Origin: Pelagibius sp. Alg239-R121 | GTDB lineage: Bacteria; Pseudomonadota; Alphaproteobacteria; Kiloniellales; Kiloniellaceae | Direction: 5' to 3' | Length of the DNA: 64,000 nucleotides | NCBI RefSeq assembly: GCF_947331435.1 | Contig: NZ_CAMZOF010000001.1 | Coordinates: 62,001 to 126,000 of the forward strand | In this document: piece by piece, positions 1 to 64,000 of the stretch | How positions within the stretch are numbered: the stretch's first letter is position 1 | Layout: each line of letters starts with the position of its first letter | Notes under the pieces: model-generated | Database searches by the model: none | What the model saw: the letters and a program-made list of their open reading frames with translations, nothing else | What the model was told of the DNA's origin: nothing | Position numbers and translations under genes: made by a program

Positions 1-1
1 G

Positions 2-448
2 GGCAATCCCGTTGCCGGCAGCTTCGAGAAGTGGGATGCCGTTGTAAATTTCGACCCCGACAATATTGAAACCGCGTCTCTCGAGGTGCAGGTCGATGTC
101 GGCAGCATCTCCCTCGGCGGTGTCAGCGAGCAGGCCAAGGGTGTGAACTTCCTCAACGCGGCAATGCATCCGATTGCGAATTTTGTGTCTGAGAGTTTTG
201 TCCATTCAGGCGAGCACAGCTATGCGGCCGATGGTCAATTGTCTCTGGCAGGACATCGTCAGCCGCTGGCTTTGCCATTCATGCTTCGAATCGAAAACGG
301 CCGTGCCTATGTCGAAGCCGAACTTACGATCGAGCGGCTCGCGTTCGGCATCGGTGAGAAGGGCTTTACCGACGACGGACAACTGGGATTTGGGGTGCTG
401 GTCAAGGTCATCCTGGAAGCCGAGAGAGCCGCACCGGGAGCAGAATAA
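2..448 (+). CDS. YceI family protein, N-terminus cut by window edge
   Basis: This is the C-terminal part (148 codons) of a YceI-like protein; the start lies before the window. The visible reading begins with G-N-P-V-A-G-S-F-E-K-W and continues through the family pattern of an F/W-rich opening strand, an F-D-P-D step, a run ending in H-P-I-A-N-F-V-S-E, then D-G-Q-L-S-L-A-G-H as the G-x-L-x-x-x-G signature. YceI proteins are secreted or periplasmic eight-stranded lipocalin-like barrels that bind isoprenoid-type lipids in characterised members. A signal peptide would be outside the window. The next gene starts 95 bases downstream on the same strand and may be co-transcribed. The substrate cannot be told from the sequence. 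Confidence 0.85.
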   Translation, partial: GNPVAGSFEKWDAVVNFDPDNIETASLEVQVDVGSISLGGVSEQAKGVNFLNAAMHPIANFVSESFVHSGEHSYAADGQLSLAGHRQPLALPFMLRIENGRAYVEAELTIERLAFGIGEKGFTDDGQLGFGVLVKVILEAERAAPGAE

Positions 449-543
449 CCCTCGCCCTTCCGCTCGAAATACCAGCGCCGTCATGCTTCACCCCTTGTCA
501 AAACAAGGAAAGCCCTGAAACAGAAACACAAGAAGGTTGGGAG

Positions 544-1032
544 ATGAACGGAAATTGCCGCCGTAAGTTATTAAGGGTCATGGCTTTCGGGCCGGCGCTC
601 ACTTTTTCGACCGCATCGGGCACTGGTCTCGCGGCACAGAAACGAGAAGAGCCTGAACCCCTCATACAGCCGTCTGAGCAAAATCCCGCGCATTACATCG
701 CACGCGCAAAGGATCTGGCCGATACCTCAATCAAACTCGGCGACGGCACGGGATACGGTGCCGTTCTTGTGAAGAACGGCCTGATCGTAGGCGAGGGACG
801 AAATCGGATTTATTCGCTAAACGATCCGACGGCCCACTCCGAAATCGACGCGATCAGGGATGCCTGCCGCCGATTGACGACTCCCACCCTGGAAGGCTGT
901 GAGATCTTCTGTTCCGCGCGGCCTTGCCAAATGTGCGACACTGCCTGCTATTGGGCGAAACTGAAGCGGATTCATTACGCATCGGCGAAATCCGAAATCA
1001 TCTCCGTAGTCCCGCACTATTCCAGGTGCTGA
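544..1032 (+). CDS. Exported-looking cytidine/guanine deaminase family protein
   Basis: A 162-residue zinc-dependent nucleobase/nucleoside deaminase. The zinc-binding motifs are visible: H98-S-E100 (the H-A-E type motif, catalytic Glu100) and P127-C128-Q-M-C131. Family members hydrolytically deaminate cytosine, guanine or related bases. The N-terminus is unusual: residues 6-30 carry R-R-K-L-L-R followed by a hydrophobic stretch and small residues ending in G-L-A-A-Q, which resembles a Tat or Sec signal peptide, so the enzyme may act outside the cytoplasm. The C-terminus is short and ends in P-H-Y-S-R-C, without the long helical tail of TadA or guanine deaminase. A GGGAG ribosome site precedes the ATG. 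Substrate unknown. Confidence 0.8.
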   Translation: MNGNCRRKLLRVMAFGPALTFSTASGTGLAAQKREEPEPLIQPSEQNPAHYIARAKDLADTSIKLGDGTGYGAVLVKNGLIVGEGRNRIYSLNDPTAHSEIDAIRDACRRLTTPTLEGCEIFCSARPCQMCDTACYWAKLKRIHYASAKSEIISVVPHYSRC

Positions 1033-1190
1033 CGACCAACGATGCTTCCAGGCGGAAGCGGTTTGGGCGTGTACTGTGCACCGATGTTTCACAACACAAA
1101 GCATGCCTATGACCGCTGGCAGAAGAGGTGGGGCAGTATGAGGACCGATCAACTTTAGGTACTTTTGCGTCTCCAAAAAGACTAAGCGTG

Positions 1191-2399
1191 TCACTGCTCC
1201 AAGCGGCCGATCAGGAAGCCCGCGAGCACCGCGAGCGCGGCCAGCGGCAACACCACGTAAAGGGCGTCCGACCAGTTGCCGGTCTGCTCCACGACATAGG
1301 ACGATATCGCCGGACCGGTGAGTTGCCCGATGGCGACACCCTGCAGCATCAATCCGTTGACCGAGGAAACGTGGTTGGGGGACGGCACGTGGACCGGGAC
1401 GCCCGCGAACAAAACGCCCGGGATCAGCCCGCCGAAGGCAGAGAAACAGACGGCCGCCCCGATCCGAAGCATCGGCGGGAAACTGTCGTTCAGAACGAAC
1501 ACCGCCGCGATCGCCAGAATGAGGGAGGTGGCGATGACAATGCTGGCGCGGGAAATGCCGCGGCCGAGCAGCCAGGCCGAGCCGAGGGTGCCGATCAGAT
1601 TGGCGATGATGACGGCGGCGCCGGCCACGCCCGCCGCCGGCACGCTCCAGTGCGCCTGCTCCACGAGAATCAGCGGGACGAAGCTGCTGATGATGAAGAA
1701 CTGCGACGCGTAGGAGCCAAATCCGAGCGCCAGCAGCAGCGGGCCCGGCCGTTTCACGACGACGAGCGTGCCGGCAATGGTCACGGGTTGTTTTTTGGCC
1801 AGATGACCGGGTTGATCGCTGGACGGGTTTTCGGGCGGATATTTCCGCGCCGTGAAAGCGAAGGCGGCGGCAACGATGACAATGGCAGCGGCGGTCACTT
1901 GCCAGACGCCAGGCCATCCGATGTCTTCGACGATCAGTCCTGATACCAGCAGCATGGAGCCCATGCCGGCCGGCATGTAGCTGGACCAGATGCCCATGAC
2001 CTTTTGCCGGTCGCGCGTCTGGCTGGCCCGCAGCAGCAAAGGCGGTATGGAGACCACCGTCAGGAAGAACCCCAATCCCTCGCCGGTGCGGGTCACAAGA
2101 AGGGGCAGTGCCGTGGTGGCCGCCGATCCGGCGAGCGAGGAAAGGGCGGCAAGCCCCATGCCGAAAATCGCGATGCGGCGCGGCCCGAAGCGGTCGGCGA
2201 TCGAGCCGGCAAGCACACCGCCGAACCCCGCGATCAGGGTGAAGATGGAAACGACAAGCCCGGCCTCGAACAGCGACAGACCCATGCCGGCACGGATCAC
2301 GGGCAGCGCCGCCGGCGCCTTGCCGATCAGCATCGCAACCGCAATGCCTCCGGCAAGGAATATCAGGACGTCCGGCCAGTGGGTCTTTTCAGTTGTCAT
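1191..2399 (-). CDS. MFS transporter, cyanate/nitroimidazole (CynX/NimT)-like
   Basis: A 402-residue inner-membrane transporter of the major facilitator superfamily with about twelve hydrophobic segments and a short hydrophilic loop near residues 185-205 (P-E-N-P-S-S-D-Q) between the two halves. The loop 2-3 motif A appears as G-S-I-A-D-R-F-G-P-R-R at about residues 65-75. The overall pattern resembles the CynX/NimT branch, but the substrate cannot be read from the sequence. It is convergent with the deaminase gene and has about 320 bases of non-coding sequence upstream, so it is probably a single-gene transcript. Confidence 0.8.
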   Translation of the reverse strand: MTTEKTHWPDVLIFLAGGIAVAMLIGKAPAALPVIRAGMGLSLFEAGLVVSIFTLIAGFGGVLAGSIADRFGPRRIAIFGMGLAALSSLAGSAATTALPLLVTRTGEGLGFFLTVVSIPPLLLRASQTRDRQKVMGIWSSYMPAGMGSMLLVSGLIVEDIGWPGVWQVTAAAIVIVAAAFAFTARKYPPENPSSDQPGHLAKKQPVTIAGTLVVVKRPGPLLLALGFGSYASQFFIISSFVPLILVEQAHWSVPAAGVAGAAVIIANLIGTLGSAWLLGRGISRASIVIATSLILAIAAVFVLNDSFPPMLRIGAAVCFSAFGGLIPGVLFAGVPVHVPSPNHVSSVNGLMLQGVAIGQLTGPAISSYVVEQTGNWSDALYVVLPLAALAVLAGFLIGRLEQ

Positions 2400-2719
2400 T
2401 GCCGATGTTCATGAGGTGATTGCGGGAATGCGACCGTTGCGTAGGTGCTCCAGGCGCAAGTGGTTTGCGTGTCGTGTCAATCAGTGCGAAACGAGCTCCC
2501 CCACCCCTTGTCGCTGGTAAGGTTTCTGCGGCCGGTATCAGGGTTGTGGATTGTCGGGAGATGTCGAGCGGGTATCTTTCAGGTGAAATTGGGCCAGATG
2601 AATTTATGCCGGGTGTAGGATAGGGAGTCAGGTCTTGTTTTGTGCACCGATAGTTTAGCACCAAATACGTACCTCAATTCGGATAGGGCATTCCCAACTG
2701 TGAGTGGCTCGCGGCGACC
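2400..2719. other. Intergenic region upstream of the MFS gene
   Basis: About 320 bases between the MFS start and the stop of the LytTR gene, both on the minus strand. It should hold the MFS promoter. A 91-codon minus-strand frame (2389-2664) overlaps the MFS start but has no family features. I see no convincing hairpin or repeat. Confidence 0.4.
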
Positions 2720-3664
2720 TCACCCTACATTCCCCGCCAACGCCTGCTCCGTCGCGGACCGATAGGACCGGCTGACCGGCACCACCTCACCGCTTTGCAG
2801 GCGGAGACGGAGGTTGGCACCGTCTTTGAAAGGTTCGGCGATGGCGTCGAACGCCACCCAGTGGGAACGGTGGACCTGGATGCCGGCCTGGGCGGGCAGG
2901 TCCAGCAGGATATCGGAAAATCTGTGCAGCACCATCCGGGTCTCCTCCGTGGTCTTCAGGCGCACGTAATGTTCCTGGGCTTCAGCCCAGAGGATCTCGC
3001 CTGAGAGCGGCGGGTCGATGCGGGAGAGGATGGCGGTGGAAGGTCCTGCGGTGGAAGGTTCGGCGGCGTGAGGTTCGGCGGCGCGAGGTTCGGCGGCGCG
3101 ACGTTCGGCGGCTGCGACAGTATCTGACGGAATTTCGCAAACTGCTTCTGCCTCACGTGCTGAGGGTGGCTCTGCTCTAGACGGTAACAGACGCGCCATG
3201 AAGATCTTGGGAAGGCTCAACAGCAGGCAGAGCACCAGATGGTTGTCGGAAAGAAAGAGCAACTCGAGTCCAAACTCGGTGAACTTGGACGCGGGTGCGG
3301 CGGCGCCGGCCTCCAGGCCCAACTCCGGATACCCCAGCACGATATCGAAGGCGGTGATGGCCAGCACGAAGGGCGGCAGGCTGATCCCGATCGCCAATGC
3401 CGTCACCAACGCAAAGGAGCGCGGCTCGGGCAGATAGCGCTCGATCACCTGGCGCAGAGCGACGAACAACAAGGTCTCGATGAAGAGGCGGATCAGCCAG
3501 TAGGCATAGAGGCCGGAGAGCGCGGTGACTCCGATGGGCGCGACACCGTTGGGAGCGACTTCGGAGGCGGCGATCAACAACGCCGCCAGGACAGCGATCG
3601 CGATAACGTAGGTTTCTTCGCGCCTCCACACAGCCTGGAGCCCCCGTTCGTGCATTCCATTCAT
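2720..3664 (-). CDS. Membrane-anchored LytTR DNA-binding regulator
   Basis: A regulator of about 314 residues. The N-terminal half has four hydrophobic segments (starting V-I-A-I-A-V-L-A-A-L-L) and the C-terminal ~95 residues form a LytTR DNA-binding domain, recognised by E-I-L-W-A-E-A-Q-E-H-Y-V-R-L, the Q-V-H-R-S-H-W-V-A segment and V-V-P-V-S-R-S-Y at the end. LytTR domains bind direct repeats in promoters; the membrane part probably senses a signal directly, because no histidine kinase or receiver domain is present. The linker is alanine/proline/glutamate-rich and encoded by a 15-base tandem repeat. I chose the ATG at 3664; a TTG nine codons upstream and an ATG at 3655 are alternatives. A second protein of the same design lies at 9049-9858. 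Confidence 0.8.
   Translation of the reverse strand: MNGMHERGLQAVWRREETYVIAIAVLAALLIAASEVAPNGVAPIGVTALSGLYAYWLIRLFIETLLFVALRQVIERYLPEPRSFALVTALAIGISLPPFVLAITAFDIVLGYPELGLEAGAAAPASKFTEFGLELLFLSDNHLVLCLLLSLPKIFMARLLPSRAEPPSAREAEAVCEIPSDTVAAAERRAAEPRAAEPHAAEPSTAGPSTAILSRIDPPLSGEILWAEAQEHYVRLKTTEETRMVLHRFSDILLDLPAQAGIQVHRSHWVAFDAIAEPFKDGANLRLRLQSGEVVPVSRSYRSATEQALAGNVG
3037..3115. repeat. 15-base tandem repeat in the LytTR linker
   Basis: On the plus strand a unit close to AGGTTCGGCGGCGCG recurs at about 15-base spacing (near 3056, 3071, 3086 and 3101). It is preceded by two copies of a GGTGGAAGGT-type unit, also 15 bases apart. The period keeps frame and encodes the A-A-E-P-type linker of the LytTR protein. 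Copy number may vary between strains. Confidence 0.75.
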
Positions 3665-4002
3665 GCTTCTTGAATGGCAGCGTCCTTGCAAGCCCTTAAA
3701 AACAAGGCGGTTATTTCACGCCCGCATTTCAACACAGGAAGCGAATGAGTTGCACTCACGAAGTTGTGCGGCAAGCCCTGTTTCGGTGCGGGATTTTATC
3801 TTCAATACTTCTGGCGGGTTTTGACCGGCAAGGCTTCGGCGTGCGCTTCGCATGGGACTGACACCCCTTAGTGCAGACCGAAGCACCGGGAACAGGTCAC
3901 GCAATTCAATCAAACCAGGGTCCAAGAAATCGTGCCGGAGCAAATCGGTCGGATCACACCAAAGATCGCTTCACCCCGCACACCGCAATAAAGGGAACTG
4001 TC
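3665..4002. other. Divergent intergenic region between LytTR and lectin genes
   Basis: About 338 bases separating two divergent genes; both promoters should be here. An AAGGGA ribosome site (3991-3996) sits before the lectin ATG. Weak imperfect repeats occur (CCTTG/CAAGG near 3690-3710), but nothing I would call an operator. A 75-codon minus-strand frame inside has no coding features. Confidence 0.4.
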
Positions 4003-4698
4003 ATGACCATTACGCGAACTCTGACCGCGGCACTGCCACTGGCTGCAATTACACTGGCTCTGGGTGTCACTACCGCCAGTGTCACACTTGCATTTACTTC
4101 TGAGGCACAGGCCGCCGACAAGACCATGGGCTTTTTCATCACCAGCGTCGGGCCGGGTGACGGCGCGAATCTGGGCGGGCTGGAAGGCGCAGACGCCTAC
4201 TGCGCCAAGCTGGCAACGGAGTCGGGCGCGGCCGGGGCGGCGGGCAAGACCTGGCGGGCTTATCTGAGCACCGAGGAAGACGGCAAACGCGGCATCTCGG
4301 CGCGCAACCGCATCGGCCAGGGCCCCTGGTACAATGCGCTCGGCGAACTGATCGCGGTCGATCTGGACCAGCTGCACCTGAACCCGAACATCGTGCTGCG
4401 CACGGCCCTGGACGAGAAGGGCGGACACGTCAACGGCCGCGGCGAGAAGCCCAACCGGCATGACATCCTGACCGGCTCCATGGCCGACGGCACGGCCTAC
4501 TTCCCGGACGACAAGGACCATACCTGCAGCAATTGGACCAGCAACGCCAGCACCGGCAGCGCACAGGTCGGCCACCACGACCGCCACGGCGGCGGCAACA
4601 CCTCCTGGAACTCCGCCCACCCTTCGCGCGGTTGCGGTGAAGCCGACCTGCCCAAGACAGGCGGCGCCGGCCTCTTCATGTGCTTCGCGGCGGACTAA
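4003..4698 (+). CDS. Secreted C-type-lectin-fold protein
   Basis: A 231-residue protein with a clear signal peptide (residues 1-37, M-T-I-T-R-T-L then a long Ala/Leu-rich core, probable cleavage after S-E-A-Q-A). The mature part begins with a G-F-F-I-T-S-V-G-P-G-D-G-A-N-L-G-G-L block, followed by G-A-D-A-Y-C and later C-S-N-W-T, W-N-S-A-H and a terminal G-L-F-M-C-F. Four cysteines in the mature chain could form two disulfides. This pattern is shared by bacterial proteins annotated as lectins. Ligand unknown; a periplasmic or extracellular site is expected. I chose the ATG at 4003 because the signal peptide begins there and AAGGGA precedes it; the frame is open upstream. Confidence 0.75.
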   Translation: MTITRTLTAALPLAAITLALGVTTASVTLAFTSEAQAADKTMGFFITSVGPGDGANLGGLEGADAYCAKLATESGAAGAAGKTWRAYLSTEEDGKRGISARNRIGQGPWYNALGELIAVDLDQLHLNPNIVLRTALDEKGGHVNGRGEKPNRHDILTGSMADGTAYFPDDKDHTCSNWTSNASTGSAQVGHHDRHGGGNTSWNSAHPSRGCGEADLPKTGGAGLFMCFAAD

Positions 4699-4718
4699 CG
4701 CGTCTCGGAGAAAGATAT

Positions 4719-4742
4719 GCGGGGGAAGAGCAATCCCCCCGC
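4719..4742. terminator. Convergent hairpin after the lectin gene
   Basis: GCGGGGGA and TCCCCCCGC flank a seven-base loop between the lectin stop and the hxlR-type gene's stop. The stem is G/C rich with one extra C, and there is no U-tract, so it may act as a weak bidirectional terminator or mRNA end stabiliser. Confidence 0.4.
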
Positions 4743-5476
4743 TATTCTGCGGCCACGGTCTTCGTTTCTGCCTCGTTCAGACTCCGTTCACTGCCGGGAC
4801 ATTCGCGCGGGAAGGGCGCGAGCGCGCTGAGGAGCAGCCAGTCGGGCAGCGCGCGGCGCAGGTCTTTCGGGCCTTCCACGCGGATGTGGCCCTGGCGGAT
4901 TTCCGCCCGCAAGTCGCGAAAGCCGCGCCAGGCCTCGACGAAGCGGCGGATGTCGGCATTCAGGATCACGTCGGGATCGTAGCCGGGATTCTTGAGGCAC
5001 ATGTCGACCTTGCCGTCCTTATGCACCAGCCAGAAACGGCGGAGTTCAGAGGGCGTGCCGGTAAAGAGGAATTCCAGAACCGTGCGTCCCGCGGGCATGG
5101 CCCCGACATTAAGGCGCGTGTGCATGCTCCAGGCCAGAAAGGCCGGGTCCAGATCGTCGTGCTCCATGTCGCGAGACCAGCGCTGGCCCCAGACTGCGAG
5201 ATCCATGATGATCGGCTCCAGTTCACTGCCGGCCTGGGTTGGGAGATATTCGAAACCGCGCGCGTTCGCGAGCGGCCGGCGCTCCGCAAGACCGGCCTGC
5301 TCGAGCCGGGCCAGGCGCTGGGTCAGAAGCGTGGCGGAGATGCGCGGCACGCCGCGGTGGATCTCGTTGAAACGGCGGCAGCCGTCGAGCAGGCGGCTCA
5401 TCACCAATAGCGTCCAGCGTTCACACAGTAACTCCGCAGCCAATGCCAACGGGCAGTACTGACCATAACCTTTCAT
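4742..5476 (-). CDS. HxlR-type regulator fused to a C-terminal SCP2-like domain
   Basis: A 244-residue protein. Residues 1-100 are an HxlR winged helix, with the family hallmarks Y-C-P-L-A-L-A-A-E-L-L-C-E-R-W-T near the start and F-N-E-I-H-R-G-V-P-R-I-S as the recognition helix region. HxlR proteins often respond to electrophiles, quinones or aromatic compounds. Residues ~140-230 resemble a sterol-carrier/SCP2-like fold (D-M-C-L-K-N-P-G-Y-D-P-D, then a W-R-G-F-R-D-L run), a fusion seen in longer HxlR members that may bind a hydrophobic ligand. It is divergent from the FAD oxidase at 5638, with a strong palindrome midway, so local control of that oxidase is likely. Confidence 0.85.
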   Translation of the reverse strand: MKGYGQYCPLALAAELLCERWTLLVMSRLLDGCRRFNEIHRGVPRISATLLTQRLARLEQAGLAERRPLANARGFEYLPTQAGSELEPIIMDLAVWGQRWSRDMEHDDLDPAFLAWSMHTRLNVGAMPAGRTVLEFLFTGTPSELRRFWLVHKDGKVDMCLKNPGYDPDVILNADIRRFVEAWRGFRDLRAEIRQGHIRVEGPKDLRRALPDWLLLSALAPFPRECPGSERSLNEAETKTVAAE

Positions 5477-5546
5477 GGCGATCGATCCCCTTCGCTGTTA
5501 TCTGCTGCCGTAAGTTTTTCAGGACTCGCAAGGCATAACAACTCCA

Positions 5547-5568
5547 GAATCTGTAGTACTCCAGATTC
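5547..5568. promoter_or_regulatory. 22-bp near-perfect palindrome, likely HxlR operator
   Basis: GAATCTG (5547-5553) and CAGATTC (5562-5568) are exact reverse complements, and the centre holds the self-complementary AGTACT. Only two of 22 positions break symmetry. It lies 70 bases from the start of each divergent gene, as expected for a shared operator. AGTA/TACT-type half-sites are described for several HxlR-family regulators. Confidence 0.65.
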
Positions 5569-5637
5569 CTCACTATCTCCGTGAACCTATTCGCGGCAGG
5601 CTGGGGTCTGTCGGAAAGCGGTAAAGGAGCCTGCGGT

Positions 5638-7014
5638 ATGTCCGGGGAAAAGTGGGTGGAACGGCTGCGCGGTGCGGTCCAGGGCCAGTTGCTGCTGCCC
5701 GAAGACCAGGGTTACGACACGGCTCGGCAGGTCTGGAACGCCATGATCGACCGGCGGCCGGCGGCGATCCTGCACTGCGTCTGTGCAGACGACGTGGTAG
5801 TCGCGGTGAAGACAGCAGTTGCTTACGGACTGGCGGTATCGGTGCGCGGCGGCGGACACAATGTGGCGGGCACGGCAGTCAGCGACGGCGGTTTGATGAT
5901 CGATCTGTCTAGCTTGCGCAGTGTTCAGGTGGACGCGAAGAGGCAGCGGGCATGGGTCGAGGGCGGGGCGACCCTGCGGGATCTGGATGCCGCGACTCAG
6001 GCTCAGGGGCTTGCAACACCGGGCGGCGTGGTCTCTTCAACAGGGGTCGCGGGACTGACCCTCGGCGGCGGTTTCGGCTGGTTGTCACGTCTGCACGGCC
6101 TGACGTCTGACAACCTGCTGTCGGTCGAATTGGTGCTGGCAGACGGTTCCCAAGTCCGGGCGAGCGCCGAGGACCACAGCGATCTCTTTTGGGGCTTGCG
6201 CGGCGGCAGCGGCAATTTCGGCATCGCCACGAAGTTCGAATTTGCCCTACACCCGATCGGCCCGGAGATCCTGTTTGGCCCGACGGTCTACCCTCTGGAG
6301 GACGCTCCGGCGGTGCTGCGGCATTATGAAGCCTTTGCGCTTGAGGCGCCCCGGTCCTGCTGTGTCTGGGCCAATCTGATGACCGCGCCGCCCCTGCCGT
6401 TCCTGCCGGAAGAGTTTCACGGCAGCAAGGTCCTGACCCTCATGCAGTGTTGCGCCGGTGACCCAGAGGAGGGACGGAGGCTGCTGGCGCCTTTGCGGAA
6501 ATTCAGCACGCCGCTGGGCGATGCGGTCATGCCCCGCCCCTATACGGAAGCGCAGTCGATCCTGGACGCGGCTTACGACAAAGGCGCGCGTAACTACTGG
6601 CGCTCGCACAATTTCCTGCGTCTGGAGGATCCGTTGCCCGACACTCTGTGCGAACTGGCAGCAGACCTGCCGACACCGGAATCAGACATCCTGATCAGCC
6701 AGCTCGGCGGCGCGATTGCCGATAGGGCGCCCGGCGACAGCGCCTATCCCCACCGGCAGACGAACTTTGCGATCACACCGGGGGTGCGCTGGCGCGATCC
6801 AGCGGAAGACGAGGCCAGGATCGCTTGGCTGCGCACTGCCTCCGACGCCCTCGCGGCGCAGGCGGAAGCGGGCAGCTACGTCAATTTCATCAGTGAAAGA
6901 GAGGGCCGCGCGCAGGAGGCATATGGCGCCAACTATGGGCGGCTCACCGCGCTGAAGGCGGAGTATGACCCGGAGAACCTGTTCCGCTGCAACCAGAACG
7001 TGGTACCGGCGTGA
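5638..7014 (+). CDS. FAD-linked oxidase, berberine-bridge-enzyme type
   Basis: A 458-residue flavoprotein oxidoreductase. The FAD-binding type 4 domain (roughly residues 40-210) contains V-R-G-G-G-H-N-V-A-G with His74, the position that carries covalent 8-alpha-histidyl FAD in this family, and T-G-V-A-G-L-T-L-G-G-G-F-G-W. The C-terminus ends with the BBE signature Y-G-A-N-Y-G-R-L ... Y-D-P-E-N-L-F-R-C-N-Q-N. Members oxidise sugars, alkaloids or other small alcohols; the substrate is unknown here. The start at 5638 is preferred over an upstream GTG (5581) because AAAGGAG lies nine bases before it. It is probably controlled by the divergent HxlR protein, and a lipoprotein gene follows after 52 bases. 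Confidence 0.88.
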   Translation: MSGEKWVERLRGAVQGQLLLPEDQGYDTARQVWNAMIDRRPAAILHCVCADDVVVAVKTAVAYGLAVSVRGGGHNVAGTAVSDGGLMIDLSSLRSVQVDAKRQRAWVEGGATLRDLDAATQAQGLATPGGVVSSTGVAGLTLGGGFGWLSRLHGLTSDNLLSVELVLADGSQVRASAEDHSDLFWGLRGGSGNFGIATKFEFALHPIGPEILFGPTVYPLEDAPAVLRHYEAFALEAPRSCCVWANLMTAPPLPFLPEEFHGSKVLTLMQCCAGDPEEGRRLLAPLRKFSTPLGDAVMPRPYTEAQSILDAAYDKGARNYWRSHNFLRLEDPLPDTLCELAADLPTPESDILISQLGGAIADRAPGDSAYPHRQTNFAITPGVRWRDPAEDEARIAWLRTASDALAAQAEAGSYVNFISEREGRAQEAYGANYGRLTALKAEYDPENLFRCNQNVVPA

Positions 7015-7066
7015 CCAGCGTGGCCGGCATCGTGAAACAGAAGGCACAACAAAGAAGGAGAGCGAG

Positions 7067-7711
7067 ATGAGACTGACGACAAACCTTCTAATGGTCCTGG
7101 CTGCGGGAGGTGTCAGCGCTTGCGGTCATATAGCGGAGAGTCAACAGGGCCTGCGCGAGCTGCGCACGGGCGTGGAGCGCATGGCCAGCGACGCGGCACC
7201 GGCCGTTCCGATCACCGGGGCCGAGGCCCGCCTTGTTACGTCATCGAGGGGCGCCGCCATGCGGCTGAGCACTTCCGGCCTGCAGGCCGGTCATGTGACG
7301 ACCGCCTGGTGGGTAGTCATCAACGCGCCGTCAAACTGTAACGCCCAACCCTGTTCGCCCGACGACGTGATCGGCCGTGCGGACGCTGTCGAAACACAAA
7401 TCGTCTACGCAGACGGCGCGATTGTTGCTGCGGATGGCTCGGCGGAATTCTCGTCCTATCTGCCGCAGGGCGATGTACCGCAGGGCTGGTACAGTCAGCG
7501 CTTCGAGGCCCCTACCACGGCGGAAATACACCTTGTACTGAACGACCACGGCCCGCTGCTGCCGGAGCTGGCCGCCTCCATGCTGCGCTCCTACCGCGGT
7601 GGCTGTCGCGACGACAGCCTGCCGCCGCCCTTTCCGGACAGCGCAAAAGCCGATGGCGCGCCCGGACCGAATAGCTGCGCATTGGTCCAGGACGCGATCT
7701 TCCGGCAATAA
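7067..7711 (+). CDS. Putative lipoprotein of unknown function
   Basis: A 214-residue protein preceded by AAGGAG (7055-7060). The N-terminus M-R-L-T-T-N-L-L-M-V-L-A-A-G-G-V-S-A-C is a lipoprotein signal with a V-S-A-C lipobox, so Cys19 should be lipidated and anchor the protein to the membrane. The mature part has an N-C-N-A-Q-P-C segment and further cysteines near the C-terminus (G-G-C, N-S-C-A-L), which suggests disulfides and an extracytoplasmic site. I do not recognise the family. It follows the FAD oxidase by 52 bases and may share its mRNA. Confidence 0.7.
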   Translation: MRLTTNLLMVLAAGGVSACGHIAESQQGLRELRTGVERMASDAAPAVPITGAEARLVTSSRGAAMRLSTSGLQAGHVTTAWWVVINAPSNCNAQPCSPDDVIGRADAVETQIVYADGAIVAADGSAEFSSYLPQGDVPQGWYSQRFEAPTTAEIHLVLNDHGPLLPELAASMLRSYRGGCRDDSLPPPFPDSAKADGAPGPNSCALVQDAIFRQ

Positions 7712-7760
7712 GCCGAGCTGCCCTGCCTTACCCCGCCGCAGCGATCTGCTCGGCTTTCTT
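7710..7760. terminator. Possible bidirectional terminator between convergent genes
   Basis: AAGCCGAGC (7710-7718) is exactly complementary to GCTCGGCTT (7748-7756), which is followed by TCTT. The long intervening loop includes the 3' end of the lyase gene. The stem is sound, but the loop is large and the U-tract short. Confidence 0.35.
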
Positions 7761-8708
7761 GACCATCACTTCGGCCTGCTTGATCGAAGCGATGTCGATC
7801 AGGCGGCCATCCAGGGAAACGGCACCTTTGCCTTCGGCCTGAGCTTGTTTCATGGCGTCCAGGATGCGTTGGGCCTGAGTGATTTCCTTTTCCGAAGGGC
7901 TGTTGACCTCGTTGGCGATATCCACCTGACTGGGGTGGATCGCCCACTTGCCTTCGCAGCCGAGCACCGCGGCGCGGTAGGCTTGAGCCTTAAAGCCATC
8001 GGGGTCGGAGAAGTCGCCGAAGGGGCCATCGATCGGACGCAGGCCATGAGCGCGGGCGGCGACCACCATACGGGCAACGGCATAGTGCCACATGTCACCC
8101 CAATGGTAGTCGCGCGGCGCATCGCCGTCCTTGTCCGTAAGTACGCCATAATTGGCGTTGGGACCGCCGATAACCGTGGTGCGCGCTTTGGTCGAGGCGG
8201 CGTAGTCGGCAACGCCGAAATGCAGGCTTTCGTTCCGCTTGGATGCGGCAGCGATAGCGTCCACGTTGGCCATACCCAGCGCAGTCTCGATGATCATCTC
8301 GAAGCCGATCTTCTTTTTACGGGCCACGGCGTCCTCGACCTGAGTAACCAGCATGTCGAGCGCGTAGACGTCGGCGGCTGTGCCGACCTTCGGGATCATG
8401 ATCATGTCAAGACGCTCGCCGCCCTGCTCAATGATATCCACCACGTCGCGGTACATGTAGTGGGTGTCCAAGCCGTTGATGCGGACCGAAATGGTTTTGT
8501 CGCCCCAGTCGAGATCGTTCAGGCCTTCGATGATATTCTTGCGGGCCTGGGCCTTGTCGTCGGGTGCCACCGCGTCTTCCAGATCGAGGAAAATCACATC
8601 GGCGGCGGACTTGGCCGCCTTCTCAAAGAACTGCGGGCTGCTGCCCGGGACCGCCAGTTCGCTCCGGTTCAGACGTGCGGTGGCCTGTTCGACAATGGTA
8701 AAGCTCAT
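7728..8708 (-). CDS. HpcH/HpaI-citrate lyase family enzyme, probable malyl-CoA/methylmalyl-CoA lyase
   Basis: A 326-residue CoA-ester lyase. The fold is shown by R-S-E-L-A-V-P-G-S-S-P-Q-F-F near the start, the metal-site motif D-V-I-F-L-D-L-E-D-A-V-A-P, and later I-E-T-A-L-G-M-A-N and W-A-I-H-P-S-Q. The opening of the sequence closely resembles L-malyl-CoA / beta-methylmalyl-CoA lyases of other alphaproteobacteria, which cleave malyl-CoA to acetyl-CoA and glyoxylate, and methylmalyl-CoA to propionyl-CoA and glyoxylate, in the ethylmalonyl-CoA pathway. A citramalyl-CoA lyase role is possible. The methylmalonyl-CoA mutase and MeaB genes elsewhere in the window fit this pathway. The ATG at 8708 is chosen by homology; the frame is open further upstream. 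Confidence 0.82.
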   Translation of the reverse strand: MSFTIVEQATARLNRSELAVPGSSPQFFEKAAKSAADVIFLDLEDAVAPDDKAQARKNIIEGLNDLDWGDKTISVRINGLDTHYMYRDVVDIIEQGGERLDMIMIPKVGTAADVYALDMLVTQVEDAVARKKKIGFEMIIETALGMANVDAIAAASKRNESLHFGVADYAASTKARTTVIGGPNANYGVLTDKDGDAPRDYHWGDMWHYAVARMVVAARAHGLRPIDGPFGDFSDPDGFKAQAYRAAVLGCEGKWAIHPSQVDIANEVNSPSEKEITQAQRILDAMKQAQAEGKGAVSLDGRLIDIASIKQAEVMVKKAEQIAAAG

Positions 8709-9048
8709 GGGATTTCCTCGCTCTCTGGAATGACACTGCCTGATATTGCTGTGCAACATCAGAGCGCGCGTAGCGCCATACTGCACAGCATCCGGGTAAT
8801 TTCCGGTAAAATTTGCAGTGCAGTATAGACAGATTCTTTCGCACCGCAACAAAGCTTTTGAGTGAGTGATGACTCTTGAGTGCGACGGTTATTTACGTAA
8901 TCAGACAGGAAGGAGAGATACCGTCCAACCAGCCCGCGAACTCCTACCCGCAGGCCGGTGAAGCTATCCTGTCTGGGATCCCTTTGATAACCGACTTGGA
9001 ACTTTTTCTAAGTCTCCGCGGCGGGGGTCTTTCCGCTGCGGGTCCGCA
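8709..9048. other. Intergenic region with the lyase promoter
   Basis: About 340 bases between the lyase start and the stop of the LytTR gene, both on the minus strand. The first ~120 bases hold the inverted motif pair described separately and an 11-base-spaced CCGG-TAA direct repeat. The remainder shows no convincing gene; a 76-codon plus-strand frame has no family features. Confidence 0.5.
8778..8828 (-). promoter_or_regulatory. Inverted pair of ATACTGCAC motifs upstream of the lyase
   Basis: ATACTGCACAGCA (8778-8790) faces TGCAGTGCAGTAT (8814-8826); 12 of 13 positions are complementary. The distal copy, read on the minus strand as CTATACTGCACTGCAAA, contains a -10-like TATACT and lies about 105-120 bases before the lyase ATG. 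Between the copies, CCGG-TAA recurs 11 bases apart. The same element is found upstream of scpA (36226-36242). A TGC-rich palindromic site of this sort is plausible for a metabolite-responsive repressor or activator; the regulator is unknown. Confidence 0.6.
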
Positions 9049-9858
9049 TCATGAACGCCATGACGGGATGTCTCGCATGCTCAGCCGGGCCTTCAACTCC
9101 GAATAGCGTCTCCGGCTGACGGGAACCTGGTCGCCATTGCTCATAGTGCATAGATATGCGCTTCCGGAGCGTGCCAAATCCCGGACGTGGTCCAGGCTGA
9201 TCCAATGCGATCTGTGGCACTGGACGCCACCGAGTTGCGTCAGGCGTTCAACACAGTCACCGAACTGTTCCGTAAGCAACACAGATCCGTTTGTGGTCAC
9301 GAGTTCGACGTAGTGATCCTGGGCATGCATTCGAATGATGTCGTCACCTAACGAAAGAGGAACAGTATCAATCAGACTCTTCAGTGACGGGCGGGTTGCC
9401 TCTGTGTGACCGTCATGAACCGGTGCAGCCCGGGCGAGAATGAAAACCACGACCAGCGCCACGGTCAAGGCAACCGGCGCGACCGCCATAACCTCGCTGA
9501 TGTAGATTTTGACCGGGTGCAGAGCCGCCACAAGCTCTTCGTCCGGCTTTCCAAATCCATAATCCAGCAGCAAAGACACGGGTGCGAAAAGAACGGGCAG
9601 AAGCAATGTCGAGGCAACAGCCGGTAGGAGAGCAGGTAGTCCAAGGCGCTGGAAAACCGCCAGACCCGCCAGGAACAGGGCAGCGGCAAATAGTATATGC
9701 GGCGACCACAGCCCAAAGGCAGCCAGAATAGGCAGATCCGACGTGTGATCCGGCTCGAGAACCAATGCAATGCATCCGCCGATCAACGCGGCGACCAGCA
9801 CCTTCTTCGGAAGCGCTCGCCAGTCAATAGCCGTAAGCGAAACTTCATTCAGCGTCAT
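9049..9858 (-). CDS. Membrane-anchored LytTR DNA-binding regulator
   Basis: A 269-residue regulator with about four N-terminal membrane segments (residues ~18-150, e.g. V-L-V-A-A-L-I-G-G-C-I-A-L-V-L) and a C-terminal LytTR domain: D-I-I-R-M-H-A-Q-D-H-Y-V-E-L, Q-C-H-R-S-H-W-I-S, then Q-V-P-V-S-R-R-R-Y. It has the same architecture as the gene at 2720-3664 but a short linker. It is divergent from a cytochrome b561 gene, and such one-component membrane regulators often control an adjacent gene, so control of the cytochrome is a reasonable guess. No receiver domain is present. Confidence 0.82.
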   Translation of the reverse strand: MTLNEVSLTAIDWRALPKKVLVAALIGGCIALVLEPDHTSDLPILAAFGLWSPHILFAAALFLAGLAVFQRLGLPALLPAVASTLLLPVLFAPVSLLLDYGFGKPDEELVAALHPVKIYISEVMAVAPVALTVALVVVFILARAAPVHDGHTEATRPSLKSLIDTVPLSLGDDIIRMHAQDHYVELVTTNGSVLLTEQFGDCVERLTQLGGVQCHRSHWISLDHVRDLARSGSAYLCTMSNGDQVPVSRRRYSELKARLSMRDIPSWRS

Positions 9859-10007
9859 CGACGAAATCTAGCAACTGCCTTGCGAGTGGTCGAGAAACAA
9901 CCGCTCACGAAATTTCACTGACCGTCTGCGGAGCCGGGAAACCATCCGTTCAGTCCCCATGGCGAATGGAGCCCGCCCGTGTCAGTAAACCCGCAGTTTT
10001 CAGCCAA

Positions 10008-10559
10008 ATGGGTCTTCAAATGGAACGTTATGTACTTTCAGCGCGGGTCTTGCATTGGGTGATGGCCGCGGGCTTCATCTTCATGTGGGCTTGCGGCTAC
10101 GCAATGACATCGCTCGTGTCGGACGACTCCCCATTGCAGGAGTTCTTGTTCGGGCTTCATATCTCAATTGGCGTAACGTTGCTTCTCCTCCTGGTGATAC
10201 GCATCGCGGTAAGAACCTCAAACTCGCCCCCACCGCTCCCGAAAGCTATGGCCAGATGGGAGGTAATCGGCTCACATCTCGGCCATCTGGGGCTTTACCT
10301 GCTGCCGGCAGCGGTCATCCTCATCGGTTGGGCCGAAACTGATTTTGGCGGTCATGGCGTCAAGTGGTTCGGTTTATCGATGCCGAAGATATTCCCGACA
10401 ATGAAATCACTTTGGGGGCAGGATCTCGAAACCGCCACTTCGACACTGCACGAGTGGCTCGCATACGCGATGCTCGCGCTGGCGGCGGTCCACGTCGCAG
10501 CGGTGATTAAGCACCGCTGGATTGATGGACACGATGTCCTAAAGAGAATGACCTTTTAG
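10008..10559 (+). CDS. Cytochrome b561 family protein
   Basis: A four-helix membrane cytochrome of about 183 residues. The pattern E-R-Y[11 protein letters not shown] at the start, [10 protein letters not shown] in helix 2, and [22 protein letters not shown] in the last helix supply the histidines expected to ligate two b hemes. Bacterial b561 proteins move electrons between quinol and an acceptor such as superoxide; the partner is unknown. The start is uncertain: ATGs at 9966, 10008 and 10020 all lack a good ribosome site, and I chose the one giving the family's usual N-terminal length. It is divergent from a LytTR regulator and convergent with xerD. Confidence 0.85.
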
Positions 10560-10572
10560 GAGCAATCGGCCT

Positions 10573-11532
10573 CTAATTCCTGTCCGAAAGCGGATGGTGG
10601 TTAAGCACCAGGGATTTCATGCGCTCGCTGAGCACGTGGGTGTAGATCTGGGTGGTAGAGATATCGGCGTGGCCAAGCATCTTCTGCACCGCGCGTAGAT
10701 CAGCGCCATGATCCAGCAAATGGCTGGCGAAGGCATGGCGCAGGACATGGGGCGAGACCTTGGCATGATCAATACCGGCAGCGATGGCAAGGTCTTTGAG
10801 AAGCTGGCCGACCCGGTGGCGGGTCAGATGCCCGGATTTGCCGCGGGATGGGAAGAGCCAAGGGGATTCAGGCGGTTTTTTGCTTCCGTTCGCTTTGGCT
10901 GCCAGTTTGCTCATCAGAAAACGGGAACGGATCTCGCGGAACTCTGACAAGGCTTCACGGGCAGGGACGCTCAGGGGCACAAGACGCTCGCGCCCGCCCT
11001 TGCCCTGAACCAGAAGCACACGCGGGTCGCGGGCAGTGGCCGACAGCGGTAGGGAGACCAACTCGGATACCCGCAGGCCAGTGGCGTAGAGCAGTTCCAA
11101 CAAAGTGCTGAGGCGCACGCCCTCTGGCGAGGGGTCGGCACGGGCCGTGGTCAGCAGGCACTCGACCTCGGCTTCACTGAGGACTCTTGGCAGAGGCCGG
11201 CCTTGACGCGGGCTTTCAAGACCCGTTGTCGGGTCATCACCGCGAAGACGGTCTTCGTAGAGGAAACGATAGAACTGCCGCAGGGCTGAGAGCCGCCGGG
11301 CGGCAGTGCGCGGCGCCATGCCGCTGGCGGTCAGAGTTCGAAGGTAGGCGCGTAAATCCTCGGTTTCAGCGTCGCCAAGCCCCTTACCCCGCGAACCGAG
11401 GAAGTTCTCGCAGTGTTCAAGATCGCGGCGGTAAGCATCCAGGGTATTGGCGGCCGCACCGCGTTCGGCGGCCAGCATTTCCAGAAAAGCATCACTGCTT
11501 GCACCCAGGGAAATGGGGGCAATCCCGGGCAT
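10573..11532 (-). CDS. xerD: Site-specific tyrosine recombinase XerD
   Basis: A 319-residue tyrosine recombinase with a SAM-like N-terminal core-binding domain (residues ~10-100) and a catalytic domain. All catalytic residues are visible: Arg154 (T-G-L-R-V-S-E-L), Lys178 (G-K-G-G-R-E-R), His262 and Arg265 (H-V-L-R-H-A-F-A), His288 (L-G-H-A-D) and the nucleophile Tyr297 (Q-I-Y-T-H). It acts with XerC at dif to resolve chromosome dimers. A short insertion near residues 210-222 (A-K-A-N-G-S-K-K-P) is typical of alphaproteobacterial XerD. It starts only three bases after the stop of the upstream 697-residue gene, so the two are probably co-transcribed. Confidence 0.92.
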
Positions 11533-11535
11533 AGT

Positions 11536-13629
11536 CTAGAGCCCGCTGGCTTCAGCAGCTTCCATGGCCAGAGCGCGGGCTTCCCGGTCGAAGCCGAGGC
11601 GGCGGAGGCTTTGGACAGCCGTGGCGATCGCCAGGAGATCATGTTTTGCCGCCGCCGGGTTCTGCGCAGAGATGGCCGCGAGCAAGATACTTTCACCCTT
11701 GCGGTTCGCTCGGCTGGCCTGCCCCAACGCCAGGAGAATGACAGGATCGGTGGTCGCGATGACGGAACCGTGGTCGTCGCCCTCTTCGACCTCCGGCGCC
11801 TGCCAGGACGTCGATAAAGCCAGGTCCGACCAGGTTAGATCGTCATTTTCGCCGACGGCATCCAACAGCGCACGCAGGAGAATGGCCTGGCGTGAGGAAA
11901 TGGCCACGTCCCCGCCATCCGGCAGGTCGGGATCGGCGCCCTCACCCTGCCCGGCCAGCACAAAGTCACGCAGGTACTCGGCGCGCTGCGGATACCATGC
12001 AGCCAGCCCCATTTCACCCGTTCCTCCCAGTGCCGTGACTCCTGCGCCCGACAGGCGCTGATAGGGCCAGAGCCCAAGGGCAGCTCCCTTGGCCTGCGGA
12101 CTGACGGCAACAAGCCGGCCGGCCTGCGTCGCCCAGGCGTCGGCCTGTTCCGTACGGCCGGCCATATAGAGCGCCCGTCCCGCCGTTTCGGTAAACCACA
12201 GCAATTCACGCGTCGGCTGGATATCGATCAACAGCGGCATCAGCACCTTGTTGCCAACGCCGGCTAGGCCGTCATCCTTCATACGGCGAAAGGCCTCGTT
12301 AAGGATCTCAGCGCGTGCCACCGGCAGCGCTTGCTGACCAGCAGCCTGAAACAGCAGGGCCCGCCCGCGCACGCCGTTGCTGATGGCAGCGGCTTCGATG
12401 GGCGCCTGCAATTCGTCATTGCCAAAGGTGAAGCCACTGTAGAGTTCACCCAGGCCGGAGGCCGGGAAGCTGCCGACGGCAACCGCCTGTTCCGCCGCCT
12501 CGGCCCGTTCGGGCAGATTATAGGCGGGCGATGCCGCAATTGCCGCCAAAACCGTGGGACGTGCCGTGCTGACATCGTCGGGCAGAACCCGCTGGTTCGT
12601 GGCCCGGGCCAGGGACATGTGCAACGGCGACGGATCGAGCGAGGTCACGTCGCTGGTGGCGCCGCCAATGGCGGCTTCGGCGGATTCGACCAGTTCGAAG
12701 AAGGTGGCGTCGTCATCACCACCCTCGCGCAAAAGATCGAGCCCCAGGATCGCACCGTTCAGATCGCCCGCGACGATCTGGCAATACATCAACGCCTTGG
12801 GCCAGAAGGGATCGGCGGGATAGGAGACGACGGCATCACGCACGATGGCGCAGGCTGTCACATCGTCCTGCAACAACATCAGGGTTTCGACCTGGACGCG
12901 GGTAATCACCTCATCGACGTCGCGGCTGGGCACAACCGCCAGAAGCTCGTTCAATCCCTGGGATTCGCCAAGCGCCGCGAGGGCTTCGGCGCGCAGGGAC
13001 AGAAAACTGGATACCGTGGCGGCGCTCCCGCCGATTCCAGCTGAACGCGCCACCAGACCCGCGTCGTTGCGTGTCTCCTGGCTGCGAGCCAATTGTGCCA
13101 GAGGCACCGCTGCCGTTGGACGGGCGGCGGGCGGGTCGGCAACGGACAACAGTGTCCGCCGCAGCAGATCCCGAAGCGTCGGAGACGAAACACCTGCCGG
13201 TGTACGCCGCAACAGGCCTGAAATCGTCGTACGGTCGCTGCCGCGCCAAAGATCCGCCCCCAGCCCGCCACTTTCGGAATCAATCGCGCCAATGGAATTG
13301 GGATCGACCGCTGAGAGAGAATCGATCTCAATGCCCTTCTTCCGCTGTGCCGCAGGCTGATTGACGGTCAGGCTCTTGACCGCTGCCGCCGAGGGAACCT
13401 TGGCCGCGCCGGGCTGCGCCCCCGGCTGCTGTCCGGGCACCAGAGAGATCGGCGGCGTCAGACGAACCGGACTGCCTGTTTTTTGAGGAGCTGCGTCCTG
13501 TTGGGCGTATACGGATGGAACACCTGCGCCCAGACCAAGCACCAGCAGCGCTGCCGCAGCCAGGAAGCTGCCTGCCGTTACGGACCCGGAGGGCCGCAAC
13601 AGGGGACGACTAGCGGGGAAAGCGCTCAT
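11536..13629 (-). CDS. Conserved exported protein of unknown function (697 aa)
   Basis: A long protein with a signal peptide (residues ~15-42, hydrophobic core L-A-A-A-A-L-L-V-L-G-L-G-A-G, ending V-Y-A-Q-Q), then a Pro/Gln/Ala-rich disordered stretch to about residue 100, then a large mostly helical region rich in Ala/Leu pairs with the look of degenerate helical (TPR-like) repeats. No catalytic motif is visible. It overlaps the end of a 46-codon membrane-protein gene by 20 bases and is followed three bases later by xerD, a tight three-gene unit. An envelope or scaffold role is inferred only from the signal peptide and repeats. Confidence 0.75.
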   Translation of the reverse strand: MSAFPASRPLLRPSGSVTAGSFLAAAALLVLGLGAGVPSVYAQQDAAPQKTGSPVRLTPPISLVPGQQPGAQPGAAKVPSAAAVKSLTVNQPAAQRKKGIEIDSLSAVDPNSIGAIDSESGGLGADLWRGSDRTTISGLLRRTPAGVSSPTLRDLLRRTLLSVADPPAARPTAAVPLAQLARSQETRNDAGLVARSAGIGGSAATVSSFLSLRAEALAALGESQGLNELLAVVPSRDVDEVITRVQVETLMLLQDDVTACAIVRDAVVSYPADPFWPKALMYCQIVAGDLNGAILGLDLLREGGDDDATFFELVESAEAAIGGATSDVTSLDPSPLHMSLARATNQRVLPDDVSTARPTVLAAIAASPAYNLPERAEAAEQAVAVGSFPASGLGELYSGFTFGNDELQAPIEAAAISNGVRGRALLFQAAGQQALPVARAEILNEAFRRMKDDGLAGVGNKVLMPLLIDIQPTRELLWFTETAGRALYMAGRTEQADAWATQAGRLVAVSPQAKGAALGLWPYQRLSGAGVTALGGTGEMGLAAWYPQRAEYLRDFVLAGQGEGADPDLPDGGDVAISSRQAILLRALLDAVGENDDLTWSDLALSTSWQAPEVEEGDDHGSVIATTDPVILLALGQASRANRKGESILLAAISAQNPAAAKHDLLAIATAVQSLRRLGFDREARALAMEAAEASGL

Positions 13630-13750
13630 TGGAGAGGACTTTTTCGACAGGAGCGGAGGGCGCCGGAATGTCCCATGTCGTCAGGAACAACGCACCCGCG
13701 CCGACCAGACCAAACAGCAGGACGACGGCGATTAAGCTGGTTTTTCTCAT
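13610..13750 (-). CDS. Small single-pass membrane protein with a T-W-D-I-P-A-P tail
   Basis: A 46-residue protein: M-R-K-T-S, one membrane segment (L-I-A-V-V-L-L-F-G-L-V-G-A-G-A-L-F-L), then T-T-W-D-I-P-A-P-S-A-P and a short tail ending E-R-F-P-R. The tail resembles small conserved proteins I have seen in related alphaproteobacteria, so I regard it as real despite its size. Its last 20 bases overlap the start of the 697-residue exported protein gene, suggesting translational coupling. Function unknown; it may help export or anchor its partner. Confidence 0.65.
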   Translation of the reverse strand: MRKTSLIAVVLLFGLVGAGALFLTTWDIPAPSAPVEKVLSNERFPR

Positions 13751-14253
13751 GGGCGAAACTGCGGGCTTTGGATTCGTAGGAAAACAAAGAGTGGCATGCT
13801 TGGACTCTCTCGAAAAGAGCGGATCGCCGCTCGCGGCCAAAATTCATAGAAAAATCAGCGTGCGCGCGCCGTCTGAAGCGTCTTGATATCATATCGCCGA
13901 CCCGACTAAAGAGGCCTTCATAGGCCCAAACACCCACATAGCTGTACGCATAGCAAAAATACGCCAAAAACACGCGACTCATTTCGGCGTCGTGCGGCGC
14001 GCAAGGCTTGCATCGCTTTCGGGAAACGACCATAACTTTGGAGTATGGCGAATTTGCGGCAGTTTTCTTAGGGTCTGATTGTTTATCGGAACTCAAAAAG
14101 GAAGCTGGGCCAGCGTCGCTGAATTAGATTTGATCCCGATTTGCCGTATTTGGGATCGCAGGGGCGCCGAGACCGTAGTCGTGACGGCGAACGCCCCCAT
14201 AATATGGCAAAAGGCCCGGCGAAAGCCGGGATGGGAAATAACGGTCGAAAGAC
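13751..14253. other. Divergent intergenic region before aroK
   Basis: About 500 bases with no convincing gene (a 156-codon minus-strand frame lacks family features). It contains the promoter of the minus-strand unit, a small hairpin GGCCT-TCAT-AGGCC near 13910, and in the 120 bases before aroK three consecutive inverted repeats listed separately. The length and structure make a leader RNA or small RNA possible. Confidence 0.5.
14132..14230 (+). promoter_or_regulatory. Structured leader upstream of aroK
   Basis: Three inverted repeats lie in series. GATCCC/GGGATC spans 14132-14157. GGGGCG (14161-14166) pairs with CGCCCC (14192-14197), with an inner GCCG/CGGC pair. CCCGGC (14215-14220), GAAA, GCCGGG (14225-14230) forms a perfect six-pair stem with a GNRA-type tetraloop, 23 bases before the aroK GTG. 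The first may be a protein site; the latter two look like RNA hairpins. No U-tract follows. Confidence 0.5.
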
Positions 14254-14889
14254 GTGAAGACAAAGATTGCAGACCCGGCACCACAGGACGACGAAGCGGG
14301 AAAAGAGACCGCCGAATTACGCCTGCCGAAAGCTCTGGTGCTGGTCGGACTGATGGGCGCGGGTAAGAGCTGTATCGGCCGCCGGCTATCGGAAGCTCTG
14401 GAGCTTCCTTTCGTCGACGCTGACACGGAGATCGAAGCGGCTGCCGGCTGTACCATTCAGGAAATTTTCGAACGGCACGGTGAAGCCGCTTTCAGAGACG
14501 GAGAACGCCGGGTCATCGAGCGGCTGCTGAACGGCAAGATTCAAATCCTGGCGACCGGCGGCGGCGCCTTCATGGATCCGCGTACCCGCGAAACCATCCG
14601 GCAGCACGCAAACTCGCTCTGGCTGCGCGCAGACCTGGATCTGCTGGTCAAACGCACCAGCCGCCGAAACCACCGGCCCCTGCTGCATCAGGGCAACCCC
14701 CGTCAGATTCTCGGCGATCTCATCGACAAGCGCTATCCGGTCTATGGTGAAGCTGACGTCATTATCGATTCCGTCGACGGGCCCGTGGAGACGACGGTTC
14801 AGCGTGCTCTGGACGCCATCACCGCCTTCCTGTCGAACCAGGGCGAGGCCCGCGAGGATACCAACAGCCTGCGCAAGGCCGGGGAATAA
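14254..14889 (+). CDS. aroK: Shikimate kinase
   Basis: A 211-residue kinase that phosphorylates shikimate at the 3-hydroxyl in the aromatic amino acid pathway. The Walker A loop is G32-L-M-G-A-G-K-S39; substrate-binding features F-V-D-A-D-T-E-I-E, A-F-R-D-G-E-R-R-V and A-T-G-G-G-A-F are visible, and the lid arginine lies in R-N-H-R-P-L-L. About 25 residues precede the core, longer than E. coli AroK but usual in alphaproteobacteria. No ATG is available in frame, so the start is the GTG at 14254. aroB follows after five bases, the standard alphaproteobacterial pairing. A hairpin-rich leader lies upstream. Confidence 0.92.
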   Translation: MKTKIADPAPQDDEAGKETAELRLPKALVLVGLMGAGKSCIGRRLSEALELPFVDADTEIEAAAGCTIQEIFERHGEAAFRDGERRVIERLLNGKIQILATGGGAFMDPRTRETIRQHANSLWLRADLDLLVKRTSRRNHRPLLHQGNPRQILGDLIDKRYPVYGEADVIIDSVDGPVETTVQRALDAITAFLSNQGEAREDTNSLRKAGE

Positions 14890-14894
14890 TAAAG

Positions 14895-16025
14895 ATGACA
14901 TCGACGGAAAGCCTGGAGGTCTCGCTCGGCGACCGGGCGTACGAAATCAAGGTTGGAAGCGGGTTGATCGCTGAAGCCGGCAGCCATCTGCTGCCGGTCC
15001 TGCGGCAAAAGTCCGTGTTCATCATCACCGACGAAAATGTGGCGACGCTGCATCTGCCCGCGTTGGAGCGCTCTCTTGAGGCTTCGGGTATCGCCTTCAA
15101 AAGTCTGGTACTTGCCGCGGGCGAACAAACCAAGTCCTTCGCCAAACTGGAAGAGCTGATCGATCACCTGCTGGCGGCGGGCGTCGAGCGCGGCTCCACC
15201 TTGGTTGCCTTGGGGGGAGGCGTAATCGGCGATTTAACAGGTTTCGCCGCCGCCGTTACCCTGCGCGGTCTCGACTTCATCCAAATTCCAACGACACTGC
15301 TGGCTCAGGTCGACAGTTCCGTCGGCGGCAAAACTGGCATCAATACCGGGCGCGGAAAGAACCTGGTCGGCAGTTTTCATCAGCCCCGGCTGGTACTGGC
15401 CGACATGGATGTGCTGGAGAGCCTGCCGCGGCGCGAATTCCTGGCCGGCTATGCCGAAGTCGTCAAATACGGCCTGATCAACGATCCCGGGTTTTTTGCC
15501 TGGCTTGAGAAAAACGGCCAGACTTTGATTGATGGTGACCGGGATCTGCGCCGCGAAGCCGTGCTGACAAGCTGCCGGGCGAAAGCGGACATCGTTGCCC
15601 AGGACGAACGGGAAGCTGGCCTGCGCGCACTGCTGAACCTGGGCCATACCTTTGGTCATGCCTTCGAAGCCGAAGCCGGTTACGGCGGCGGGCTGATCCA
15701 TGGGGAAGCGGTCGCTCTGGGCATGGTCATGGCGTTCGATCTCTCGGTGCAGATGGAACTCTGTCCGCCGGAGGATGCCGCACGAGTCCGCGCACATCTT
15801 CAGCACTGCGGACTGCCTGTCGACCTGACTGCCATTGGCGGTAACGCCCGCACCGGCGCGGGCTGGAGCAGCGCCACACTGGTCTCGCATATGATGCGGG
15901 ACAAAAAAATTTCGGATGGCCGCATCACTTTCGTCCTCGCCCGCGCCATCGGCGAAGCCTTTCTGGAACGCAATGTCGAACTGAATGATGTCGAAGGCCT
16001 GCTCAAGACGAGTCTCGCCGCGTAA
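14895..16025 (+). CDS. aroB: 3-dehydroquinate synthase
   Basis: A 376-residue NAD- and metal-dependent enzyme converting DAHP to 3-dehydroquinate, the second step of the shikimate pathway. Visible hallmarks include G-E-Q-T-K-S, A-L-G-G-G-V-I-G-D-L-T-G-F, Q-I-P-T-T-L-L-A-Q-V-D-S-S-V-G-G-K-T-G, and the zinc-binding L-N-L-G-H-T-F-G-H with a later H-G-E-A-V-A-L-G. Length is normal. The gene is almost certainly co-transcribed with aroK (five-base gap), and a CorC-like gene follows after 35 bases. Confidence 0.95.
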   Translation: MTSTESLEVSLGDRAYEIKVGSGLIAEAGSHLLPVLRQKSVFIITDENVATLHLPALERSLEASGIAFKSLVLAAGEQTKSFAKLEELIDHLLAAGVERGSTLVALGGGVIGDLTGFAAAVTLRGLDFIQIPTTLLAQVDSSVGGKTGINTGRGKNLVGSFHQPRLVLADMDVLESLPRREFLAGYAEVVKYGLINDPGFFAWLEKNGQTLIDGDRDLRREAVLTSCRAKADIVAQDEREAGLRALLNLGHTFGHAFEAEAGYGGGLIHGEAVALGMVMAFDLSVQMELCPPEDAARVRAHLQHCGLPVDLTAIGGNARTGAGWSSATLVSHMMRDKKISDGRITFVLARAIGEAFLERNVELNDVEGLLKTSLAA

Positions 16026-16060
16026 CAATCTTTACCCAAAGGACAAATTGAAGACCCGCC

Positions 16061-17371
16061 ATGGAAACTGAGCTGATTATCGCGTTGTGGGCCATCGTTG
16101 CACTGCTGGTGATCTCGGCCTTCTTTTCAGGGTCCGAGACGTCCCTGACGGCTGCATCACGGCCGCGAATGCACACCCTGGAACAGGACGGCAATCACCG
16201 GGCAGCCGTGGTCAACCGACTGTGGGAACGCAAGGAACGCCTGATCGGCGCCATCCTGCTCGGCAACAACCTTGTAAACATCTCGGCCTCCGCCCTGACA
16301 ACAAGCTTGATGATCGGCTGGTTCGGTGAAGCCGGCGTCGCCTATGCAACCCTCGGCATGACGTTGCTGGTCCTGATCTTCGCAGAGGTTCTGCCCAAAA
16401 CCTACGCCCTGCATAATGCCGACAAATCGGCATTGGCTGTCGCGCCTCTACTGCGGCCGATCGTCTTGGTGCTGGGGCCGATCACCCTGACGATCCAATG
16501 GATCGTACGTTCGACCCTCAAACTCTTCGGCATCGACCTTTCCGCCAGCCTCGCGGAGGACGTGGCAGAAGAAGAATTGCGCGGCGCGATCGACCTGCAT
16601 TCGGGCATCGGCGAGGAAATCCGGCACGAGCGTCAGATGTTGAGATCCATCCTGGATCTGGGCGACGTCGAGGTCGAAGAGATCATGACCCATCGCAAGA
16701 ATGTGGTCGCAATCGACGTCGACCAGCCACCGGCCAAGATCGTCGACGACGTTCTTACCAGTCCTTACACCCGATTACCGCTATGGCAGGGCGACAGCGA
16801 TAATATCGTCGGCGTCCTCCATGCCAAGGCTCTTTTGCGCGCCGTCCAGGCCAACCCGTCCGATCTTGAAAGCCTCGATGTCGGCTCGATAGCTGCAAAG
16901 GCCTGGTTCATCCCGGAATCCACGGACCTGCTGTCTCAGTTACAAGCCTTCCGCAGCCGGCACGAACACTTCGCCATCGTGGTCGACGAGTACGGCGAAG
17001 TGCTCGGGATCGTGACCCTGGAGGACATACTGGAAGAGATCGTGGGAGATATCGCCGACGAGCACGACGTCGATATCGACGGCGTACAGCTCGAAAAGGA
17101 TGGCTCGCTGCTGGTCGACGGCGAAGTCACCATCCGGGATCTCAACCGCCAGTTCGAGTGGTACCTGCCTGACGAAGAGGCTTCGACCATCGCCGGCCTG
17201 GTCCTGCATGAAGCCCGGCGGATTCCCGACATCGGACAGGTCTTCGTTTTTCATGGCTGCCGCTTCGAGATCGTCGGGCGCATGCGCAATCAGATCACGT
17301 CGATAAAGATCGAGCGGCTACCCGATGGCGCAAGCACCGGAGCCGCAGAACCGACAGTTGCTGCGGGTTAA
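16061..17371 (+). CDS. HlyC/CorC-type membrane protein (CNNM + CBS + CorC domains)
   Basis: A 436-residue inner-membrane protein. Residues 1-~200 form the CNNM (DUF21) domain with three to four membrane segments (A-L-L-V-I-S-A-F-F-S-G-S-E-T-S-L-T is the family's first motif). A pair of CBS domains covers ~210-340 (E-I-M-T-H-R-K-N-V-V; V-D-E-Y-G-E-V-L-G-I-V-T-L-E-D). The C-terminal CorC/HlyC domain ends near residue 425. Relatives take part in magnesium or cobalt homeostasis. In alphaproteobacteria this gene often follows aroK-aroB, as here (35 bases). Transport activity for this copy is inferred. Confidence 0.9.
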   Translation: METELIIALWAIVALLVISAFFSGSETSLTAASRPRMHTLEQDGNHRAAVVNRLWERKERLIGAILLGNNLVNISASALTTSLMIGWFGEAGVAYATLGMTLLVLIFAEVLPKTYALHNADKSALAVAPLLRPIVLVLGPITLTIQWIVRSTLKLFGIDLSASLAEDVAEEELRGAIDLHSGIGEEIRHERQMLRSILDLGDVEVEEIMTHRKNVVAIDVDQPPAKIVDDVLTSPYTRLPLWQGDSDNIVGVLHAKALLRAVQANPSDLESLDVGSIAAKAWFIPESTDLLSQLQAFRSRHEHFAIVVDEYGEVLGIVTLEDILEEIVGDIADEHDVDIDGVQLEKDGSLLVDGEVTIRDLNRQFEWYLPDEEASTIAGLVLHEARRIPDIGQVFVFHGCRFEIVGRMRNQITSIKIERLPDGASTGAAEPTVAAG

Positions 17372-17405
17372 AAAGTTGCACACCAAAAAAGAGACTTTGC
17401 CATCC

Positions 17406-17421
17406 GGGTTTTTAACCCTTT
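17406..17421 (+). terminator. Small hairpin after the CorC-like gene
   Basis: GGGTT-TTT-AACCC followed by TTT, 35 bases after the stop. The stem is only five pairs, so termination is uncertain; it could mark the end of the aroK-aroB-corC transcript. Confidence 0.3.
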
Positions 17422-17515
17422 AAGAGAAATGTAAGTCTTCCGCCTATAGCCTGAACCCAGCAGGAGCGTTGTGCTCTTGGCTTAATCTTAAAATTGGTTT
17501 CGGGAACAGGTTTTC

Positions 17516-19918
17516 ATGTCGGGGAATACTTCGTCCGCCCATAAAGGATCTGAACAGATTGGATCTGGGCGCAGTTTGTTTTGGACCTTGCGCCGCATCC
17601 TCTTGGTCCTTGGTCTTGCCGCGTCGCTCGCGACCGCCGGTTCGCAGCTTTGGGTTTTCGAGAATTTCCAGAAGTTCGCGATCGGCAACGTCAACGCGTC
17701 CTCATCGGAGCTTCTGCAGTTCCTGATCAAAGATCGGGTGACAAAGCAGTACGACCAGATTATCGGCCCGCTGGTCAGTGGCTGGGTGCGCGAAAAGCTG
17801 CTCGCGAAGTCGATCAAGGATGGCGATGCCAAAGCTATTCAGGCCTCCGCCGACGCTTTTCACCGGAACAAAGAGGTCACGCAGAAGCAGATTATTCTGC
17901 GCAATGTCGTACTGTATGATCTCAACATGCAGGTTCTCACCCATTCTTCGAAAGGAAGCGGCGAGACCATCTCGTCCAACCCAACTGTTCTGGGTGAGCT
18001 TGCAAGCCGCGACAAGGCAGCGCAACGCCGCAGGTCCGATTACACTTGGCAAAGCGAAGCCGGCCGGCCACTGCACAGCATGATTCTGCCGGCCGGCGGT
18101 TTCAAAGCCGTGGGTTTCGTGGAACTGGTCACGGATCCCTTGAATTACATCACGGATCTGGGGCAGGTCGTCGACGCTGACATTGCCGTGACGGATCGTA
18201 ACGGCGAAATCATCGTCGATGCCGATGGCGCGCCGATCTTCGAAAGCCTCAGCGCCCGGACCACCGCAGCGCTTGCGAACGAAAATGGTGGAAACGAGGT
18301 CAACTCAGATGCTGCAACGCCGTCCAACGCCGAGGCATCCCACAGTCAGGAATCAGGAGCGTCAGCAACTGTCGATACGCCGGAGACGCCCGCAAACACA
18401 GGGGTAAACACAGCCGCAAACAGCGTGATCATTGATGTTGTCGTTCCGGGTAACCTCAATGACGCGTGGATCAACGCCAAGCTGACCCGTGACATCTCGT
18501 CCTTTTCAACCGGATTGTCCGATCTGAGAAACGTCGCCATCGAGTTGCTCGCAATGGTCTTCCTTACGGCCTGGCTGGCCGGCTGGCTGCTGCTGCGCTT
18601 CGCTGTCTTCAGCAAACTCAAGGCATTCTCGCAAGCCATGACCCATATCAGCAGCGGACGGAACGATATCGAGATCCCGCCGAGCGGAAAGGACGAATTC
18701 CAAAGCATGGGACAGGCTCTGGCGAAACTGCGTGAAAACGTCGGAAATGTCATGCGGCTGCAAAACATGGTCGAAACCAATCCGGTCAATACCTTGCTGA
18801 TTGACCTAAACGGTCACATCGTCTTTGCCAATCAGGCCGCGCGTACAGCGCTCGGCAAGGGCGGCAACGAGGCCTCCGATCTTATCGGACGCTCCTGCGA
18901 AAGTTTCGCATTGGGAGCTGAATTCAAAGCCGTTGCAATCGATCAGGACAAGCTGCCCCTGCAAAGAACTTTCGAAACCGACGGACTGGCCCTCGACGTG
19001 GCGGTTTCGGCGGTCCGGGAAGACGATGGCCGTTTTGTCAGCAGTATGATGACCTGGTCGGAAATCACCGAGCAGGAGGAAAACCGGCGCTTGTCCAGCG
19101 ACCTGATGACCGAGGTCGAACGGGTATCAGGAATCGTGGCCGAGCAGGCCAGGGTTCTGGAAGAGTTGTCGGCATCCCTGGCGGACCAATCGGATCAAAC
19201 CGTCAAGCACTCCAAGGACGCCGGCAGCATCGCCCAGTCTGCCTCGTCGCGCGCCCAAACCGCAGCTGGTGCAACAGAGCAGATGACTGCCAGTGTCACC
19301 GACATTTCGAGCCAGGCACAAGAAGCCCGGAGTACGGTCAATGATGCGCTGGCCGCACTCAATCGCGGGAACGATGCGATCGGCGACCTGAGAGAATCCA
19401 GCAACAATATCAACGAAGTCGTGGACCTGATTTCGAGGGTCACAGGACAGACCAAACTTCTGGCCCTGAACGCCACAATCGAAGCTGCCAGCGCAGGCGA
19501 GGCTGGTCGAGGCTTCGCAGTGGTCGCAAGCGAAGTAAAGGCTCTGGCAGGTCAAACGGAAGAGTCGACCGAACAGATTTCCACCATGGTTTCCAGTATC
19601 CAGACTCAGGTGAATTCAGCGTCGGTCTCGATGGAACACGTCCGCAAGGTCATGCAGCAAGTCGAAGAAATTCAAAACGGCATCGCACAGGCCATCACCG
19701 AACAAAGCCAGTCTGCCAACGATATCTCGGAAAATGTGGGAGATATTGCAAACGGTTCCGAGCGGATGTCGCAGATCATCGAACAGGTGCACTCTCAGGC
19801 GGATAATACAGGCGGCACCGCGCAGAACCTTCTGGACGCCTCGCGCGGTCTCGCCTCCGAAGCTCAATCTCTATCGAGCCGGATTTCCGAATTTCAGTCT
19901 CGGCTCGCCCAGATGTAA
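17516..19918 (+). CDS. Methyl-accepting chemotaxis protein with PAS domain
   Basis: An 800-residue chemoreceptor. TM1 is at ~27-47, a periplasmic sensor of about 290 residues follows, TM2 at ~338-360 ([17 protein letters not shown]), then HAMP to ~410, a PAS segment (~415-520, [17 protein letters not shown]) and the coiled signalling domain whose tip reads [19 protein letters not shown], the CheA/CheW contact. The periplasmic domain contains a Ser/Thr/Asn/Ala-rich low-complexity insertion at ~255-305. It stands alone, with 144 bases upstream and ~296 downstream, and no che genes nearby. The ligand is unknown. Confidence 0.92.
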
Positions 19919-20153
19919 CCTCAAGATGCCGTCAACAGATGGCCGTACGAATTGTTGGGACCCGGCATGTTGCCGTTCTGCCGCCGCCACACTATATTTC
20001 GCTGCTTGGGGCAGCCTGGATCGGATCAAATGCCATTAAGCTGCGCCATCATTTTCAATTAGATCAGGATATCCGCGATCGATTAAGTTCAATTGACCGC
20101 GCTTCGATCTAGCTGCTTTAGAGAGCAGACGTTCTCTAACACACTGAAAGAGG

Positions 20154-20168
20154 GGCTGATTCACGTTT
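20154..20168 (+). repeat. 15-base non-coding repeat, copy 1
   Basis: GGCTGATTCACGTTT upstream of the DUF2889 gene is identical to a segment at 26380-26394 in another intergenic region, in the same orientation. It may be a dispersed short repeat or a shared protein site. Confidence 0.4.
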
Positions 20169-20214
20169 CGCTCTGAGACGACGCAAAACAACCAGCCTCC
20201 AACGAAAGGGTTTC

Positions 20215-20790
20215 ATGGCGCTGTCACCAGCAGTCGAACGCGAACTCCAGCATACACGGCGCTTCGACTTTAAAGGATTTGCGCGGAAAGACGGTCTTTG
20301 GGACATCGAAGGCCATATGACCGACGTTAAACCTTACGGTTTTCCGAACGATTTTCGCGGCTATATAGAGGCCGAGGAACCGCTTCACGATATGTGGATC
20401 CGCCTGACAATTGACGAAGAGTTCCTGATCCACGGCATCGAGGCCGTCACCGACGCTGGTCCCTACGAGATCTGCCCGGTGATCACGCCCAACTTTCAAA
20501 AGGTCGTGGGCCTGAGGATCGGTCCGGGATGGCGTCAAAAGCTTCGGAGCAAAGTCGGCGGCGTCGAAGGCTGCACGCATCTGGTGGAAATGCTCAGCGC
20601 CATGGCGACGGTCGCATATCAAACGCTGTATCCGACTCTGGCAAAAAAGCGGAAGAAATCACCTGCACCACCGACGACCAAGCCGCCACTCCTCAACAGC
20701 TGTCATACCTTTAGCAGCGACGGCGAAGTGGCGCGGAAAAACTGGCCCGCATTCTACACCGGCGGTAAGGCAGAAGCCGCCAACGAATAA
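20215..20790 (+). CDS. DUF2889 domain-containing protein
   Basis: A 191-residue soluble protein matching the DUF2889 family: H-T-R-R-F-D-F-K-G-F near the start, G-L-W-D-I-E-G-H-M-T-D, H-D-M-W-I-R-L-T-I-D, E-A-V-T-D-A-G-P-Y-E-I-C-P, and G-C-T-H-L-V-E-M-L. The conserved His, Asp and Cys residues hint at an enzymatic or binding role, but no function is established to my knowledge. Length is usual for the family. It is a lone gene with an approximately 296-base upstream region and a convergent RHH gene downstream. Confidence 0.85.
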   Translation: MALSPAVERELQHTRRFDFKGFARKDGLWDIEGHMTDVKPYGFPNDFRGYIEAEEPLHDMWIRLTIDEEFLIHGIEAVTDAGPYEICPVITPNFQKVVGLRIGPGWRQKLRSKVGGVEGCTHLVEMLSAMATVAYQTLYPTLAKKRKKSPAPPTTKPPLLNSCHTFSSDGEVARKNWPAFYTGGKAEAANE

Positions 20791-20823
20791 AGCCCTACGA
20801 CGCCAGTTGCGAAAGCTGCCAAC

Positions 20824-20840
20824 CTAGTGTGGTGCACTAG
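20824..20840. terminator. Hairpin between convergent DUF2889 and RHH genes
   Basis: CTAGTG-TGGTG-CACTAG forms a perfect six-pair stem with a five-base loop and overlaps the RHH stop codon. No U-tract; a termination role is possible but unproven. Confidence 0.35.
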
Positions 20841-21238
20841 ACCGCACCGTCTGTAACGGCTTCATCCGCAGCCGAATCGTCTACCAAAGAACCGTGGCCG
20901 GCGATGGCGTGGCCTTCCTCGGTTGCAGCAGCCATAAAATACGCGAGGATGAAAACACGCACCGCAGCTGTGAGGCTCGATTCGTTCCGTCGCGCATCGA
21001 TCATTGTGCAGAGTTCATTGGCGTTCTTCGATTCACGCCGGCACACTTCGCTCAGGGCGTCCCACATCACTGGCTCCAGGCGCAGGCTCGTCCGGCGTCC
21101 GGCGACCAGAATATTTCGGCTCACCAGGCTGCTTTCGGACCGCACCTCCTGGCCCTGTCCATCTTGCCCTTCCGCACCCGACCGAATCAGTTCACTTCTC
21201 CTACCGACCAATAACACGACCCAACAGGCAGACTTCAT
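20837..21238 (-). CDS. Ribbon-helix-helix domain protein
   Basis: A 133-residue protein whose central part is an RHH_4-type domain: R-N-I-L-V-A-G-R-R-T-S-L-R-L-E-P supplies the DNA-contacting beta strand, followed by two helices (W-D-A-L-S-E-V-C-R-R-E; L-T-A-A-V-R-V-F-I-L-A). Such proteins bind DNA as dimers. The first ~33 residues do not match the family, so translation may start further in, for example at a GTG near S-E-S-S-L-V. The C-terminal tail is acidic. The AT-rich upstream region with repeated GGTG elements could be an autoregulatory site. Targets unknown. Confidence 0.75.
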   Translation of the reverse strand: MKSACWVVLLVGRRSELIRSGAEGQDGQGQEVRSESSLVSRNILVAGRRTSLRLEPVMWDALSEVCRRESKNANELCTMIDARRNESSLTAAVRVFILAYFMAAATEEGHAIAGHGSLVDDSAADEAVTDGAV

Positions 21239-21248
21239 TTGCCTCTAT

Positions 21249-21350
21249 AGGTGTATTTTTTTTATGACACACTATTATAGATAGATCTTTTTTCGTCAAT
21301 GCCCACATTAGGTGTGTTTGGAAAAGTATAATACACTTAATTGGTGCATT
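21249..21350. promoter_or_regulatory. AT-rich region with three GGTG-type direct repeats
   Basis: AGGTGTATT (21249), AGGTGTGTT (21310) and TGGTGCATT (21342) lie in the AT-rich gap just upstream of the RHH gene, with runs of T and a GTATAATACAC segment. Direct repeats of this size suit ribbon-helix-helix dimers, so this is a candidate autoregulatory operator. Confidence 0.4.
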
Positions 21351-21354
21351 TAAA

Positions 21355-21633
21355 TTATCGCCTCGTGTCTTCCAATGGTGCAAGCGTTTTTAACTGGAGC
21401 GCGTGAACAGTGTCGGAAAGTTCATCCGCCAAGAGATTATAGACCATACGTTGCCGATCAACTCGAGATTTACCATCGAAGAGTTCGGAGACGACCTCTA
21501 CCCTGAAGTGCGTTCCGCCGCCCTCGCGCCAACCCGAGTGCCCCTCATGTTTGTGCGAATCGTCAACGACCGTCAGCCGCAGAGGCGACAAAGCGGCGGT
21601 CAGTTTTTCCTCGATACGTTCGGCTGTCTTCAT
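21355..21633 (-). CDS. BolA family protein
   Basis: A 92-residue BolA-like protein: I-E-E-K-L-T-A-A-L at the start, D-D-S-H-K-H-E-G-H (the conserved histidine that can co-ligate a [2Fe-2S] cluster with a monothiol glutaredoxin), T-H-F-R-V-E-V-V-S, and the signature R-V-D-R-Q-R-M-V-Y-N-L-L. BolA proteins take part in iron-sulfur trafficking and stress-linked gene control. It is divergent from a J-domain gene followed by cobS-cobT, an arrangement widely seen in alphaproteobacteria. Confidence 0.92.
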   Translation of the reverse strand: MKTAERIEEKLTAALSPLRLTVVDDSHKHEGHSGWREGGGTHFRVEVVSELFDGKSRVDRQRMVYNLLADELSDTVHALQLKTLAPLEDTRR

Positions 21634-21906
21634 GGTTCGATCGTCCTGTGCATTGAAAATATTGGTCTCTCGTTTGACGTTCCGTCGTCAACTCACCCCT
21701 TAAGGATTGTTTCGGACTGTCGGGTATCCCGCCATGGCAAGGGAGCGGCAGCGACGGACTTTTTGCCTAGGTTTTACGCAAACTGCACCTGCCAAGATCC
21801 AAGTCAATAGGCGTAAGGCTTCGCGATCCATCCGGTCTTAACGGTAACCTGCGAAATTCACGCTACAATCCTTGCCTCACCCGAACACCGCATCCATAAT
21901 TTGGTT

Positions 21907-22476
21907 ATGTCACGCTCGGCACAAAGATATTCGGGATATTCCGACTCGCGCGCAACTGCCGCCGAATACGCTTGTCAGTTTCCTGGCTGCGGTCTCGACG
22001 GCGTTTACCGCGCCCCGAAGTCGCGCCTTCAGCTCAACCGCTATCTCTGGTTCTGCCTGGAGCACATTCGGCTGTACAACCAGTCTTGGGACTTCTTCAA
22101 AGGCATGAGCGAGCAGCAGATCGAGCGGGAACGCCGCAAAGACGCCGTCTGGCAGCGGGAGACCTGGCCCTTGGGACAGGATAAGCCGCAGGCGAGGCGA
22201 TGGCGAAGCGATAATCTGCACGACGATTTCGGAGTTTTCGGAGACCAGGCGAAATCAGAAACTCCCAAGCCGCCGGAGAGCGAAGAATCCGAAGCGCTCT
22301 CGGTCCTTGGACTGAAACATCCCGTGACCTTTCAGGAAATCCGCACAAAGTATCGAGGACTGGCCAAACAGCTCCATCCCGATGCAAATGGTGGTGATCC
22401 GGAAGCGGAAAATCGTCTCAAGGATGTCACCCGGGCCTACGCGTCGCTCAAGATATCTTTCCGACAAAGCCCGTAA
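21907..22476 (+). CDS. J-domain (DnaJ-like) protein
   Basis: A 189-residue cytoplasmic protein. The C-terminal ~60 residues are a J-domain: S-V-L-G-L, I-R-T-K-Y-R-G-L-A-K-Q-L and the essential H-P-D tripeptide (Q-L-H-P-D-A-N-G-G-D), which stimulates DnaK ATPase. The N-terminal part has C-Q-F-P-G-C and F-C-L-E-H-I-R-L-Y-N, a conserved Cys/His pattern that may bind metal. It is divergent from bolA and 51 bases ahead of cobS; this order is characteristic of alphaproteobacteria. A client protein is unknown. Confidence 0.9.
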   Translation: MSRSAQRYSGYSDSRATAAEYACQFPGCGLDGVYRAPKSRLQLNRYLWFCLEHIRLYNQSWDFFKGMSEQQIERERRKDAVWQRETWPLGQDKPQARRWRSDNLHDDFGVFGDQAKSETPKPPESEESEALSVLGLKHPVTFQEIRTKYRGLAKQLHPDANGGDPEAENRLKDVTRAYASLKISFRQSP

Positions 22477-22527
22477 CACCCACGGCTTCCACTCTTTTCG
22501 AACACCTTCATCAACGGACCGTAACTT

Positions 22528-23523
22528 ATGTCTTCAGCACCTGCCCTCGGCGGCTCAGAAATGCCCAATGCGGGACCGGATATCACGGTATCGGCACGCC
22601 AGACCTTCGGGATCGACAGCGACATGCAGATCCCGGCTTTCAGCCAGCCGAACACCTATGTCCCCGATTTGGACGAAGCCTATCGCTTCGACCTCGACAC
22701 CACGCTCGCTATTCTCGCCGGCTTTGCCCATAACCGCAGAGTCATGGTCCAAGGCTATCATGGGACCGGAAAATCGACCCATATCGAGCAGGTTGCGGCA
22801 CGATTGAACTGGCCCTGCATCCGGATCAACCTGGACAGCCATATCAGTCGTATCGATCTGATCGGTAAGGACGCCATCGTCCTGAAGGACGGCAAACAGG
22901 TCACCGAGTTCCGGGAAGGTCTTTTACCCTGGGCCTTGCAACGCCCCACCGCATTGGTGTTCGACGAATACGATGCCGGCCGGCCCGATGTCATGTTCGT
23001 GATACAGCGTGTGCTGGAAGTCGAAGGCCGCCTGACGTTGCTCGATCAGAACCAGGTAATCAAGCCGCACGCGGCTTTCCGCCTGTTCTCGACCGCCAAC
23101 ACGGTCGGACTGGGTGATACCACGGGTCTCTATCATGGCACCCAGCAGATCAACCAGGGCCAGATGGACCGCTGGAATATCGTCACGACCTTGAACTACC
23201 TGGCTCACGACGAAGAAGAGAACATCGTTCTGGCCAAGTGTCCGGACTACGACGACAAGGAAGGCCGCGAGGCCATCGCGGCCATGGTCGCCCTGGCCGA
23301 CCTCACACGCAGCGGCTTCGTCAACGGCGATATCTCGACTGTTATGAGCCCGCGGACGGTGATCACCTGGGCGCAGAACGCAAAGATCTTCGGTAACGTC
23401 GGTTTCGCCTTCCGCCTCACTTTCCTGAACAAGTGCGATGAGATCGAACGCGGGATCGTGGCGGAATACTATCAGCGTTGCTTCGGCACCGAACTCCAGG
23501 AAGGCAGTGCGTCGCTCGTATAG
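22528..23523 (+). CDS. cobS: Cobaltochelatase AAA+ subunit CobS
   Basis: A 331-residue MoxR-type AAA+ ATPase. Walker A is G-Y-H-G-T-G-K-S-T, Walker B L-V-F-D-E-Y-D, and the sensor region reads F-S-T-A-N-T-V-G. CobS works with CobT and the large subunit CobN to insert cobalt into hydrogenobyrinate a,c-diamide in aerobic B12 synthesis. The N-terminal [10 protein letters not shown] segment is typical. cobT follows after 87 bases. CobN is not in this window. The product B12 is the cofactor of the mutase at 34001-36154. Confidence 0.95.
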
Positions 23524-23610
23524 AGCGGCGGCGGCATTAGCATTCTGCCGGCATTTGAGAATACCTGAAGCCTCAAGAGCCGGCGGGATGTAGAGCGCGA
23601 AGCGAAGAAC

Positions 23611-25494
23611 ATGGACCAAAGCGAAAGCCCGATCGAGAGATTCAAGCGCGTGACAGCGGCGACGCTGCGCGCCATCTCGGAACGTGAAGAAATCACAGCG
23701 ACCTTTACCCCGAGCGGCCAAGGCCTCTCGGGCACAGAGGTTCGTCTGCCGATGCCGGCACGCGACCTGCCGGCTTCCGATGTCGCCCAGGTCCGGGGGC
23801 AAGCCGATTCCGTGGCCTTGCGCCTAAAATACCACAACGAGGCGATTCACCGGGGCCAGCGGCCTCAATCGGAATCGGCACGCGAAGTCTTCGATGCGGT
23901 CGAACAGGCCCGTTGTGAAGCCCTGGGCATGCGACGCATGACGGGAGTCGCGGCCAACCTGGAAGCAACTCTGGCCGAACAGTGCCATGCCAAAGGCTTG
24001 ACCCGCGTCGCCAGCCACGAAGACGTGCCGCTGTCGGAAGCCCTCCGGGTTCTCGCTCGTGAAGCGATCAGCGGGATGCCGCCGCCGCCGGCTGCGCGCA
24101 AACTGCTCGATCTCTGGCGGCCGCATCTGGACGCCAACGTGCTTCGGGATCTCGCCGACATGGGTTCGGCCGCGGAAGATCAAGAAACCTTTGCGCGGGT
24201 GGTCAAGCAGATGCTGCGGCATCTCGATCTTGATGCAACGAGCGACGACGACTTCGGCGATGAAGACGACCAGAATGAAGATGGCGACGGGGCCGAGGAC
24301 GCGCCCTCTGATTCGCGCGGTGAAGGCGAACAGCAGGAATCTGCGGAAGATCAGCAAAGCCTGGAAAGCCAGCAAGGCGAAGCGATCGAGGATGATTCCG
24401 GTGAAGGTCAGGAAGCCGACGCCGATGGCGAGATGATGGCCGATGCGGGCGACGAACAGCCCGGCCAACCGACCGAAACACCCCAGCATCAGGACCGCCG
24501 CAACTCGCTGGATCAAGCAGCTTACCACCCCTACACATCGATTTTCGACGAGACAATCGATGCGGCCGAACTCTGCGATCCGGATGAATTGAACCGATTA
24601 CGCCAGATGCTGGATCAACAGTTGGCTCATCTGCAGGGCGTGATCGCCAAGCTTGCCAACCGATTGCAACGCCGTTTGCTGGCGCAGCAAACCCGCAACT
24701 GGGACTTCAATCTCGAGGAAGGCATTCTCGACACCGCGCGGCTGACCCGTGTCGTTGTCAGCCCCACGCATTCGCTCAGCTACAAGCAAGAGCAAGACAT
24801 GGAGTTCCGCGACACGGTCGTGAGCCTGCTGATCGACAACTCCGGCTCTATGCGCGGCCGACCGATTACGGTTGCCGCCATGAGTGCGGATATCCTGGCG
24901 CGCACCTTGGAGCGCTGTGGCGTCAAGGTTGAAATCCTGGGCTTCACGACCCGAATGTGGAAAGGCGGCCAGTCACGCGAGCGCTGGATCAGCGACGGGA
25001 AGCCGCCGAACCCGGGACGCCTCAACGACGTCCGCCATATTATCTACAAATCGGCGGACGCGCCCTGGCGCAGAGCCCGTAAGAATCTCGGACTGATGCT
25101 GCGCGAAGGCATCCTGAAGGAAAATATCGACGGCGAAGCCCTTCTATGGGCGCATAACCGGATCGTCACCCGATCGGAGCAACGGCGCGTCCTGATGGTG
25201 ATTTCGGATGGTGCACCGGTGGACGATTCGACCCTGTCGGTCAACCCGGGCAATTATCTGGAGCGGCACCTGCGCGAAGTCATCACCTACATCGAGAACC
25301 GCTCACCGGTTGAGCTGCTGGCCATCGGCATCGGTCACGACGTGACACGCTATTACAAGCGCGCCGTCACGATCGTCGACGCCGAACAGCTGGGTGGCAC
25401 GGTGATGGAGAAGCTGGCGGAGTTGTTCGATGAGGGCGGTCCGAATGCCGCGACGCACCATCACCGCCGCCGGCGGAGTGCCGGCGGCAGCTAA
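23611..25494 (+). CDS. cobT: Cobaltochelatase subunit CobT (VWA protein)
   Basis: A 627-residue partner of CobS. The N-terminal ~200 residues form the conserved helical part; residues ~210-300 are a strongly acidic, Gln-rich linker (E-D-D-Q-N-E-D-G-D, many Glu/Asp); the C-terminal von Willebrand A domain carries the MIDAS motif D-N-S-G-S-M-R-G and later S-D-G-A-P-V-D-D. The acidic linker is normal for CobT. The protein forms a hexameric ring complex with CobS. It ends convergently with the dienelactone hydrolase gene. The His-rich C-terminus (H-H-H-R-R-R-R) is notable but seen in relatives. Confidence 0.95.
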
Positions 25495-25530
25495 TGCTTC
25501 TGAAAGCTAAGACGACATCTCCAAGACCCC

Positions 25531-26298
25531 CTAGCCCAGGTGTTCCTTGAAGAACGCCAGGGTGCGCTCCCAGGCCAGCTTGGCGTCGGCTTCGTCGTAG
25601 CGGGCCGAAGTCGGGTTGGCGAAAGCGTGGTCTGCTTCGTACCAATAGGATTGGTTCGACTTCTCAGCCTTGGCCATCTCGCCCTCGAAAGCCCCGACCA
25701 TCTCTTGATTGATCCACTTGTCCGCCGTGGCATAGTGGCCGAGCACGGGTGAGGTCAATGCCTTGAGATCTTCGGCTGAGCGGGCCACCCGGCCATAGTA
25801 GACCACAGTCGCTTCGACAGGTGCCGCAATGGAAGCATTCAGCGACCAGCCGCCGCCAAAACACCAGCCCACCGTCCCGATTTTGCCGCCAACCGCGTCA
25901 TGGTCGCGCAGCCAGGCGACCCAGGACTGCAACGTGTTTGTCGCCTGATCGGGATCCACCGCCTGCATGTAGGCGCGGGCGTCTTCTGGCTGGTTCGCGA
26001 CCTTTTCGTCATAGAGGTCGACAGCGAGGGCGATATAGCCTTCCTTGGCCAGTTCGGCGGCAACGACCTTGATCTGGTCGTTCAAGCCCCACCACTCGTG
26101 TACCAGCAGCACGGCAGGCGCAGGCAGCGCGGCGGGCATGGCCAGGGCCGCCTTTACGTCACGTCCGTCCTGGGTGGTGATCGAGACCGTCTCGAGATCC
26201 TCCGCCGCAGCCTTTGCCAATCGTGGATCAGCCAAAACAGCTGCGAAAGAAGTGGCGGCAATGCCACTGAGAACCTGTCTGCGTGCTACTGTCTGCAT
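25531..26298 (-). CDS. Dienelactone hydrolase family protein with Tat-like signal
   Basis: A 255-residue alpha/beta hydrolase. The N-terminus contains R-R-Q-V-L-S-G followed by a hydrophobic stretch and L-A-K-A-A-A, consistent with a Tat signal peptide. The catalytic cysteine is in G-W-C-F-G-G-G, the histidine in A-D-H-A-F-A-N-P; L-V-H-E-W-W-G-L-N is the oxyanion-side motif. The family hydrolyses cyclic lactones and related esters, but export argues against the classical chlorocatechol role. GGAGG lies five bases before the ATG. Substrate unknown; divergent from the phytase-like gene. Confidence 0.88.
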   Translation of the reverse strand: MQTVARRQVLSGIAATSFAAVLADPRLAKAAAEDLETVSITTQDGRDVKAALAMPAALPAPAVLLVHEWWGLNDQIKVVAAELAKEGYIALAVDLYDEKVANQPEDARAYMQAVDPDQATNTLQSWVAWLRDHDAVGGKIGTVGWCFGGGWSLNASIAAPVEATVVYYGRVARSAEDLKALTSPVLGHYATADKWINQEMVGAFEGEMAKAEKSNQSYWYEADHAFANPTSARYDEADAKLAWERTLAFFKEHLG

Positions 26299-26379
26299 GG
26301 AAACCTCCCTGTTGACCGTCTGTGCGGCCGGTGGTGATTTTGAGAACGGCTCATCGGTGATAAAACCGGATGAGACAGA

Positions 26380-26394
26380 GGCTGATTCACGTTT
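26380..26394 (+). repeat. 15-base non-coding repeat, copy 2
   Basis: GGCTGATTCACGTTT between the divergent hydrolase and phytase-like genes, identical to 20154-20168 and also preceded by AGAG-like sequence. Confidence 0.4.
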
Positions 26395-26546
26395 GACTTC
26401 AATAGAAAGTAAAGCGTTCAGACTCCTGATACCGGGTTATAGTTAACGCCTAACGGGATGTTTTCAACTTCAGGGCAATCCTCAGAGGCTTGCAATGCTT
26501 CACAAATCCGTGCAATTCCGCCGACGTTCAGGGAAAAGCTTGTCAA

Positions 26547-27578
26547 TTGTCACAGAAATTTCTTAGCTCAGTTCGCTTCTTGCCGCTCGCAATCGCAATC
26601 GGCTGCGCCGGCGCGACAGGACCGGTTCAGGCCGATCCGGTTGCCGTGTCGGCGACGCAACGCCCCTTCCATCCCACGCGGCCAGATCGCCGGCAGATCG
26701 GGAAGCTCCTATGGCGCGGCGGCCTGAAATTGACCTCTCCTTCCGGCAAATTCGGTGGACTCTCGAGCCTCCTGGTGGCCGATGACCTTGGTTCGATGAT
26801 CGCCGCCAGTGATGATGGTCAATGGTTCGGCGCAAAGCTGAGTTACGCGCCAGACGGCACGCTGACCGATTTATCCGATGGTGTCATGAATCCGATTACC
26901 GACCTCGCGGGCATCCCTTTGACTGACAAGCGCTGGCGCGATGCCGAGTCGCTGACACGCCATGCAAACGGCGATCTGCTGGTCAGCTTTGAGCGAAATC
27001 ACCGGGTCTGGCGCTATCCTTCCAACCCTTTTACCGGCGGTGACGCGCCGACATCCCTGCCGACGTCCCTGCCGACACCACCACCTCTGACAACGACCTT
27101 CGGCAATGGTGGTATCGAGACATTGGTCACCCTGCGCGACGGGCGGATTCTGGCAATCACTGAGGCTCAGGAATTAGAGGGTGCGGACAATCAGACCGCG
27201 GCCTATCTCTGGGACGGCAAGCAGCCAAAGGGCGAGAAAACCTGGGTCAACCTGCGGTTCCAGCGCGAGGGTTCCTTTAAGCCGACGGGAGCTGCAGGAC
27301 TGCCCGGCGGCGGGATTCTCGTGGTCGAGCGATCCTTCACACCCTTTACCGGTGTCGCCATGCGGCTACGGCGTATCAAGGAACAGGATATTGCGCCTGG
27401 AGCGACTTTAATGGGCGAAGAACTGGCAGTCATCCGGCCGCCTCTGGCCATAGATAACATGGAGGGAATCGACGTGAAACGCGGACCGGACGGCGAAACA
27501 CTGGTCTACCTGATATCGGACGACAATTTCAGTGGTTTGCAGCAGACCCTGCTGCTGCTCTTCGAACTACAGGAATGA
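26547..27578 (+). CDS. Exported esterase-like/phytase-fold protein (PF13449 type)
   Basis: An approximately 343-residue protein with a signal peptide (L-P-L-A-I-A-I-G-C-A-G-A) that might even be lipidated at A-I-G-C. The body matches the 'esterase-like activity of phytase' family: F-G-G-L-S-S-L-L-V near the start, D-A-E-S-L-T-R, G-I-E-T-L-V-T-L-R-D-G, and D-N-M-E-G-I-D near the end, as expected of a beta-propeller. A short T-S-L-P repeat occurs near residues 160-175. No ATG precedes the signal; I chose the TTG at 26547, with another TTG at 26490. Function in this organism unknown. Confidence 0.78.
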   Translation: MSQKFLSSVRFLPLAIAIGCAGATGPVQADPVAVSATQRPFHPTRPDRRQIGKLLWRGGLKLTSPSGKFGGLSSLLVADDLGSMIAASDDGQWFGAKLSYAPDGTLTDLSDGVMNPITDLAGIPLTDKRWRDAESLTRHANGDLLVSFERNHRVWRYPSNPFTGGDAPTSLPTSLPTPPPLTTTFGNGGIETLVTLRDGRILAITEAQELEGADNQTAAYLWDGKQPKGEKTWVNLRFQREGSFKPTGAAGLPGGGILVVERSFTPFTGVAMRLRRIKEQDIAPGATLMGEELAVIRPPLAIDNMEGIDVKRGPDGETLVYLISDDNFSGLQQTLLLLFELQE

Positions 27579-27625
27579 TCCCGTGATGTACCTGCGCAAG
27601 ACACTTGTACGCAAGTTCCGGGCAT

Positions 27626-27652
27626 AAAAAAGGCCCGTTGAACAACGGGCCT
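27626..27652 (-). terminator. Rho-independent terminator of rpmB
   Basis: On the minus strand AGGCCCGTT-GTTC-AACGGGCCT (nine pairs) is followed directly by TTTTTTATG, about 26 bases after the rpmB stop. It is strong and textbook in form; read from the other strand it could also end the phytase-like gene. Confidence 0.85.
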
Positions 27653-27677
27653 CTTCTCGAACTATCTGGCGTGCGCC

Positions 27678-27974
27678 TTAGGCAGCAGCCTGATTCTCGA
27701 TGACTTTCTTGACTCGGCGCTTGAGCTGACGGGCTCGCTGGCCCAGCTTGGCATTGGGAGTCGAGAGGAGATAGGCATCCAGACCGCCGCGCTTTTCGAT
27801 GGTACGGATGGTGTTTGTGCAGAGCCGGAACTGAACAGTCTGACCCAGGGCATCGCTCAACATCGAGGTCTGCTGAAGATTCGGCAGAAACCGGCGGCGA
27901 GTCCTGTTGTTCGCGTGACTTACGTTATTACCGGCCTGAACACCTTTACCGGAGAAGTCGCAACGACGAGCCAT
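27678..27974 (-). CDS. rpmB: 50S ribosomal protein L28
   Basis: A 98-residue basic protein: M-A-R-R-C-D-F-S-G-K-G, N-N-V-S-H-A-N-N-R-T-R-R-R-F, and a C-terminal K-L-G-Q-R-A-R-Q-L-K-R-R segment, all standard for alphaproteobacterial L28. It is part of the large ribosomal subunit near the exit-tunnel side. The open frame continues upstream, but the ATG at 27974 fits the family start. A hairpin in its leader and a strong terminator downstream suggest its own transcript. Confidence 0.95.
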   Translation of the reverse strand: MARRCDFSGKGVQAGNNVSHANNRTRRRFLPNLQQTSMLSDALGQTVQFRLCTNTIRTIEKRGGLDAYLLSTPNAKLGQRARQLKRRVKKVIENQAAA

Positions 27975-28019
27975 GATACCATTCCTAGATAAGCTAAAAC
28001 GCAGGCATAAAACGATAAG

Positions 28020-28037
28020 CCGGGCAGCTCTGCCCGG
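28020..28037. promoter_or_regulatory. Hairpin in the rpmB leader
   Basis: CCGGGCA-GCTC-TGCCCGG gives a perfect seven-pair stem, 46 bases before the rpmB ATG. No U-tract follows on the rpmB strand, so it may be an mRNA leader structure instead of a terminator. Confidence 0.4.
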
Positions 28038-28080
28038 TGCGGGGCGGTTTTTACGGCAGCTATCCCCAGGCGTCAAGGTG

Positions 28081-28101
28081 AAAAAGGGGGATTCCGGCCC
28101 C
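28081..28101 (-). terminator. Possible terminator after meaB
   Basis: On the minus strand GGGG-CCGGAATC-CCCC is followed by TTTTT, 61 bases after the meaB stop. The stem is short, but the U-tract is present. Confidence 0.35.
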
Positions 28102-28161
28102 GCGCGAGATTCAGTCGGGAATCGCTGAAGATTTCGCCGAATTCACCGTTTTACCCTTACC

Positions 28162-29151
28162 TCAGTCTTCGGCTCTCACTGTCTCGCCGAGAAAAGCCGA
28201 GAGAAGCTGCCGGGCAGCGGACGCGGGGCTGATTTGAGCCTGCATGACCTGATTCTCCAAGCTTTCCAGGCGTTCGGCAACAGCCGGATGCTCCCGGAGG
28301 CGCCTCAGCAGAGTATCGCTGATTTCGCTCCATAGCCAGGTTTTGGCCTGCAGCGCGCGCTTATCGTTAAGCTCCCCGCTGTCAGTCATGATTTCCCGGA
28401 ACGCCACAATGCGCGCCCAAATCTCGTCAATGCCGGTCTGGTGCAGTGCTGAGCATTGCAGCACCGGCGGCTTCCAACGCGCACTGGCGGGTCTCAGAAA
28501 GCCCAGGGCGGCATGATACTCCGCCGCCGCGCGTCTGGCAGCCGGGGCGAGGTCGCCGTCGGCCTTGTTCACCACGATCATGTCGGCAAGCTCTACAATG
28601 CCCTTCTTGATGCCCTGCAGTTCGTCGCCACCGCCGGGCAAAAGCAGGAGGAGGAAGAGATCGACCATATCTGCAACGGCGGTCTCTGACTGTCCGACCC
28701 CCACGGTTTCCACCAGCACCACGTCGAAACCAGCTGCCTCGCAAATCAGCATCGCCTCTCGCGTACGCCGGGCCACGCCACCCAGGGTTCCGCCGGCCGG
28801 TGATGGGCGGATATAGGCGGCCGGATTGCGCGCGAGCTGCTCCATGCGGGTCTTGTCTCCAAGGATCGACCCGCCCGTGCGCTGAGAGGACGGATCAACC
28901 GCGAGCACTGCCACCCGATGACCCTGGGCGATCAGATGCAGACCAAAGGATTCGATGAAGGTCGACTTTCCAACACCGGGCACACCCGAAATTCCCACCC
29001 GGATTGAATTCCCGCTTTGGGGTAACAGATCGGCGAGCAAGGCCTCGGCATCCCCCCTGTGATCGGGCCGCGTGGATTCGATCAGAGTGATGGCGCGGGC
29101 CAGGGCACGGCGGTCGCCGGCCAACACCCCGTCGCTTAACACTGGCTTCAA
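28162..29151 (-). CDS. meaB: Methylmalonyl-CoA mutase-associated GTPase MeaB
   Basis: A 329-residue G3E-family P-loop GTPase. Walker A is [15 protein letters not shown] follows, then [10 protein letters not shown] and the guanine-specificity N-K-A-D. MeaB protects methylmalonyl-CoA mutase and gates B12 delivery. The mutase gene lies upstream in the same minus-strand block (34001-36154). Its ATG overlaps the stop of the VOC gene (ATGA), a sign of translational coupling. Confidence 0.93.
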
Positions 29152-29582
29152 GAAGCTCCTCCTTCGGAGCCTGTATCGGGATCGCTTGGCCCCAGAGGCT
29201 GACCATAGCTGAATTCGACGAAGTTACCGTCGGGATCCCGCACACCACAATAATATCCGACCGGATAGGGTTCCTGCCGTGGCGGCCAGGCGAGATAGCC
29301 TGCGCGCTCGGCGACTTCTGCCACCCGGTCGACCGCATCCCGGCTGTCGAGCGCAAAGCCGAAATGGCTGAAGTCGTTTTCGGCCTGGTCACGGCCCGGT
29401 CCACCTGGAATCAGGACGAAGATAAACTCCGTCTCGCGGCCTGGTTCGGCCATCCAGACAACGCGCGTGCCCTCATCTTCGCGTTGGTGAACGATGTTCA
29501 TGCCGCAGATGTCGCGGTAGAAGCCGATCGAAGCCTCCAGATCACGCAGATGGAGTGCTATGTGGGTCAGGCGGGGTGTCAT
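29148..29582 (-). CDS. VOC (glyoxalase-like) family protein
   Basis: A 144-residue protein with the vicinal oxygen chelate fold: H-I-A-L-H-V-type start ([16 protein letters not shown]) and the C-terminal [10 protein letters not shown] motif with its metal-ligand Glu. It resembles lactoylglutathione-lyase-like members more than methylmalonyl-CoA epimerase, although its position between an exporter and meaB invites the latter idea. It overlaps meaB by four bases and follows the ABC gene by 28. Reaction not assignable from sequence. Confidence 0.85.
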
Positions 29583-29610
29583 GTCCTTCTCCTCTCCACA
29601 ATACCCTACC

Positions 29611-31512
29611 TCAAGTTACATCCAGAGGCAGAGGCGGTGAAGCCTGCAGAGGTGGCGCGTGATCGGTTTCTCGACGCTGGAGGGCGCTTTCCTGCTGACG
29701 CCGCCACATGGTGGCGTAGTGGCCTTCCCGATCCAGCAGCTCCTCATGCTGACCACGCTCGACGATCCGGCCGGCATCGAGAACTATAATTTCGTCCGCA
29801 TCAACGACCGTGGAGAGACGGTGTGCGATCACCAAGGTGGTTCGGTCCCGAGATACTTCGGTCAAGCTGCGCTGGATCTCGCGCTCGGTCTTGGTGTCGA
29901 GGGCAGACGTGGCTTCGTCGAACAACAGAATAGCCGGGCGCTTGAGAATGGTTCGGGCGATGGCCACACGTTGCTTCTCGCCGCCGGAGAGCTTCAGGCC
30001 GCGTTCGCCGACAATGCTGCCGTAACCGTCCGGTAGCCCCCGCACGAATTCATGAATGCGAGCCAGCTTGGCTGCTGCCTCGATTTCTTCCTTGCCTGCA
30101 TCGGGCCGGCCATAGGCAATGTTGTAGTAGACCGTGTCGTTGAAGAGCACCGTATCTTGCGGGACGATACCGATCGCCGCGCGCAGGGAATCCTGGGTGA
30201 CTTCGCGCAGATCCTGGCCATCAATCAGGATCTGACCATCCGTTACATCGTAGAATCGGAACAGCAGGCGGCTGATGGTGGACTTGCCGGCACCGCTGGG
30301 ACCTACAATGGCGACGGTCTTGCCGGCAGGTACGGTGAAGTCTACGTCACGCAGGATCGGCCGGCGCGCGTCATAACCGAAACTTACATTCCGAAAAACG
30401 ACTTCACCGCCTTCGGGTGCCAGAGATCCGGCATCCGGCCGGTCGACAATCTCGGCGCCGGTCCGCAGGAGATCGAACATCACCTCCATGTCGATCAAGG
30501 CCTGCTTGATTTCCCGATACACCGTGCCCAGCAGATTGAGCGGCATGGCCAGTTGAATGAGGTAGGCGTTGACCATGACAAAGTCGCCCAAAGTCATGTT
30601 TCCGGCAACGACCCCCATGGCGGCCATGATCATGATCAGGACCACACCGATCGAGATCACAATCGCTTGGCCCGCGTTCAGGGCCGAAAGGCTGACTCGG
30701 CTGTCAATCGCCGCACGCTCATAGCTTTTGAGCGCGGAATCAAAGCGCTGGGTCTCGTGTTTCTCGTTGCCGAAGTACTTCACTGTTTCGAAGTTCAGCA
30801 GACTGTCGACCGATTTGGTGGTGGCGTCGTTGTCGGCGTCGTTCATGCGCCGGCGCAGCTTGATGCGCCATTCGGTCAGCAGGAAAGTCAGCAAAATGTA
30901 GAGAGCGATGGTGACGATCGTGACCGCCGCAAACCGCCAATCGAAGAGATACCAGAGAATGCCGCTGACGAAGAGGATCTCCAGAACGGTCGGCAAAATG
31001 TTGAACAGGACAAAGAAAAGCAGAAACTCGATGCCCTTGGTGCCGCGGTCGATGGCACGGGTCAGCCCGCCGGTCTGACGCTCGAGATGGAAACGCAGCG
31101 ACAGACGATGCAGATGCTCGAAGGTCTGCAGAGCCACCTGGCGGATCGCGTGCTGGGCAACCTTGGAGAAAACCGCATCGCGGATCTGGCCGAAAGCAAC
31201 ACCCAGGATCCGGGCCAGGCCGTAAGCCAATAGCAGACCGAGCGGCAGAACAATCAAAGGCTCGCTGGCAGCCAGTCCGGCGGCCGGGGTCAGGGCGTCG
31301 ACAGCTGAGCGTAAGAGGAGGGGAACATAAACCGTCGTGACCTTGGCCCCGACCATCAGCGCTAGCGCAATTAACACCCGAATACGAAGATCGGCCCGGC
31401 CGACCGGCCAGAGATAGGGAAGCAATCGCCGTAGGGTTGCCAGTTGTTTTCGGGTCGAACCCGCACCGTTCCCGGCATCGCTCGAGAGCGTTTTGGACGC
31501 TAGGCTACGCAT
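29611..31512 (-). CDS. Atm1/HMT1-type ABC exporter (fused permease and ATPase)
   Basis: A 633-residue half-transporter. Six membrane helices (~40-330) are followed by the ATPase: Walker A G-P-S-G-A-G-K-S-T, signature L-S-G-G-E-K-Q-R-V-A-I-A-R, Walker B I-L-L-F-D-E-A-T-S-A-L-D and the H-loop I-A-H-R-L-S-T. The sequence around Q-T-G-G-L-T-R-A-I-D-R-G matches the Atm1 group, which exports glutathione-linked or polysulfide compounds and aids metal resistance and Fe-S metabolism. It should act as a homodimer in the inner membrane. It sits between the coiled-coil gene (103 bases) and VOC-meaB (28 bases), all in the same direction. Confidence 0.9.
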   Translation of the reverse strand: MRSLASKTLSSDAGNGAGSTRKQLATLRRLLPYLWPVGRADLRIRVLIALALMVGAKVTTVYVPLLLRSAVDALTPAAGLAASEPLIVLPLGLLLAYGLARILGVAFGQIRDAVFSKVAQHAIRQVALQTFEHLHRLSLRFHLERQTGGLTRAIDRGTKGIEFLLFFVLFNILPTVLEILFVSGILWYLFDWRFAAVTIVTIALYILLTFLLTEWRIKLRRRMNDADNDATTKSVDSLLNFETVKYFGNEKHETQRFDSALKSYERAAIDSRVSLSALNAGQAIVISIGVVLIMIMAAMGVVAGNMTLGDFVMVNAYLIQLAMPLNLLGTVYREIKQALIDMEVMFDLLRTGAEIVDRPDAGSLAPEGGEVVFRNVSFGYDARRPILRDVDFTVPAGKTVAIVGPSGAGKSTISRLLFRFYDVTDGQILIDGQDLREVTQDSLRAAIGIVPQDTVLFNDTVYYNIAYGRPDAGKEEIEAAAKLARIHEFVRGLPDGYGSIVGERGLKLSGGEKQRVAIARTILKRPAILLFDEATSALDTKTEREIQRSLTEVSRDRTTLVIAHRLSTVVDADEIIVLDAGRIVERGQHEELLDREGHYATMWRRQQESALQRRETDHAPPLQASPPLPLDVT

Positions 31513-31615
31513 GCCTCAGAAAAACCCTCTTACGCAGTTTGCCGATCAGACTCTCCATTAATCAGCGAGAGAGCGGTTCACGTCCTTGACTGCTGCGATC
31601 AAAAACGATCCTGCT

Positions 31616-33982
31616 CTAAGACTTGCGGCCAAGAGAGCGCGATAGCAAGAGATATAGCTTACCGACGTCCGACGTCATAAAGGCAGCGGAAAGAATATGT
31701 TCCGGATCGCAGTCTGCGGACTGCTTGATCAGAGAATCGAACTGGTTCAGGTAACGGGTGACCTGATCCCTGAAGCGTTCGTCCTCGTCATAGCGCGCCT
31801 TGATCTCTGGCGACGCCAAACGGTCCGACTTTCGAAGGAGGCGCCGTGCAAAAACCGACTTGTCGCCGGAACGGTAGGATTTCCAGAATTCTGCGGGCAG
31901 ATCTTCTTCGATGAACTTGTTCAGATCGATCGCGCTGGAATTCAAATCCTCCATCATGACCGTTGCCGTGCGGAGGAAGACATCCCGGCTGGCCTCAATT
32001 GACTTTTCCCGAAGCGTCCGGGCCTGCATAGCGGCCTCGTCGGCCGCCGCGAGCAGATCCTTGCCCTGATCCTTGAAGATCTGACCGGAATCGCGGGCCT
32101 GCTGAAAGGCATTGTCAACGGTGGAGCCGAAGTCGTTGGCCTGGGCCTCGAGATTTCCGCCCAGATCTTCGGCGCGGGAGATCGCGCGGTCGGCGGCAGT
32201 GCGGACCTTGAGGGAGATGCCATCGATGGTGTCGGCCATCTTGCCCAGGCGATCGAGGTTGCTCTCTGCAACCTTGTTGACTTCCTCGGCCTGTGCCTGG
32301 AGCTGCTCCCTGATTTCACCTGACGTGGTTTTCGATGCGTTGGAGGCCGCCGTGATGGCCTCGGCTTGCTGCGACAGCGTACCCTTGACCTCTAGAAGAA
32401 GTGCTTTGAAATCCTTACTAAGCTCGCCGAATCCGAGCACCTCTTCCCGGACGGCTGCACGCAGATCACCTGCCGAGCTGTTGGCGGTTTCGGCGGCCAG
32501 CGTCAAGACCCTGCCCTGGCTGCGGAAAATCTCCACGACCTTGGCACTTTGGGCCACTGCATTGTGCGCCGCTTCATCGAAGTTATTGGTGCCCAGTTTC
32601 AGGGTTTCAGCAATGCGGTCGACCCGTTCACTGACCCGTTCCGCATGCATGGTAAGGTTTTCGGAGTGACTGCCGAGCAGTTTGGAGACCTCGCCCGCTT
32701 GGGCAACGGCCCGGGTTCCGGCGGCCTCGATCGCCGAAACCATCGGTTCGATCTCGGCACCTGCGTCGCGCAGGGATTCACGTGCCACTGCTGCAGAATC
32801 TGCCAAGCGGTCGATTTGCTGCGCACCGGCCTGTTCGATCTCATCGGCTGCGCCGGAAGCCGCCTCCCGCAGGCGGTCAACCACCTGATCGGTCTCCGTA
32901 TGAAGGATCCCACCCTGCTCTCGCAGGATCTCGGTGATCAGCTTCGCCCGTGTGGCCGCGAGCTCGAAGGAGTTGCGCACATCCCTGGCGTCGACCTTCA
33001 GGCCGTCGCCGACTTTCCGTGAAGTTTCCGCGAGCTCCGTTGTAAGAACGCCGAACTGATCGCGCTCTGCCGCCAGCGCACTGCGCACGCCAGCAACCCG
33101 CGTATCCGTATCGTCAAAGACCTGGCCCAGCAGATCGATCTGCTGCCGCATCGCTTCGTTGAACTGCCGTGCCTGGGCAAAGACCTGTTCACCTGCCCCC
33201 GCAAAAGCCCTGAGGTCCCGCTCAAGATCCGCGTGAAGCGCATCCCCGGATGCCAACACAGCTTCGCGCGCTGTCCCTAGTTCCTCGCTGCGGCGTGCCA
33301 GATGGGTCGCAACGTCCTCGGTCGCGGCTATGGTCTGATCCGCGGCGGCCTGCAAATCGGCGACAGGCTGTTTCAAGGCGCCGGAAATTCGACTGACCAT
33401 GGAATCAACTTGGACCGCAGCGTCATCAAGCGCCTTTAACTGACTGTCGACGGATTCGCGCGCGGCAGCCATCAAACCGTTGATGCGGGTCGATGCGGAT
33501 TCGACATCTTTCGCCTGCGTGGAGAGCGACTCCTTGAGCTGTTCAGCCTGGGACGCGGCCCGAACAGAGGCGCCGGAAAGTTCGGTGGTCTGCGATTTGA
33601 ACGACTGGCGCATCGCGTCCATGCGTTCGAAGATCTCGTCCGTCGTCTCGGTCAGCTCGTTGGCCTGCGACTTCAAGCTATCGCCGATTTGCTGAACCCG
33701 GGTTTTGGCCGCATCATCCGGGTAGACCATGGCATCGAAATGGCGAAGCAGCTTTTGCACCTCCTCGGTCACCAATTGCCCACGCAAAAAGTAAACCAAT
33801 ACCAGCCACAACAGTGTTGGCGGCAGGCAGGCACCGGCAACTCCCATCGCCAACTCGTGGGGCAGCAGCCGCTGCAATCCATTCCAGCCAACAAAGGTTT
33901 CGACGTAGTAGGCGCAGGCACCAAGCCAGGCTGCCGTCACCAGCAGCCCGATGATCCCGGTAATGACCGAGCTCAGCCTCAC
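31616..33982 (-). CDS. Large membrane-anchored coiled-coil protein (788 aa)
   Basis: Two N-terminal membrane helices (residues ~5-27, I-T-G-I-I-G-L-L-V-T-A-A-W-L-G; and ~45-67, V-A-G-A-C-L-P-P-T-L-L-W-L-V-L) are followed by about 650 residues of heptad-rich, Gln/Glu/Ala-rich coiled coil resembling apolipoprotein or chemoreceptor-like helices, and a basic, globular-looking C-terminal ~90 residues (A-R-R-L-L-R-K-S-D-R-L ... Y-L-N-Q-F-D-S-L). No HAMP tip or enzymatic motif is visible, so I do not call it a chemoreceptor. It starts 18 bases after the mutase stop, so it is likely in the same mRNA. Function unknown. Confidence 0.8.
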   Translation of the reverse strand: MRLSSVITGIIGLLVTAAWLGACAYYVETFVGWNGLQRLLPHELAMGVAGACLPPTLLWLVLVYFLRGQLVTEEVQKLLRHFDAMVYPDDAAKTRVQQIGDSLKSQANELTETTDEIFERMDAMRQSFKSQTTELSGASVRAASQAEQLKESLSTQAKDVESASTRINGLMAAARESVDSQLKALDDAAVQVDSMVSRISGALKQPVADLQAAADQTIAATEDVATHLARRSEELGTAREAVLASGDALHADLERDLRAFAGAGEQVFAQARQFNEAMRQQIDLLGQVFDDTDTRVAGVRSALAAERDQFGVLTTELAETSRKVGDGLKVDARDVRNSFELAATRAKLITEILREQGGILHTETDQVVDRLREAASGAADEIEQAGAQQIDRLADSAAVARESLRDAGAEIEPMVSAIEAAGTRAVAQAGEVSKLLGSHSENLTMHAERVSERVDRIAETLKLGTNNFDEAAHNAVAQSAKVVEIFRSQGRVLTLAAETANSSAGDLRAAVREEVLGFGELSKDFKALLLEVKGTLSQQAEAITAASNASKTTSGEIREQLQAQAEEVNKVAESNLDRLGKMADTIDGISLKVRTAADRAISRAEDLGGNLEAQANDFGSTVDNAFQQARDSGQIFKDQGKDLLAAADEAAMQARTLREKSIEASRDVFLRTATVMMEDLNSSAIDLNKFIEEDLPAEFWKSYRSGDKSVFARRLLRKSDRLASPEIKARYDEDERFRDQVTRYLNQFDSLIKQSADCDPEHILSAAFMTSDVGKLYLLLSRSLGRKS

Positions 33983-34000
33983 AAGCCCCCCCGTTTTTGT

Positions 34001-36154
34001 TTATGCCGCGGCGCGACGTTGTTTAACGATACCCAAAATTTCATGCGCGGCATGTGGAATATTTGTCCCCGGTCCGTAGATGGCCGAAACACCGGCGGAC
34101 ATTAGGAAGTCATAGTCCTGAGGTGGAATCACGCCACCGCAAACCACGATTATATCTTCGGCGGCCTGGGTCTTCAAAGCTTCGATCAATTGCGGCACCA
34201 GGGTCTTGTGACCCGCGGCCTGGCTGGAGACCCCAATGACATGCACGTCGTTTTCGATCGCCTGCAGGGCCGCCTCCTCGGGTGTCTGAAACAGCGATCC
34301 CACATCGACGTCGAACCCGATATCCGCAAAGGCGGTCGCAATCACCTTGGCGCCGCGATCGTGTCCGTCCTGCCCCATCTTAACCACCAGCATCCTGGGG
34401 CGCCGCCCTTCCATCTTGGCAAAGGCACCGATCTCTTCCTGGATTCGGGCAAATCCCTCATCACCTTCGTAAGCGGAGCCATAGACGCCCGAAATGCTGC
34501 GAATCACGGCGCGATGCCTGGTAAAGACTTTTTCGAGTGCATCTGAAATCTCCCCGACGCTTGCCCGCTTGCGGGTCGCTTGGACGGCGAGTTCCAGAAG
34601 ATTGCCCGATCCTGATTCAGCTGCATGGGTCAATGCCTCCAATGCGTTGCGACAGTCGTCGTCGCTCCGGTCCGCGCGGACGCGGTTGAGACGTTCGATC
34701 TGACTGAGACGCACAGCGGTGTTGTCGATATCGAGGATATCAATCTCATCCTCGGTCTCAAGACGGTATTTGTTGACGCCGACGACAACCTCTTCGCCCC
34801 GGTCGATGCGTGCCTGCTTACGGGCTGCCGATTCTTCAATCTTCAACTTCGGCATCCCGGATTCGACCGCCTTGGTCATGCCGCCCAGTTCCTCGACTTC
34901 TCCGATCAGCTTGCGGGCTTCGGCAATCAGGCTGGCCGTTAGGCTTTCGACGTAGTAGCTGCCCGCCAGAGGGTCTACCACCTTGGTGATGCCGGTTTCC
35001 TCTTGCAGCACCAACTGAGTGTTTCGAGCGATGCGGGCCGAGAACTCGGTCGGCAGCGCGACCGCCTCATCCAAGGCGTTGGTGTGCAGTGACTGAGTAC
35101 CACCCAGAGCCGCCGCCATGGCCTCAATCGTCGTACGGATGACGTTGTTGTAGGGGTCTTGCTCCGTCAGGGACACGCCTGAGGTCTGGCAGTGAGTGCG
35201 CAGCATCAGGGAGCGCGGGTCCTTGGGGTTAAAGAGATCCCGCATCAGGTGCGCCCATAAAAAGCGCGCGGCACGCAGCTTGGCGACCTCCATGAAGAAA
35301 TTCATGCCGATTGCGAAGAAAAAGCTAAGGCGCGGAGCGAAAGCATCAACTTCCAACCCCTTCGAAAGGGCGGCGCGAACGTACTCAATGCCGTCGGCAA
35401 GGGTGAATGCCAGCTCCTGAACCGCATTCGCACCGGCTTCCTGCATGTGGTAGCCGGAGATCGAGATCGAATTGAACTTCGGCATGTGCTGTGAAGTGTA
35501 CTCGATGATATCAGCCACCACCCGCATGGAAGGCTCGGGCGGGTAGATGTAGGTGTTGCGGACCATGAACTCCTTGAGAATGTCGTTCTGAATCGTGCCC
35601 GCGAGCTTGTCCTGAGACACGCCCTGTTCCTCGGCAGCCACGATATAGCCGGCAAGAACCGGCAGAACCGCCCCGTTCATGGTCATAGAGACCGACATGC
35701 GGTCCAGAGGAATCCCGTCGAACAGGATCTTCATATCCTCGACGGAATCGATCGCAACCCCCGCCTTGCCGACATCGCCGACGACGCGAGGGTGGTCGGA
35801 GTCGTAACCGCGGTGCGTCGCCAGATCGAAGGCGACGGAAAGGCCCATCTGTCCCGCCGCCAGGTTCTTGCGATAGAATTCGTTCGAGGCCTCGGCCGTC
35901 GAAAAACCGGCGTACTGGCGGATCGTCCAGGGACGCCCCGTGTACATGGTCGCACGTGGACCCCGCAAAAACGGCGCAGATCCGGGCATGGCACCCGCGG
36001 TTTCCAGACCTTCCAGATCTTCCGAAGTGTAGAGGGGTTTAACTGCGATTCCCTCAGGGGTTTCCCAGACGAGATCCTCGGACGAACCACCCTTGAGTTC
36101 CTTGGCGGCAGCGGCCTGCCAATCCTGGATCGTCTTGTCCGGAAAATCTGCCAT
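34001..36154 (-). CDS. scpA: Methylmalonyl-CoA mutase, single-chain
   Basis: A 717-residue adenosylcobalamin-dependent enzyme interconverting (R)-methylmalonyl-CoA and succinyl-CoA. The N-terminal TIM-barrel domain shows [16 protein letters not shown] and [12 protein letters not shown]; the C-terminal B12 domain has the base-off ligand motif [11 protein letters not shown]. Length equals the homodimeric ScpA type. The ATG at 36154 begins M-A-D-F-P-D-K-T, the family start; the frame is open 46 codons upstream. MeaB lies downstream, and a motif shared with the malyl-CoA lyase promoter lies 72 bases upstream. Confidence 0.95.
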
Positions 36155-36183
36155 CGCGTTCCCTTGAGTCTGAGCCAATCGAT

Positions 36184-36208
36184 CACATAGCGATCTACAC
36201 CCTATGTG
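36184..36208. promoter_or_regulatory. Inverted repeat in the scpA leader
   Basis: CACATAG (36184-36190) and CTATGTG (36202-36208) are exact reverse complements separated by 11 bases, 30 bases before the scpA ATG. It may be an operator or an mRNA hairpin. Confidence 0.45.
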
Positions 36209-36225
36209 TCTCGCCTCATTGACCT

Positions 36226-36242
36226 TTTGCGGTGCAGTATAA
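36226..36242 (-). promoter_or_regulatory. scpA promoter element shared with the lyase gene
   Basis: TTTGCGGTGCAGTATAA on the plus strand; on the coding strand it reads TTATACTGCACCGCAAA with a -10-like TATACT. It matches the element at 8812-8828 in 15 of 17 positions, in the same orientation to its gene. It lies 72 bases upstream of the scpA start. Confidence 0.6.
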
Positions 36243-36309
36243 GCCGCTCCAGCAGCGCAAGTCCAACCTGTGCGTTGCCGTCCCGGAATCACTACCGGCG
36301 TCGATCACT

Positions 36310-38130
36310 TCAGGCAGGGTACGTAGCAGTGCTTTGCGGGGAAAGGCGCAGAAATTCGACCGGTTCGTCGAAACCCTTGAGAAGGGTTGTCTCGATCCGG
36401 CAGTCCAGCGGCTCAAGCAACGGACCGACGGCTGGGTCTGCAGCGAGACTCTTGGAGATCACCACATCGCCGCCTTGGGACGTGCCCTGCAGACGGGCGG
36501 CCATGTTCACGGTCGAACCGAAATAGTCCAAACGGCCATTAAGGGTCACGGCAATCGATGGCCCCTCGTGGATGCCGAGCTTAATGACGATGCCTTCGTC
36601 CGGACGGCCGGCGTTGAAGGATTCGACCTGGTTTTGAATTGCCAGCGCCGCCCGAACCGTATCAGCAGGATCGGCGAAGGCCGCCATGATCGCATCGCCG
36701 ATGGTTTTGACCACGGCCCCGTTGTTGGCCCGCACAATGGCCGCCAAAAAGGCGAAATGATCGCGCACAAGGTGGTAGGCCCGCGCGTCGCCGATAGCCC
36801 CATAAAGAGCCGTCGATCCCTGAAGGTCGCTGAACAGGAGACAAACCCGCTTTATCTCGACTTCATCACCCGGCCGCAAAACCTGATCGGAAAAGAGGTC
36901 GCGGAACGCCTGCATGGCTGTAACCCGGTCGGCAGTCAAAGCGTCACGGACCCAGGGGCGCTCCTCGAGAATCAAGGTCAAAGGCCGATGACCCTGATTG
37001 CTCAGTGTCATGCAGCCTTTTCGATCGCTGTCCGCAGTCTTGAAACCTTCGGTGTCGGCGACCAGCGCCGGAAAGGCTTTGCCCTCCTCAAGGTCTATGT
37101 CCAGTTCCGGACCAGGTTCCAGGCTTCGCAAGCGGTAGCGTCCGGCAGTTAGGTCAATGGGTTCTTCACGCGTCTCGCCTGGTTCGAGCGTAAGCTGAAG
37201 CACAACATGCGGGGTGCTCATGGGCCCGAAGAGGCAGTATTCGCCCACCGAAATCGACCGCAGCGCAGGCGCCGGGTGAAAACTCAGCTCGACATTGCGC
37301 GAGAAATCGCCGTCGTAGTCGATGTTGCAGGTATCGCAGTGCGCCCCGCGCGGCAACTCGTCGAGACTCGCCACAGAGGCCTTTGGTACCCGGCAGCGTG
37401 GGCAGAGTACATCCCAGCGCAACGCGAGCAGACCGGTGCGGGCCGCCTCGAGGCAGAGCTCGATGACGTTGCGTTCGTTTGCCTCCCACTCCCGCGCCAG
37501 CTTGATCGGCCGCAGATGGACGAGATCGACTTCCTGGGCACTCCGGACCAGTTCAGCAAGCTTTGGTGCCAGGCCGTGGCCGTGGCCCGAGTCTTCGATG
37601 GCGGTAACGATGGAGTCGATCCGAGCCTGGGTCTCGGCGTCCGGCACCGGCGGCTGGAACTGAAAGGCCATGGGCAGATCACCCGTGGCGAACCGACCGG
37701 CATCCTCTGCCAGACGGCCAAAGGTCTTGCCCGCACCGGTAAAGAAATTCGTACTCAAGATGACGTGGCCGAGCAGGTTCGCCGCCTCTGCCTCCAGGTG
37801 ATATTCGCAGCGACAGCCCGCGCCTTCAGGCACGAAACGCAGCAGGGCGTTAAGTTTCTTCAGCGGTCCCTTGGAAAAATCCCGGCGATGCTCGAACCAC
37901 TGTCCGGTCACCCAATTGACGGGCCAGTCTCGCCATCGAAGTGTGATAGGGCCAAGGCGGACATGGCCGAGATAAATGACCGAACCGTCGTCTTGGGGAA
38001 TTTCTTCGATGTCGTGTTTGGGCAGGCCGGCTGCCTCGTTGAAACGGGCGGTATCTGCAAGACTGGGCCAAAGCCTTTCAGGCGGCACGTCAAAGTGCCA
38101 AACGAACGTGCGGCTGTATCGTTTCCCCAT
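36310..38130 (-). CDS. Adenylate/guanylate cyclase with SRPBCC-like and zinc-ribbon domains
   Basis: A 606-residue soluble protein. Residues ~1-150 look like an SRPBCC/START-type ligand pocket (F-D-V-P-P-E-R-L-W-P-S-L-A-D). A four-cysteine ribbon (C-P-R-C ... C-D-T-C) occurs at about residues 240-275 inside a DUF5939-like region. The C-terminal ~190 residues are a class III nucleotide cyclase: L-F-S-D-L-Q-G-S-T carries the first metal Asp, and K-T-I-G-D-A-I-M-A-A-F the substrate Lys and second Asp region. It probably makes cAMP in response to a bound ligand. It lies upstream of scpA on the same strand, 155 bases away. Confidence 0.85.
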   Translation of the reverse strand: MGKRYSRTFVWHFDVPPERLWPSLADTARFNEAAGLPKHDIEEIPQDDGSVIYLGHVRLGPITLRWRDWPVNWVTGQWFEHRRDFSKGPLKKLNALLRFVPEGAGCRCEYHLEAEAANLLGHVILSTNFFTGAGKTFGRLAEDAGRFATGDLPMAFQFQPPVPDAETQARIDSIVTAIEDSGHGHGLAPKLAELVRSAQEVDLVHLRPIKLAREWEANERNVIELCLEAARTGLLALRWDVLCPRCRVPKASVASLDELPRGAHCDTCNIDYDGDFSRNVELSFHPAPALRSISVGEYCLFGPMSTPHVVLQLTLEPGETREEPIDLTAGRYRLRSLEPGPELDIDLEEGKAFPALVADTEGFKTADSDRKGCMTLSNQGHRPLTLILEERPWVRDALTADRVTAMQAFRDLFSDQVLRPGDEVEIKRVCLLFSDLQGSTALYGAIGDARAYHLVRDHFAFLAAIVRANNGAVVKTIGDAIMAAFADPADTVRAALAIQNQVESFNAGRPDEGIVIKLGIHEGPSIAVTLNGRLDYFGSTVNMAARLQGTSQGGDVVISKSLAADPAVGPLLEPLDCRIETTLLKGFDEPVEFLRLSPQSTATYPA

Positions 38131-38201
38131 AAACCGGTACCAATCCCAGCTTTGCGCCGAATATCAAGCAAGCCTGTTCGTCTGGAAGCCGCCGACTGCG
38201 C

Positions 38202-39071
38202 CTACCAGCGGAGTCTCGGCAGCACTGCTGTCGGCCTTGCCGGAGCCGCAGCAAACACAGCCTCGAGCTTATCAGGCGCAGGCATTCCTGCAGAGTCTAC
38301 GTCCAGTTCTTTTCTATGGATGCCATCGGCGACAAAAATACCGGCGATCCCGACGGCCTTGGCCCCCGCGATATCCGTGCGCAGTGAATCGCCGATGCCG
38401 GCAATCCGGCTGCGGTCGGTCGCACCCATCATCTCGAAGCAGCGTTCGTAGACGCCGCGATGAGGCTTACCGTGTGAACGTAGATCACCGCCGAGTTCTT
38501 CGTAACGCGCAGCGACACTGCCGGCACAAAACTCCATCACACCGCCGCGGATGACAACAAGGTCCGGGTTGGCACAGACCATGGGCAACTGAAGTGCGAC
38601 AGCCTCCGCGAGCAGATCGTCATAGTCTTCGACCTTGTGATCGAAGGAAAGAGTTCCGGTGTTGAGAATGAAGTCTGCGCCGGCCAGTTGCGCGACAAAG
38701 TCGTAATCCAAGCCCTCTCGCATACCCAGATCGCGTTCCGGCCCCAGATGATAGCAACGTCGGCCCAGTTTCCGGTACCAGTCGTCCGGCCGTTCACTGA
38801 GATGCTGCCAGGCGTCTTCGCCGGAGGACATCACGACATCCGCAAGGTCAGGCGCAATGCCGAGATCTTGATTGCGCGCAATGACGACCTCAGCACGCCG
38901 CGGCGCATTGGAAAGGATCGCGATCTGCTTGCCCGCGTCCTTCAGGCGCGAAACGCAGTCGACAGCTTCCGGAAAGGCCTGCACGCCGTCGTGCATGACA
39001 CCCCAGAGATCGATGATGTAACCGTCGTAGTTATCGGAAAGGGCCGACAGGCCGTCGTGAATCGAGATCAC
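38202..39071 (-). CDS. TIGR01459-type HAD-superfamily phosphatase (NagD-like)
   Basis: A 289-residue HAD class IIA hydrolase. The nucleophile motif is D21-L-W-G-V-M-H-D-G; motif II is L-S-N-A-P-R-R, and the late motif is G-I-G-D-S-L-R-T-D-I-A-G-A. This subfamily is widespread in alphaproteobacteria; the substrate is generally unassigned, with sugar or nucleotide phosphates as the broad guess. The residue two after the nucleophile is Trp, as is usual for this subfamily. It lies 71 bases upstream of the cyclase gene. Confidence 0.9.
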   Translation of the reverse strand: MISIHDGLSALSDNYDGYIIDLWGVMHDGVQAFPEAVDCVSRLKDAGKQIAILSNAPRRAEVVIARNQDLGIAPDLADVVMSSGEDAWQHLSERPDDWYRKLGRRCYHLGPERDLGMREGLDYDFVAQLAGADFILNTGTLSFDHKVEDYDDLLAEAVALQLPMVCANPDLVVIRGGVMEFCAGSVAARYEELGGDLRSHGKPHRGVYERCFEMMGATDRSRIAGIGDSLRTDIAGAKAVGIAGIFVADGIHRKELDVDSAGMPAPDKLEAVFAAAPARPTAVLPRLRW

Positions 39072-39171
39072 CTGAACCTAAAATCAATGCGGAAGGGAAA
39101 GACACGTTCTTGTGCCACAGTGATGGCTGCAAGGGAAGAACGCTTGTGGATTGGCGGGAGCCGCCGGTTGT

Positions 39172-40458
39172 TTAGGCCGCGGGACGGGCAAGGCGGGGTT
39201 CACCGAACAGAAATCCCTGTCCGTAGTCGATCTGCTTATCGAGAAGCCTGCGCAGGGTGTCCTCAACTTCGACCTTTTCCGCAACCAGATTGATCGGAAC
39301 GCCCTTAAAAGCTTCGAGCAGGGCATCGACTTCGGAGGTTCCGGCTGCCAGTCGTTCGGCTTCGATCTTCACGAAGCGAATGTTCGCCGAGGCGAGCGCA
39401 GGCAGATCCATCTGCAGATCCGTCACCTGATCAATTGAGAGCCGGCAACCAACGCGCGCCAAGCGTTGAAGGTGACGTTTTTCGATCTCCCCGAAGTTCG
39501 CAAATTCCGACTGGGCAAACTCAAAAATCAGATTCGGCCCCAAGACTTCGTTGTTTTCGAGAAACTCGACGAAGTCGCCAAAAAAGTCATCGTCCCGCAG
39601 GGTATGGGGCGAGATGTTGCAAAAGAAATCCAGATTGTCGCTGCGGCGCTGGATCTTGCGCACCAGTTGAACGCAACGGAACAACAGCATGTTGTCGATC
39701 GCCGTAATCAGCCCTTCGCGTTCCGCGACCGCAATATACTCTTCCGGGAGGATCATCAGATCTTCTTGGGTCCGAACGCGTGAGAAGCACTCGTAAAAGC
39801 GCCGCTTGCGTTGCGGCATACTTACGATGGGCTGGAGAACAAAGCTGATTCGATCGTCCCGGAGAGCCTTTTGAACCTGTTCGAGAATCTCATCTTCACT
39901 CAGGTTACGGACAACCGTCGGCAGAACGCCCTCAGTGGCTTCGTTTTTTTGCGGTGAAACGTCTTTGAGGCCGACGTCGGCACTTTGCAAACCAGGTTCG
40001 GCCGGACCGGAATTGATGGATGGCGGGGCGGCGGACACAGCCGGTTCAACGACCAACGTCTGCTGCGGTTCTGACGGCGCCGATCCCAGTGACTTCAGGA
40101 CACGAACTTCGGTAATGGCCTCACCGACAGTACCGGGACCACTCGACGCGCGCGCCGAATGCACGACAGCCTCTACCGCTTCGGCGAGCGCCTTGTTTTC
40201 GCGCCGCGACCAATTGAGCTGCTCGTGGAGTTCGGTCTGCGTATGCCTAAGTGCTAATATTTGCCGCCCGAAGAAGGTTTCCCGCGAAACCCGCTGATAC
40301 ATTTCGTGAACCAGCGCACCGGCCAGGAAAATAAGCAAGCCGATTACCACCGCAACCGGCTGGTCGAGACGGGGTACGCGCAAGGGCGCCACCACCGCCA
40401 CGGCGATTGCCAGCGCCGTGTAGAGTCCGAACAACAGAATATTGCGAGCCACTGACAT
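39172..40458 (-). CDS. Membrane protein with degenerate EAL domain
   Basis: A 428-residue protein with two membrane helices (~7-25 and ~36-53), a coiled stretch to ~110, a Pro/Ser-rich linker and a C-terminal EAL-like domain (~190-420). The domain starts F-V-L-Q-P-I-V-S-M but the E-A-L signature is replaced by E-C-F, and the later motifs L-x-E-I-T-E and D-D-F-G appear as F-E-F-A-Q and I-D-Q-V-T-D. These changes argue that it does not hydrolyse cyclic di-GMP and may be a binding or scaffold protein. The ATG at 40458 is preferred because the upstream 99 codons do not look like protein. Confidence 0.82.
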   Translation of the reverse strand: MSVARNILLFGLYTALAIAVAVVAPLRVPRLDQPVAVVIGLLIFLAGALVHEMYQRVSRETFFGRQILALRHTQTELHEQLNWSRRENKALAEAVEAVVHSARASSGPGTVGEAITEVRVLKSLGSAPSEPQQTLVVEPAVSAAPPSINSGPAEPGLQSADVGLKDVSPQKNEATEGVLPTVVRNLSEDEILEQVQKALRDDRISFVLQPIVSMPQRKRRFYECFSRVRTQEDLMILPEEYIAVAEREGLITAIDNMLLFRCVQLVRKIQRRSDNLDFFCNISPHTLRDDDFFGDFVEFLENNEVLGPNLIFEFAQSEFANFGEIEKRHLQRLARVGCRLSIDQVTDLQMDLPALASANIRFVKIEAERLAAGTSEVDALLEAFKGVPINLVAEKVEVEDTLRRLLDKQIDYGQGFLFGEPRLARPAA

Positions 40459-40710
40459 GCGGACGCGAGTTCCCGACTTGATCGTAATTTCAGGTTGGAG
40501 AGTGTGCCCCGGCAGGTCTTGAAGGATGGTTAACAAAACCTTGTAGCGGCTAACATTTTTACGAAGACGCCGGCGGCCCGGCAGCCCATTGAGATCGCTT
40601 CCGGCTTGACAGAAAATTCCCGACAGGCCATCCAATCGGCCGAAACATCGAAACGCGCCGGCCAAATCGGATGAAAACCGGATGGCCAAGCCGAACAGGA
40701 GAGAACAGCA

Positions 40711-41055
40711 GTGGTCACGATCTACCACAATCCGAGATGCAGCAAATCCCGCCAAACCCTTGCCTTACTGCAGGGCGAAGGCCTTGAGCCAGAGATCGTC
40801 GAATACCTCAAGACTCCCCCGACAGCGAAAACACTGTCGCAGCTGCTAGAGCAACTGGGTCTGGAGCCGCGCGAACTGATGCGCCGCAAGGAAGCGATCT
40901 ACAAGGAGCTGAAGCTCGACGATCCTGACCTGACCCGCGACGCCCTGATCGCCGCCATGGTCGAGAATCCCATCCTGATCGAACGGCCGATTGTCAGTTC
41001 AGGCACAAAGGCTGCACTGGGACGCCCGCCCGAAGCGGTTCTCGATATTCTTTAA
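40711..41055 (+). CDS. arsC: Arsenate reductase, glutaredoxin-dependent type
   Basis: A 114-residue ArsC-fold enzyme. Cys10 lies in H-N-P-R-C-S-K-S-R-Q, the catalytic loop, and R-P-I-V is the region of the arginines that bind the oxyanion. It reduces arsenate to arsenite using glutathione and glutaredoxin; some family members are YffB/Spx-like with other roles. The start is a GTG at 40711 with AGGAG upstream. No ars operon partners are nearby, so an arsenic role is likely but not proven. Confidence 0.88.
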   Translation: MVTIYHNPRCSKSRQTLALLQGEGLEPEIVEYLKTPPTAKTLSQLLEQLGLEPRELMRRKEAIYKELKLDDPDLTRDALIAAMVENPILIERPIVSSGTKAALGRPPEAVLDIL

Positions 41056-41076
41056 CGCGGCGAGGCTGTCACCGCT

Positions 41077-42141
41077 TTACCGATGCGCTGCCCCCACTGC
41101 ATCAGTAACCCGTTCGTAGCCGTCTCGACGCAGAAGTTGGGCCAGGTCACGCTTGATGCGTTCGACCAGGCCCGGGCCTTCATAAACCAGCGCGGAATAT
41201 AGCTGGACCAGGGAAGCGCCTGCGCGGATCTTGGCGTAGGCATCGGCACCAGTGCCGACACCCCCGACACCGATCAACGGGATACGCCCTTCGGTCAAGC
41301 GATAGACATCCCCCAGAACCCGGGTCGAGAGGTTGAACAGCGGCCGGCCGCTCAACCCGCCGGTTTCTTCTCGGTCGTTGCCACGGAGAGAATCTGGACG
41401 TGTGATCGTGGTGTTCGAAACCGTCAATCCGTCGAGCCCGTGTTCAAGTGCGACCTCGGCGATATCCTTCATATCCTGATCGGTCAGATCCGGCGCAATC
41501 TTAAGCACCAGTGGCGGCGCTTTATCGGCATAGTTTTCCTGGAGCGCCGACTTGATTGCGCCAATCAGATCGTCGAGCTCGCTCCGGCCTTGCAAGGCGC
41601 GCAGGCCGGGTGTGTTCGGCGAAGATACGTTAATCACCAGATAGTCTGCGAATCCACCCAGCGCCTTCGCACCGGCAAGATAGTCGCCAACCGCATCTTC
41701 GGCATCGCGGTTCTTACCTAGATTGACCCCCAAGGGACCAGGCAATGGCCCTTCGCGCCATTTTCTTAGACTCTCGGCTGCCGCGTCACTGCCCGCGTTG
41801 TTGAACCCCAGGCGATTGATCACGCCACGATCTTCCGGCAGGCGAAAAATGCGCGGTTTGGGATTCCCGGGTTGAGCACGGGGCGTAACACTGCCGATTT
41901 CGACAAATCCAAACCCAAGCCCAAAGACCGGGCCGACGACGGCCGCGTTTTTGTCAAAACCGGCCGCCAGGCCGATCGGATTGTCAAAAGACCGATTCCA
42001 CAGCGTGACGGCCAGGGCGGGATCACTCTCGTCGGGGCGCGAGGGGCTCATCCCCCTTTTAAGCGCCCACAACGTTAGGTCGTGTGCAGTTTCAGGGTTC
42101 AAGAGCCTCAACATCGGACCCAAAATCCGAAAGCTATTCAC
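41077..42141 (-). CDS. pyrD: Dihydroorotate dehydrogenase (quinone), class 2
   Basis: A 354-residue FMN flavoprotein for the fourth step of pyrimidine synthesis, bound to the inner membrane and passing electrons to ubiquinone. The N-terminal amphipathic part (L-L-N-P-E-T-A-H-D-L-T) marks class 2. Core motifs are N-P-I-G-L-A-A-G-F-D-K-N, V-N-V-S-S-P-N-T-P-G-L-R and K-I-A-P-D-L. It overlaps the DUF952 gene by eight bases, so the two are co-transcribed, as often seen in alphaproteobacteria. Confidence 0.95.
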   Translation of the reverse strand: MNSFRILGPMLRLLNPETAHDLTLWALKRGMSPSRPDESDPALAVTLWNRSFDNPIGLAAGFDKNAAVVGPVFGLGFGFVEIGSVTPRAQPGNPKPRIFRLPEDRGVINRLGFNNAGSDAAAESLRKWREGPLPGPLGVNLGKNRDAEDAVGDYLAGAKALGGFADYLVINVSSPNTPGLRALQGRSELDDLIGAIKSALQENYADKAPPLVLKIAPDLTDQDMKDIAEVALEHGLDGLTVSNTTITRPDSLRGNDREETGGLSGRPLFNLSTRVLGDVYRLTEGRIPLIGVGGVGTGADAYAKIRAGASLVQLYSALVYEGPGLVERIKRDLAQLLRRDGYERVTDAVGAAHR

Positions 42142-42517
42142 GCGGCTTTTCCCGGTTGTCGTTCACCAAGTCAGACAACCTAGGAAAGAGATGGCGGCCG
42201 TCGGGCCCCATGGGCAGGTCGTCCACCTGCCGAACCGCTTCAAGGGGCAGATCACTATAGAGGTGCGGAAACAAGGCTCCACCGCGCGAGGCTTCCCACT
42301 TGAGAGATGCTCCCAAGGCTCCCGGATCGACGGTCAACAAGACCAGGTCGGTCTGCCCACTTCGATGCTTTGCCGCTGAAGCTTCAACCTGCTGCGCGTC
42401 CGAGAAATGGATGAAGCCATCTGCAAGATCCTGAGACGATCCGGCATAGGAGCCGCGTGACTGGGCCGCAGCCCACTCTTCACGCCGACAAATGTGAAAA
42501 ATCATATTTTCATACAT
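42134..42517 (-). CDS. DUF952 domain-containing protein
   Basis: A 127-residue protein of the DUF952 family (I-F-H-I-C-R-R-E-E-W, D-G-F-I-H-F-S, G-A-L-F-P-H-L-Y-S-D-L-P). The fold resembles ADP-ribosyl-transferase-like barrels; no function is established to my knowledge. It overlaps pyrD by eight bases. ATGs at 42517 and 42505 are possible starts; an inverted repeat sits directly upstream of the first. Confidence 0.85.
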   Translation of the reverse strand: MYENMIFHICRREEWAAAQSRGSYAGSSQDLADGFIHFSDAQQVEASAAKHRSGQTDLVLLTVDPGALGASLKWEASRGGALFPHLYSDLPLEAVRQVDDLPMGPDGRHLFPRLSDLVNDNREKPRE

Positions 42518-42532
42518 GATAAGAAACTTATC
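42518..42532. promoter_or_regulatory. GATAAG-AAA-CTTATC inverted repeat
   Basis: A perfect six-base inverted repeat with a three-base spacer lies immediately before the DUF952 start codon, where a bound protein could block translation initiation or transcription of the DUF952-pyrD unit. Confidence 0.4.
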
Positions 42533-42695
42533 TCACTTTTAGCATCAGCGTTAGGTTGTATTACTATCCTTGCAATCTGCAACTTTCGGTCAATTCTGCA
42601 TTGCAAATTGCAACAGTCTGTGATCCAAGCTGGACATCGGCGAAACATTCGGCGCTGGAGGCAGCGAATACAAGGCGAATTTCCATGTGGCACAT

Positions 42696-42709
42696 TGCTT
42701 GCACAAGCA
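42696..42709. promoter_or_regulatory. TGCTTG-CA-CAAGCA palindrome
   Basis: A perfect 14-base palindrome lies 42 bases before the ATG of the small gene at 42752. The preceding ~100 bases also carry several TTGCAA elements. Candidate operator. Confidence 0.4.
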
Positions 42710-42751
42710 TAGCGAGCATCGTTCAAATGAAAGACCGCCATCGAGGTGACC

Positions 42752-42964
42752 ATGACAGTCAGAGAAGATGATAAAAACGACGTGCGCGGCAGCCGTGCCC
42801 TCCAAAATGCACTCGACGCGGTTGGCGCTGTCGGCGACTCGGGGTTCGTGCTTGTCCCAAGCGAACCCAGCGACGAAATGATACTTGCAGGTGCCCGCGC
42901 CGGCGGCATCAGCACCGGTCTCGCGCGGACAGTTTATCGGGCAATGCTCGGCGAAACCAGTTAA
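42752..42964 (+). CDS. Small conserved-looking protein (70 aa)
   Basis: A 70-residue acidic protein beginning M-T-V-R-E-D-D. The second half (P-S-E-P-S-D-E-M-I-L-A-G-A-R-A-G-G ... V-Y-R-A-M-L) looks like a short helical motif I have seen in small alphaproteobacterial proteins, but I cannot name a family. GAGGTG a few bases before the ATG serves as ribosome site. A hairpin with U-tract follows at 43027. Function unknown. Confidence 0.6.
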   Translation: MTVREDDKNDVRGSRALQNALDAVGAVGDSGFVLVPSEPSDEMILAGARAGGISTGLARTVYRAMLGETS

Positions 42965-43026
42965 CTGTAACGGCAAACATCGGCGCGACCTGTTTGGGGC
43001 ACACAAACCGGCGTTGCCGAAAAAGT

Positions 43027-43045
43027 AAGCAAAGATGCTTTTTTT
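43027..43045 (+). terminator. Terminator-like hairpin after the 70-aa gene
   Basis: AAGCA-AAGA-TGCTT followed by a run of T to 43045, 62 bases after the stop. The stem is short (five pairs), but the U-tract is good. Confidence 0.45.
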
Positions 43046-43380
43046 GTGCGGTCGTTCTCGACATTCACAGTTGAGAACAAGGACTGCCCTGCAGCTTGAG
43101 TGCCGTTTGCCGCACTTTAATGAGATAAAGCAGCTTAACTGGCTCAGGACTGGCGCAGAATGCTTCAGTGGAAGTGCAGTGTGTCGGGGAGCAGTTTTAG
43201 CTGCAACCTGCGGATTTTAGCAATGAATATGGCTACCCTGTGGCCTCCCCGCCCTGAATAAATTCATCATTTTTGCAAGGCAATCTGCGGAAATTCACCG
43301 GTCCTGATCCATTAAATTTCTTCACACACACAACGACCCCGTTTATCGCTGGATTCAACGTCCTAAAGACCCTACATGCA

Positions 43381-43416
43381 GCATGAAGGAATGCGACTTT
43401 TATTCCTACTGCATGC
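43381..43416. promoter_or_regulatory. Interrupted palindrome, likely operator of the S24-type gene
   Basis: GCATG and AGGAAT on the left (43381-43392) mirror ATTCCT and CATGC on the right (43402-43416), giving 11 matched positions around a nine-base centre. It lies 28-63 bases before the ATG, beside a -10-like AT stretch, as expected for autoregulation by the HTH protein. Confidence 0.5.
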
Positions 43417-43443
43417 GAACGGTATTTATAAGATAATCTTCCC

Positions 43444-44076
43444 ATGTTGAAACACGACGATGTCTGGCGGGCTATCGATAGTCTGGCGAGACAGTATAAT
43501 CTGTCTCCGTCGGGACTTGCGCGACAGGCTGGCCTTGACCCCACGACGTTCAACAAAAGCAAGCGTGTTACTTCCCAAGGTAAAAAGCGCTGGCCGAGCA
43601 CCGAATCAATCGCAAAGATCCTCGCCGCTACGGGTGCATCCCTTGCCGAATTCGTCAATATCATCGGCGAAGAAAATGCGGGCGCGATCGCGCAGCGCAT
43701 TCCCAGCCTGGATACCCTGCAATCGTCGAAGGACGGTTATTTCGATCATCAAGGCGCGCCCAGCGAAGAGGGCTGGGATGAGATACTTGCGCCGCACATA
43801 GAAGATCGAAACGCCTTCGCGCTCGAGATAAGCGGCAGCAGATATGAACCCGTGTACCGCGACGGCGATCTGATCGTCGTGTCACCGGGCGCGAGTATCC
43901 GGCGCGGCGACCGCGTGCTGATCAAACAGCACGGCGGCGGCATCATGATCTGCCAACTGGTTCGTGAAAGCGCACGCCGGATCGAACTAGCGCAAGTCGG
44001 CAATTCCTCGGCCTCTACCGCTTTGCAAAATAAAGACGTCGCCTGGATGTCGCGTATCATCTGGGCCAGCCAGTAA
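43444..44076 (+). CDS. HTH / S24-like repressor lacking protease residues
   Basis: A 210-residue protein with an N-terminal helix-turn-helix (L-S-P-S-G-L-A-R-Q-A-G-L-D-P-T-T-F-N-K, ~residues 20-38) and a C-terminal LexA/CI-type S24 domain (~125-205; Y-E-P-V-Y-R-D-G-D-L-I-V-V). In related proteins the catalytic serine sits in G-D-S-M and the lysine in V-M-A-K; here the aligned positions read G-S-R133-Y and I-M-I-C170. Self-cleavage is therefore unlikely, and the domain is probably used only for dimerisation or ligand sensing. The C-terminal D-V-A-W-M-S-R-I-I-W-A-S-Q is typical of the alphaproteobacterial subfamily. Targets unknown. Confidence 0.82.
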   Translation: MLKHDDVWRAIDSLARQYNLSPSGLARQAGLDPTTFNKSKRVTSQGKKRWPSTESIAKILAATGASLAEFVNIIGEENAGAIAQRIPSLDTLQSSKDGYFDHQGAPSEEGWDEILAPHIEDRNAFALEISGSRYEPVYRDGDLIVVSPGASIRRGDRVLIKQHGGGIMICQLVRESARRIELAQVGNSSASTALQNKDVAWMSRIIWASQ

Positions 44077-44310
44077 AAGCAGCCTGCAAGGCTCCGCAAC
44101 GGCGATATCAACAATTCCCATCAGTGTAAATGCGGGCTTTTTCGTAGGATTTGCTCCGTTTATGTCGGCATCCGAAGGCTAGGCTGAATCTTTGGTTGTG
44201 CCCTCAAATCAGCGACAGGACTTGGCAAGAGGTTTTAATATGGTAGCGTTTGCCGGCTCGAAGTGATCGAGCTTTCCGCAAACAAGTTCCCCAGACCCGA
44301 GGACGAATAT

Positions 44311-45147
44311 ATGAAGGCCGTGCATTTCATTGATGGAAGCTGGCAGGAAGGTAATCCGGCCATCTTAGGTCCGATGACACACGCCACCTGGATGGCATCG
44401 GTCATCTTCGACGGCGCGCGTGCCTTCGAAGGCGTAACACCGGATCTCGATCTTCATTGCGAGCGCACGGTTGCCTCCGCCATCTCTTTCGGCCTGAAGC
44501 CGATCGTCCCGGCCGGTGAAATTCTGGAAATCGCGCGCGAAGGCGTTTCCAAGTTCAGCCCCGACGCCGAACTCTACATCCGCCCCATGCTCTGGGCGGA
44601 GACCGGATTCGTAGCGCCGGACCCGGAGAGCACGCGTTTCTGCCTTAGTGTGTTTGAAGCACCGATGCCGGACCCTAAAGGAATGGGGGTTCAGCTATCC
44701 TCTTTCCGTCGGCCGTTACCCAGTATGGCCCCGACGCAAGCCAAGGCGGCCTGCCTCTATCCCAATTCCGGCAGAGCACTGCGTGAAGCCCTAGACAATG
44801 GCTTCGACAACGCCGTCGTGCTTGATGGCCTTGGCAATGTGGCGGAACTCGCCACGGCAAATATCTGGATTGCCAAGGATGGGGCGGCGCATACGCCCGC
44901 GCCGAACGGTACTTTCCTGAACGGCATCACCCGTCAACGGGTGGGCAAACTTTTACAGGACGCGGGCATCCCGGTATACGAACGCTGCATTACCTGGGAA
45001 GAGGTTATGGACGCGGATGAAGCCTTCAGCAGCGGAAACCACGCCAAAGTTGTCCCAATAACCAGAATCGGCGACCGAAATCTTCAGATGGGTCCAATCT
45101 ATCAAAAAGCGAGAGAACTTTATTGGAACTGGGCTCACGGAGGTTGA
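44311..45147 (+). CDS. Branched-chain-type aminotransferase (class IV)
   Basis: A 278-residue fold-type IV PLP enzyme. F-I-D-G-S-W-Q-E-G-N-P near the start, S-V-I-F-D-G-A-R-A-F-E-G, the PLP-lysine region A-K-A-A-C-L-Y-P-N-S, and V-A-E-L-A-T-A-N-I-W mark the family. It probably transfers amino groups between branched-chain amino acids and 2-oxoglutarate; related D-amino acid or aminodeoxychorismate enzymes cannot be fully excluded. The ATG at 44311 (GAGGA seven bases upstream) is preferred over a GTG at 44263. It follows the S24-type regulator by 234 bases. Confidence 0.87.
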   Translation: MKAVHFIDGSWQEGNPAILGPMTHATWMASVIFDGARAFEGVTPDLDLHCERTVASAISFGLKPIVPAGEILEIAREGVSKFSPDAELYIRPMLWAETGFVAPDPESTRFCLSVFEAPMPDPKGMGVQLSSFRRPLPSMAPTQAKAACLYPNSGRALREALDNGFDNAVVLDGLGNVAELATANIWIAKDGAAHTPAPNGTFLNGITRQRVGKLLQDAGIPVYERCITWEEVMDADEAFSSGNHAKVVPITRIGDRNLQMGPIYQKARELYWNWAHGG

Positions 45148-45327
45148 ATTCTGGCGTATTTATTTCTAACAAACGTTACAAATATCTGGAAATTAACCGA
45201 ACTCTAAACTTTTTTACTCAGGTTCCATTCCTAAGAACACTAACAATCCAAGATGTTAGCGCTCTTGAGAACGAGCACTGTCTATTGAAACCGTCAAGAC
45301 CGTGCATCGTCCTCTAACAATAGGAAG

Positions 45328-45402
45328 TTGAGGCTGGTTCGACTGTGTTCCTTGAATCAGGATTAAGCGGTCAGCCTCTAACCGACGGAGAAGACCTCCG
45401 TC
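45328..45402 (+). promoter_or_regulatory. Structured leader before the GIY-YIG-like gene
   Basis: GAGGCTG (45330-45336) pairs with CAGCCTC (45372-45378), enclosing a possible TCCT-TGAATC-AGGA hairpin; then GACGGAG (45384-45390), AAGAC, CTCCGTC (45396-45402) forms a perfect seven-pair stem. The last stem ends 13 bases before the AGGAG ribosome site, so it may affect translation. The class of element is unknown. Confidence 0.5.
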
Positions 45403-45427
45403 TAGGGATTGGAACAGGAGTATCCAA

Positions 45428-45826
45428 GTGGCGTCACTCGATATGGATGGCCCCTTTGCTTTAGATAGTAAAGCGATACAGAGCAAGGTTGCCGGAAATC
45501 CGGGGAATTTTGCCTTGGGTACGATGACGGGCAACAAGCGCTTCGCTGTCCGCATTGTCGGAAGAAGCGACGACAACCTGCAGAAAACCCTGCTGAAGGA
45601 ACTCAAACGCGGCACCGGTCAGCCTGGCTTTTTTGCGCGGCTTTTTGCCGGCAAAAAGCGCATCAACGCTTTTAAATTCAGTCATGCCAGGGATGCGCAA
45701 GCCGCGTTCAGCAAGGAATGCCGGAACTTTCATAACTTCGGCGGTTCGAAAAAACTGGCAAACAAAGCCCACCCCGCGCCGCCGCCCGGCGTTAAGGCGG
45801 CCTGCGAATACTGCAAGGGTAAGTAA
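45428..45826 (+). CDS. Small GIY-YIG-like protein
   Basis: A 132-residue protein starting at a GTG with AGGAG seven bases upstream. N-P-G-N-F-A-L-G ... F-A-V-R-I-V-G-R-S resembles the G-x-Y ... Y-I-G-x-S core of GIY-YIG nucleases, with the later F-S-K-E-C-R-N-F-H-N-F (possible catalytic Glu) and A-N-K-A-H-P. It ends with C-E-Y-C, half of a possible zinc site. Both aromatic residues of the motif are altered (N-F for the tyrosine step, I-V-G for Y-I-G), so activity is uncertain. I have seen similar small proteins annotated as hypothetical. The function is unknown. Confidence 0.6.
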   Translation: MASLDMDGPFALDSKAIQSKVAGNPGNFALGTMTGNKRFAVRIVGRSDDNLQKTLLKELKRGTGQPGFFARLFAGKKRINAFKFSHARDAQAAFSKECRNFHNFGGSKKLANKAHPAPPPGVKAACEYCKGK

Positions 45827-45872
45827 AACCCCAGACCGGGAGCGGTCAGGCTCCCGGGACACCCGTGAACAT

Positions 45873-47465
45873 TTACGCCAGATCCTCGCCATCGAGGGCA
45901 CGCTGGATTAGGCGGCAACTCTCATCCAGACCATAGAGTGCAAAAAACGAGCCCAGGCGCGGTCCCTGTGACTGCCCCAGCAGAACCTCGTAGAGTGCTT
46001 TGAACCAATCGCGAAGATTGGCGAAATCGTGGTTTTTGCCGATCTCGTAAACCTGGGTCTGTATATCCTCCGCCGAGGTTCCTTCAGGCAATTCTTTCAG
46101 TTTAGCCAGCAGATCTTCCATCGCCGCACGTTCACTGTCGTTCGGACCCCGATAGCTCTTGGATGGCTTGACGAAGTCCTGATAATAACGGATTGCGTAG
46201 CCGATCAGGGAGTCCAGGAAAGGCGTATTCTCGGGCGTTGCCTCCGGCACATAGCGACCGACGAAGCCCCAAAGAACCGCGCTGTCCTCCGTATTGCAGA
46301 CACCCGCGAGGTTCAGCAGGATCCCGAAATTCAGCGGCGAAGATGCCGAAGGAACCTTTCCGGCGTGGATATGCCAGGCCGGGTTCTCAAGCTTGCGGTC
46401 CGGCTCTTCTTCTTTAACCTTTCCGGCAAAGGTCAGATAGTCATCGACCATGCGGGGAATGGCATCGAAGTAGAGGCGCTTCGCAGTGCGTGGCTTCTGA
46501 TACATGAAGAGCGCCAAGCTCTCCTGCGGAGCATACTGAAGCCATTCTTCGACCGACAGTCCGTTGCCCTTGGACTTGGAGATCTTTTCGCCCTGCTCGT
46601 CCAGGAACAGCTCGTAAGTGAAACCGCCCGGAGGCTTACCGCCAAGGGCCTTGGTAATGCGGCCACCGAGCTTAACCGAATCCATTAGATCCTTGCCCGA
46701 CATTTCGTAGTCGACATCGAGTGCATACCAGCGCATCGCCCAGTCCGGCTTCCACTGCAGCTTGCACTGTCCGCCCGTGACCGGCACCTCGACCAAATCA
46801 CCATCGGCGTCGCGGTAGACGACGGTTCCGCGGTTCGCATGCCGTTCGAGGATCGGGACCTGCAGCACCTGCCCGGTCTTCGGACAGACTGGCATGAAGG
46901 GGCTGTAGGTCTCCCGGCGCTCCGGCCCAAGGGACGGCAGCATAATCTTCTGGACCTCGTCGTACTGATGCAGAATCTTGCGCAGAGCATCGTCGAAGCG
47001 GCCCGCCTTGTAGAGTTCAGTCGAAGACTGAAACTCATAATGGAAACCGAAGCTGTCGAGGAAGCCGCGTAGCCGGGCATTATTGTGATGTCCGAAGCTT
47101 TCATATTCTCCGAAGGGATCCGGGATCGAGGTCAGAGCCCGTCCCAGGTTTTCGGTCAGCATTTCCTTGTTCGGAACGTTGTCGGGAACCTTGCGCAGGC
47201 CGTCCATGTCGTCTGAAAAGCAATAGAGCTTGGTCGGGATATCGCAGATCGTCTCGAAGGCATGACGCACCATTGAAGTCCGCACCACCTCGCCGAAGGT
47301 ACCGATATGCGGCAGGCCCGAAGGTCCGTATCCGGTTTCGAAGAGAACGTAGCCTTTCTCCGGCGTTTTCCCACCGATGCGCGCCAACAGATTGCGTGCT
47401 TCCTCGAAGGGCCAGGCCTTTGCCTGGAGGGCCAGTTCTCTTTCGCTCGACATATTGTCCGTCAC
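45873..47465 (-). CDS. lysS: Lysyl-tRNA synthetase, class I
   Basis: A 530-residue class I LysRS, the archaeal-type enzyme used by most alphaproteobacteria instead of the class II form. The HIGH-like motif is G-L-P-H-I-G-T-F and the KMSKS-like motif is K-I-S-K-S-K-G-N. It charges tRNA-Lys in the cytoplasm. Length is normal. It is divergent from the helicase gene across 196 bases and convergent with the GIY-YIG-like gene. Confidence 0.95.
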
Positions 47466-47661
47466 TTACGTTTGCTTAGCCGGTCTGGGCGACCGTAGAT
47501 TGGAAAAAAGCAGCTGTTCTCTATAAACAGTCCGCAAAGGTGGGGCGAAACTAGGCGCGCGGGGCCGGGAGGTCAACTTTGCATCGGCAGGGTTTGGTTA
47601 TCTTTCCAAGACCTGTCTTCCGCCGTGACCTGCATTGGATTCTATCGATATACTCCGCGCC

Positions 47662-50520
47662 ATGTCCCGAAGGAATGAAGTTCCTGCGGCGCGCGGCGCC
47701 AATCACGACGCGGCCCCGCCCAGCGACCGCAACCCTCAGCCACCAGGCTTGCAGCTGCCGGCAGCTCCTATGCTGGCGGTTGGCCTGACCCGCGCCGTAT
47801 GGCTGGATCAGGATGGGGAGTTGAGTGAACTTTCACTGCGCGAAGCTGCCAATCGCGCACGCAACGAAGCCCCAATTCTGTGCCATGCAAAGGCAGTGGC
47901 GCGGCGCATGGGTTGCGATCCCTTTCCGGCGTACGATTTACTCGAACTTTTTGCCTTCGTTCGGCCTGCGCGCTTTTGCACGCCGACGCCGCGCGGTTTG
48001 GCCAACGAACTGGGACTGCCGACGCCCGACAGCCTGGATGCCGAAGCCAGCATCCTGCCGCAGATTGCCCTGGGCCTGCTGCGGGAACTGGCAGCGCACA
48101 GCAGCCGCCGAGACCCTTCGGCACGTGATATCGCCTGGGCCATGGCCCGGACCGGCTGGCGATGGGGCCCCGCGGCGCTCTCCGCCGTCGAGGTGATGGA
48201 TAGTGGTGATGAGCGGCACCGGGCAAGGGGCCTTCATGTCTGGGATTTTCTCGCTGAATGGAGTGAAACGGCGCCACCTGCGCCGCCGGGAAGTGACACC
48301 GTATCAGCGAGCGAGGCACGCCAACGCCTGGCTGAACTGCTGGACAGCGATTCTGAGGCCCGGCCACAACAGGCGGATTACGCCTCTGCGGTTAGTCAAG
48401 CTTTCGCACCACGTACTGCCGCCGAGCAACCTAATCTCGTCCTTGCCGAAGCCGGGACCGGAACAGGAAAAACCTTGGGTTACATCGCACCTGCGAGCCT
48501 CTGGGCACAAAAGAATGCGGGACCGGTCTGGATCTCGACCTATACCCGGAACCTGCAACGACAACTCGATGACGAACTCTCCAAACTCTACCCGGAACCG
48601 CGTTTGAAGTCAGAGCGGGTGGTGATCCGCAAAGGGCGGGAGAATTATCTCTGCCTGCTGAACTTCGACGAAGCAGTGACCGGACTTTCGGCTCGGCCCA
48701 GTGACGGTGTCGCCATCGGCCTGATGGCGCGCTGGGCCGCCTGGACCCGCGACGGCGACATGGTCGGCGGCGACTTTCCAGGATGGCTCGCGGATCTGCT
48801 GGGCCGCGCTAAAACCCTCGGCCTGACCGACCGGCGCGGTGAATGCATCTATTCGGCTTGTGCTCACTACCGTAAATGTTTCATCGAACGCAATCTCAGG
48901 AAGGCAAAACAGGCCGAAATTGTCGTGGCCAACCATGCGCTCGTGATGATCCAGGCAGCACTGGGCGGGGGGGAGGACGGCCAATTGCCCACCCACTACG
49001 TGCTGGATGAGGGACATCACGTCTTCGATGCCGCCGACAGTGCTTTCGCCGCCCATCTCTCAGGACAGGAAACCCATGACCTGCGCCGCTGGCTGCTAGG
49101 CGGTGAGCAAAGCGGGCGTTCCGCCGGCCGCGCGCGTGGTCTGCGGAGAAGACTGGAGGACCTGGTTGCCGCCAATCCGGACCTGACCGAATTGCTCAAC
49201 AAGACCCTACAAGCTGCAAGCGTCCTGCCTGGAGAGTCGTGGCATCAGAGAATCGCCGACGGACGGACGACAGGACCCGCGGAGCAATTTCTGTGGGGCG
49301 TGCGCCAGCAGGTCTACGCACGCAGCAGCGGGCACGACAGCCCCTACAGTCTAGAGGTCGATGCACGGCCAGCCGAACCGGAACTGCAGGCGGCAGCAGC
49401 GGCGCTGAAAGAGGCTTTGGTCAACGTCCTGAAGCCCATGGAGGGTCTGAAGAAGGGCCTGCAGGCGCGGTTGGATGACGATGCCGACAAGCTTGACAGC
49501 GACACGCGGCGCCGGATCGAAGCCTCGTGCCGAAGCCTGGAGCGGCGCGGACAGCTACAGATTACGGCCTGGTGTGCCATGCTGGATGCTCTGCAGGCCG
49601 ATACGCCACCGGAGTTCACCGACTGGTTTGCGGTCGAGCGCAACGGTGGTCACGACATCGATGTCGGGATGTTCAGGCATTGGAAAGACCCGACCATCCC
49701 CTTTGCCGACGCGGTCCTGCGCAACGCGCAGGGCCTGGTCATCACCTCGGCAACCCTGACCGACCAACCGGGGAGCGGTTCGAAGGAATCGGAAGATGAT
49801 TCAGCCGATGTCATGTGGAAAGCGGCGGAACTGCGAACCGGAGCGCTTCACATGGAGAATCCCGCGATCCGGGCTCTGGTGGCTTCACCCTTCGACTATG
49901 AAAAACAGACCAGGGTCTACGTGATCTCGGACGTCCGAAAAGATGACCTGACCCAGGTCGCCGCGGCCTATCGCGAACTGTTTCTGGCTTCAGGCGGCGG
50001 TGCGCTTGGGTTGTTCACAGCCATTTCGCGGCTGCGCGCCGTGCGCCAGCGTCTCGTCGAGCCTCTGGAACAGGCAGGCCTGGACCTCTACGCGCAGCAT
50101 GTCGATGCCATGGATATCTCCACCCTGGTCGACATCTTCCGCGACGAAGTCGACTCCTGCCTGCTGGGCACGGACGCAGTGCGGGACGGCGTCGACGTGC
50201 CGGGTGATGCGCTGCGACTCATCGTTTTCGATCGGGTGCCCTGGCCGCGGCCCGACATTCAACACCGTGAGCGGCGCAAGCTGTTCGGAGGACGGTCCTA
50301 TGACGACCGGCTCGTGCGCCTGAAACTACGGCAGGCCTTTGGACGGCTCGTCCGCCGGGACCGGGATCGTGGCATCTTTGTCCTGCTGGATCCCATGATG
50401 CCGTCACGGCTGCATGGTGCTTTCCCCAAGGGTGTGGTGCCTCAAAAGGTTGGACTGGCACAGGCGGTGGACGAAATCAGCAGCTTTTTCAGTAAAGACG
50501 ACACGGATCCGTTCAACTGA
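47662..50520 (+). CDS. DinG/Rad3-like ATP-dependent DNA helicase
   Basis: A 952-residue superfamily 2 helicase. Walker A is A-E-A-G-T-G-T-G-K-T; a four-cysteine [4Fe-4S] arrangement is suggested by N-Y-L-C-L followed by G-E-C-I-Y-S-A-C-A-H-Y-R-K-C; motif II is V-L-D-E-G-H-H; the last motif is R-Q-A-F-G-R-L-V-R-R. The N-terminal ~150 residues (P-I-L-C-H-A-K-A, A-Y-D-L-L-E-L-F) resemble a decayed DEDDh exonuclease domain. It probably unwinds DNA 5' to 3' in repair. The ATG at 47662 is chosen; the frame opens at a TTG at 47635. Its end overlaps the AEC gene by eight bases. Confidence 0.88.
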   Translation: MSRRNEVPAARGANHDAAPPSDRNPQPPGLQLPAAPMLAVGLTRAVWLDQDGELSELSLREAANRARNEAPILCHAKAVARRMGCDPFPAYDLLELFAFVRPARFCTPTPRGLANELGLPTPDSLDAEASILPQIALGLLRELAAHSSRRDPSARDIAWAMARTGWRWGPAALSAVEVMDSGDERHRARGLHVWDFLAEWSETAPPAPPGSDTVSASEARQRLAELLDSDSEARPQQADYASAVSQAFAPRTAAEQPNLVLAEAGTGTGKTLGYIAPASLWAQKNAGPVWISTYTRNLQRQLDDELSKLYPEPRLKSERVVIRKGRENYLCLLNFDEAVTGLSARPSDGVAIGLMARWAAWTRDGDMVGGDFPGWLADLLGRAKTLGLTDRRGECIYSACAHYRKCFIERNLRKAKQAEIVVANHALVMIQAALGGGEDGQLPTHYVLDEGHHVFDAADSAFAAHLSGQETHDLRRWLLGGEQSGRSAGRARGLRRRLEDLVAANPDLTELLNKTLQAASVLPGESWHQRIADGRTTGPAEQFLWGVRQQVYARSSGHDSPYSLEVDARPAEPELQAAAAALKEALVNVLKPMEGLKKGLQARLDDDADKLDSDTRRRIEASCRSLERRGQLQITAWCAMLDALQADTPPEFTDWFAVERNGGHDIDVGMFRHWKDPTIPFADAVLRNAQGLVITSATLTDQPGSGSKESEDDSADVMWKAAELRTGALHMENPAIRALVASPFDYEKQTRVYVISDVRKDDLTQVAAAYRELFLASGGGALGLFTAISRLRAVRQRLVEPLEQAGLDLYAQHVDAMDISTLVDIFRDEVDSCLLGTDAVRDGVDVPGDALRLIVFDRVPWPRPDIQHRERRKLFGGRSYDDRLVRLKLRQAFGRLVRRDRDRGIFVLLDPMMPSRLHGAFPKGVVPQKVGLAQAVDEISSFFSKDDTDPFN

Positions 50521-51451
50521 TCCGAAGCAGGTTCAGCAGGGCGGAAATCGTCACGACCGAAACCACCGTCGAAATCATGATCGTAGCCGTCGAGCGTTGA
50601 GTATAGATGTCGTAGCGCTGAGCCAGAACGAAGACCAGAGCTCCGGTTGGCAGTGACGCCATGATCACTGCTGAAGCGGCCCAGACCGGATCCATGTCCA
50701 TCACTCCGAATGCCAGCCAGGCAGCAAGCAGCGGGTGCAGGATCAGCTTTAGCAGAACCAGTACCGATATCTCACCCGCACCAGCGGTGAAGGAACGGCC
50801 GACCATGAAAAGCCCCATGGCGAAGAGGGCACAAGGGCCCGCAGAAGCCGCCAGAAGGTCACAAAAGGCGCTGACGGCGACGGGGAGCGGGATGCCAGCC
50901 GCCGAAAACAGCAGGCCGACGAGGGCAGACATCACAAGGGGGCTGGAAAAGACACCCATGACGGCATTGCGGAGGATTGCCAGGCCGCCGCTCTTTTGAT
51001 TGAGATCGACTTCGATGATGACCGTCGCGAGAGCCAGCACCACCGTACCGTTCAGAACCGTCGCAATCACGCCCGGCAAGGCTGCGCGCTCACCGAAGGC
51101 CAGGAGCAAAAGCGGAATGCCCATATAGCCGGTGTTCGAGAAGACTGCTGTCAGACCATTGAGACCCAGAGCACCGATTCGATTGGGAAATGCGAAGGTG
51201 GCTACCAGCATTGCCACCCCAAAGGTGCCCAGAATGCCGCCGCCAATGGCCAAGAGATACTGGGTATTGAAAATCTGTGCTACTTCGACCCGCGACATGG
51301 AAACGATGAACAAGGCGGGTAGGGACACGTAGTAGACAAAGGCATTCAGCGCTTCGCCGCTGGATTCCCCTAAAATATTGAAACGACCGGCAAGGTAGCC
51401 GGCCAGCATAATCCCAAAAACGGGCAAAACGACGTTTAGTACTGCATCCAT
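50513..51451 (-). CDS. AEC family transporter
   Basis: A 312-residue membrane protein with about ten helices of the auxin-efflux-carrier family: V-L-P-V-F-G-I-M-L-A-G-Y-L-A-G-R at the start, F-S-N-T-G-Y-M-G-I-P in the middle, and A-S-L-P-T-G-A-L-V-F-V-L-A near the end. Bacterial members include malonate and malate carriers. The substrate is unknown. The ATG at 51451 (M-D-A-V-L) is preferred over an upstream start that would add 63 non-conserved residues. It is convergent and overlapping with the helicase gene. Confidence 0.88.
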   Translation of the reverse strand: MDAVLNVVLPVFGIMLAGYLAGRFNILGESSGEALNAFVYYVSLPALFIVSMSRVEVAQIFNTQYLLAIGGGILGTFGVAMLVATFAFPNRIGALGLNGLTAVFSNTGYMGIPLLLLAFGERAALPGVIATVLNGTVVLALATVIIEVDLNQKSGGLAILRNAVMGVFSSPLVMSALVGLLFSAAGIPLPVAVSAFCDLLAASAGPCALFAMGLFMVGRSFTAGAGEISVLVLLKLILHPLLAAWLAFGVMDMDPVWAASAVIMASLPTGALVFVLAQRYDIYTQRSTATIMISTVVSVVTISALLNLLRIS

Positions 51452-51674
51452 GGCCGCGGAAACTGCCTTCCATGCAGCAAACTGTCGAGTGCCGAATTTG
51501 CATCGCTCCCTTGCAACTTCGCATGATGGCGGTATATAGCCAGTGTCGCTGCGGACAGGACCAGGGCCGGACAATCCTCCTGCCCACCAGGTTTGCAGCG
51601 GCGGTTCCGTTTGAACGATTGCCCACAGCGTTATCAGCAAGCCTTTTCAGTATAGAGAGAAGCGAGCCGTCCAT

Positions 51675-52079
51675 ATGATCGACCATCATGCCGCCCTGAT
51701 TTACACCATGGTCTTGGTGTCCGCCGCCGACCGTGAAATGACGGACTCCGAACTGTTGACCATCGGCGACGTGGTCAAGCATCTGCCGGTCTTTCAGGAC
51801 TACGAAGAAGGCAAACTGCTTGAGACTTCGCGCGACTGCGCCGTCCTACTCAACAACGACGATGGTCTGGAGCGCGTTCTGAACGTCATCCTGGCCGGAT
51901 TGCCCGAAAAGCTGAGGGAAACCGCCTACGCCCTCGCCTGTGACGTCGCGGCGTCCGATGGCGAAGTCAGCCAGGAAGAGCTGCGTCTACTGGAACTGCT
52001 GCGCCACCGCCTTCAGGTCGGCCGCCTGCCCGCCGCCGCCATCGAGCGAGGCGCCCGGGCACGCTTTATGACGCTTTAA
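51675..52079 (+). CDS. TerB-like (tellurite resistance family) protein
   Basis: A 134-residue all-helical protein with two similar metal-site-like segments, V-S-A-A-D-R-E-M-T-D-S-E and V-A-A-S-D-G-E-V-S-Q-E-E, the TerB hallmark. TerB-fold proteins are cytoplasmic and of unclear biochemical role; tellurite resistance itself is not implied. It is flanked by a divergent AEC gene and precedes ctaA by 168 bases. Confidence 0.85.
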   Translation: MIDHHAALIYTMVLVSAADREMTDSELLTIGDVVKHLPVFQDYEEGKLLETSRDCAVLLNNDDGLERVLNVILAGLPEKLRETAYALACDVAASDGEVSQEELRLLELLRHRLQVGRLPAAAIERGARARFMTL

Positions 52080-52247
52080 AACGCTTCTGCACTTCACATG
52101 CCATAGTTTCAGCCTCAGCAACCTCGGGGGATGCCGGCAGTGCATTGCCGCATCTATTGGACACTTGGCCCTGTCCGCGGCAGGGACTAGATTGTCTCCC
52201 GGCCGCGGTAGCGGTGTAACCAGGGTTTTGCCGGGTGCAGATAAGTC

Positions 52248-53366
52248 ATGAACGCGAGCCTGTCAGTTTCCACACAGACTGCCTCAAGCGACTCAGACCG
52301 GAATGTCGGCGTCTGGCTGCTTGTCTGCTGTGCGATGATCCTGGCAATGGCGGTGATTGGCGCAATTACGCGCCTGACTGAATCCGGGCTTTCGATCATG
52401 GAGTGGGCGCCTGTTATGGGGGCGCTGCCACCTCTCTCCGATGCCGAGTGGCAGCGCGTCTTCGGACTTTACCGCCAGATCCCCGAATATCAGCAGGTGA
52501 ACGCCGGGATGAGCCTTGAGGAATTCAAGACCATCTTCTGGTGGGAATTCATCCATCGCCTCTGGGGCCGTCTCATCGGTGTGGTCTTCGCCGTCCCCTT
52601 TTTCTGGTTCCTTCTCCGCGGCCAGCTGAAACGAAGCCTGATTCCACATTTAGTCGTGATGTTTCTGCTCGGCGGCCTGCAAGGCGGCCTGGGCTGGTAC
52701 ATGGTCGCGAGCGGCTTCGCCGACCGTACAGACGTAAGCCAATATCGCCTGACGGCGCATCTGCTGCTGGCCATCGCGATCTACGCCTACATCCTATGGG
52801 TCGCATTCGGACTCCTCCTTCCTCGTCCACCGGCATCGCCGGCCGTGAACCTGGCCGGACTGCGGCGTTCGGTCATCGGATTGATCTGTCTGATCACGGT
52901 GACGATCGCTTCAGGCGGCTTCGTCGCCGGCCTGAACGCAGGTCTGATTTACAATACTTTTCCCCTGATGGACGGCGATTGGATCCCGGACGATTATGCG
53001 GCGATCTCACCATTCCTGTTGAATTTCTTCGAAAACATCGCTGCGGTGCAGTTCAACCACCGGGTACTGGCCGTGGCCAGCGCCTGTGCCGTATTGTTAC
53101 TGTGGTTCTGGTCCCGCCGCATGGCGCTTTCGGACGCCGCCCAAGGAGCGTTTTCCCTTCTATTAGCTGGCGTAGCCGTACAGGTCGCGCTGGGAATTTC
53201 AACCCTGATCCTAGTGGTGCCGATTTGGCTCGGCGCCTTGCATCAGGCAGGAGCCATCCTGTTGCTTTCCCTGGCTTTTTGGGTACTGCATCATCTACGC
53301 AGCGCAGAGCACGGGCAGGACGACTCAACGGTGCAACGAAGTTATGGAACCGTAAAATGTCAGTAA
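52248..53366 (+). CDS. ctaA: Heme A synthase CtaA (COX15 type)
   Basis: A 372-residue inner-membrane protein with eight helices that oxidises heme O to heme A for cytochrome c oxidase. The four conserved heme-binding histidines appear in W-E-F-I-H-R-L-W-G-R, R-L-T-A-H-L-L-L-A, F-N-H-R-V-L-A and G-A-L-H-Q-A-G-A. The glycine-rich T-R-L-T-E-S-G-L-S-I start motif is normal. Its last 10 bases overlap the next gene, suggesting coupling. Confidence 0.93.
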   Translation: MNASLSVSTQTASSDSDRNVGVWLLVCCAMILAMAVIGAITRLTESGLSIMEWAPVMGALPPLSDAEWQRVFGLYRQIPEYQQVNAGMSLEEFKTIFWWEFIHRLWGRLIGVVFAVPFFWFLLRGQLKRSLIPHLVVMFLLGGLQGGLGWYMVASGFADRTDVSQYRLTAHLLLAIAIYAYILWVAFGLLLPRPPASPAVNLAGLRRSVIGLICLITVTIASGGFVAGLNAGLIYNTFPLMDGDWIPDDYAAISPFLLNFFENIAAVQFNHRVLAVASACAVLLLWFWSRRMALSDAAQGAFSLLLAGVAVQVALGISTLILVVPIWLGALHQAGAILLLSLAFWVLHHLRSAEHGQDDSTVQRSYGTVKCQ

Positions 53367-54481
53367 GCGGCGATTCCGTCAGCGACGCATCCCTCAACAA
53401 ATTGGGTGAGCAGGACCTCGCGATCCCGGACGCTCCCCTTCCGGTGTCGGTTTTGACAGGTTTTCTGGGCAGCGGCAAAACGACGGTCCTGCGCCATCTT
53501 CTGGAACAGCCCGATATGGCGAACGTCGCGGTGATCGTTAATGAATTCGGCGAAATAGGCCTAGACCACATGCTGGTCGAGAATGCCAAGGAAGATACCG
53601 TCCTGCTGAGCAGCGGTTGTCTGTGCTGCACCGTTCGCGGCGACTTGGTAGAGACTATGCGCAAGCTATTCAAGCAGCGCGTCCGGCGCGAGGTCCCACC
53701 CTTCGACCGACTGGTCATTGAGACCACGGGCCTCGCCGATCCGGCACCGATCCTGCAAACCCTGATGAACGATCCTTTCCTGGTCGAACGCTTTCGCCTG
53801 GATGGAGTGATCGCAACAGTCGATGCGGCCAACGGCGGCAACACACTGGACAATCATTTCGAGTCGGTGAAGCAGGCTGCAGTGGCTGACCGTCTTCTTT
53901 TGACCAAGACCGATGTCGCCGATGCCGCAACGGCAGAGGTCTTGATGCTGCGGTTGAAGGAACTAAATCCAGCAGCTCCAATCCTTCCGGTCGCTCAAGG
54001 TGCGGTTGAACCCTCAGCTCTCTTTAACGCCGGGCTTTACGACCCGACCACCAAGAGTCTGGATGTGCAACGCTGGCTGAAAACCGAGGCGTACGACACG
54101 CCAGATGCCGCGCAACACCACGAACACAATCACGGCGGAGGGCATCATCATGACGTAAATCGTCACGATGCCAGCATCCGTGCTTTTTGCATCACCCGCG
54201 ACGAACCACTGAACTGGGACCGCCTGAACTCCTGGGTCGAGATGCTGATCATGCTTTACGGAGGGAATCTGCTGCGCATCAAAGGCATCCTGAACATTGA
54301 AGACAGCGACGGGCCGATTGTGATCCATGGCGTGCAGCATATGTTTCACCCGCCGATGCAGCTGGAGAGCTGGCCGGATGACGATCATCGCTCACGCCTG
54401 GTCTTCATTACCCGCGACCTGGAGCGGGAAATGTTCGAACACACCCTGGAAGCCTTTGCCGGCGGGTCCGATCTGACCTGA
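53357..54481 (+). CDS. CobW/ZNG1-type GTP-binding metal chaperone
   Basis: A 374-residue G3E GTPase. Walker A is G-F-L-G-S-G-K-T-T; the metal-binding C-L-C-C motif is in S-G-C-L-C-C-T-V-R-G; N-E-F-G-E-I and T-K-T-D complete the GTPase core. A His-rich loop (H-H-E-H-N-H then H-H-H-D-V-N-R-H) at about residues 255-275 suits zinc or another divalent metal. The C-terminal CobW domain follows. It overlaps ctaA by 10 bases, so it may supply or check metal during oxidase assembly, though zinc homeostasis is the usual family role. Confidence 0.88.
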   Translation: MSVSGDSVSDASLNKLGEQDLAIPDAPLPVSVLTGFLGSGKTTVLRHLLEQPDMANVAVIVNEFGEIGLDHMLVENAKEDTVLLSSGCLCCTVRGDLVETMRKLFKQRVRREVPPFDRLVIETTGLADPAPILQTLMNDPFLVERFRLDGVIATVDAANGGNTLDNHFESVKQAAVADRLLLTKTDVADAATAEVLMLRLKELNPAAPILPVAQGAVEPSALFNAGLYDPTTKSLDVQRWLKTEAYDTPDAAQHHEHNHGGGHHHDVNRHDASIRAFCITRDEPLNWDRLNSWVEMLIMLYGGNLLRIKGILNIEDSDGPIVIHGVQHMFHPPMQLESWPDDDHRSRLVFITRDLEREMFEHTLEAFAGGSDLT

Positions 54482-54540
54482 CGACCGGCAAGATCACATT
54501 CCGCTGTGCAGGCCTTTACAGTCCGGGATAAAATAATCGC

Positions 54541-55095
54541 ATGAGCAAAGCCTTCACAAAAGAAAGCGACGGCGAAGACGAGGACCTGCCTGAAGAGGCG
54601 GAACCGCTGCCGCCTGGACTTAAGAACTATATCACGCCCGAAGGCTTGCAGCGTTTACGGGACGAACTCAAGCACCTGCGCGTTGAGGAACGCCCGAAAG
54701 TGGTTGAGGTGGTCTCCTGGGCGGCCGGCAATGGTGACCGGTCGGAAAACGGCGACTATATCTACGGCAAAAAGCGTCTCCGCGAGATCGATCGGCGCAT
54801 GCGCTTTCTGATCAAGCGGATAGAGATTGCCGAGGTCGTGGATCCCGCTCGCCAAACCAACCGCGAGCAGGTCTTTTTCGGTGCCACCGTCACTTACGCA
54901 GATTCGAATGACGCCGAACGCACGATCCGCATCGTGGGCGTCGACGAGGCCCGCAGCGAGTTCAACGAAGTAAGCTGGATTTCGCCGATTTCCCGGGCGT
55001 TGCTCAAAGCCGGTGAGGGCGATGTCGTCGAGGTCCGCACACCAAATGGACGGGAGCCTATCGAAGTGCTCGAAATCTCCTATCAGGACACCTGA
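54541..55095 (+). CDS. greB: Transcription elongation factor GreB
   Basis: A 184-residue GreA/GreB family factor. The N-terminal coiled coil carries the catalytic acidic tip G-D-R-S-E-N-G-D-Y-I-Y-G-K, and Y-I-T-P-E-G-L-Q-R-L-R-D-E-L starts the family region. Residues 1-25 form an acidic extension (E-S-D-G-E-D-E-D-L) not needed for the core. The Y-G-K-K-R-L-R-E-I form points to GreB. It rescues backtracked RNA polymerase by transcript cleavage. Confidence 0.93.
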   Translation: MSKAFTKESDGEDEDLPEEAEPLPPGLKNYITPEGLQRLRDELKHLRVEERPKVVEVVSWAAGNGDRSENGDYIYGKKRLREIDRRMRFLIKRIEIAEVVDPARQTNREQVFFGATVTYADSNDAERTIRIVGVDEARSEFNEVSWISPISRALLKAGEGDVVEVRTPNGREPIEVLEISYQDT

Positions 55096-55103
55096 AACGC
55101 GGC

Positions 55104-56243
55104 CTAAACCGACAGCGTATTATGGTTGCGGTCAAGAAATTCGCGAAAGGCGTCGAGCCCGACCTCTATGCCTTCCCGGCCAAACCCGATCCTAAAGCGA
55201 TCAGCCGGTGTCTCCATCAATTCTGACCGGTAGATCGATGCGGGCAGCAAAAGAACCCCGCTTTCTTCGATGAGCGCGGTACAGAAAGCTTCAACATCGC
55301 CTTGCCCCCGGTAACGGGGAAAGCCAATACAGCCGCCATCGGGATGCCGCCAGTTGAACATCGAGGGATAGTCGGCGAAAAACCGGTCCAGCGCTGCAAG
55401 GTTCCGTCGCAGCAATGTGCGGTTTCTCTCAAGAATTTTGTCACGAACAGTCAGTGCGATCACAGCGAGCCGCTCGCTCGGCGCAGAATTACAGATCGAC
55501 AGGTAGTGCTTGTAGCGTTCCAGCTTCAAGAGAGCGTCCGTATCCTGGCTGGCAATCCAACCGATCCGTAGACCGGGCAATCCATATGCCTTCGACATGA
55601 CCCCCAGGGAAAGGCCCTTCTCATAAGCGTCGGCGGCCTGCGGCAGGCATTTGGTCTCGTCAAGTTCGAGCATCCGGTAGACTTCGTCGTTGAAGAGATA
55701 AAGGCCGTGCTCACGACACAGCGCGATGAGTTCGGCATAATCCTCCTTTGGCATGACGGCGCCGGTCGGATTGTTCGGAAAGTTGACCGAGACAAGCTTT
55801 GTGTTAGGTCGAATCGCTTGCCTGATATCATCAACATCCAGGCGCCAGCCATTGTCCGGGTCGAGCGGCACACCGGTGACATCGCAGATGTCTAGGGGGA
55901 TCGTTTCCGCTGCCTGATAGTTCGGTACCACCACGATCACATGATCGTCGCGCGTTAAGAGGACGCGCATAGCGGCGTAAACGCCTTCCTCGGCGCCCGC
56001 GAAGCAGAGGATGTTCTCCGGCGCCATCCGATCGTAGGTGGCGGCAATCGCAGTGCGAAGGTCAGGGGCACCCCAGGTTTCTGTATAACCAAGCCAGAGG
56101 TCCTTGAACACGTTCGCTTCTGGGATGCCCGCGAGACCGCAAAGAGCGCCGATGCTCATACTCTGAACATCTGAAGCCGTCATGTGATGCTTGGCGGTAA
56201 ATTCCCATTTTGAGAAGTAGGTCTCGAGTTCGAAATTGCGCAT
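55104..56243 (-). CDS. PLP-dependent aminotransferase, class I/II
   Basis: A 379-residue fold-type I aminotransferase. N-F-P-N-N-P-T-G, F-N-D-E-V-Y-R (with the PLP Asp/Tyr pair) and the Schiff-base lysine in S-K-A-Y-G-L-P-G-L-R-I-G-W are visible. The substrate is unknown. It follows the YheO-type regulator gene by four bases, so it is very likely a target of that regulator's metabolic signal, perhaps an amino acid. The ATG at 56243 fits the family; an upstream start would add 20 residues overlapping the regulator. Confidence 0.88.
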   Translation of the reverse strand: MRNFELETYFSKWEFTAKHHMTASDVQSMSIGALCGLAGIPEANVFKDLWLGYTETWGAPDLRTAIAATYDRMAPENILCFAGAEEGVYAAMRVLLTRDDHVIVVVPNYQAAETIPLDICDVTGVPLDPDNGWRLDVDDIRQAIRPNTKLVSVNFPNNPTGAVMPKEDYAELIALCREHGLYLFNDEVYRMLELDETKCLPQAADAYEKGLSLGVMSKAYGLPGLRIGWIASQDTDALLKLERYKHYLSICNSAPSERLAVIALTVRDKILERNRTLLRRNLAALDRFFADYPSMFNWRHPDGGCIGFPRYRGQGDVEAFCTALIEESGVLLLPASIYRSELMETPADRFRIGFGREGIEVGLDAFREFLDRNHNTLSV

Positions 56244-56247
56244 TGGC

Positions 56248-56904
56248 CTACACCGCCTCCACCGAATCTTTGAACCCCATCGGATCCTTTTTGCGACGGG
56301 CATCTTTCAAAAGGTTGTAGAGACTGGCGCGGGATATTCCGAGCGTCTTGGCGGCATATTCCGGAGATCCCCGCATCTGTAGAACACCGGCCCGTTCGAG
56401 GGCTCTGATCAGCGCAACCTTGTCATCGCGCTTTGCTGTGACGAGTGTGACGCCGCGCTCTGCAAGCGTTTGCGCAATCACCGTATTTGCCGCTGCGCGC
56501 CAATCCTGCGCAAACAGCGCTTTTGAGTGCGGCGCCTGTCCGATCACGCTTAAGGACGCAATGAGATCCGCAGCCGCGGAAAAGGCAGCGGTGCGCATAT
56601 TCACGCAAATCAGCCCGATGGGCCGGCTTTCGCTATCCCGTACGACCGCGGTGAAGGATCGCAGCACCTCCCCATCCCAATTGGTTTGCGCATAAGGGCC
56701 GATGATGTCGCAGGCATCGACATCCGCCTCAAGGCCTTTGGTGTCGATGAGTGACTCATCGCCCGCAACGCGATTGGAGAGGCTTCCCTCAATCCCCGCT
56801 ATTTTGCCGGTAAGAAGATCATGCAGGACGACCTCCACCTGCCCGGGGAAAAGCCGGGCGATCAGGACGCTCACGGGGCCGTATTGCTGCGATAGTAGAT
56901 TCAT
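56248..56904 (-). CDS. YheO/DauR-type regulator (PAS-like + HTH)
   Basis: A 218-residue transcription regulator. The N-terminal YheO-like PAS domain shows E-V-V-L-H-D-L and S-L-S-N-R and ends with R-P-I-G-L-I-C-V-N; the C-terminal HTH reads A-A-K-T-L-G-I-S-R-A-S-L-Y-N-L-L. The known relative DauR controls D-arginine use. It is four bases from the aminotransferase gene, forming a regulator-enzyme pair. I chose the ATG at 56904 (M-N-L-L-S-Q-Q-Y); a GTG five codons upstream is the alternative. The upstream region is AT-rich. Confidence 0.83.
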   Translation of the reverse strand: MNLLSQQYGPVSVLIARLFPGQVEVVLHDLLTGKIAGIEGSLSNRVAGDESLIDTKGLEADVDACDIIGPYAQTNWDGEVLRSFTAVVRDSESRPIGLICVNMRTAAFSAAADLIASLSVIGQAPHSKALFAQDWRAAANTVIAQTLAERGVTLVTAKRDDKVALIRALERAGVLQMRGSPEYAAKTLGISRASLYNLLKDARRKKDPMGFKDSVEAV

Positions 56905-57050
56905 GCATTCATTGAGCACGATTTAAATAATATGTCTATTTTTATATTTTTTGTCTTATTCTTTCTGGCAGTCAGCTGCCGCGAACGAAGACGAGGTCGC
57001 ACTGGAACGACAAACATTGCAGAAGCCAGCAAGACCCGCAGATCAGTCTC

Positions 57051-57947
57051 TCAGGCTGCGTAGAGTTTTGCGTAGCGCGAAGGCGTAAGACCAAAGGCGG
57101 ATTTGAACATTCGGGTAAAGTGCGCCTGATCGGCGAAGCCGGCCTCCAGAGCCAGTTCAGCGAGCGATCCCTGCGGGCTCAAGCGGCAACGCGCGTAATC
57201 GAGGCGGCGCGCAAGGGAATAGCGATAAGGGCTGGTGCCAAAGGCAGATCTGAACTGGCGCGCAAGATCGTAGCGGGTCAGTCCGCTGACCATTTCCAGT
57301 TCCGCTGATGCCACGACCCGGTGGTGTTCGGCATCGAGAAATTGTCTGGCCTTCTCCAGCGCAGCCAAATCAAAATTTCTACAGGAGGTTCCAGAAACAG
57401 ACTTGGGATCACCTTGGCGCAGGCCTTCCGCCAGCTCGAAAATCATGCTGTCCGCAGCCAGCGGCTCAAGCCTTGGCTGAAAACCGTCATGAAATGCGGT
57501 CCCGATCACTCCAGCAAGCTTCGGATTAACGGAGACAGCCTCAGGAACGAAAGGCAGGCTGGCCCTTGGGCCTGCAATCTGACGTACAGCCTCAATTACG
57601 CGTACGGGAGATACGTACAGCATGCGATAACCGAAGCCTTCGTCACTGCCTGCGTGCCCGTCATGCGCTTCATCCGGGTGCAATACGATCACCTTTCCAG
57701 CCGTACTGGCCTGAGAAGCACCGCGATAGTCAAAAGCCTGTACGCCCAGATCGGTAAGGCCGATGGCGTAGGTGTCGTGCCGGTGTTTGTCGTAGGCATG
57801 ACCTTCGAACCAGGCCTCGAACAGCTCGACACCGGGAGCAGAGGCAACCGCGCGGAACCAATCGCGGCCATTTGCTCTACGCTGCCCTTTCGGCCCGCAC
57901 AAACGTTCAAGACCTGCGCTGCTTGATCTGTTTCTCTTATCGACCAT
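57051..57947 (-). CDS. AraC family transcriptional regulator
   Basis: A 298-residue protein with an N-terminal AraC-type cupin sensor (H-R-H-D-T-Y-A-I-G-L-T; H-P-D-E-A-H-D-G-H) and a C-terminal double HTH (~200-298; L-T-R-Y-D-L-A-R-Q-F-R-S-A-F-G-T-S-P; A-L-E-A-G-F-A-D-Q-A-H-F-T-R-M-F-K). The ligand is unknown. It is divergent from the cupin-LysE pair with only 45 bases between, and such AraC/LysE neighbours often regulate amino acid export; that is a reasonable guess here. Confidence 0.9.
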   Translation of the reverse strand: MVDKRNRSSSAGLERLCGPKGQRRANGRDWFRAVASAPGVELFEAWFEGHAYDKHRHDTYAIGLTDLGVQAFDYRGASQASTAGKVIVLHPDEAHDGHAGSDEGFGYRMLYVSPVRVIEAVRQIAGPRASLPFVPEAVSVNPKLAGVIGTAFHDGFQPRLEPLAADSMIFELAEGLRQGDPKSVSGTSCRNFDLAALEKARQFLDAEHHRVVASAELEMVSGLTRYDLARQFRSAFGTSPYRYSLARRLDYARCRLSPQGSLAELALEAGFADQAHFTRMFKSAFGLTPSRYAKLYAA

Positions 57948-57992
57948 GGGACTCCGAAGTGGCTTATCCAGAATCAGATAGGAGGTGCCGTC

Positions 57993-58364
57993 ATGCCTTA
58001 CGACCCCGGTACGATAAATCTGGCCGACAAGTTCGGCAAATTTTCCGAGCGCTGGTCACCAAAGATCATTGGTCAGCTTAACAACTTGCATATCAAAATC
58101 GCGAAGATCCAGGGGGAGTTCACCTGGCACAGTCACGAAGACACGGACGAACTTTTTATGGTTCATAAAGGCCGCCTGACGATCAGGTACCGAGATGGAG
58201 AAGCGACCCTTGGCCCCGGCGACATCCACGTCGTGCCAAAAGGGGTCGAGCACCTGCCGGTTGCCGAAGAGGAATGCGAGATCATCATGATCGAGCCGGC
58301 TGGCACACTCAACACAGGCGACGCCAGTGATGAACGAACCGTCGAGGATCCACCCTGGATTTAG
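57993..58364 (+). CDS. Cupin domain protein
   Basis: A 123-residue single-domain cupin. Motif 1 is H-S-H-E-D-T-D-E-L-F-M-V and motif 2 L-G-P-G-D-I-H-V-V-P-K-G-V-E-H, giving three His and one Glu as likely metal ligands. Its role is unknown. TAGGAGGTG lies upstream. It is 33 bases ahead of the LysE-family gene and divergent from AraC, so the three form a small locus. Confidence 0.88.
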   Translation: MPYDPGTINLADKFGKFSERWSPKIIGQLNNLHIKIAKIQGEFTWHSHEDTDELFMVHKGRLTIRYRDGEATLGPGDIHVVPKGVEHLPVAEEECEIIMIEPAGTLNTGDASDERTVEDPPWI

Positions 58365-58397
58365 GCCCCCGTTTCCGGCAATTGAAGGGTCAAGCAA

Positions 58398-59009
58398 ATG
58401 TCTCCCGAGCAGGCGCTCGCCTTTTTCCTCTTCGCCTTTGTCGCTGCCGTCACACCCGGGCCGAGCAACGTGCTGTTGACCGCGACCGGAGCCAATGCCG
58501 GTCTGCAGCGCGGTTTGCCCTGTCTCTTTGGGGTCGTCCTGGGCATGGGCTTCATGATGGCTGTGGTCGCCTTCGGTCTGGGCTCCGTCGTCCTGGACAG
58601 TCCCCGGGTTTTGGAGGTCTTGAAGTGGGGCGGAGCAGCCTTCCTGCTGTGGCTGGCGTGGAAAATCGCAAGCTCAAACCCCTCGGAGGCGCAATCCAAG
58701 CAAGAGCCCCAAAACACCAAACCGATCGGCTTCCTGGGTGCCGCATCCTTCCAGTGGGTCAATCCGAAGTCCTGGCTTGTTTGCGCTGGCGCCGCGGGAA
58801 CTTACCTGCAGGCCGATGCCGCTGGTGCTTTGCTTCAGTCTCTCGCGCTCGGCGGGGTTTTCATCCTCGCCGCTCTGCCGAGTTCTTTCCTCTGGCTCGT
58901 CGCGGGCGTTGCCCTGCAGCAGGTCCTCCGCGAACCCAAGAGGCTGCGCCTCTTCAACATCATCATGGGTGGCCTTTTGGCTGGTTCAGTGGTGTTCTTT
59001 ATCTGGTAA
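58398..59009 (+). CDS. LysE/RhtB family amino acid exporter
   Basis: A 203-residue membrane protein with about six helices. The family signature near the start is V-T-P-G-P-S-N-V-L-L-T and later G-A-A-F-L-L-W-L-A-W-K and W-V-N-P-K-S-W. LysE-type proteins export amino acids or similar metabolites. The substrate is unknown. It follows the cupin gene by 33 bases and is probably regulated with it. Confidence 0.9.
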   Translation: MSPEQALAFFLFAFVAAVTPGPSNVLLTATGANAGLQRGLPCLFGVVLGMGFMMAVVAFGLGSVVLDSPRVLEVLKWGGAAFLLWLAWKIASSNPSEAQSKQEPQNTKPIGFLGAASFQWVNPKSWLVCAGAAGTYLQADAAGALLQSLALGGVFILAALPSSFLWLVAGVALQQVLREPKRLRLFNIIMGGLLAGSVVFFIW

Positions 59010-59116
59010 CCTGTGGCAGTCACCGAGACTTGACGCAGAGATCCCGATAGCCTTTGGACAGTCCGGCGCAGATCGGATATGCAAGGCACAGCGCAGCGCG
59101 AACCGGAGGTGGAGAG

Positions 59117-60763
59117 ATGAGCAGCAACCCAAGCAACGTGGGCCAGGACGTCAAAGGACTTGGGACCCTGTTTCCACTGGGCGAAGACACCACACCATAC
59201 CGCAAACTCTCCGACGAAGGCGTTTCCGTCGAGAACTTCAACGGCGAAGAGATTCTAAAAGTCGATGCCGAAGCGATCCGACTGCTGTCCGAGCAGGCCT
59301 TTATGGACATCAACCATTTGCTGCGCCCCGGTCATTTGGAACAGCTGCGCAAGATTCTGGACGATCCAGAAGCTTCGCCAAACGATCGCTTCGTTGCCTT
59401 TGATCTGTTGAAAAACGCGAACATCGCCGCGGGTGAAATCCTGCCCATGTGCCAGGACACGGGTACGGCAATCATCATGGGCAAGAAAGGCCGCCGGGTC
59501 TGGACAGCAGGCGGCGACGACAGCGCGTTGGGTAGAGGTGTGCTTGACGCCTACGACAAGCGCAACCTGCGTTACAGCCAGGTCTCGCCAGTGACCATGT
59601 ACGAGGAAAAAAACACCGCTAACAACCTGCCAGCCCAAATCGAGATCTACGCGGAAGGCGAAGACGCCTACAAGTTTCTCTTCATCGCCAAAGGCGGCGG
59701 CTCGGCCAACAAATCCTTCCTGTTTCAGGCCACCCCTTCGATGCTGACGCCGGATCGGCTGATCGAATTTCTGGACGAAAAGATTCGCACTTTGGGGACT
59801 GCCGCTTGCCCGCCCTATCACCTGGCGATCTGTATCGGCGGCACCTCGGCCGAAATGGCGCTGAAGACCGTGAAGCTGGCCAGTTGCCGCTACCTGGACA
59901 GCCTTCCGACCCAGGGTTCCGACCAGGGCCATGCCTTCCGCGATACCGAGATGGAAGCGCAGATCTTCAAGCTGACCCAGAACATGGGGATCGGTGCACA
60001 GTTCGGCGGCAAGTATTTCTGTCACGATGTGCGTGTCGTGCGCCTGCCACGCCACGGCGCCAGCTTGCCGATCGCGTTGGGTGTTTCCTGCTCCGCCGAC
60101 CGTCAGGCCATGGGCAAGATCACCAAGGACGGCGTCTTCCTCGAACAGCTGGAGACCAACCCGGCCAAGTATCTGCCGGATGTCGATGCCGAATCGCTAG
60201 GTGGCGAGGTCGTGAAAATCGATCTCACCCGGCCCATGCCTGAAATCCTGACGGAGCTCAACAAGCACCCGATCAAGACCCGTCTTTCGCTGACCGGACC
60301 AGTGATCGTCGCCCGCGATGCTGCCCACGCCAAGCTCCGCGCACGTTTGGACGCCGGCGAGCCGCTTCCCGATTACTTCAAGAATCACCCGGTCTACTAC
60401 GCCGGACCGGCCAAGACACCTGAGGGCTACGCATCGGGCTCCTTCGGGCCAACCACGGCGGGGCGGATGGATGGCTTCGTCGATCAGTTCCAGGCCGCCG
60501 GTGGCTCCATGGTCATGCTGGCCAAGGGCAACCGCAGCAGTAAGGTCCGCCGGGCCTGTGCCGCACACGGCGGGTTTTATCTGGGCTCAATCGGTGGCCC
60601 GGCCGCGCGTCTGGCTCAGGACTGCATCCGCAAGGTCGAATGCATCGAATATCCAGAACTGGGCATGGAGGCCATCTGGCGCATCGATGTGGAAGACTTC
60701 CCGGCCTTCATCGTGATCGACGGCAAGGGTAACGACTTCTTCCTCGACCTGAATCTGGAATAG
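59117..60763 (+). CDS. Fumarate hydratase, class I (iron-sulfur)
   Basis: A 548-residue [4Fe-4S] fumarase that interconverts fumarate and malate. M-C-Q-D-T-G-T-A holds the first cluster cysteine; the T-A-A-C-P-P-Y-H and V-S-C-S-A-D segments fit the other conserved cysteines. The C-terminal domain begins near G-G-E-V-V-K-I-D and includes [19 protein letters not shown] lies upstream of the ATG at 59117. Being a class I enzyme, it is oxygen-sensitive. It is convergent with the LysR gene with two bases between. Confidence 0.92.
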
Positions 60764-60765
60764 CC

Positions 60766-61671
60766 CTAACCGGCCAACAGATGCTTTGCAAAGGCGCGCT
60801 CGGTGAGCGAGGGTTTCTTGTCGAGCAACTGGACCAGCGAGATACGGTTGATTTCATCCGCCGGACCGGAAAGAACGGCGCGTAACTCGCCACGCTGCAG
60901 TTCGGGCTCAACCAGGTGCGAACCGAACACCGCAAGGCCAAGGGACAACTTCACGGCTTCGACGAGGGCGTGGCTGTCATCAACCGTCAGCGCAATGTCC
61001 AGGTTTGGCGGCACCTTGCCGAAGTGATGGCGGAACCAGCTTTTGAGATCAAAGATCTGACTCTGATGAGTCAGGAACTCAGACTTCGCCAGCGATTCGA
61101 AACTTGTGTCTGCGAGCCCGTGCTGTTCGTAGTAATCCCGCGAGCAGAGCAGCGTCATGCGTTCTTCGAACAGGGTTTCCAAGCTGAATAACGACGATCG
61201 AAGCCGCGAGGGATTGAAGTCATCGAAGACGTCGGCAATCGTGAAATCCAACTCGCCTTCCTCAAGCAGCGACAACAGTCGCGTCTGATTACCCAGCTCA
61301 AGGGCAAACTCGACCTCGGGGTAACGGGCCCGGAAGGAGGCCAGCTTTGCCGGAAGATAACAGCGGCCGAAAGCGACGGGCGCGCCGAGTTTAAGCAGAC
61401 CGGATGGACGCTCCCCCGCAGCTTTGATTGCGCGCACTTCACTCTCCAAGGACGACAGAAAGGGATCGATGCGCCGGAACAGGCTGTGTCCTGCCGAGGT
61501 CGGTACCAATCCTCTCGCTGCGCGGGTGAAGAGCGCCACGCCGATTTCCGCCTCCAGTTTGCTGAGCGATTGACTGACGGCGGAGCGGGTGACGGAAAGC
61601 GCACGTGCTGCCCCTACGGTGTTATTGTTCTGGTAGACGGCTTGAAAAGCACGCAGACGATTGAGATCCAT
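60766..61671 (-). CDS. LysR family transcriptional regulator
   Basis: A 301-residue LysR-type regulator. The HTH is at residues 1-60 (L-R-A-F-Q-A-V-Y; A-L-S-V-T-R-S-A-V-S-Q-S-L-S-K-L-E), followed by a periplasmic-binding-protein-like effector domain (~90-295). A perfect inverted repeat lies 13-42 bases before its start and faces the divergent SnoaL-like gene, a classic LysR arrangement. The effector is unknown. Confidence 0.92.
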   Translation of the reverse strand: MDLNRLRAFQAVYQNNNTVGAARALSVTRSAVSQSLSKLEAEIGVALFTRAARGLVPTSAGHSLFRRIDPFLSSLESEVRAIKAAGERPSGLLKLGAPVAFGRCYLPAKLASFRARYPEVEFALELGNQTRLLSLLEEGELDFTIADVFDDFNPSRLRSSLFSLETLFEERMTLLCSRDYYEQHGLADTSFESLAKSEFLTHQSQIFDLKSWFRHHFGKVPPNLDIALTVDDSHALVEAVKLSLGLAVFGSHLVEPELQRGELRAVLSGPADEINRISLVQLLDKKPSLTERAFAKHLLAG

Positions 61672-61683
61672 TTTGCTTAACCT

Positions 61684-61713
61684 TGCTAATCCTGTAGCTG
61701 TAAATGATTAGCA
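61684..61713. promoter_or_regulatory. LysR-type inverted repeat
   Basis: TGCTAATC (61684-61691) and GATTAGCA (61706-61713) are exact reverse complements with 14 bases between, in the divergent LysR / SnoaL-like promoter. A TGCTAATCC half-site recurs at 62238-62246 upstream of the PhzF gene. Confidence 0.65.
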
Positions 61714-61818
61714 GGAATTATCAAAAGGCGGCAGAAAGATTGATGTATCGCGGTTTTTTGGTTGTTTTCCAATGTGCTTAACCAGTAGCAAAACTATTAA
61801 TTAACGAAGAGTTAAAAT

Positions 61819-62190
61819 ATGAATGACACTGACCTTTCAGCGTTGATTGACCGCTACTGCGCGGTCTGGCGGGAACCCGACTCGGCGGCACGAGCTTCCC
61901 TCCTGGAGGTCGTCTGGCATAAGGACGGGCGCTATTGCGATCCGACTGCTGAAGCGGTAGGACGCGCCGCACTCAACAATCTCATTGGCGAAACCCTGAC
62001 GCGCTTTCCGGGCGGTCAAGTCATGCGCCTTAGCGCCGTGGATGTTCACCACGATTGCTTTCGCTTCACCTGGACTATGCAGCTGGGCGAAGGGAAACAA
62101 CTGCCAGAAAGTATCGATTTCGGCAGGCTCGCGGAAGATGGGCGCATCGCTGAGATTGTTGGGTTTTTCGGATTGATCGGCGGCGAGTGA
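61819..62190 (+). CDS. SnoaL/NTF2-like fold protein
   Basis: A 123-residue protein with the cone-shaped SnoaL/NTF2 pattern: L-I-D-R-Y-C-A-V-W-R-E-P-D at the start, D-G-R-Y-C-D-P-T, and a terminal D-G-R-I-A-E-I-V-G-F-F-G. Members are often small isomerases, hydrolases or ligand-binding proteins. The function is unknown. It is divergent from the LysR gene and is its likely target. Confidence 0.8.
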   Translation: MNDTDLSALIDRYCAVWREPDSAARASLLEVVWHKDGRYCDPTAEAVGRAALNNLIGETLTRFPGGQVMRLSAVDVHHDCFRFTWTMQLGEGKQLPESIDFGRLAEDGRIAEIVGFFGLIGGE

Positions 62191-62228
62191 ACCGGTGATT
62201 TCAGCGCGTGAACGACATATCCTATTAG

Positions 62229-62246
62229 GTTAGTACTGCTAATCCA
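62229..62246. promoter_or_regulatory. Second TGCTAATCC half-site before the PhzF gene
   Basis: GGTTAG (62229-62234) opposes TGCTAATCC (62238-62246), an imperfect palindrome sharing its half-site with the LysR box at 61684. It suggests that the same regulator may act on the PhzF gene. Confidence 0.45.
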
Positions 62247-62360
62247 ATTCGTTACCAAGTTTAACTTTTTTACTCGTCCGACTCACCATAAATCTGAAGA
62301 CAACAGCGGCCTCGGATGTCCCGATGGCCTTTCGCACTTCAGATTCAAAGGAACAGAGCA

Positions 62361-63197
62361 ATGGACCTGCTACGGATTTCAGCCTTTTCGGAACATGGCA
62401 ATGGCGGCAACCCGGCCGGCGTCGCCTTCGTAGAGACCATGCCGACCGAAGCGGAGATGCTGAAGACCGCTGCCGAGGTGGGCTATTCGGAAACCGCTTT
62501 CCTCACCCAGACCGACAAGGGTTGGCGCGTTCGCTACTTCGCGCCGGAAACCGAGGTGCCCTTCTGCGGTCACGCCACCATCGCAAGCGGCGCGGCATTG
62601 GGTGCGCGCTTTGGGGCCGGCACCTACGCGCTGGAGCTCAATGATGCCAACATCACCGTCGACGCGGAGCAAACCGGCAGCAACGGTTGGGGCGCAGCCC
62701 TGCAGTCGCCCGAAACCTGGTCCAAATCCGCGCCCGAAGACCTGACCAAACCGGTTCTCGCCGCTTTCGGTCTCAACCAGGATGACTTGGACCCACGCCT
62801 GCCTCTGCGTATCGCCAACGCCGGTGCCTCCCACCTGGTCATCGGCCTGGCCAGCCGGGCAACTCTCGCCGGGATGAGTTATCCCTTCGATGAGGTCAAA
62901 GCCATCATGGCCGACGCCGGCCTGACCACCATCAGCCTGATCTGGGCCGAAAACGACAGCCGCTTCCATGCCCGCAACCCCTTTGCGGTCGGCGGCGTCT
63001 ACGAAGATCCGGCTACCGGGGCGGCAGCCGCCGCTTTCGGCGGCTATCTGCGCGATATCGGCTGGCTCAAGGACGGCGGCACCATCGAGATCCTGCAGGG
63101 TCAGGACATGGGTGCGCCCTCTGCACTAATGGTCAAGATTAGCCCGACTAAAGGAGAGAGCGTACGGGTATCAGGCGGCACGCATGTGATTGAATGA
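62361..63197 (+). CDS. PhzF family isomerase-like protein
   Basis: A 278-residue protein of the PhzF/diaminopimelate-epimerase-like fold: F-S-E-H-G-N-G-G-N-P-A-G-V-A near the start, the catalytic-site G-Y-S-E-T-A-F-L, Y-F-A-P-E-T-E-V-P-F-C-G-H-A-T and the C-terminal E-D-P-A-T-G-A-A-A-A. Only the PhzF of phenazine producers has a proven role; no phenazine genes are here, so the substrate is unknown. AAAGGAA precedes the ATG at 62361. It may belong to the LysR-controlled unit. Confidence 0.88.
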   Translation: MDLLRISAFSEHGNGGNPAGVAFVETMPTEAEMLKTAAEVGYSETAFLTQTDKGWRVRYFAPETEVPFCGHATIASGAALGARFGAGTYALELNDANITVDAEQTGSNGWGAALQSPETWSKSAPEDLTKPVLAAFGLNQDDLDPRLPLRIANAGASHLVIGLASRATLAGMSYPFDEVKAIMADAGLTTISLIWAENDSRFHARNPFAVGGVYEDPATGAAAAAFGGYLRDIGWLKDGGTIEILQGQDMGAPSALMVKISPTKGESVRVSGGTHVIE

Positions 63198-63233
63198 ATG
63201 GGAATGAGCTGCGCATAAAGTTCAGCACAGCCC

Positions 63234-63999
63234 TCACCCCGCCTCGATCACCACCACCAGATCATGCGGCTCTACGCGAGTGCCCGCCGGAGCGACGACC
63301 TCAATCACTTTACCGCTCACCTCCGCGTAAACCGCCGTCTCCATCTTCATGGCTTCGATGGTGAAGAGGCGGTCGCCCTGTTCGACGGCATTGCCCGGTG
63401 AGGCAGAGACAGAAACGATCAGGCCGGGCATGGGCGCGCCGATCTGGCCGGGGTCGTTTTCGTCGGCCTTACGGTGCGTACGTGCGTTGGCGGCGAGCTG
63501 TCTGTCGGTAACCTTGACCGTACGTGGCTGGCCGTTGAGCTCGAAAAAGACCGTACGTTCACCGTCATCATTGGCATCGCTGGTGGCCTGATAGCGGATG
63601 ATCAGGGTTTTGCCGCGTTCGATATCGACACCAATCTCCTCGCCATGTTCCAGGCCGTAGAAAAAGGCGGGGGTCGGGAGGATTGCGACGTTACCGAAGC
63701 TGCGGCGGTGCTTGGCGTATTCCTCAAAGACGCTCGGATACATCAGATAAGAAGCCAGATCCCGGTCGCCGACCTTGCGGCGCAGCTTTCGCTCGATCTC
63801 GGCGCGTTCCTGCTCCAGGTCCAATTCCGGCACCACGGAGCCCGGACGCACGGTGATCGGCGTCTCGCCCTTAAGGATCTTGTCCTGCAGCGCCTTGGGA
63901 AAGCCACCCGGCGGCTGCCCCAGGTCGCCGCGGAACATCTCGATTACGGACTCGGGGAAGGCGACATCGTGGTTGGGATCCTGGACCTCGGCGGGGGTC
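63234..63999 (-). CDS. pyc: Pyruvate carboxylase, C-terminal part (cut by window edge)
   Basis: The last ~254 residues of a pyruvate carboxylase, reading in from the right edge. It covers the end of the carboxyltransferase region (E-V-Q-D-P-N-H-D-V-A-F-P-E-S-V), the allosteric/tetramerisation linker, and the biotin carrier domain with the biotinylated lysine in E-A-M-K-M-E-T. The enzyme carboxylates pyruvate to oxaloacetate using ATP and bicarbonate. The start lies outside the window. It is convergent with the PhzF gene. Confidence 0.92.
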   Translation of the reverse strand, partial: TPAEVQDPNHDVAFPESVIEMFRGDLGQPPGGFPKALQDKILKGETPITVRPGSVVPELDLEQERAEIERKLRRKVGDRDLASYLMYPSVFEEYAKHRRSFGNVAILPTPAFFYGLEHGEEIGVDIERGKTLIIRYQATSDANDDGERTVFFELNGQPRTVKVTDRQLAANARTHRKADENDPGQIGAPMPGLIVSVSASPGNAVEQGDRLFTIEAMKMETAVYAEVSGKVIEVVAPAGTRVEPHDLVVVIEAG

Positions 64000-64000
64000 A

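Follow-up and report, generated by a model that had tools for sequence, protein, structure and literature searches.

Putative PhaR-type operators at ethylmalonyl-CoA pathway promoters of Pelagibius sp. Alg239-R121

A palindromic element shared by the promoters of a malyl-CoA-type lyase and a methylmalonyl-CoA mutase of Pelagibius sp. Alg239-R121 is very likely an operator bound by PhaR (AniA), a transcription factor that also attaches to PHB granules; PhaR would repress ethylmalonyl-CoA pathway genes until the granules titrate it away. Operators of this type are known; what seems new is the predicted occurrence of PhaR-type sites, as a regulon, on the promoters of the ethylmalonyl-CoA pathway. 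The literature that we searched, in which subscription journals were thinly covered and earlier reports may exist, contained no account of PhaR at these promoters. The Sinorhizobium meliloti PhaR paper does not name genes of the pathway (PMC12542648). In Methylorubrum, PhaR is known to affect acetyl-CoA flux (PMC6520949), and the portion available of the phaR transcriptome paper from this genus does not mention ccr.

A palindrome at the lyase and mutase promoters

The stretch analyzed (the window, 64,000 nucleotides) carries both genes on the minus strand. The lyase gene (7728-8708) is of the malyl-CoA/beta-methylmalyl-CoA lyase type (mcl1-like), with matches to CitE/malyl-CoA lyase-type families that fall below the equivalog cut-offs, and its best matches in 29 of 30 relatives sampled from the order are 71-94% identical. 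The stand-alone methylmalonyl-CoA mutase gene (34001-36154) scores 1287 bits with NF006944, against a cut-off of 876. The original prediction was that 8812-8828 and 36226-36242 share 15 of 17 bases in the same orientation, 104 and 72 bp upstream of the two genes, and all of this is correct, the starts at 8708 and 36154 being ATG codons. The 8.02-Mb genome has just two exact matches to the pattern TATACTGCAC(T/C)GCAAA, one before the lyase and one before the mutase, and the exact 16-mer TATACTGCACYGCAAA is likewise confined to these two promoters across the whole assembly. Within the 64-kb window there are three matches with up to three mismatches, against 0.38 expected in shuffles. Over the whole genome, the three-mismatch count (81) is barely over that of a reversed-pattern control (67), so loose genome-wide matching is uninformative. 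Five two-mismatch matches fall in related stretches, 75-91% identical (L006-L010, on contigs C12, C15, C18, C20 and C23), which have TGTTCTGCACYGCAAA in common, resemble a repeated element and swell the loose motif counts.

The core of the element, TGCACYGCA, is a palindrome. The motif of S. meliloti PhaR is WNWD2NYGCRNYGCRNH2WNW, i.e., a YGCRNYGCR core with AT-rich arms (PMC12542648), and both elements fit 20 of its 21 positions, arms included; the exact core is found at 8814-8822, 8840-8848 and 36228-36236. What had been described as a promoter element is indeed present, but it is better termed an operator, whose AT-rich left arm overlaps a -10-like TATACT at both genes. The S. meliloti operators have the same core and arms and stand either as a pair around the -35, at phasin promoters, or singly between the -10 and the start. 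Their targets differ (phasins, depolymerase, exopolysaccharide, Entner-Doudoroff and TCA genes), whereas the candidate targets here include ethylmalonyl-CoA pathway genes (PMC12542648). The PhaR boxes of Paracoccus denitrificans, Rhodobacter sphaeroides and Bradyrhizobium (TGC-rich; NGCN3GC[GA] in Bradyrhizobium) also pair two half-sites (TGC/GCA) across 3 bases, and one promoter often holds several such boxes. The Pelagibius palindrome is stricter and longer, and in the text consulted mcl, mcm and ccr do not appear among the named targets (PMC10888616).

The lyase promoter contains several copies, all listed on the minus strand. Operator B (8808-8828, CTATACTGCACTGCAAATTTT, core 8814-8822) corresponds to the element first noted; it scores 14.0 on a matrix built from phasin promoters (see below), rank 30 in the 2.0 Mb scanned, and three other species of the genus have a box at the equivalent position. 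The -10-like TATACT within it occupies 8822-8827, and CTATACTGC is kept in three congeners; no canonical promoter was detected at this hexamer by consensus scan. The inverted second copy of the original prediction also exists (copy C, 8776-8796, CCCGGATGCTGTGCAGTATGG), as a weaker, operator-like sequence with one core mismatch and four overall, absent from the matrix matches. Two further copies had escaped notice. Operator A (8834-8854, CTTTGTTGCGGTGCGAAAGAA), 26 bp upstream of B and over the expected -35 region, has an intact core (8840-8848), a 19/21 fit to the PhaR motif and a matrix score of 15.2 (rank 20). Copy D (8741-8761, TGATGTTGCACAGCAATATCA) is a near-perfect palindrome 43 bp before the lyase start, with a single mismatch, located in the core, and a score of 14.2 (rank 26). 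Matrix matches 20, 26 and 30 thus fall within 114 bp, the densest cluster and the only triple in the 2.0 Mb scanned. The genome encodes a second malyl-CoA-type lyase (C1:1374715-1375686), 79% identical to the copy in the window; at its promoter we found no PhaR-type box with up to two mismatches.

The mutase promoter has one operator (36222-36242, minus strand, TTATACTGCACCGCAAAAGGT, core 36228-36236), with a matrix score of 16.0 and rank 17 in 2.0 Mb. Here, the -10-like TATACT (36236-36241, minus strand) is preceded by a promoter-like -35, giving TGGACT-18-TATACT, of which 0.0 are expected in shuffles. In relatives, the mutase site is kept at the same position, over the -10, and in genus g2 it has a one-base insertion in the spacer (TGCACCTGCGA). 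Strict or near-strict boxes were found at mutase loci of Kiloniella, Dongia, Emcibacter, Magnetovibrio and several unclassified alphaproteobacteria; none of 37 Rhodobacterales-type and none of 17 gamma/delta-type mutase promoters reached a score of 14 on the matrix. The genome has two methylmalonyl-CoA mutases, 71% identical: the stand-alone copy of the window (C1:96004-98154) and one in the pccB-pccA operon, beside an ScfR regulator (C2:620259-622364). In the three other species of the genus, we found only a 70%-identical mutase match, apparently the operon copy.

The same sites at phasin and storage genes

A single PhaR gene is present (C5:27556-27867), with a TIGR01848 score of 150.5 bits (cut-off, 109.45), the DNA-binding domain PF07879 and PF05233. 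At this locus, there are boxes before phaR and phaA and another just upstream of phaB. Phasins are the classical PhaR targets. A relaxed version of the palindrome gave 60 matches in the whole genome against 19 in the control, and the best of them lies ca. 100 bp upstream of a phasin gene. A second phasin promoter of the strain carries a pair of boxes, so that two of its three phasins have them. In relatives, strict boxes were found at 27 of 30 phasin promoters, often as two copies ca. 58 bp apart. One relative (G023), apparently without PhaR, was considered as a natural knockout and rejected: its phasin promoter keeps two perfect boxes, and the incompleteness of its assembly probably explains the missing PhaR gene.

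We trained a matrix solely on the phasin-promoter boxes of other species and then applied it to other genes with a threshold of 14 bits. In relatives, sites at or above this value were found in 11 of 30 lyase, 12 of 26 mutase and 17 of 24 ccr/ecm promoters, while dinucleotide shuffles gave expectations of 0.03, 0.06 and 0.08 for the lyase, mutase and ccr promoters; the remaining 19 lyase promoters had no matrix site. Direct observations are the sites themselves, their conservation, their likeness to phasin-promoter sites and the presence of a PhaR gene. Scanning of 2.0 Mb of the 8.02-Mb Pelagibius genome placed a phasin promoter 1st, the divergent ccr/ecm-like pair 7th, the mcl2-like/mesaconyl-CoA hydratase (mcl2-mch) operon 11th, the mutase 17th and phaA 23rd. 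An acyl-CoA dehydrogenase gene, maybe mcd, follows ccr on the same strand. The genes ecm, mcd, mcl1 and mcl2 were assigned by family and neighborhood and not by curated equivalog cut-offs. The scan yielded 30 matches of at least 14 bits against 14 in first-order Markov sequence; with this background, single matches of rank 15 to 30 in this genome prove little alone. By score, the boxes of its mutase and lyase are unexceptional, and the case rests on conservation and clustering.

The expectation of a common regulator is supported by the sites before phasins, phaR, phaA, phaB, the divergent ccr/ecm pair and the mcl2-mch operon. The feared excess of random copies in coding sequence was not borne out, sites being several-fold rarer in the coding DNA of relatives. 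The loose resemblance to sites of carbon-storage regulators pointed the right way, since the regulator is most likely PhaR. Propionyl-CoA carboxylase, also expected to have the element, was a failed prediction: the pccB-pccA-mcm2 operon (C2) adjoins a divergent PccR/RamB-like ScfR gene, and we found no strict PhaR box in the intergenic region between them. One mutase copy thus has a PhaR-type site (that of the window) and the other lies beside an ScfR gene with no strict box, so the two are apparently under different control.

Alternative regulators

Could the element be the site of an acyl-CoA regulator of the ScfR family, of the PccR or RamB type, sensing CoA esters of the pathway? Four ScfR genes are present in the genome, one of them divergent from pccB-pccA-mcm2, and members of this family control how relatives assimilate propionyl-CoA and acetyl-CoA (PMC12632250; PMC10370305), with PccR of Cereibacter sphaeroides controlling pccB and possibly downstream genes (PMC12632250). 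PccR (Rhodobacter/Cereibacter sphaeroides) and RamB (Paracoccus) regulate the same metabolic area and have homologues encoded here, but their binding sequences are unlike the Pelagibius element. Class-2 RamB boxes (TGACAAnnCTnAC, 18 bp apart, as read off wild-type and mutant oligonucleotides) are matched with 4 of 11 mismatches at best, the same as in shuffles. The two halves of PccR-type sites are spaced by 4 bases. Such paired TTTGCAAA sequences are missing from both promoters, where the best candidates have 6 and 7 of 16 positions mismatched, and in the window TTTGCAAA occurs only at 39984, 44022 and 60785. Besides, the same palindrome is found at phasin promoters, which are PhaR targets, and the pcc operon, the expected target of PccR, lacks the element. 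We consider an ScfR regulator improbable at these promoters.

A little less probable still is a different, undescribed repressor that recognizes the same TGCNNNGCA palindrome on ethylmalonyl-CoA genes and leaves only the phasins to PhaR. The arms of the lyase and mutase sites in this genome (TATACT, against TTATG at phasins) and their lower scores would fit such a division. However, the -10 that overlaps the operator accounts for the TATAC arm, and the lyase sites of genus g4 (TTATGTTGCGGTGCACAATAA) are indistinguishable from phasin sites, with matrix scores of up to 30.3. As for the two 16-mers being chance -10-like promoter sequence that binds nothing, the three-mismatch pattern barely exceeding its genome control speaks in its favor, but the only two exact copies in 8 Mb both precede enzymes of one pathway, the same place is kept across genera and the excess over shuffles is at least 200-fold, which makes coincidence extremely unlikely.

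Predicted control of acetyl-CoA assimilation by stored PHB

With PhaR as the preferred regulator, we infer its binding to these sites, repression as the sign of the effect and titration by PHB. PhaR would bind the palindrome TGC(R)N(Y)GCA over the -10 of the mcl1 and mcm promoters, at the lyase gene probably also covering the -35, and so repress them; the overlap of operator and -10 fits repression. In other organisms, PhaR has been shown to act as a repressor that comes off the DNA once it binds PHB (PMC12542648; PMC3079617), and in Bradyrhizobium the same box is reported at activated and repressed genes alike (PMC10888616). Without PHB, the pathway genes would be held low. When a surplus of acetyl-CoA leads to the formation of PHB granules, PhaR would be drawn onto them and the promoters would open. 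Through sites of the same type at ccr/ecm, mcl2-mch, phaA, phaB, phaR and the phasins, storage and ethylmalonyl-CoA assimilation would be switched together. PHB synthesis and the ethylmalonyl-CoA pathway have their first intermediates in common, up to 3-hydroxybutyryl-CoA.

Some boxes were found at other genes. Two PhaR-type boxes, of ranks 2 and 16 in the 2.0 Mb, lie upstream of an 88-aa ORF with no family match (C1:856298-856564; L342:16298-16564), whose product is possibly a granule-associated or regulatory protein. A strong PhaR-type box of rank 5, 25 bp ahead of a RamB-like ScfR gene (C1:1226070-1227641; L361:6070-7641), is a hint of a cascade from PhaR to ScfR. Boxes also precede the acetate-CoA ligase gene acsA (C1:1454121), a large ADP-forming acyl-CoA ligase-like gene (C1:657099) and a P-II protein gene (C1:785838).

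Taken over the whole group, it seems reasonably probable that in Kiloniella-like alphaproteobacteria virtually all of the ethylmalonyl-CoA pathway (ccr, mcd, ecm, mch, mcl1, mcl2 and one mcm) is under direct PhaR control along with phaA, phaB and the phasins, the stored polymer being the signal that opens acetyl-CoA assimilation, and that propionyl-CoA carboxylase and the second mutase answer to an ScfR regulator instead. What switches on the ethylmalonyl-CoA pathway is understood only in part, and the ScfR regulators that have been studied account for propionyl-CoA carboxylase and the glyoxylate cycle. If the proposal is true, a polymer sensor acting on the committed enzymes would explain how acetyl-CoA is divided between storage and growth, which would matter for the engineering of strains that make bioplastics or dicarboxylic acids.
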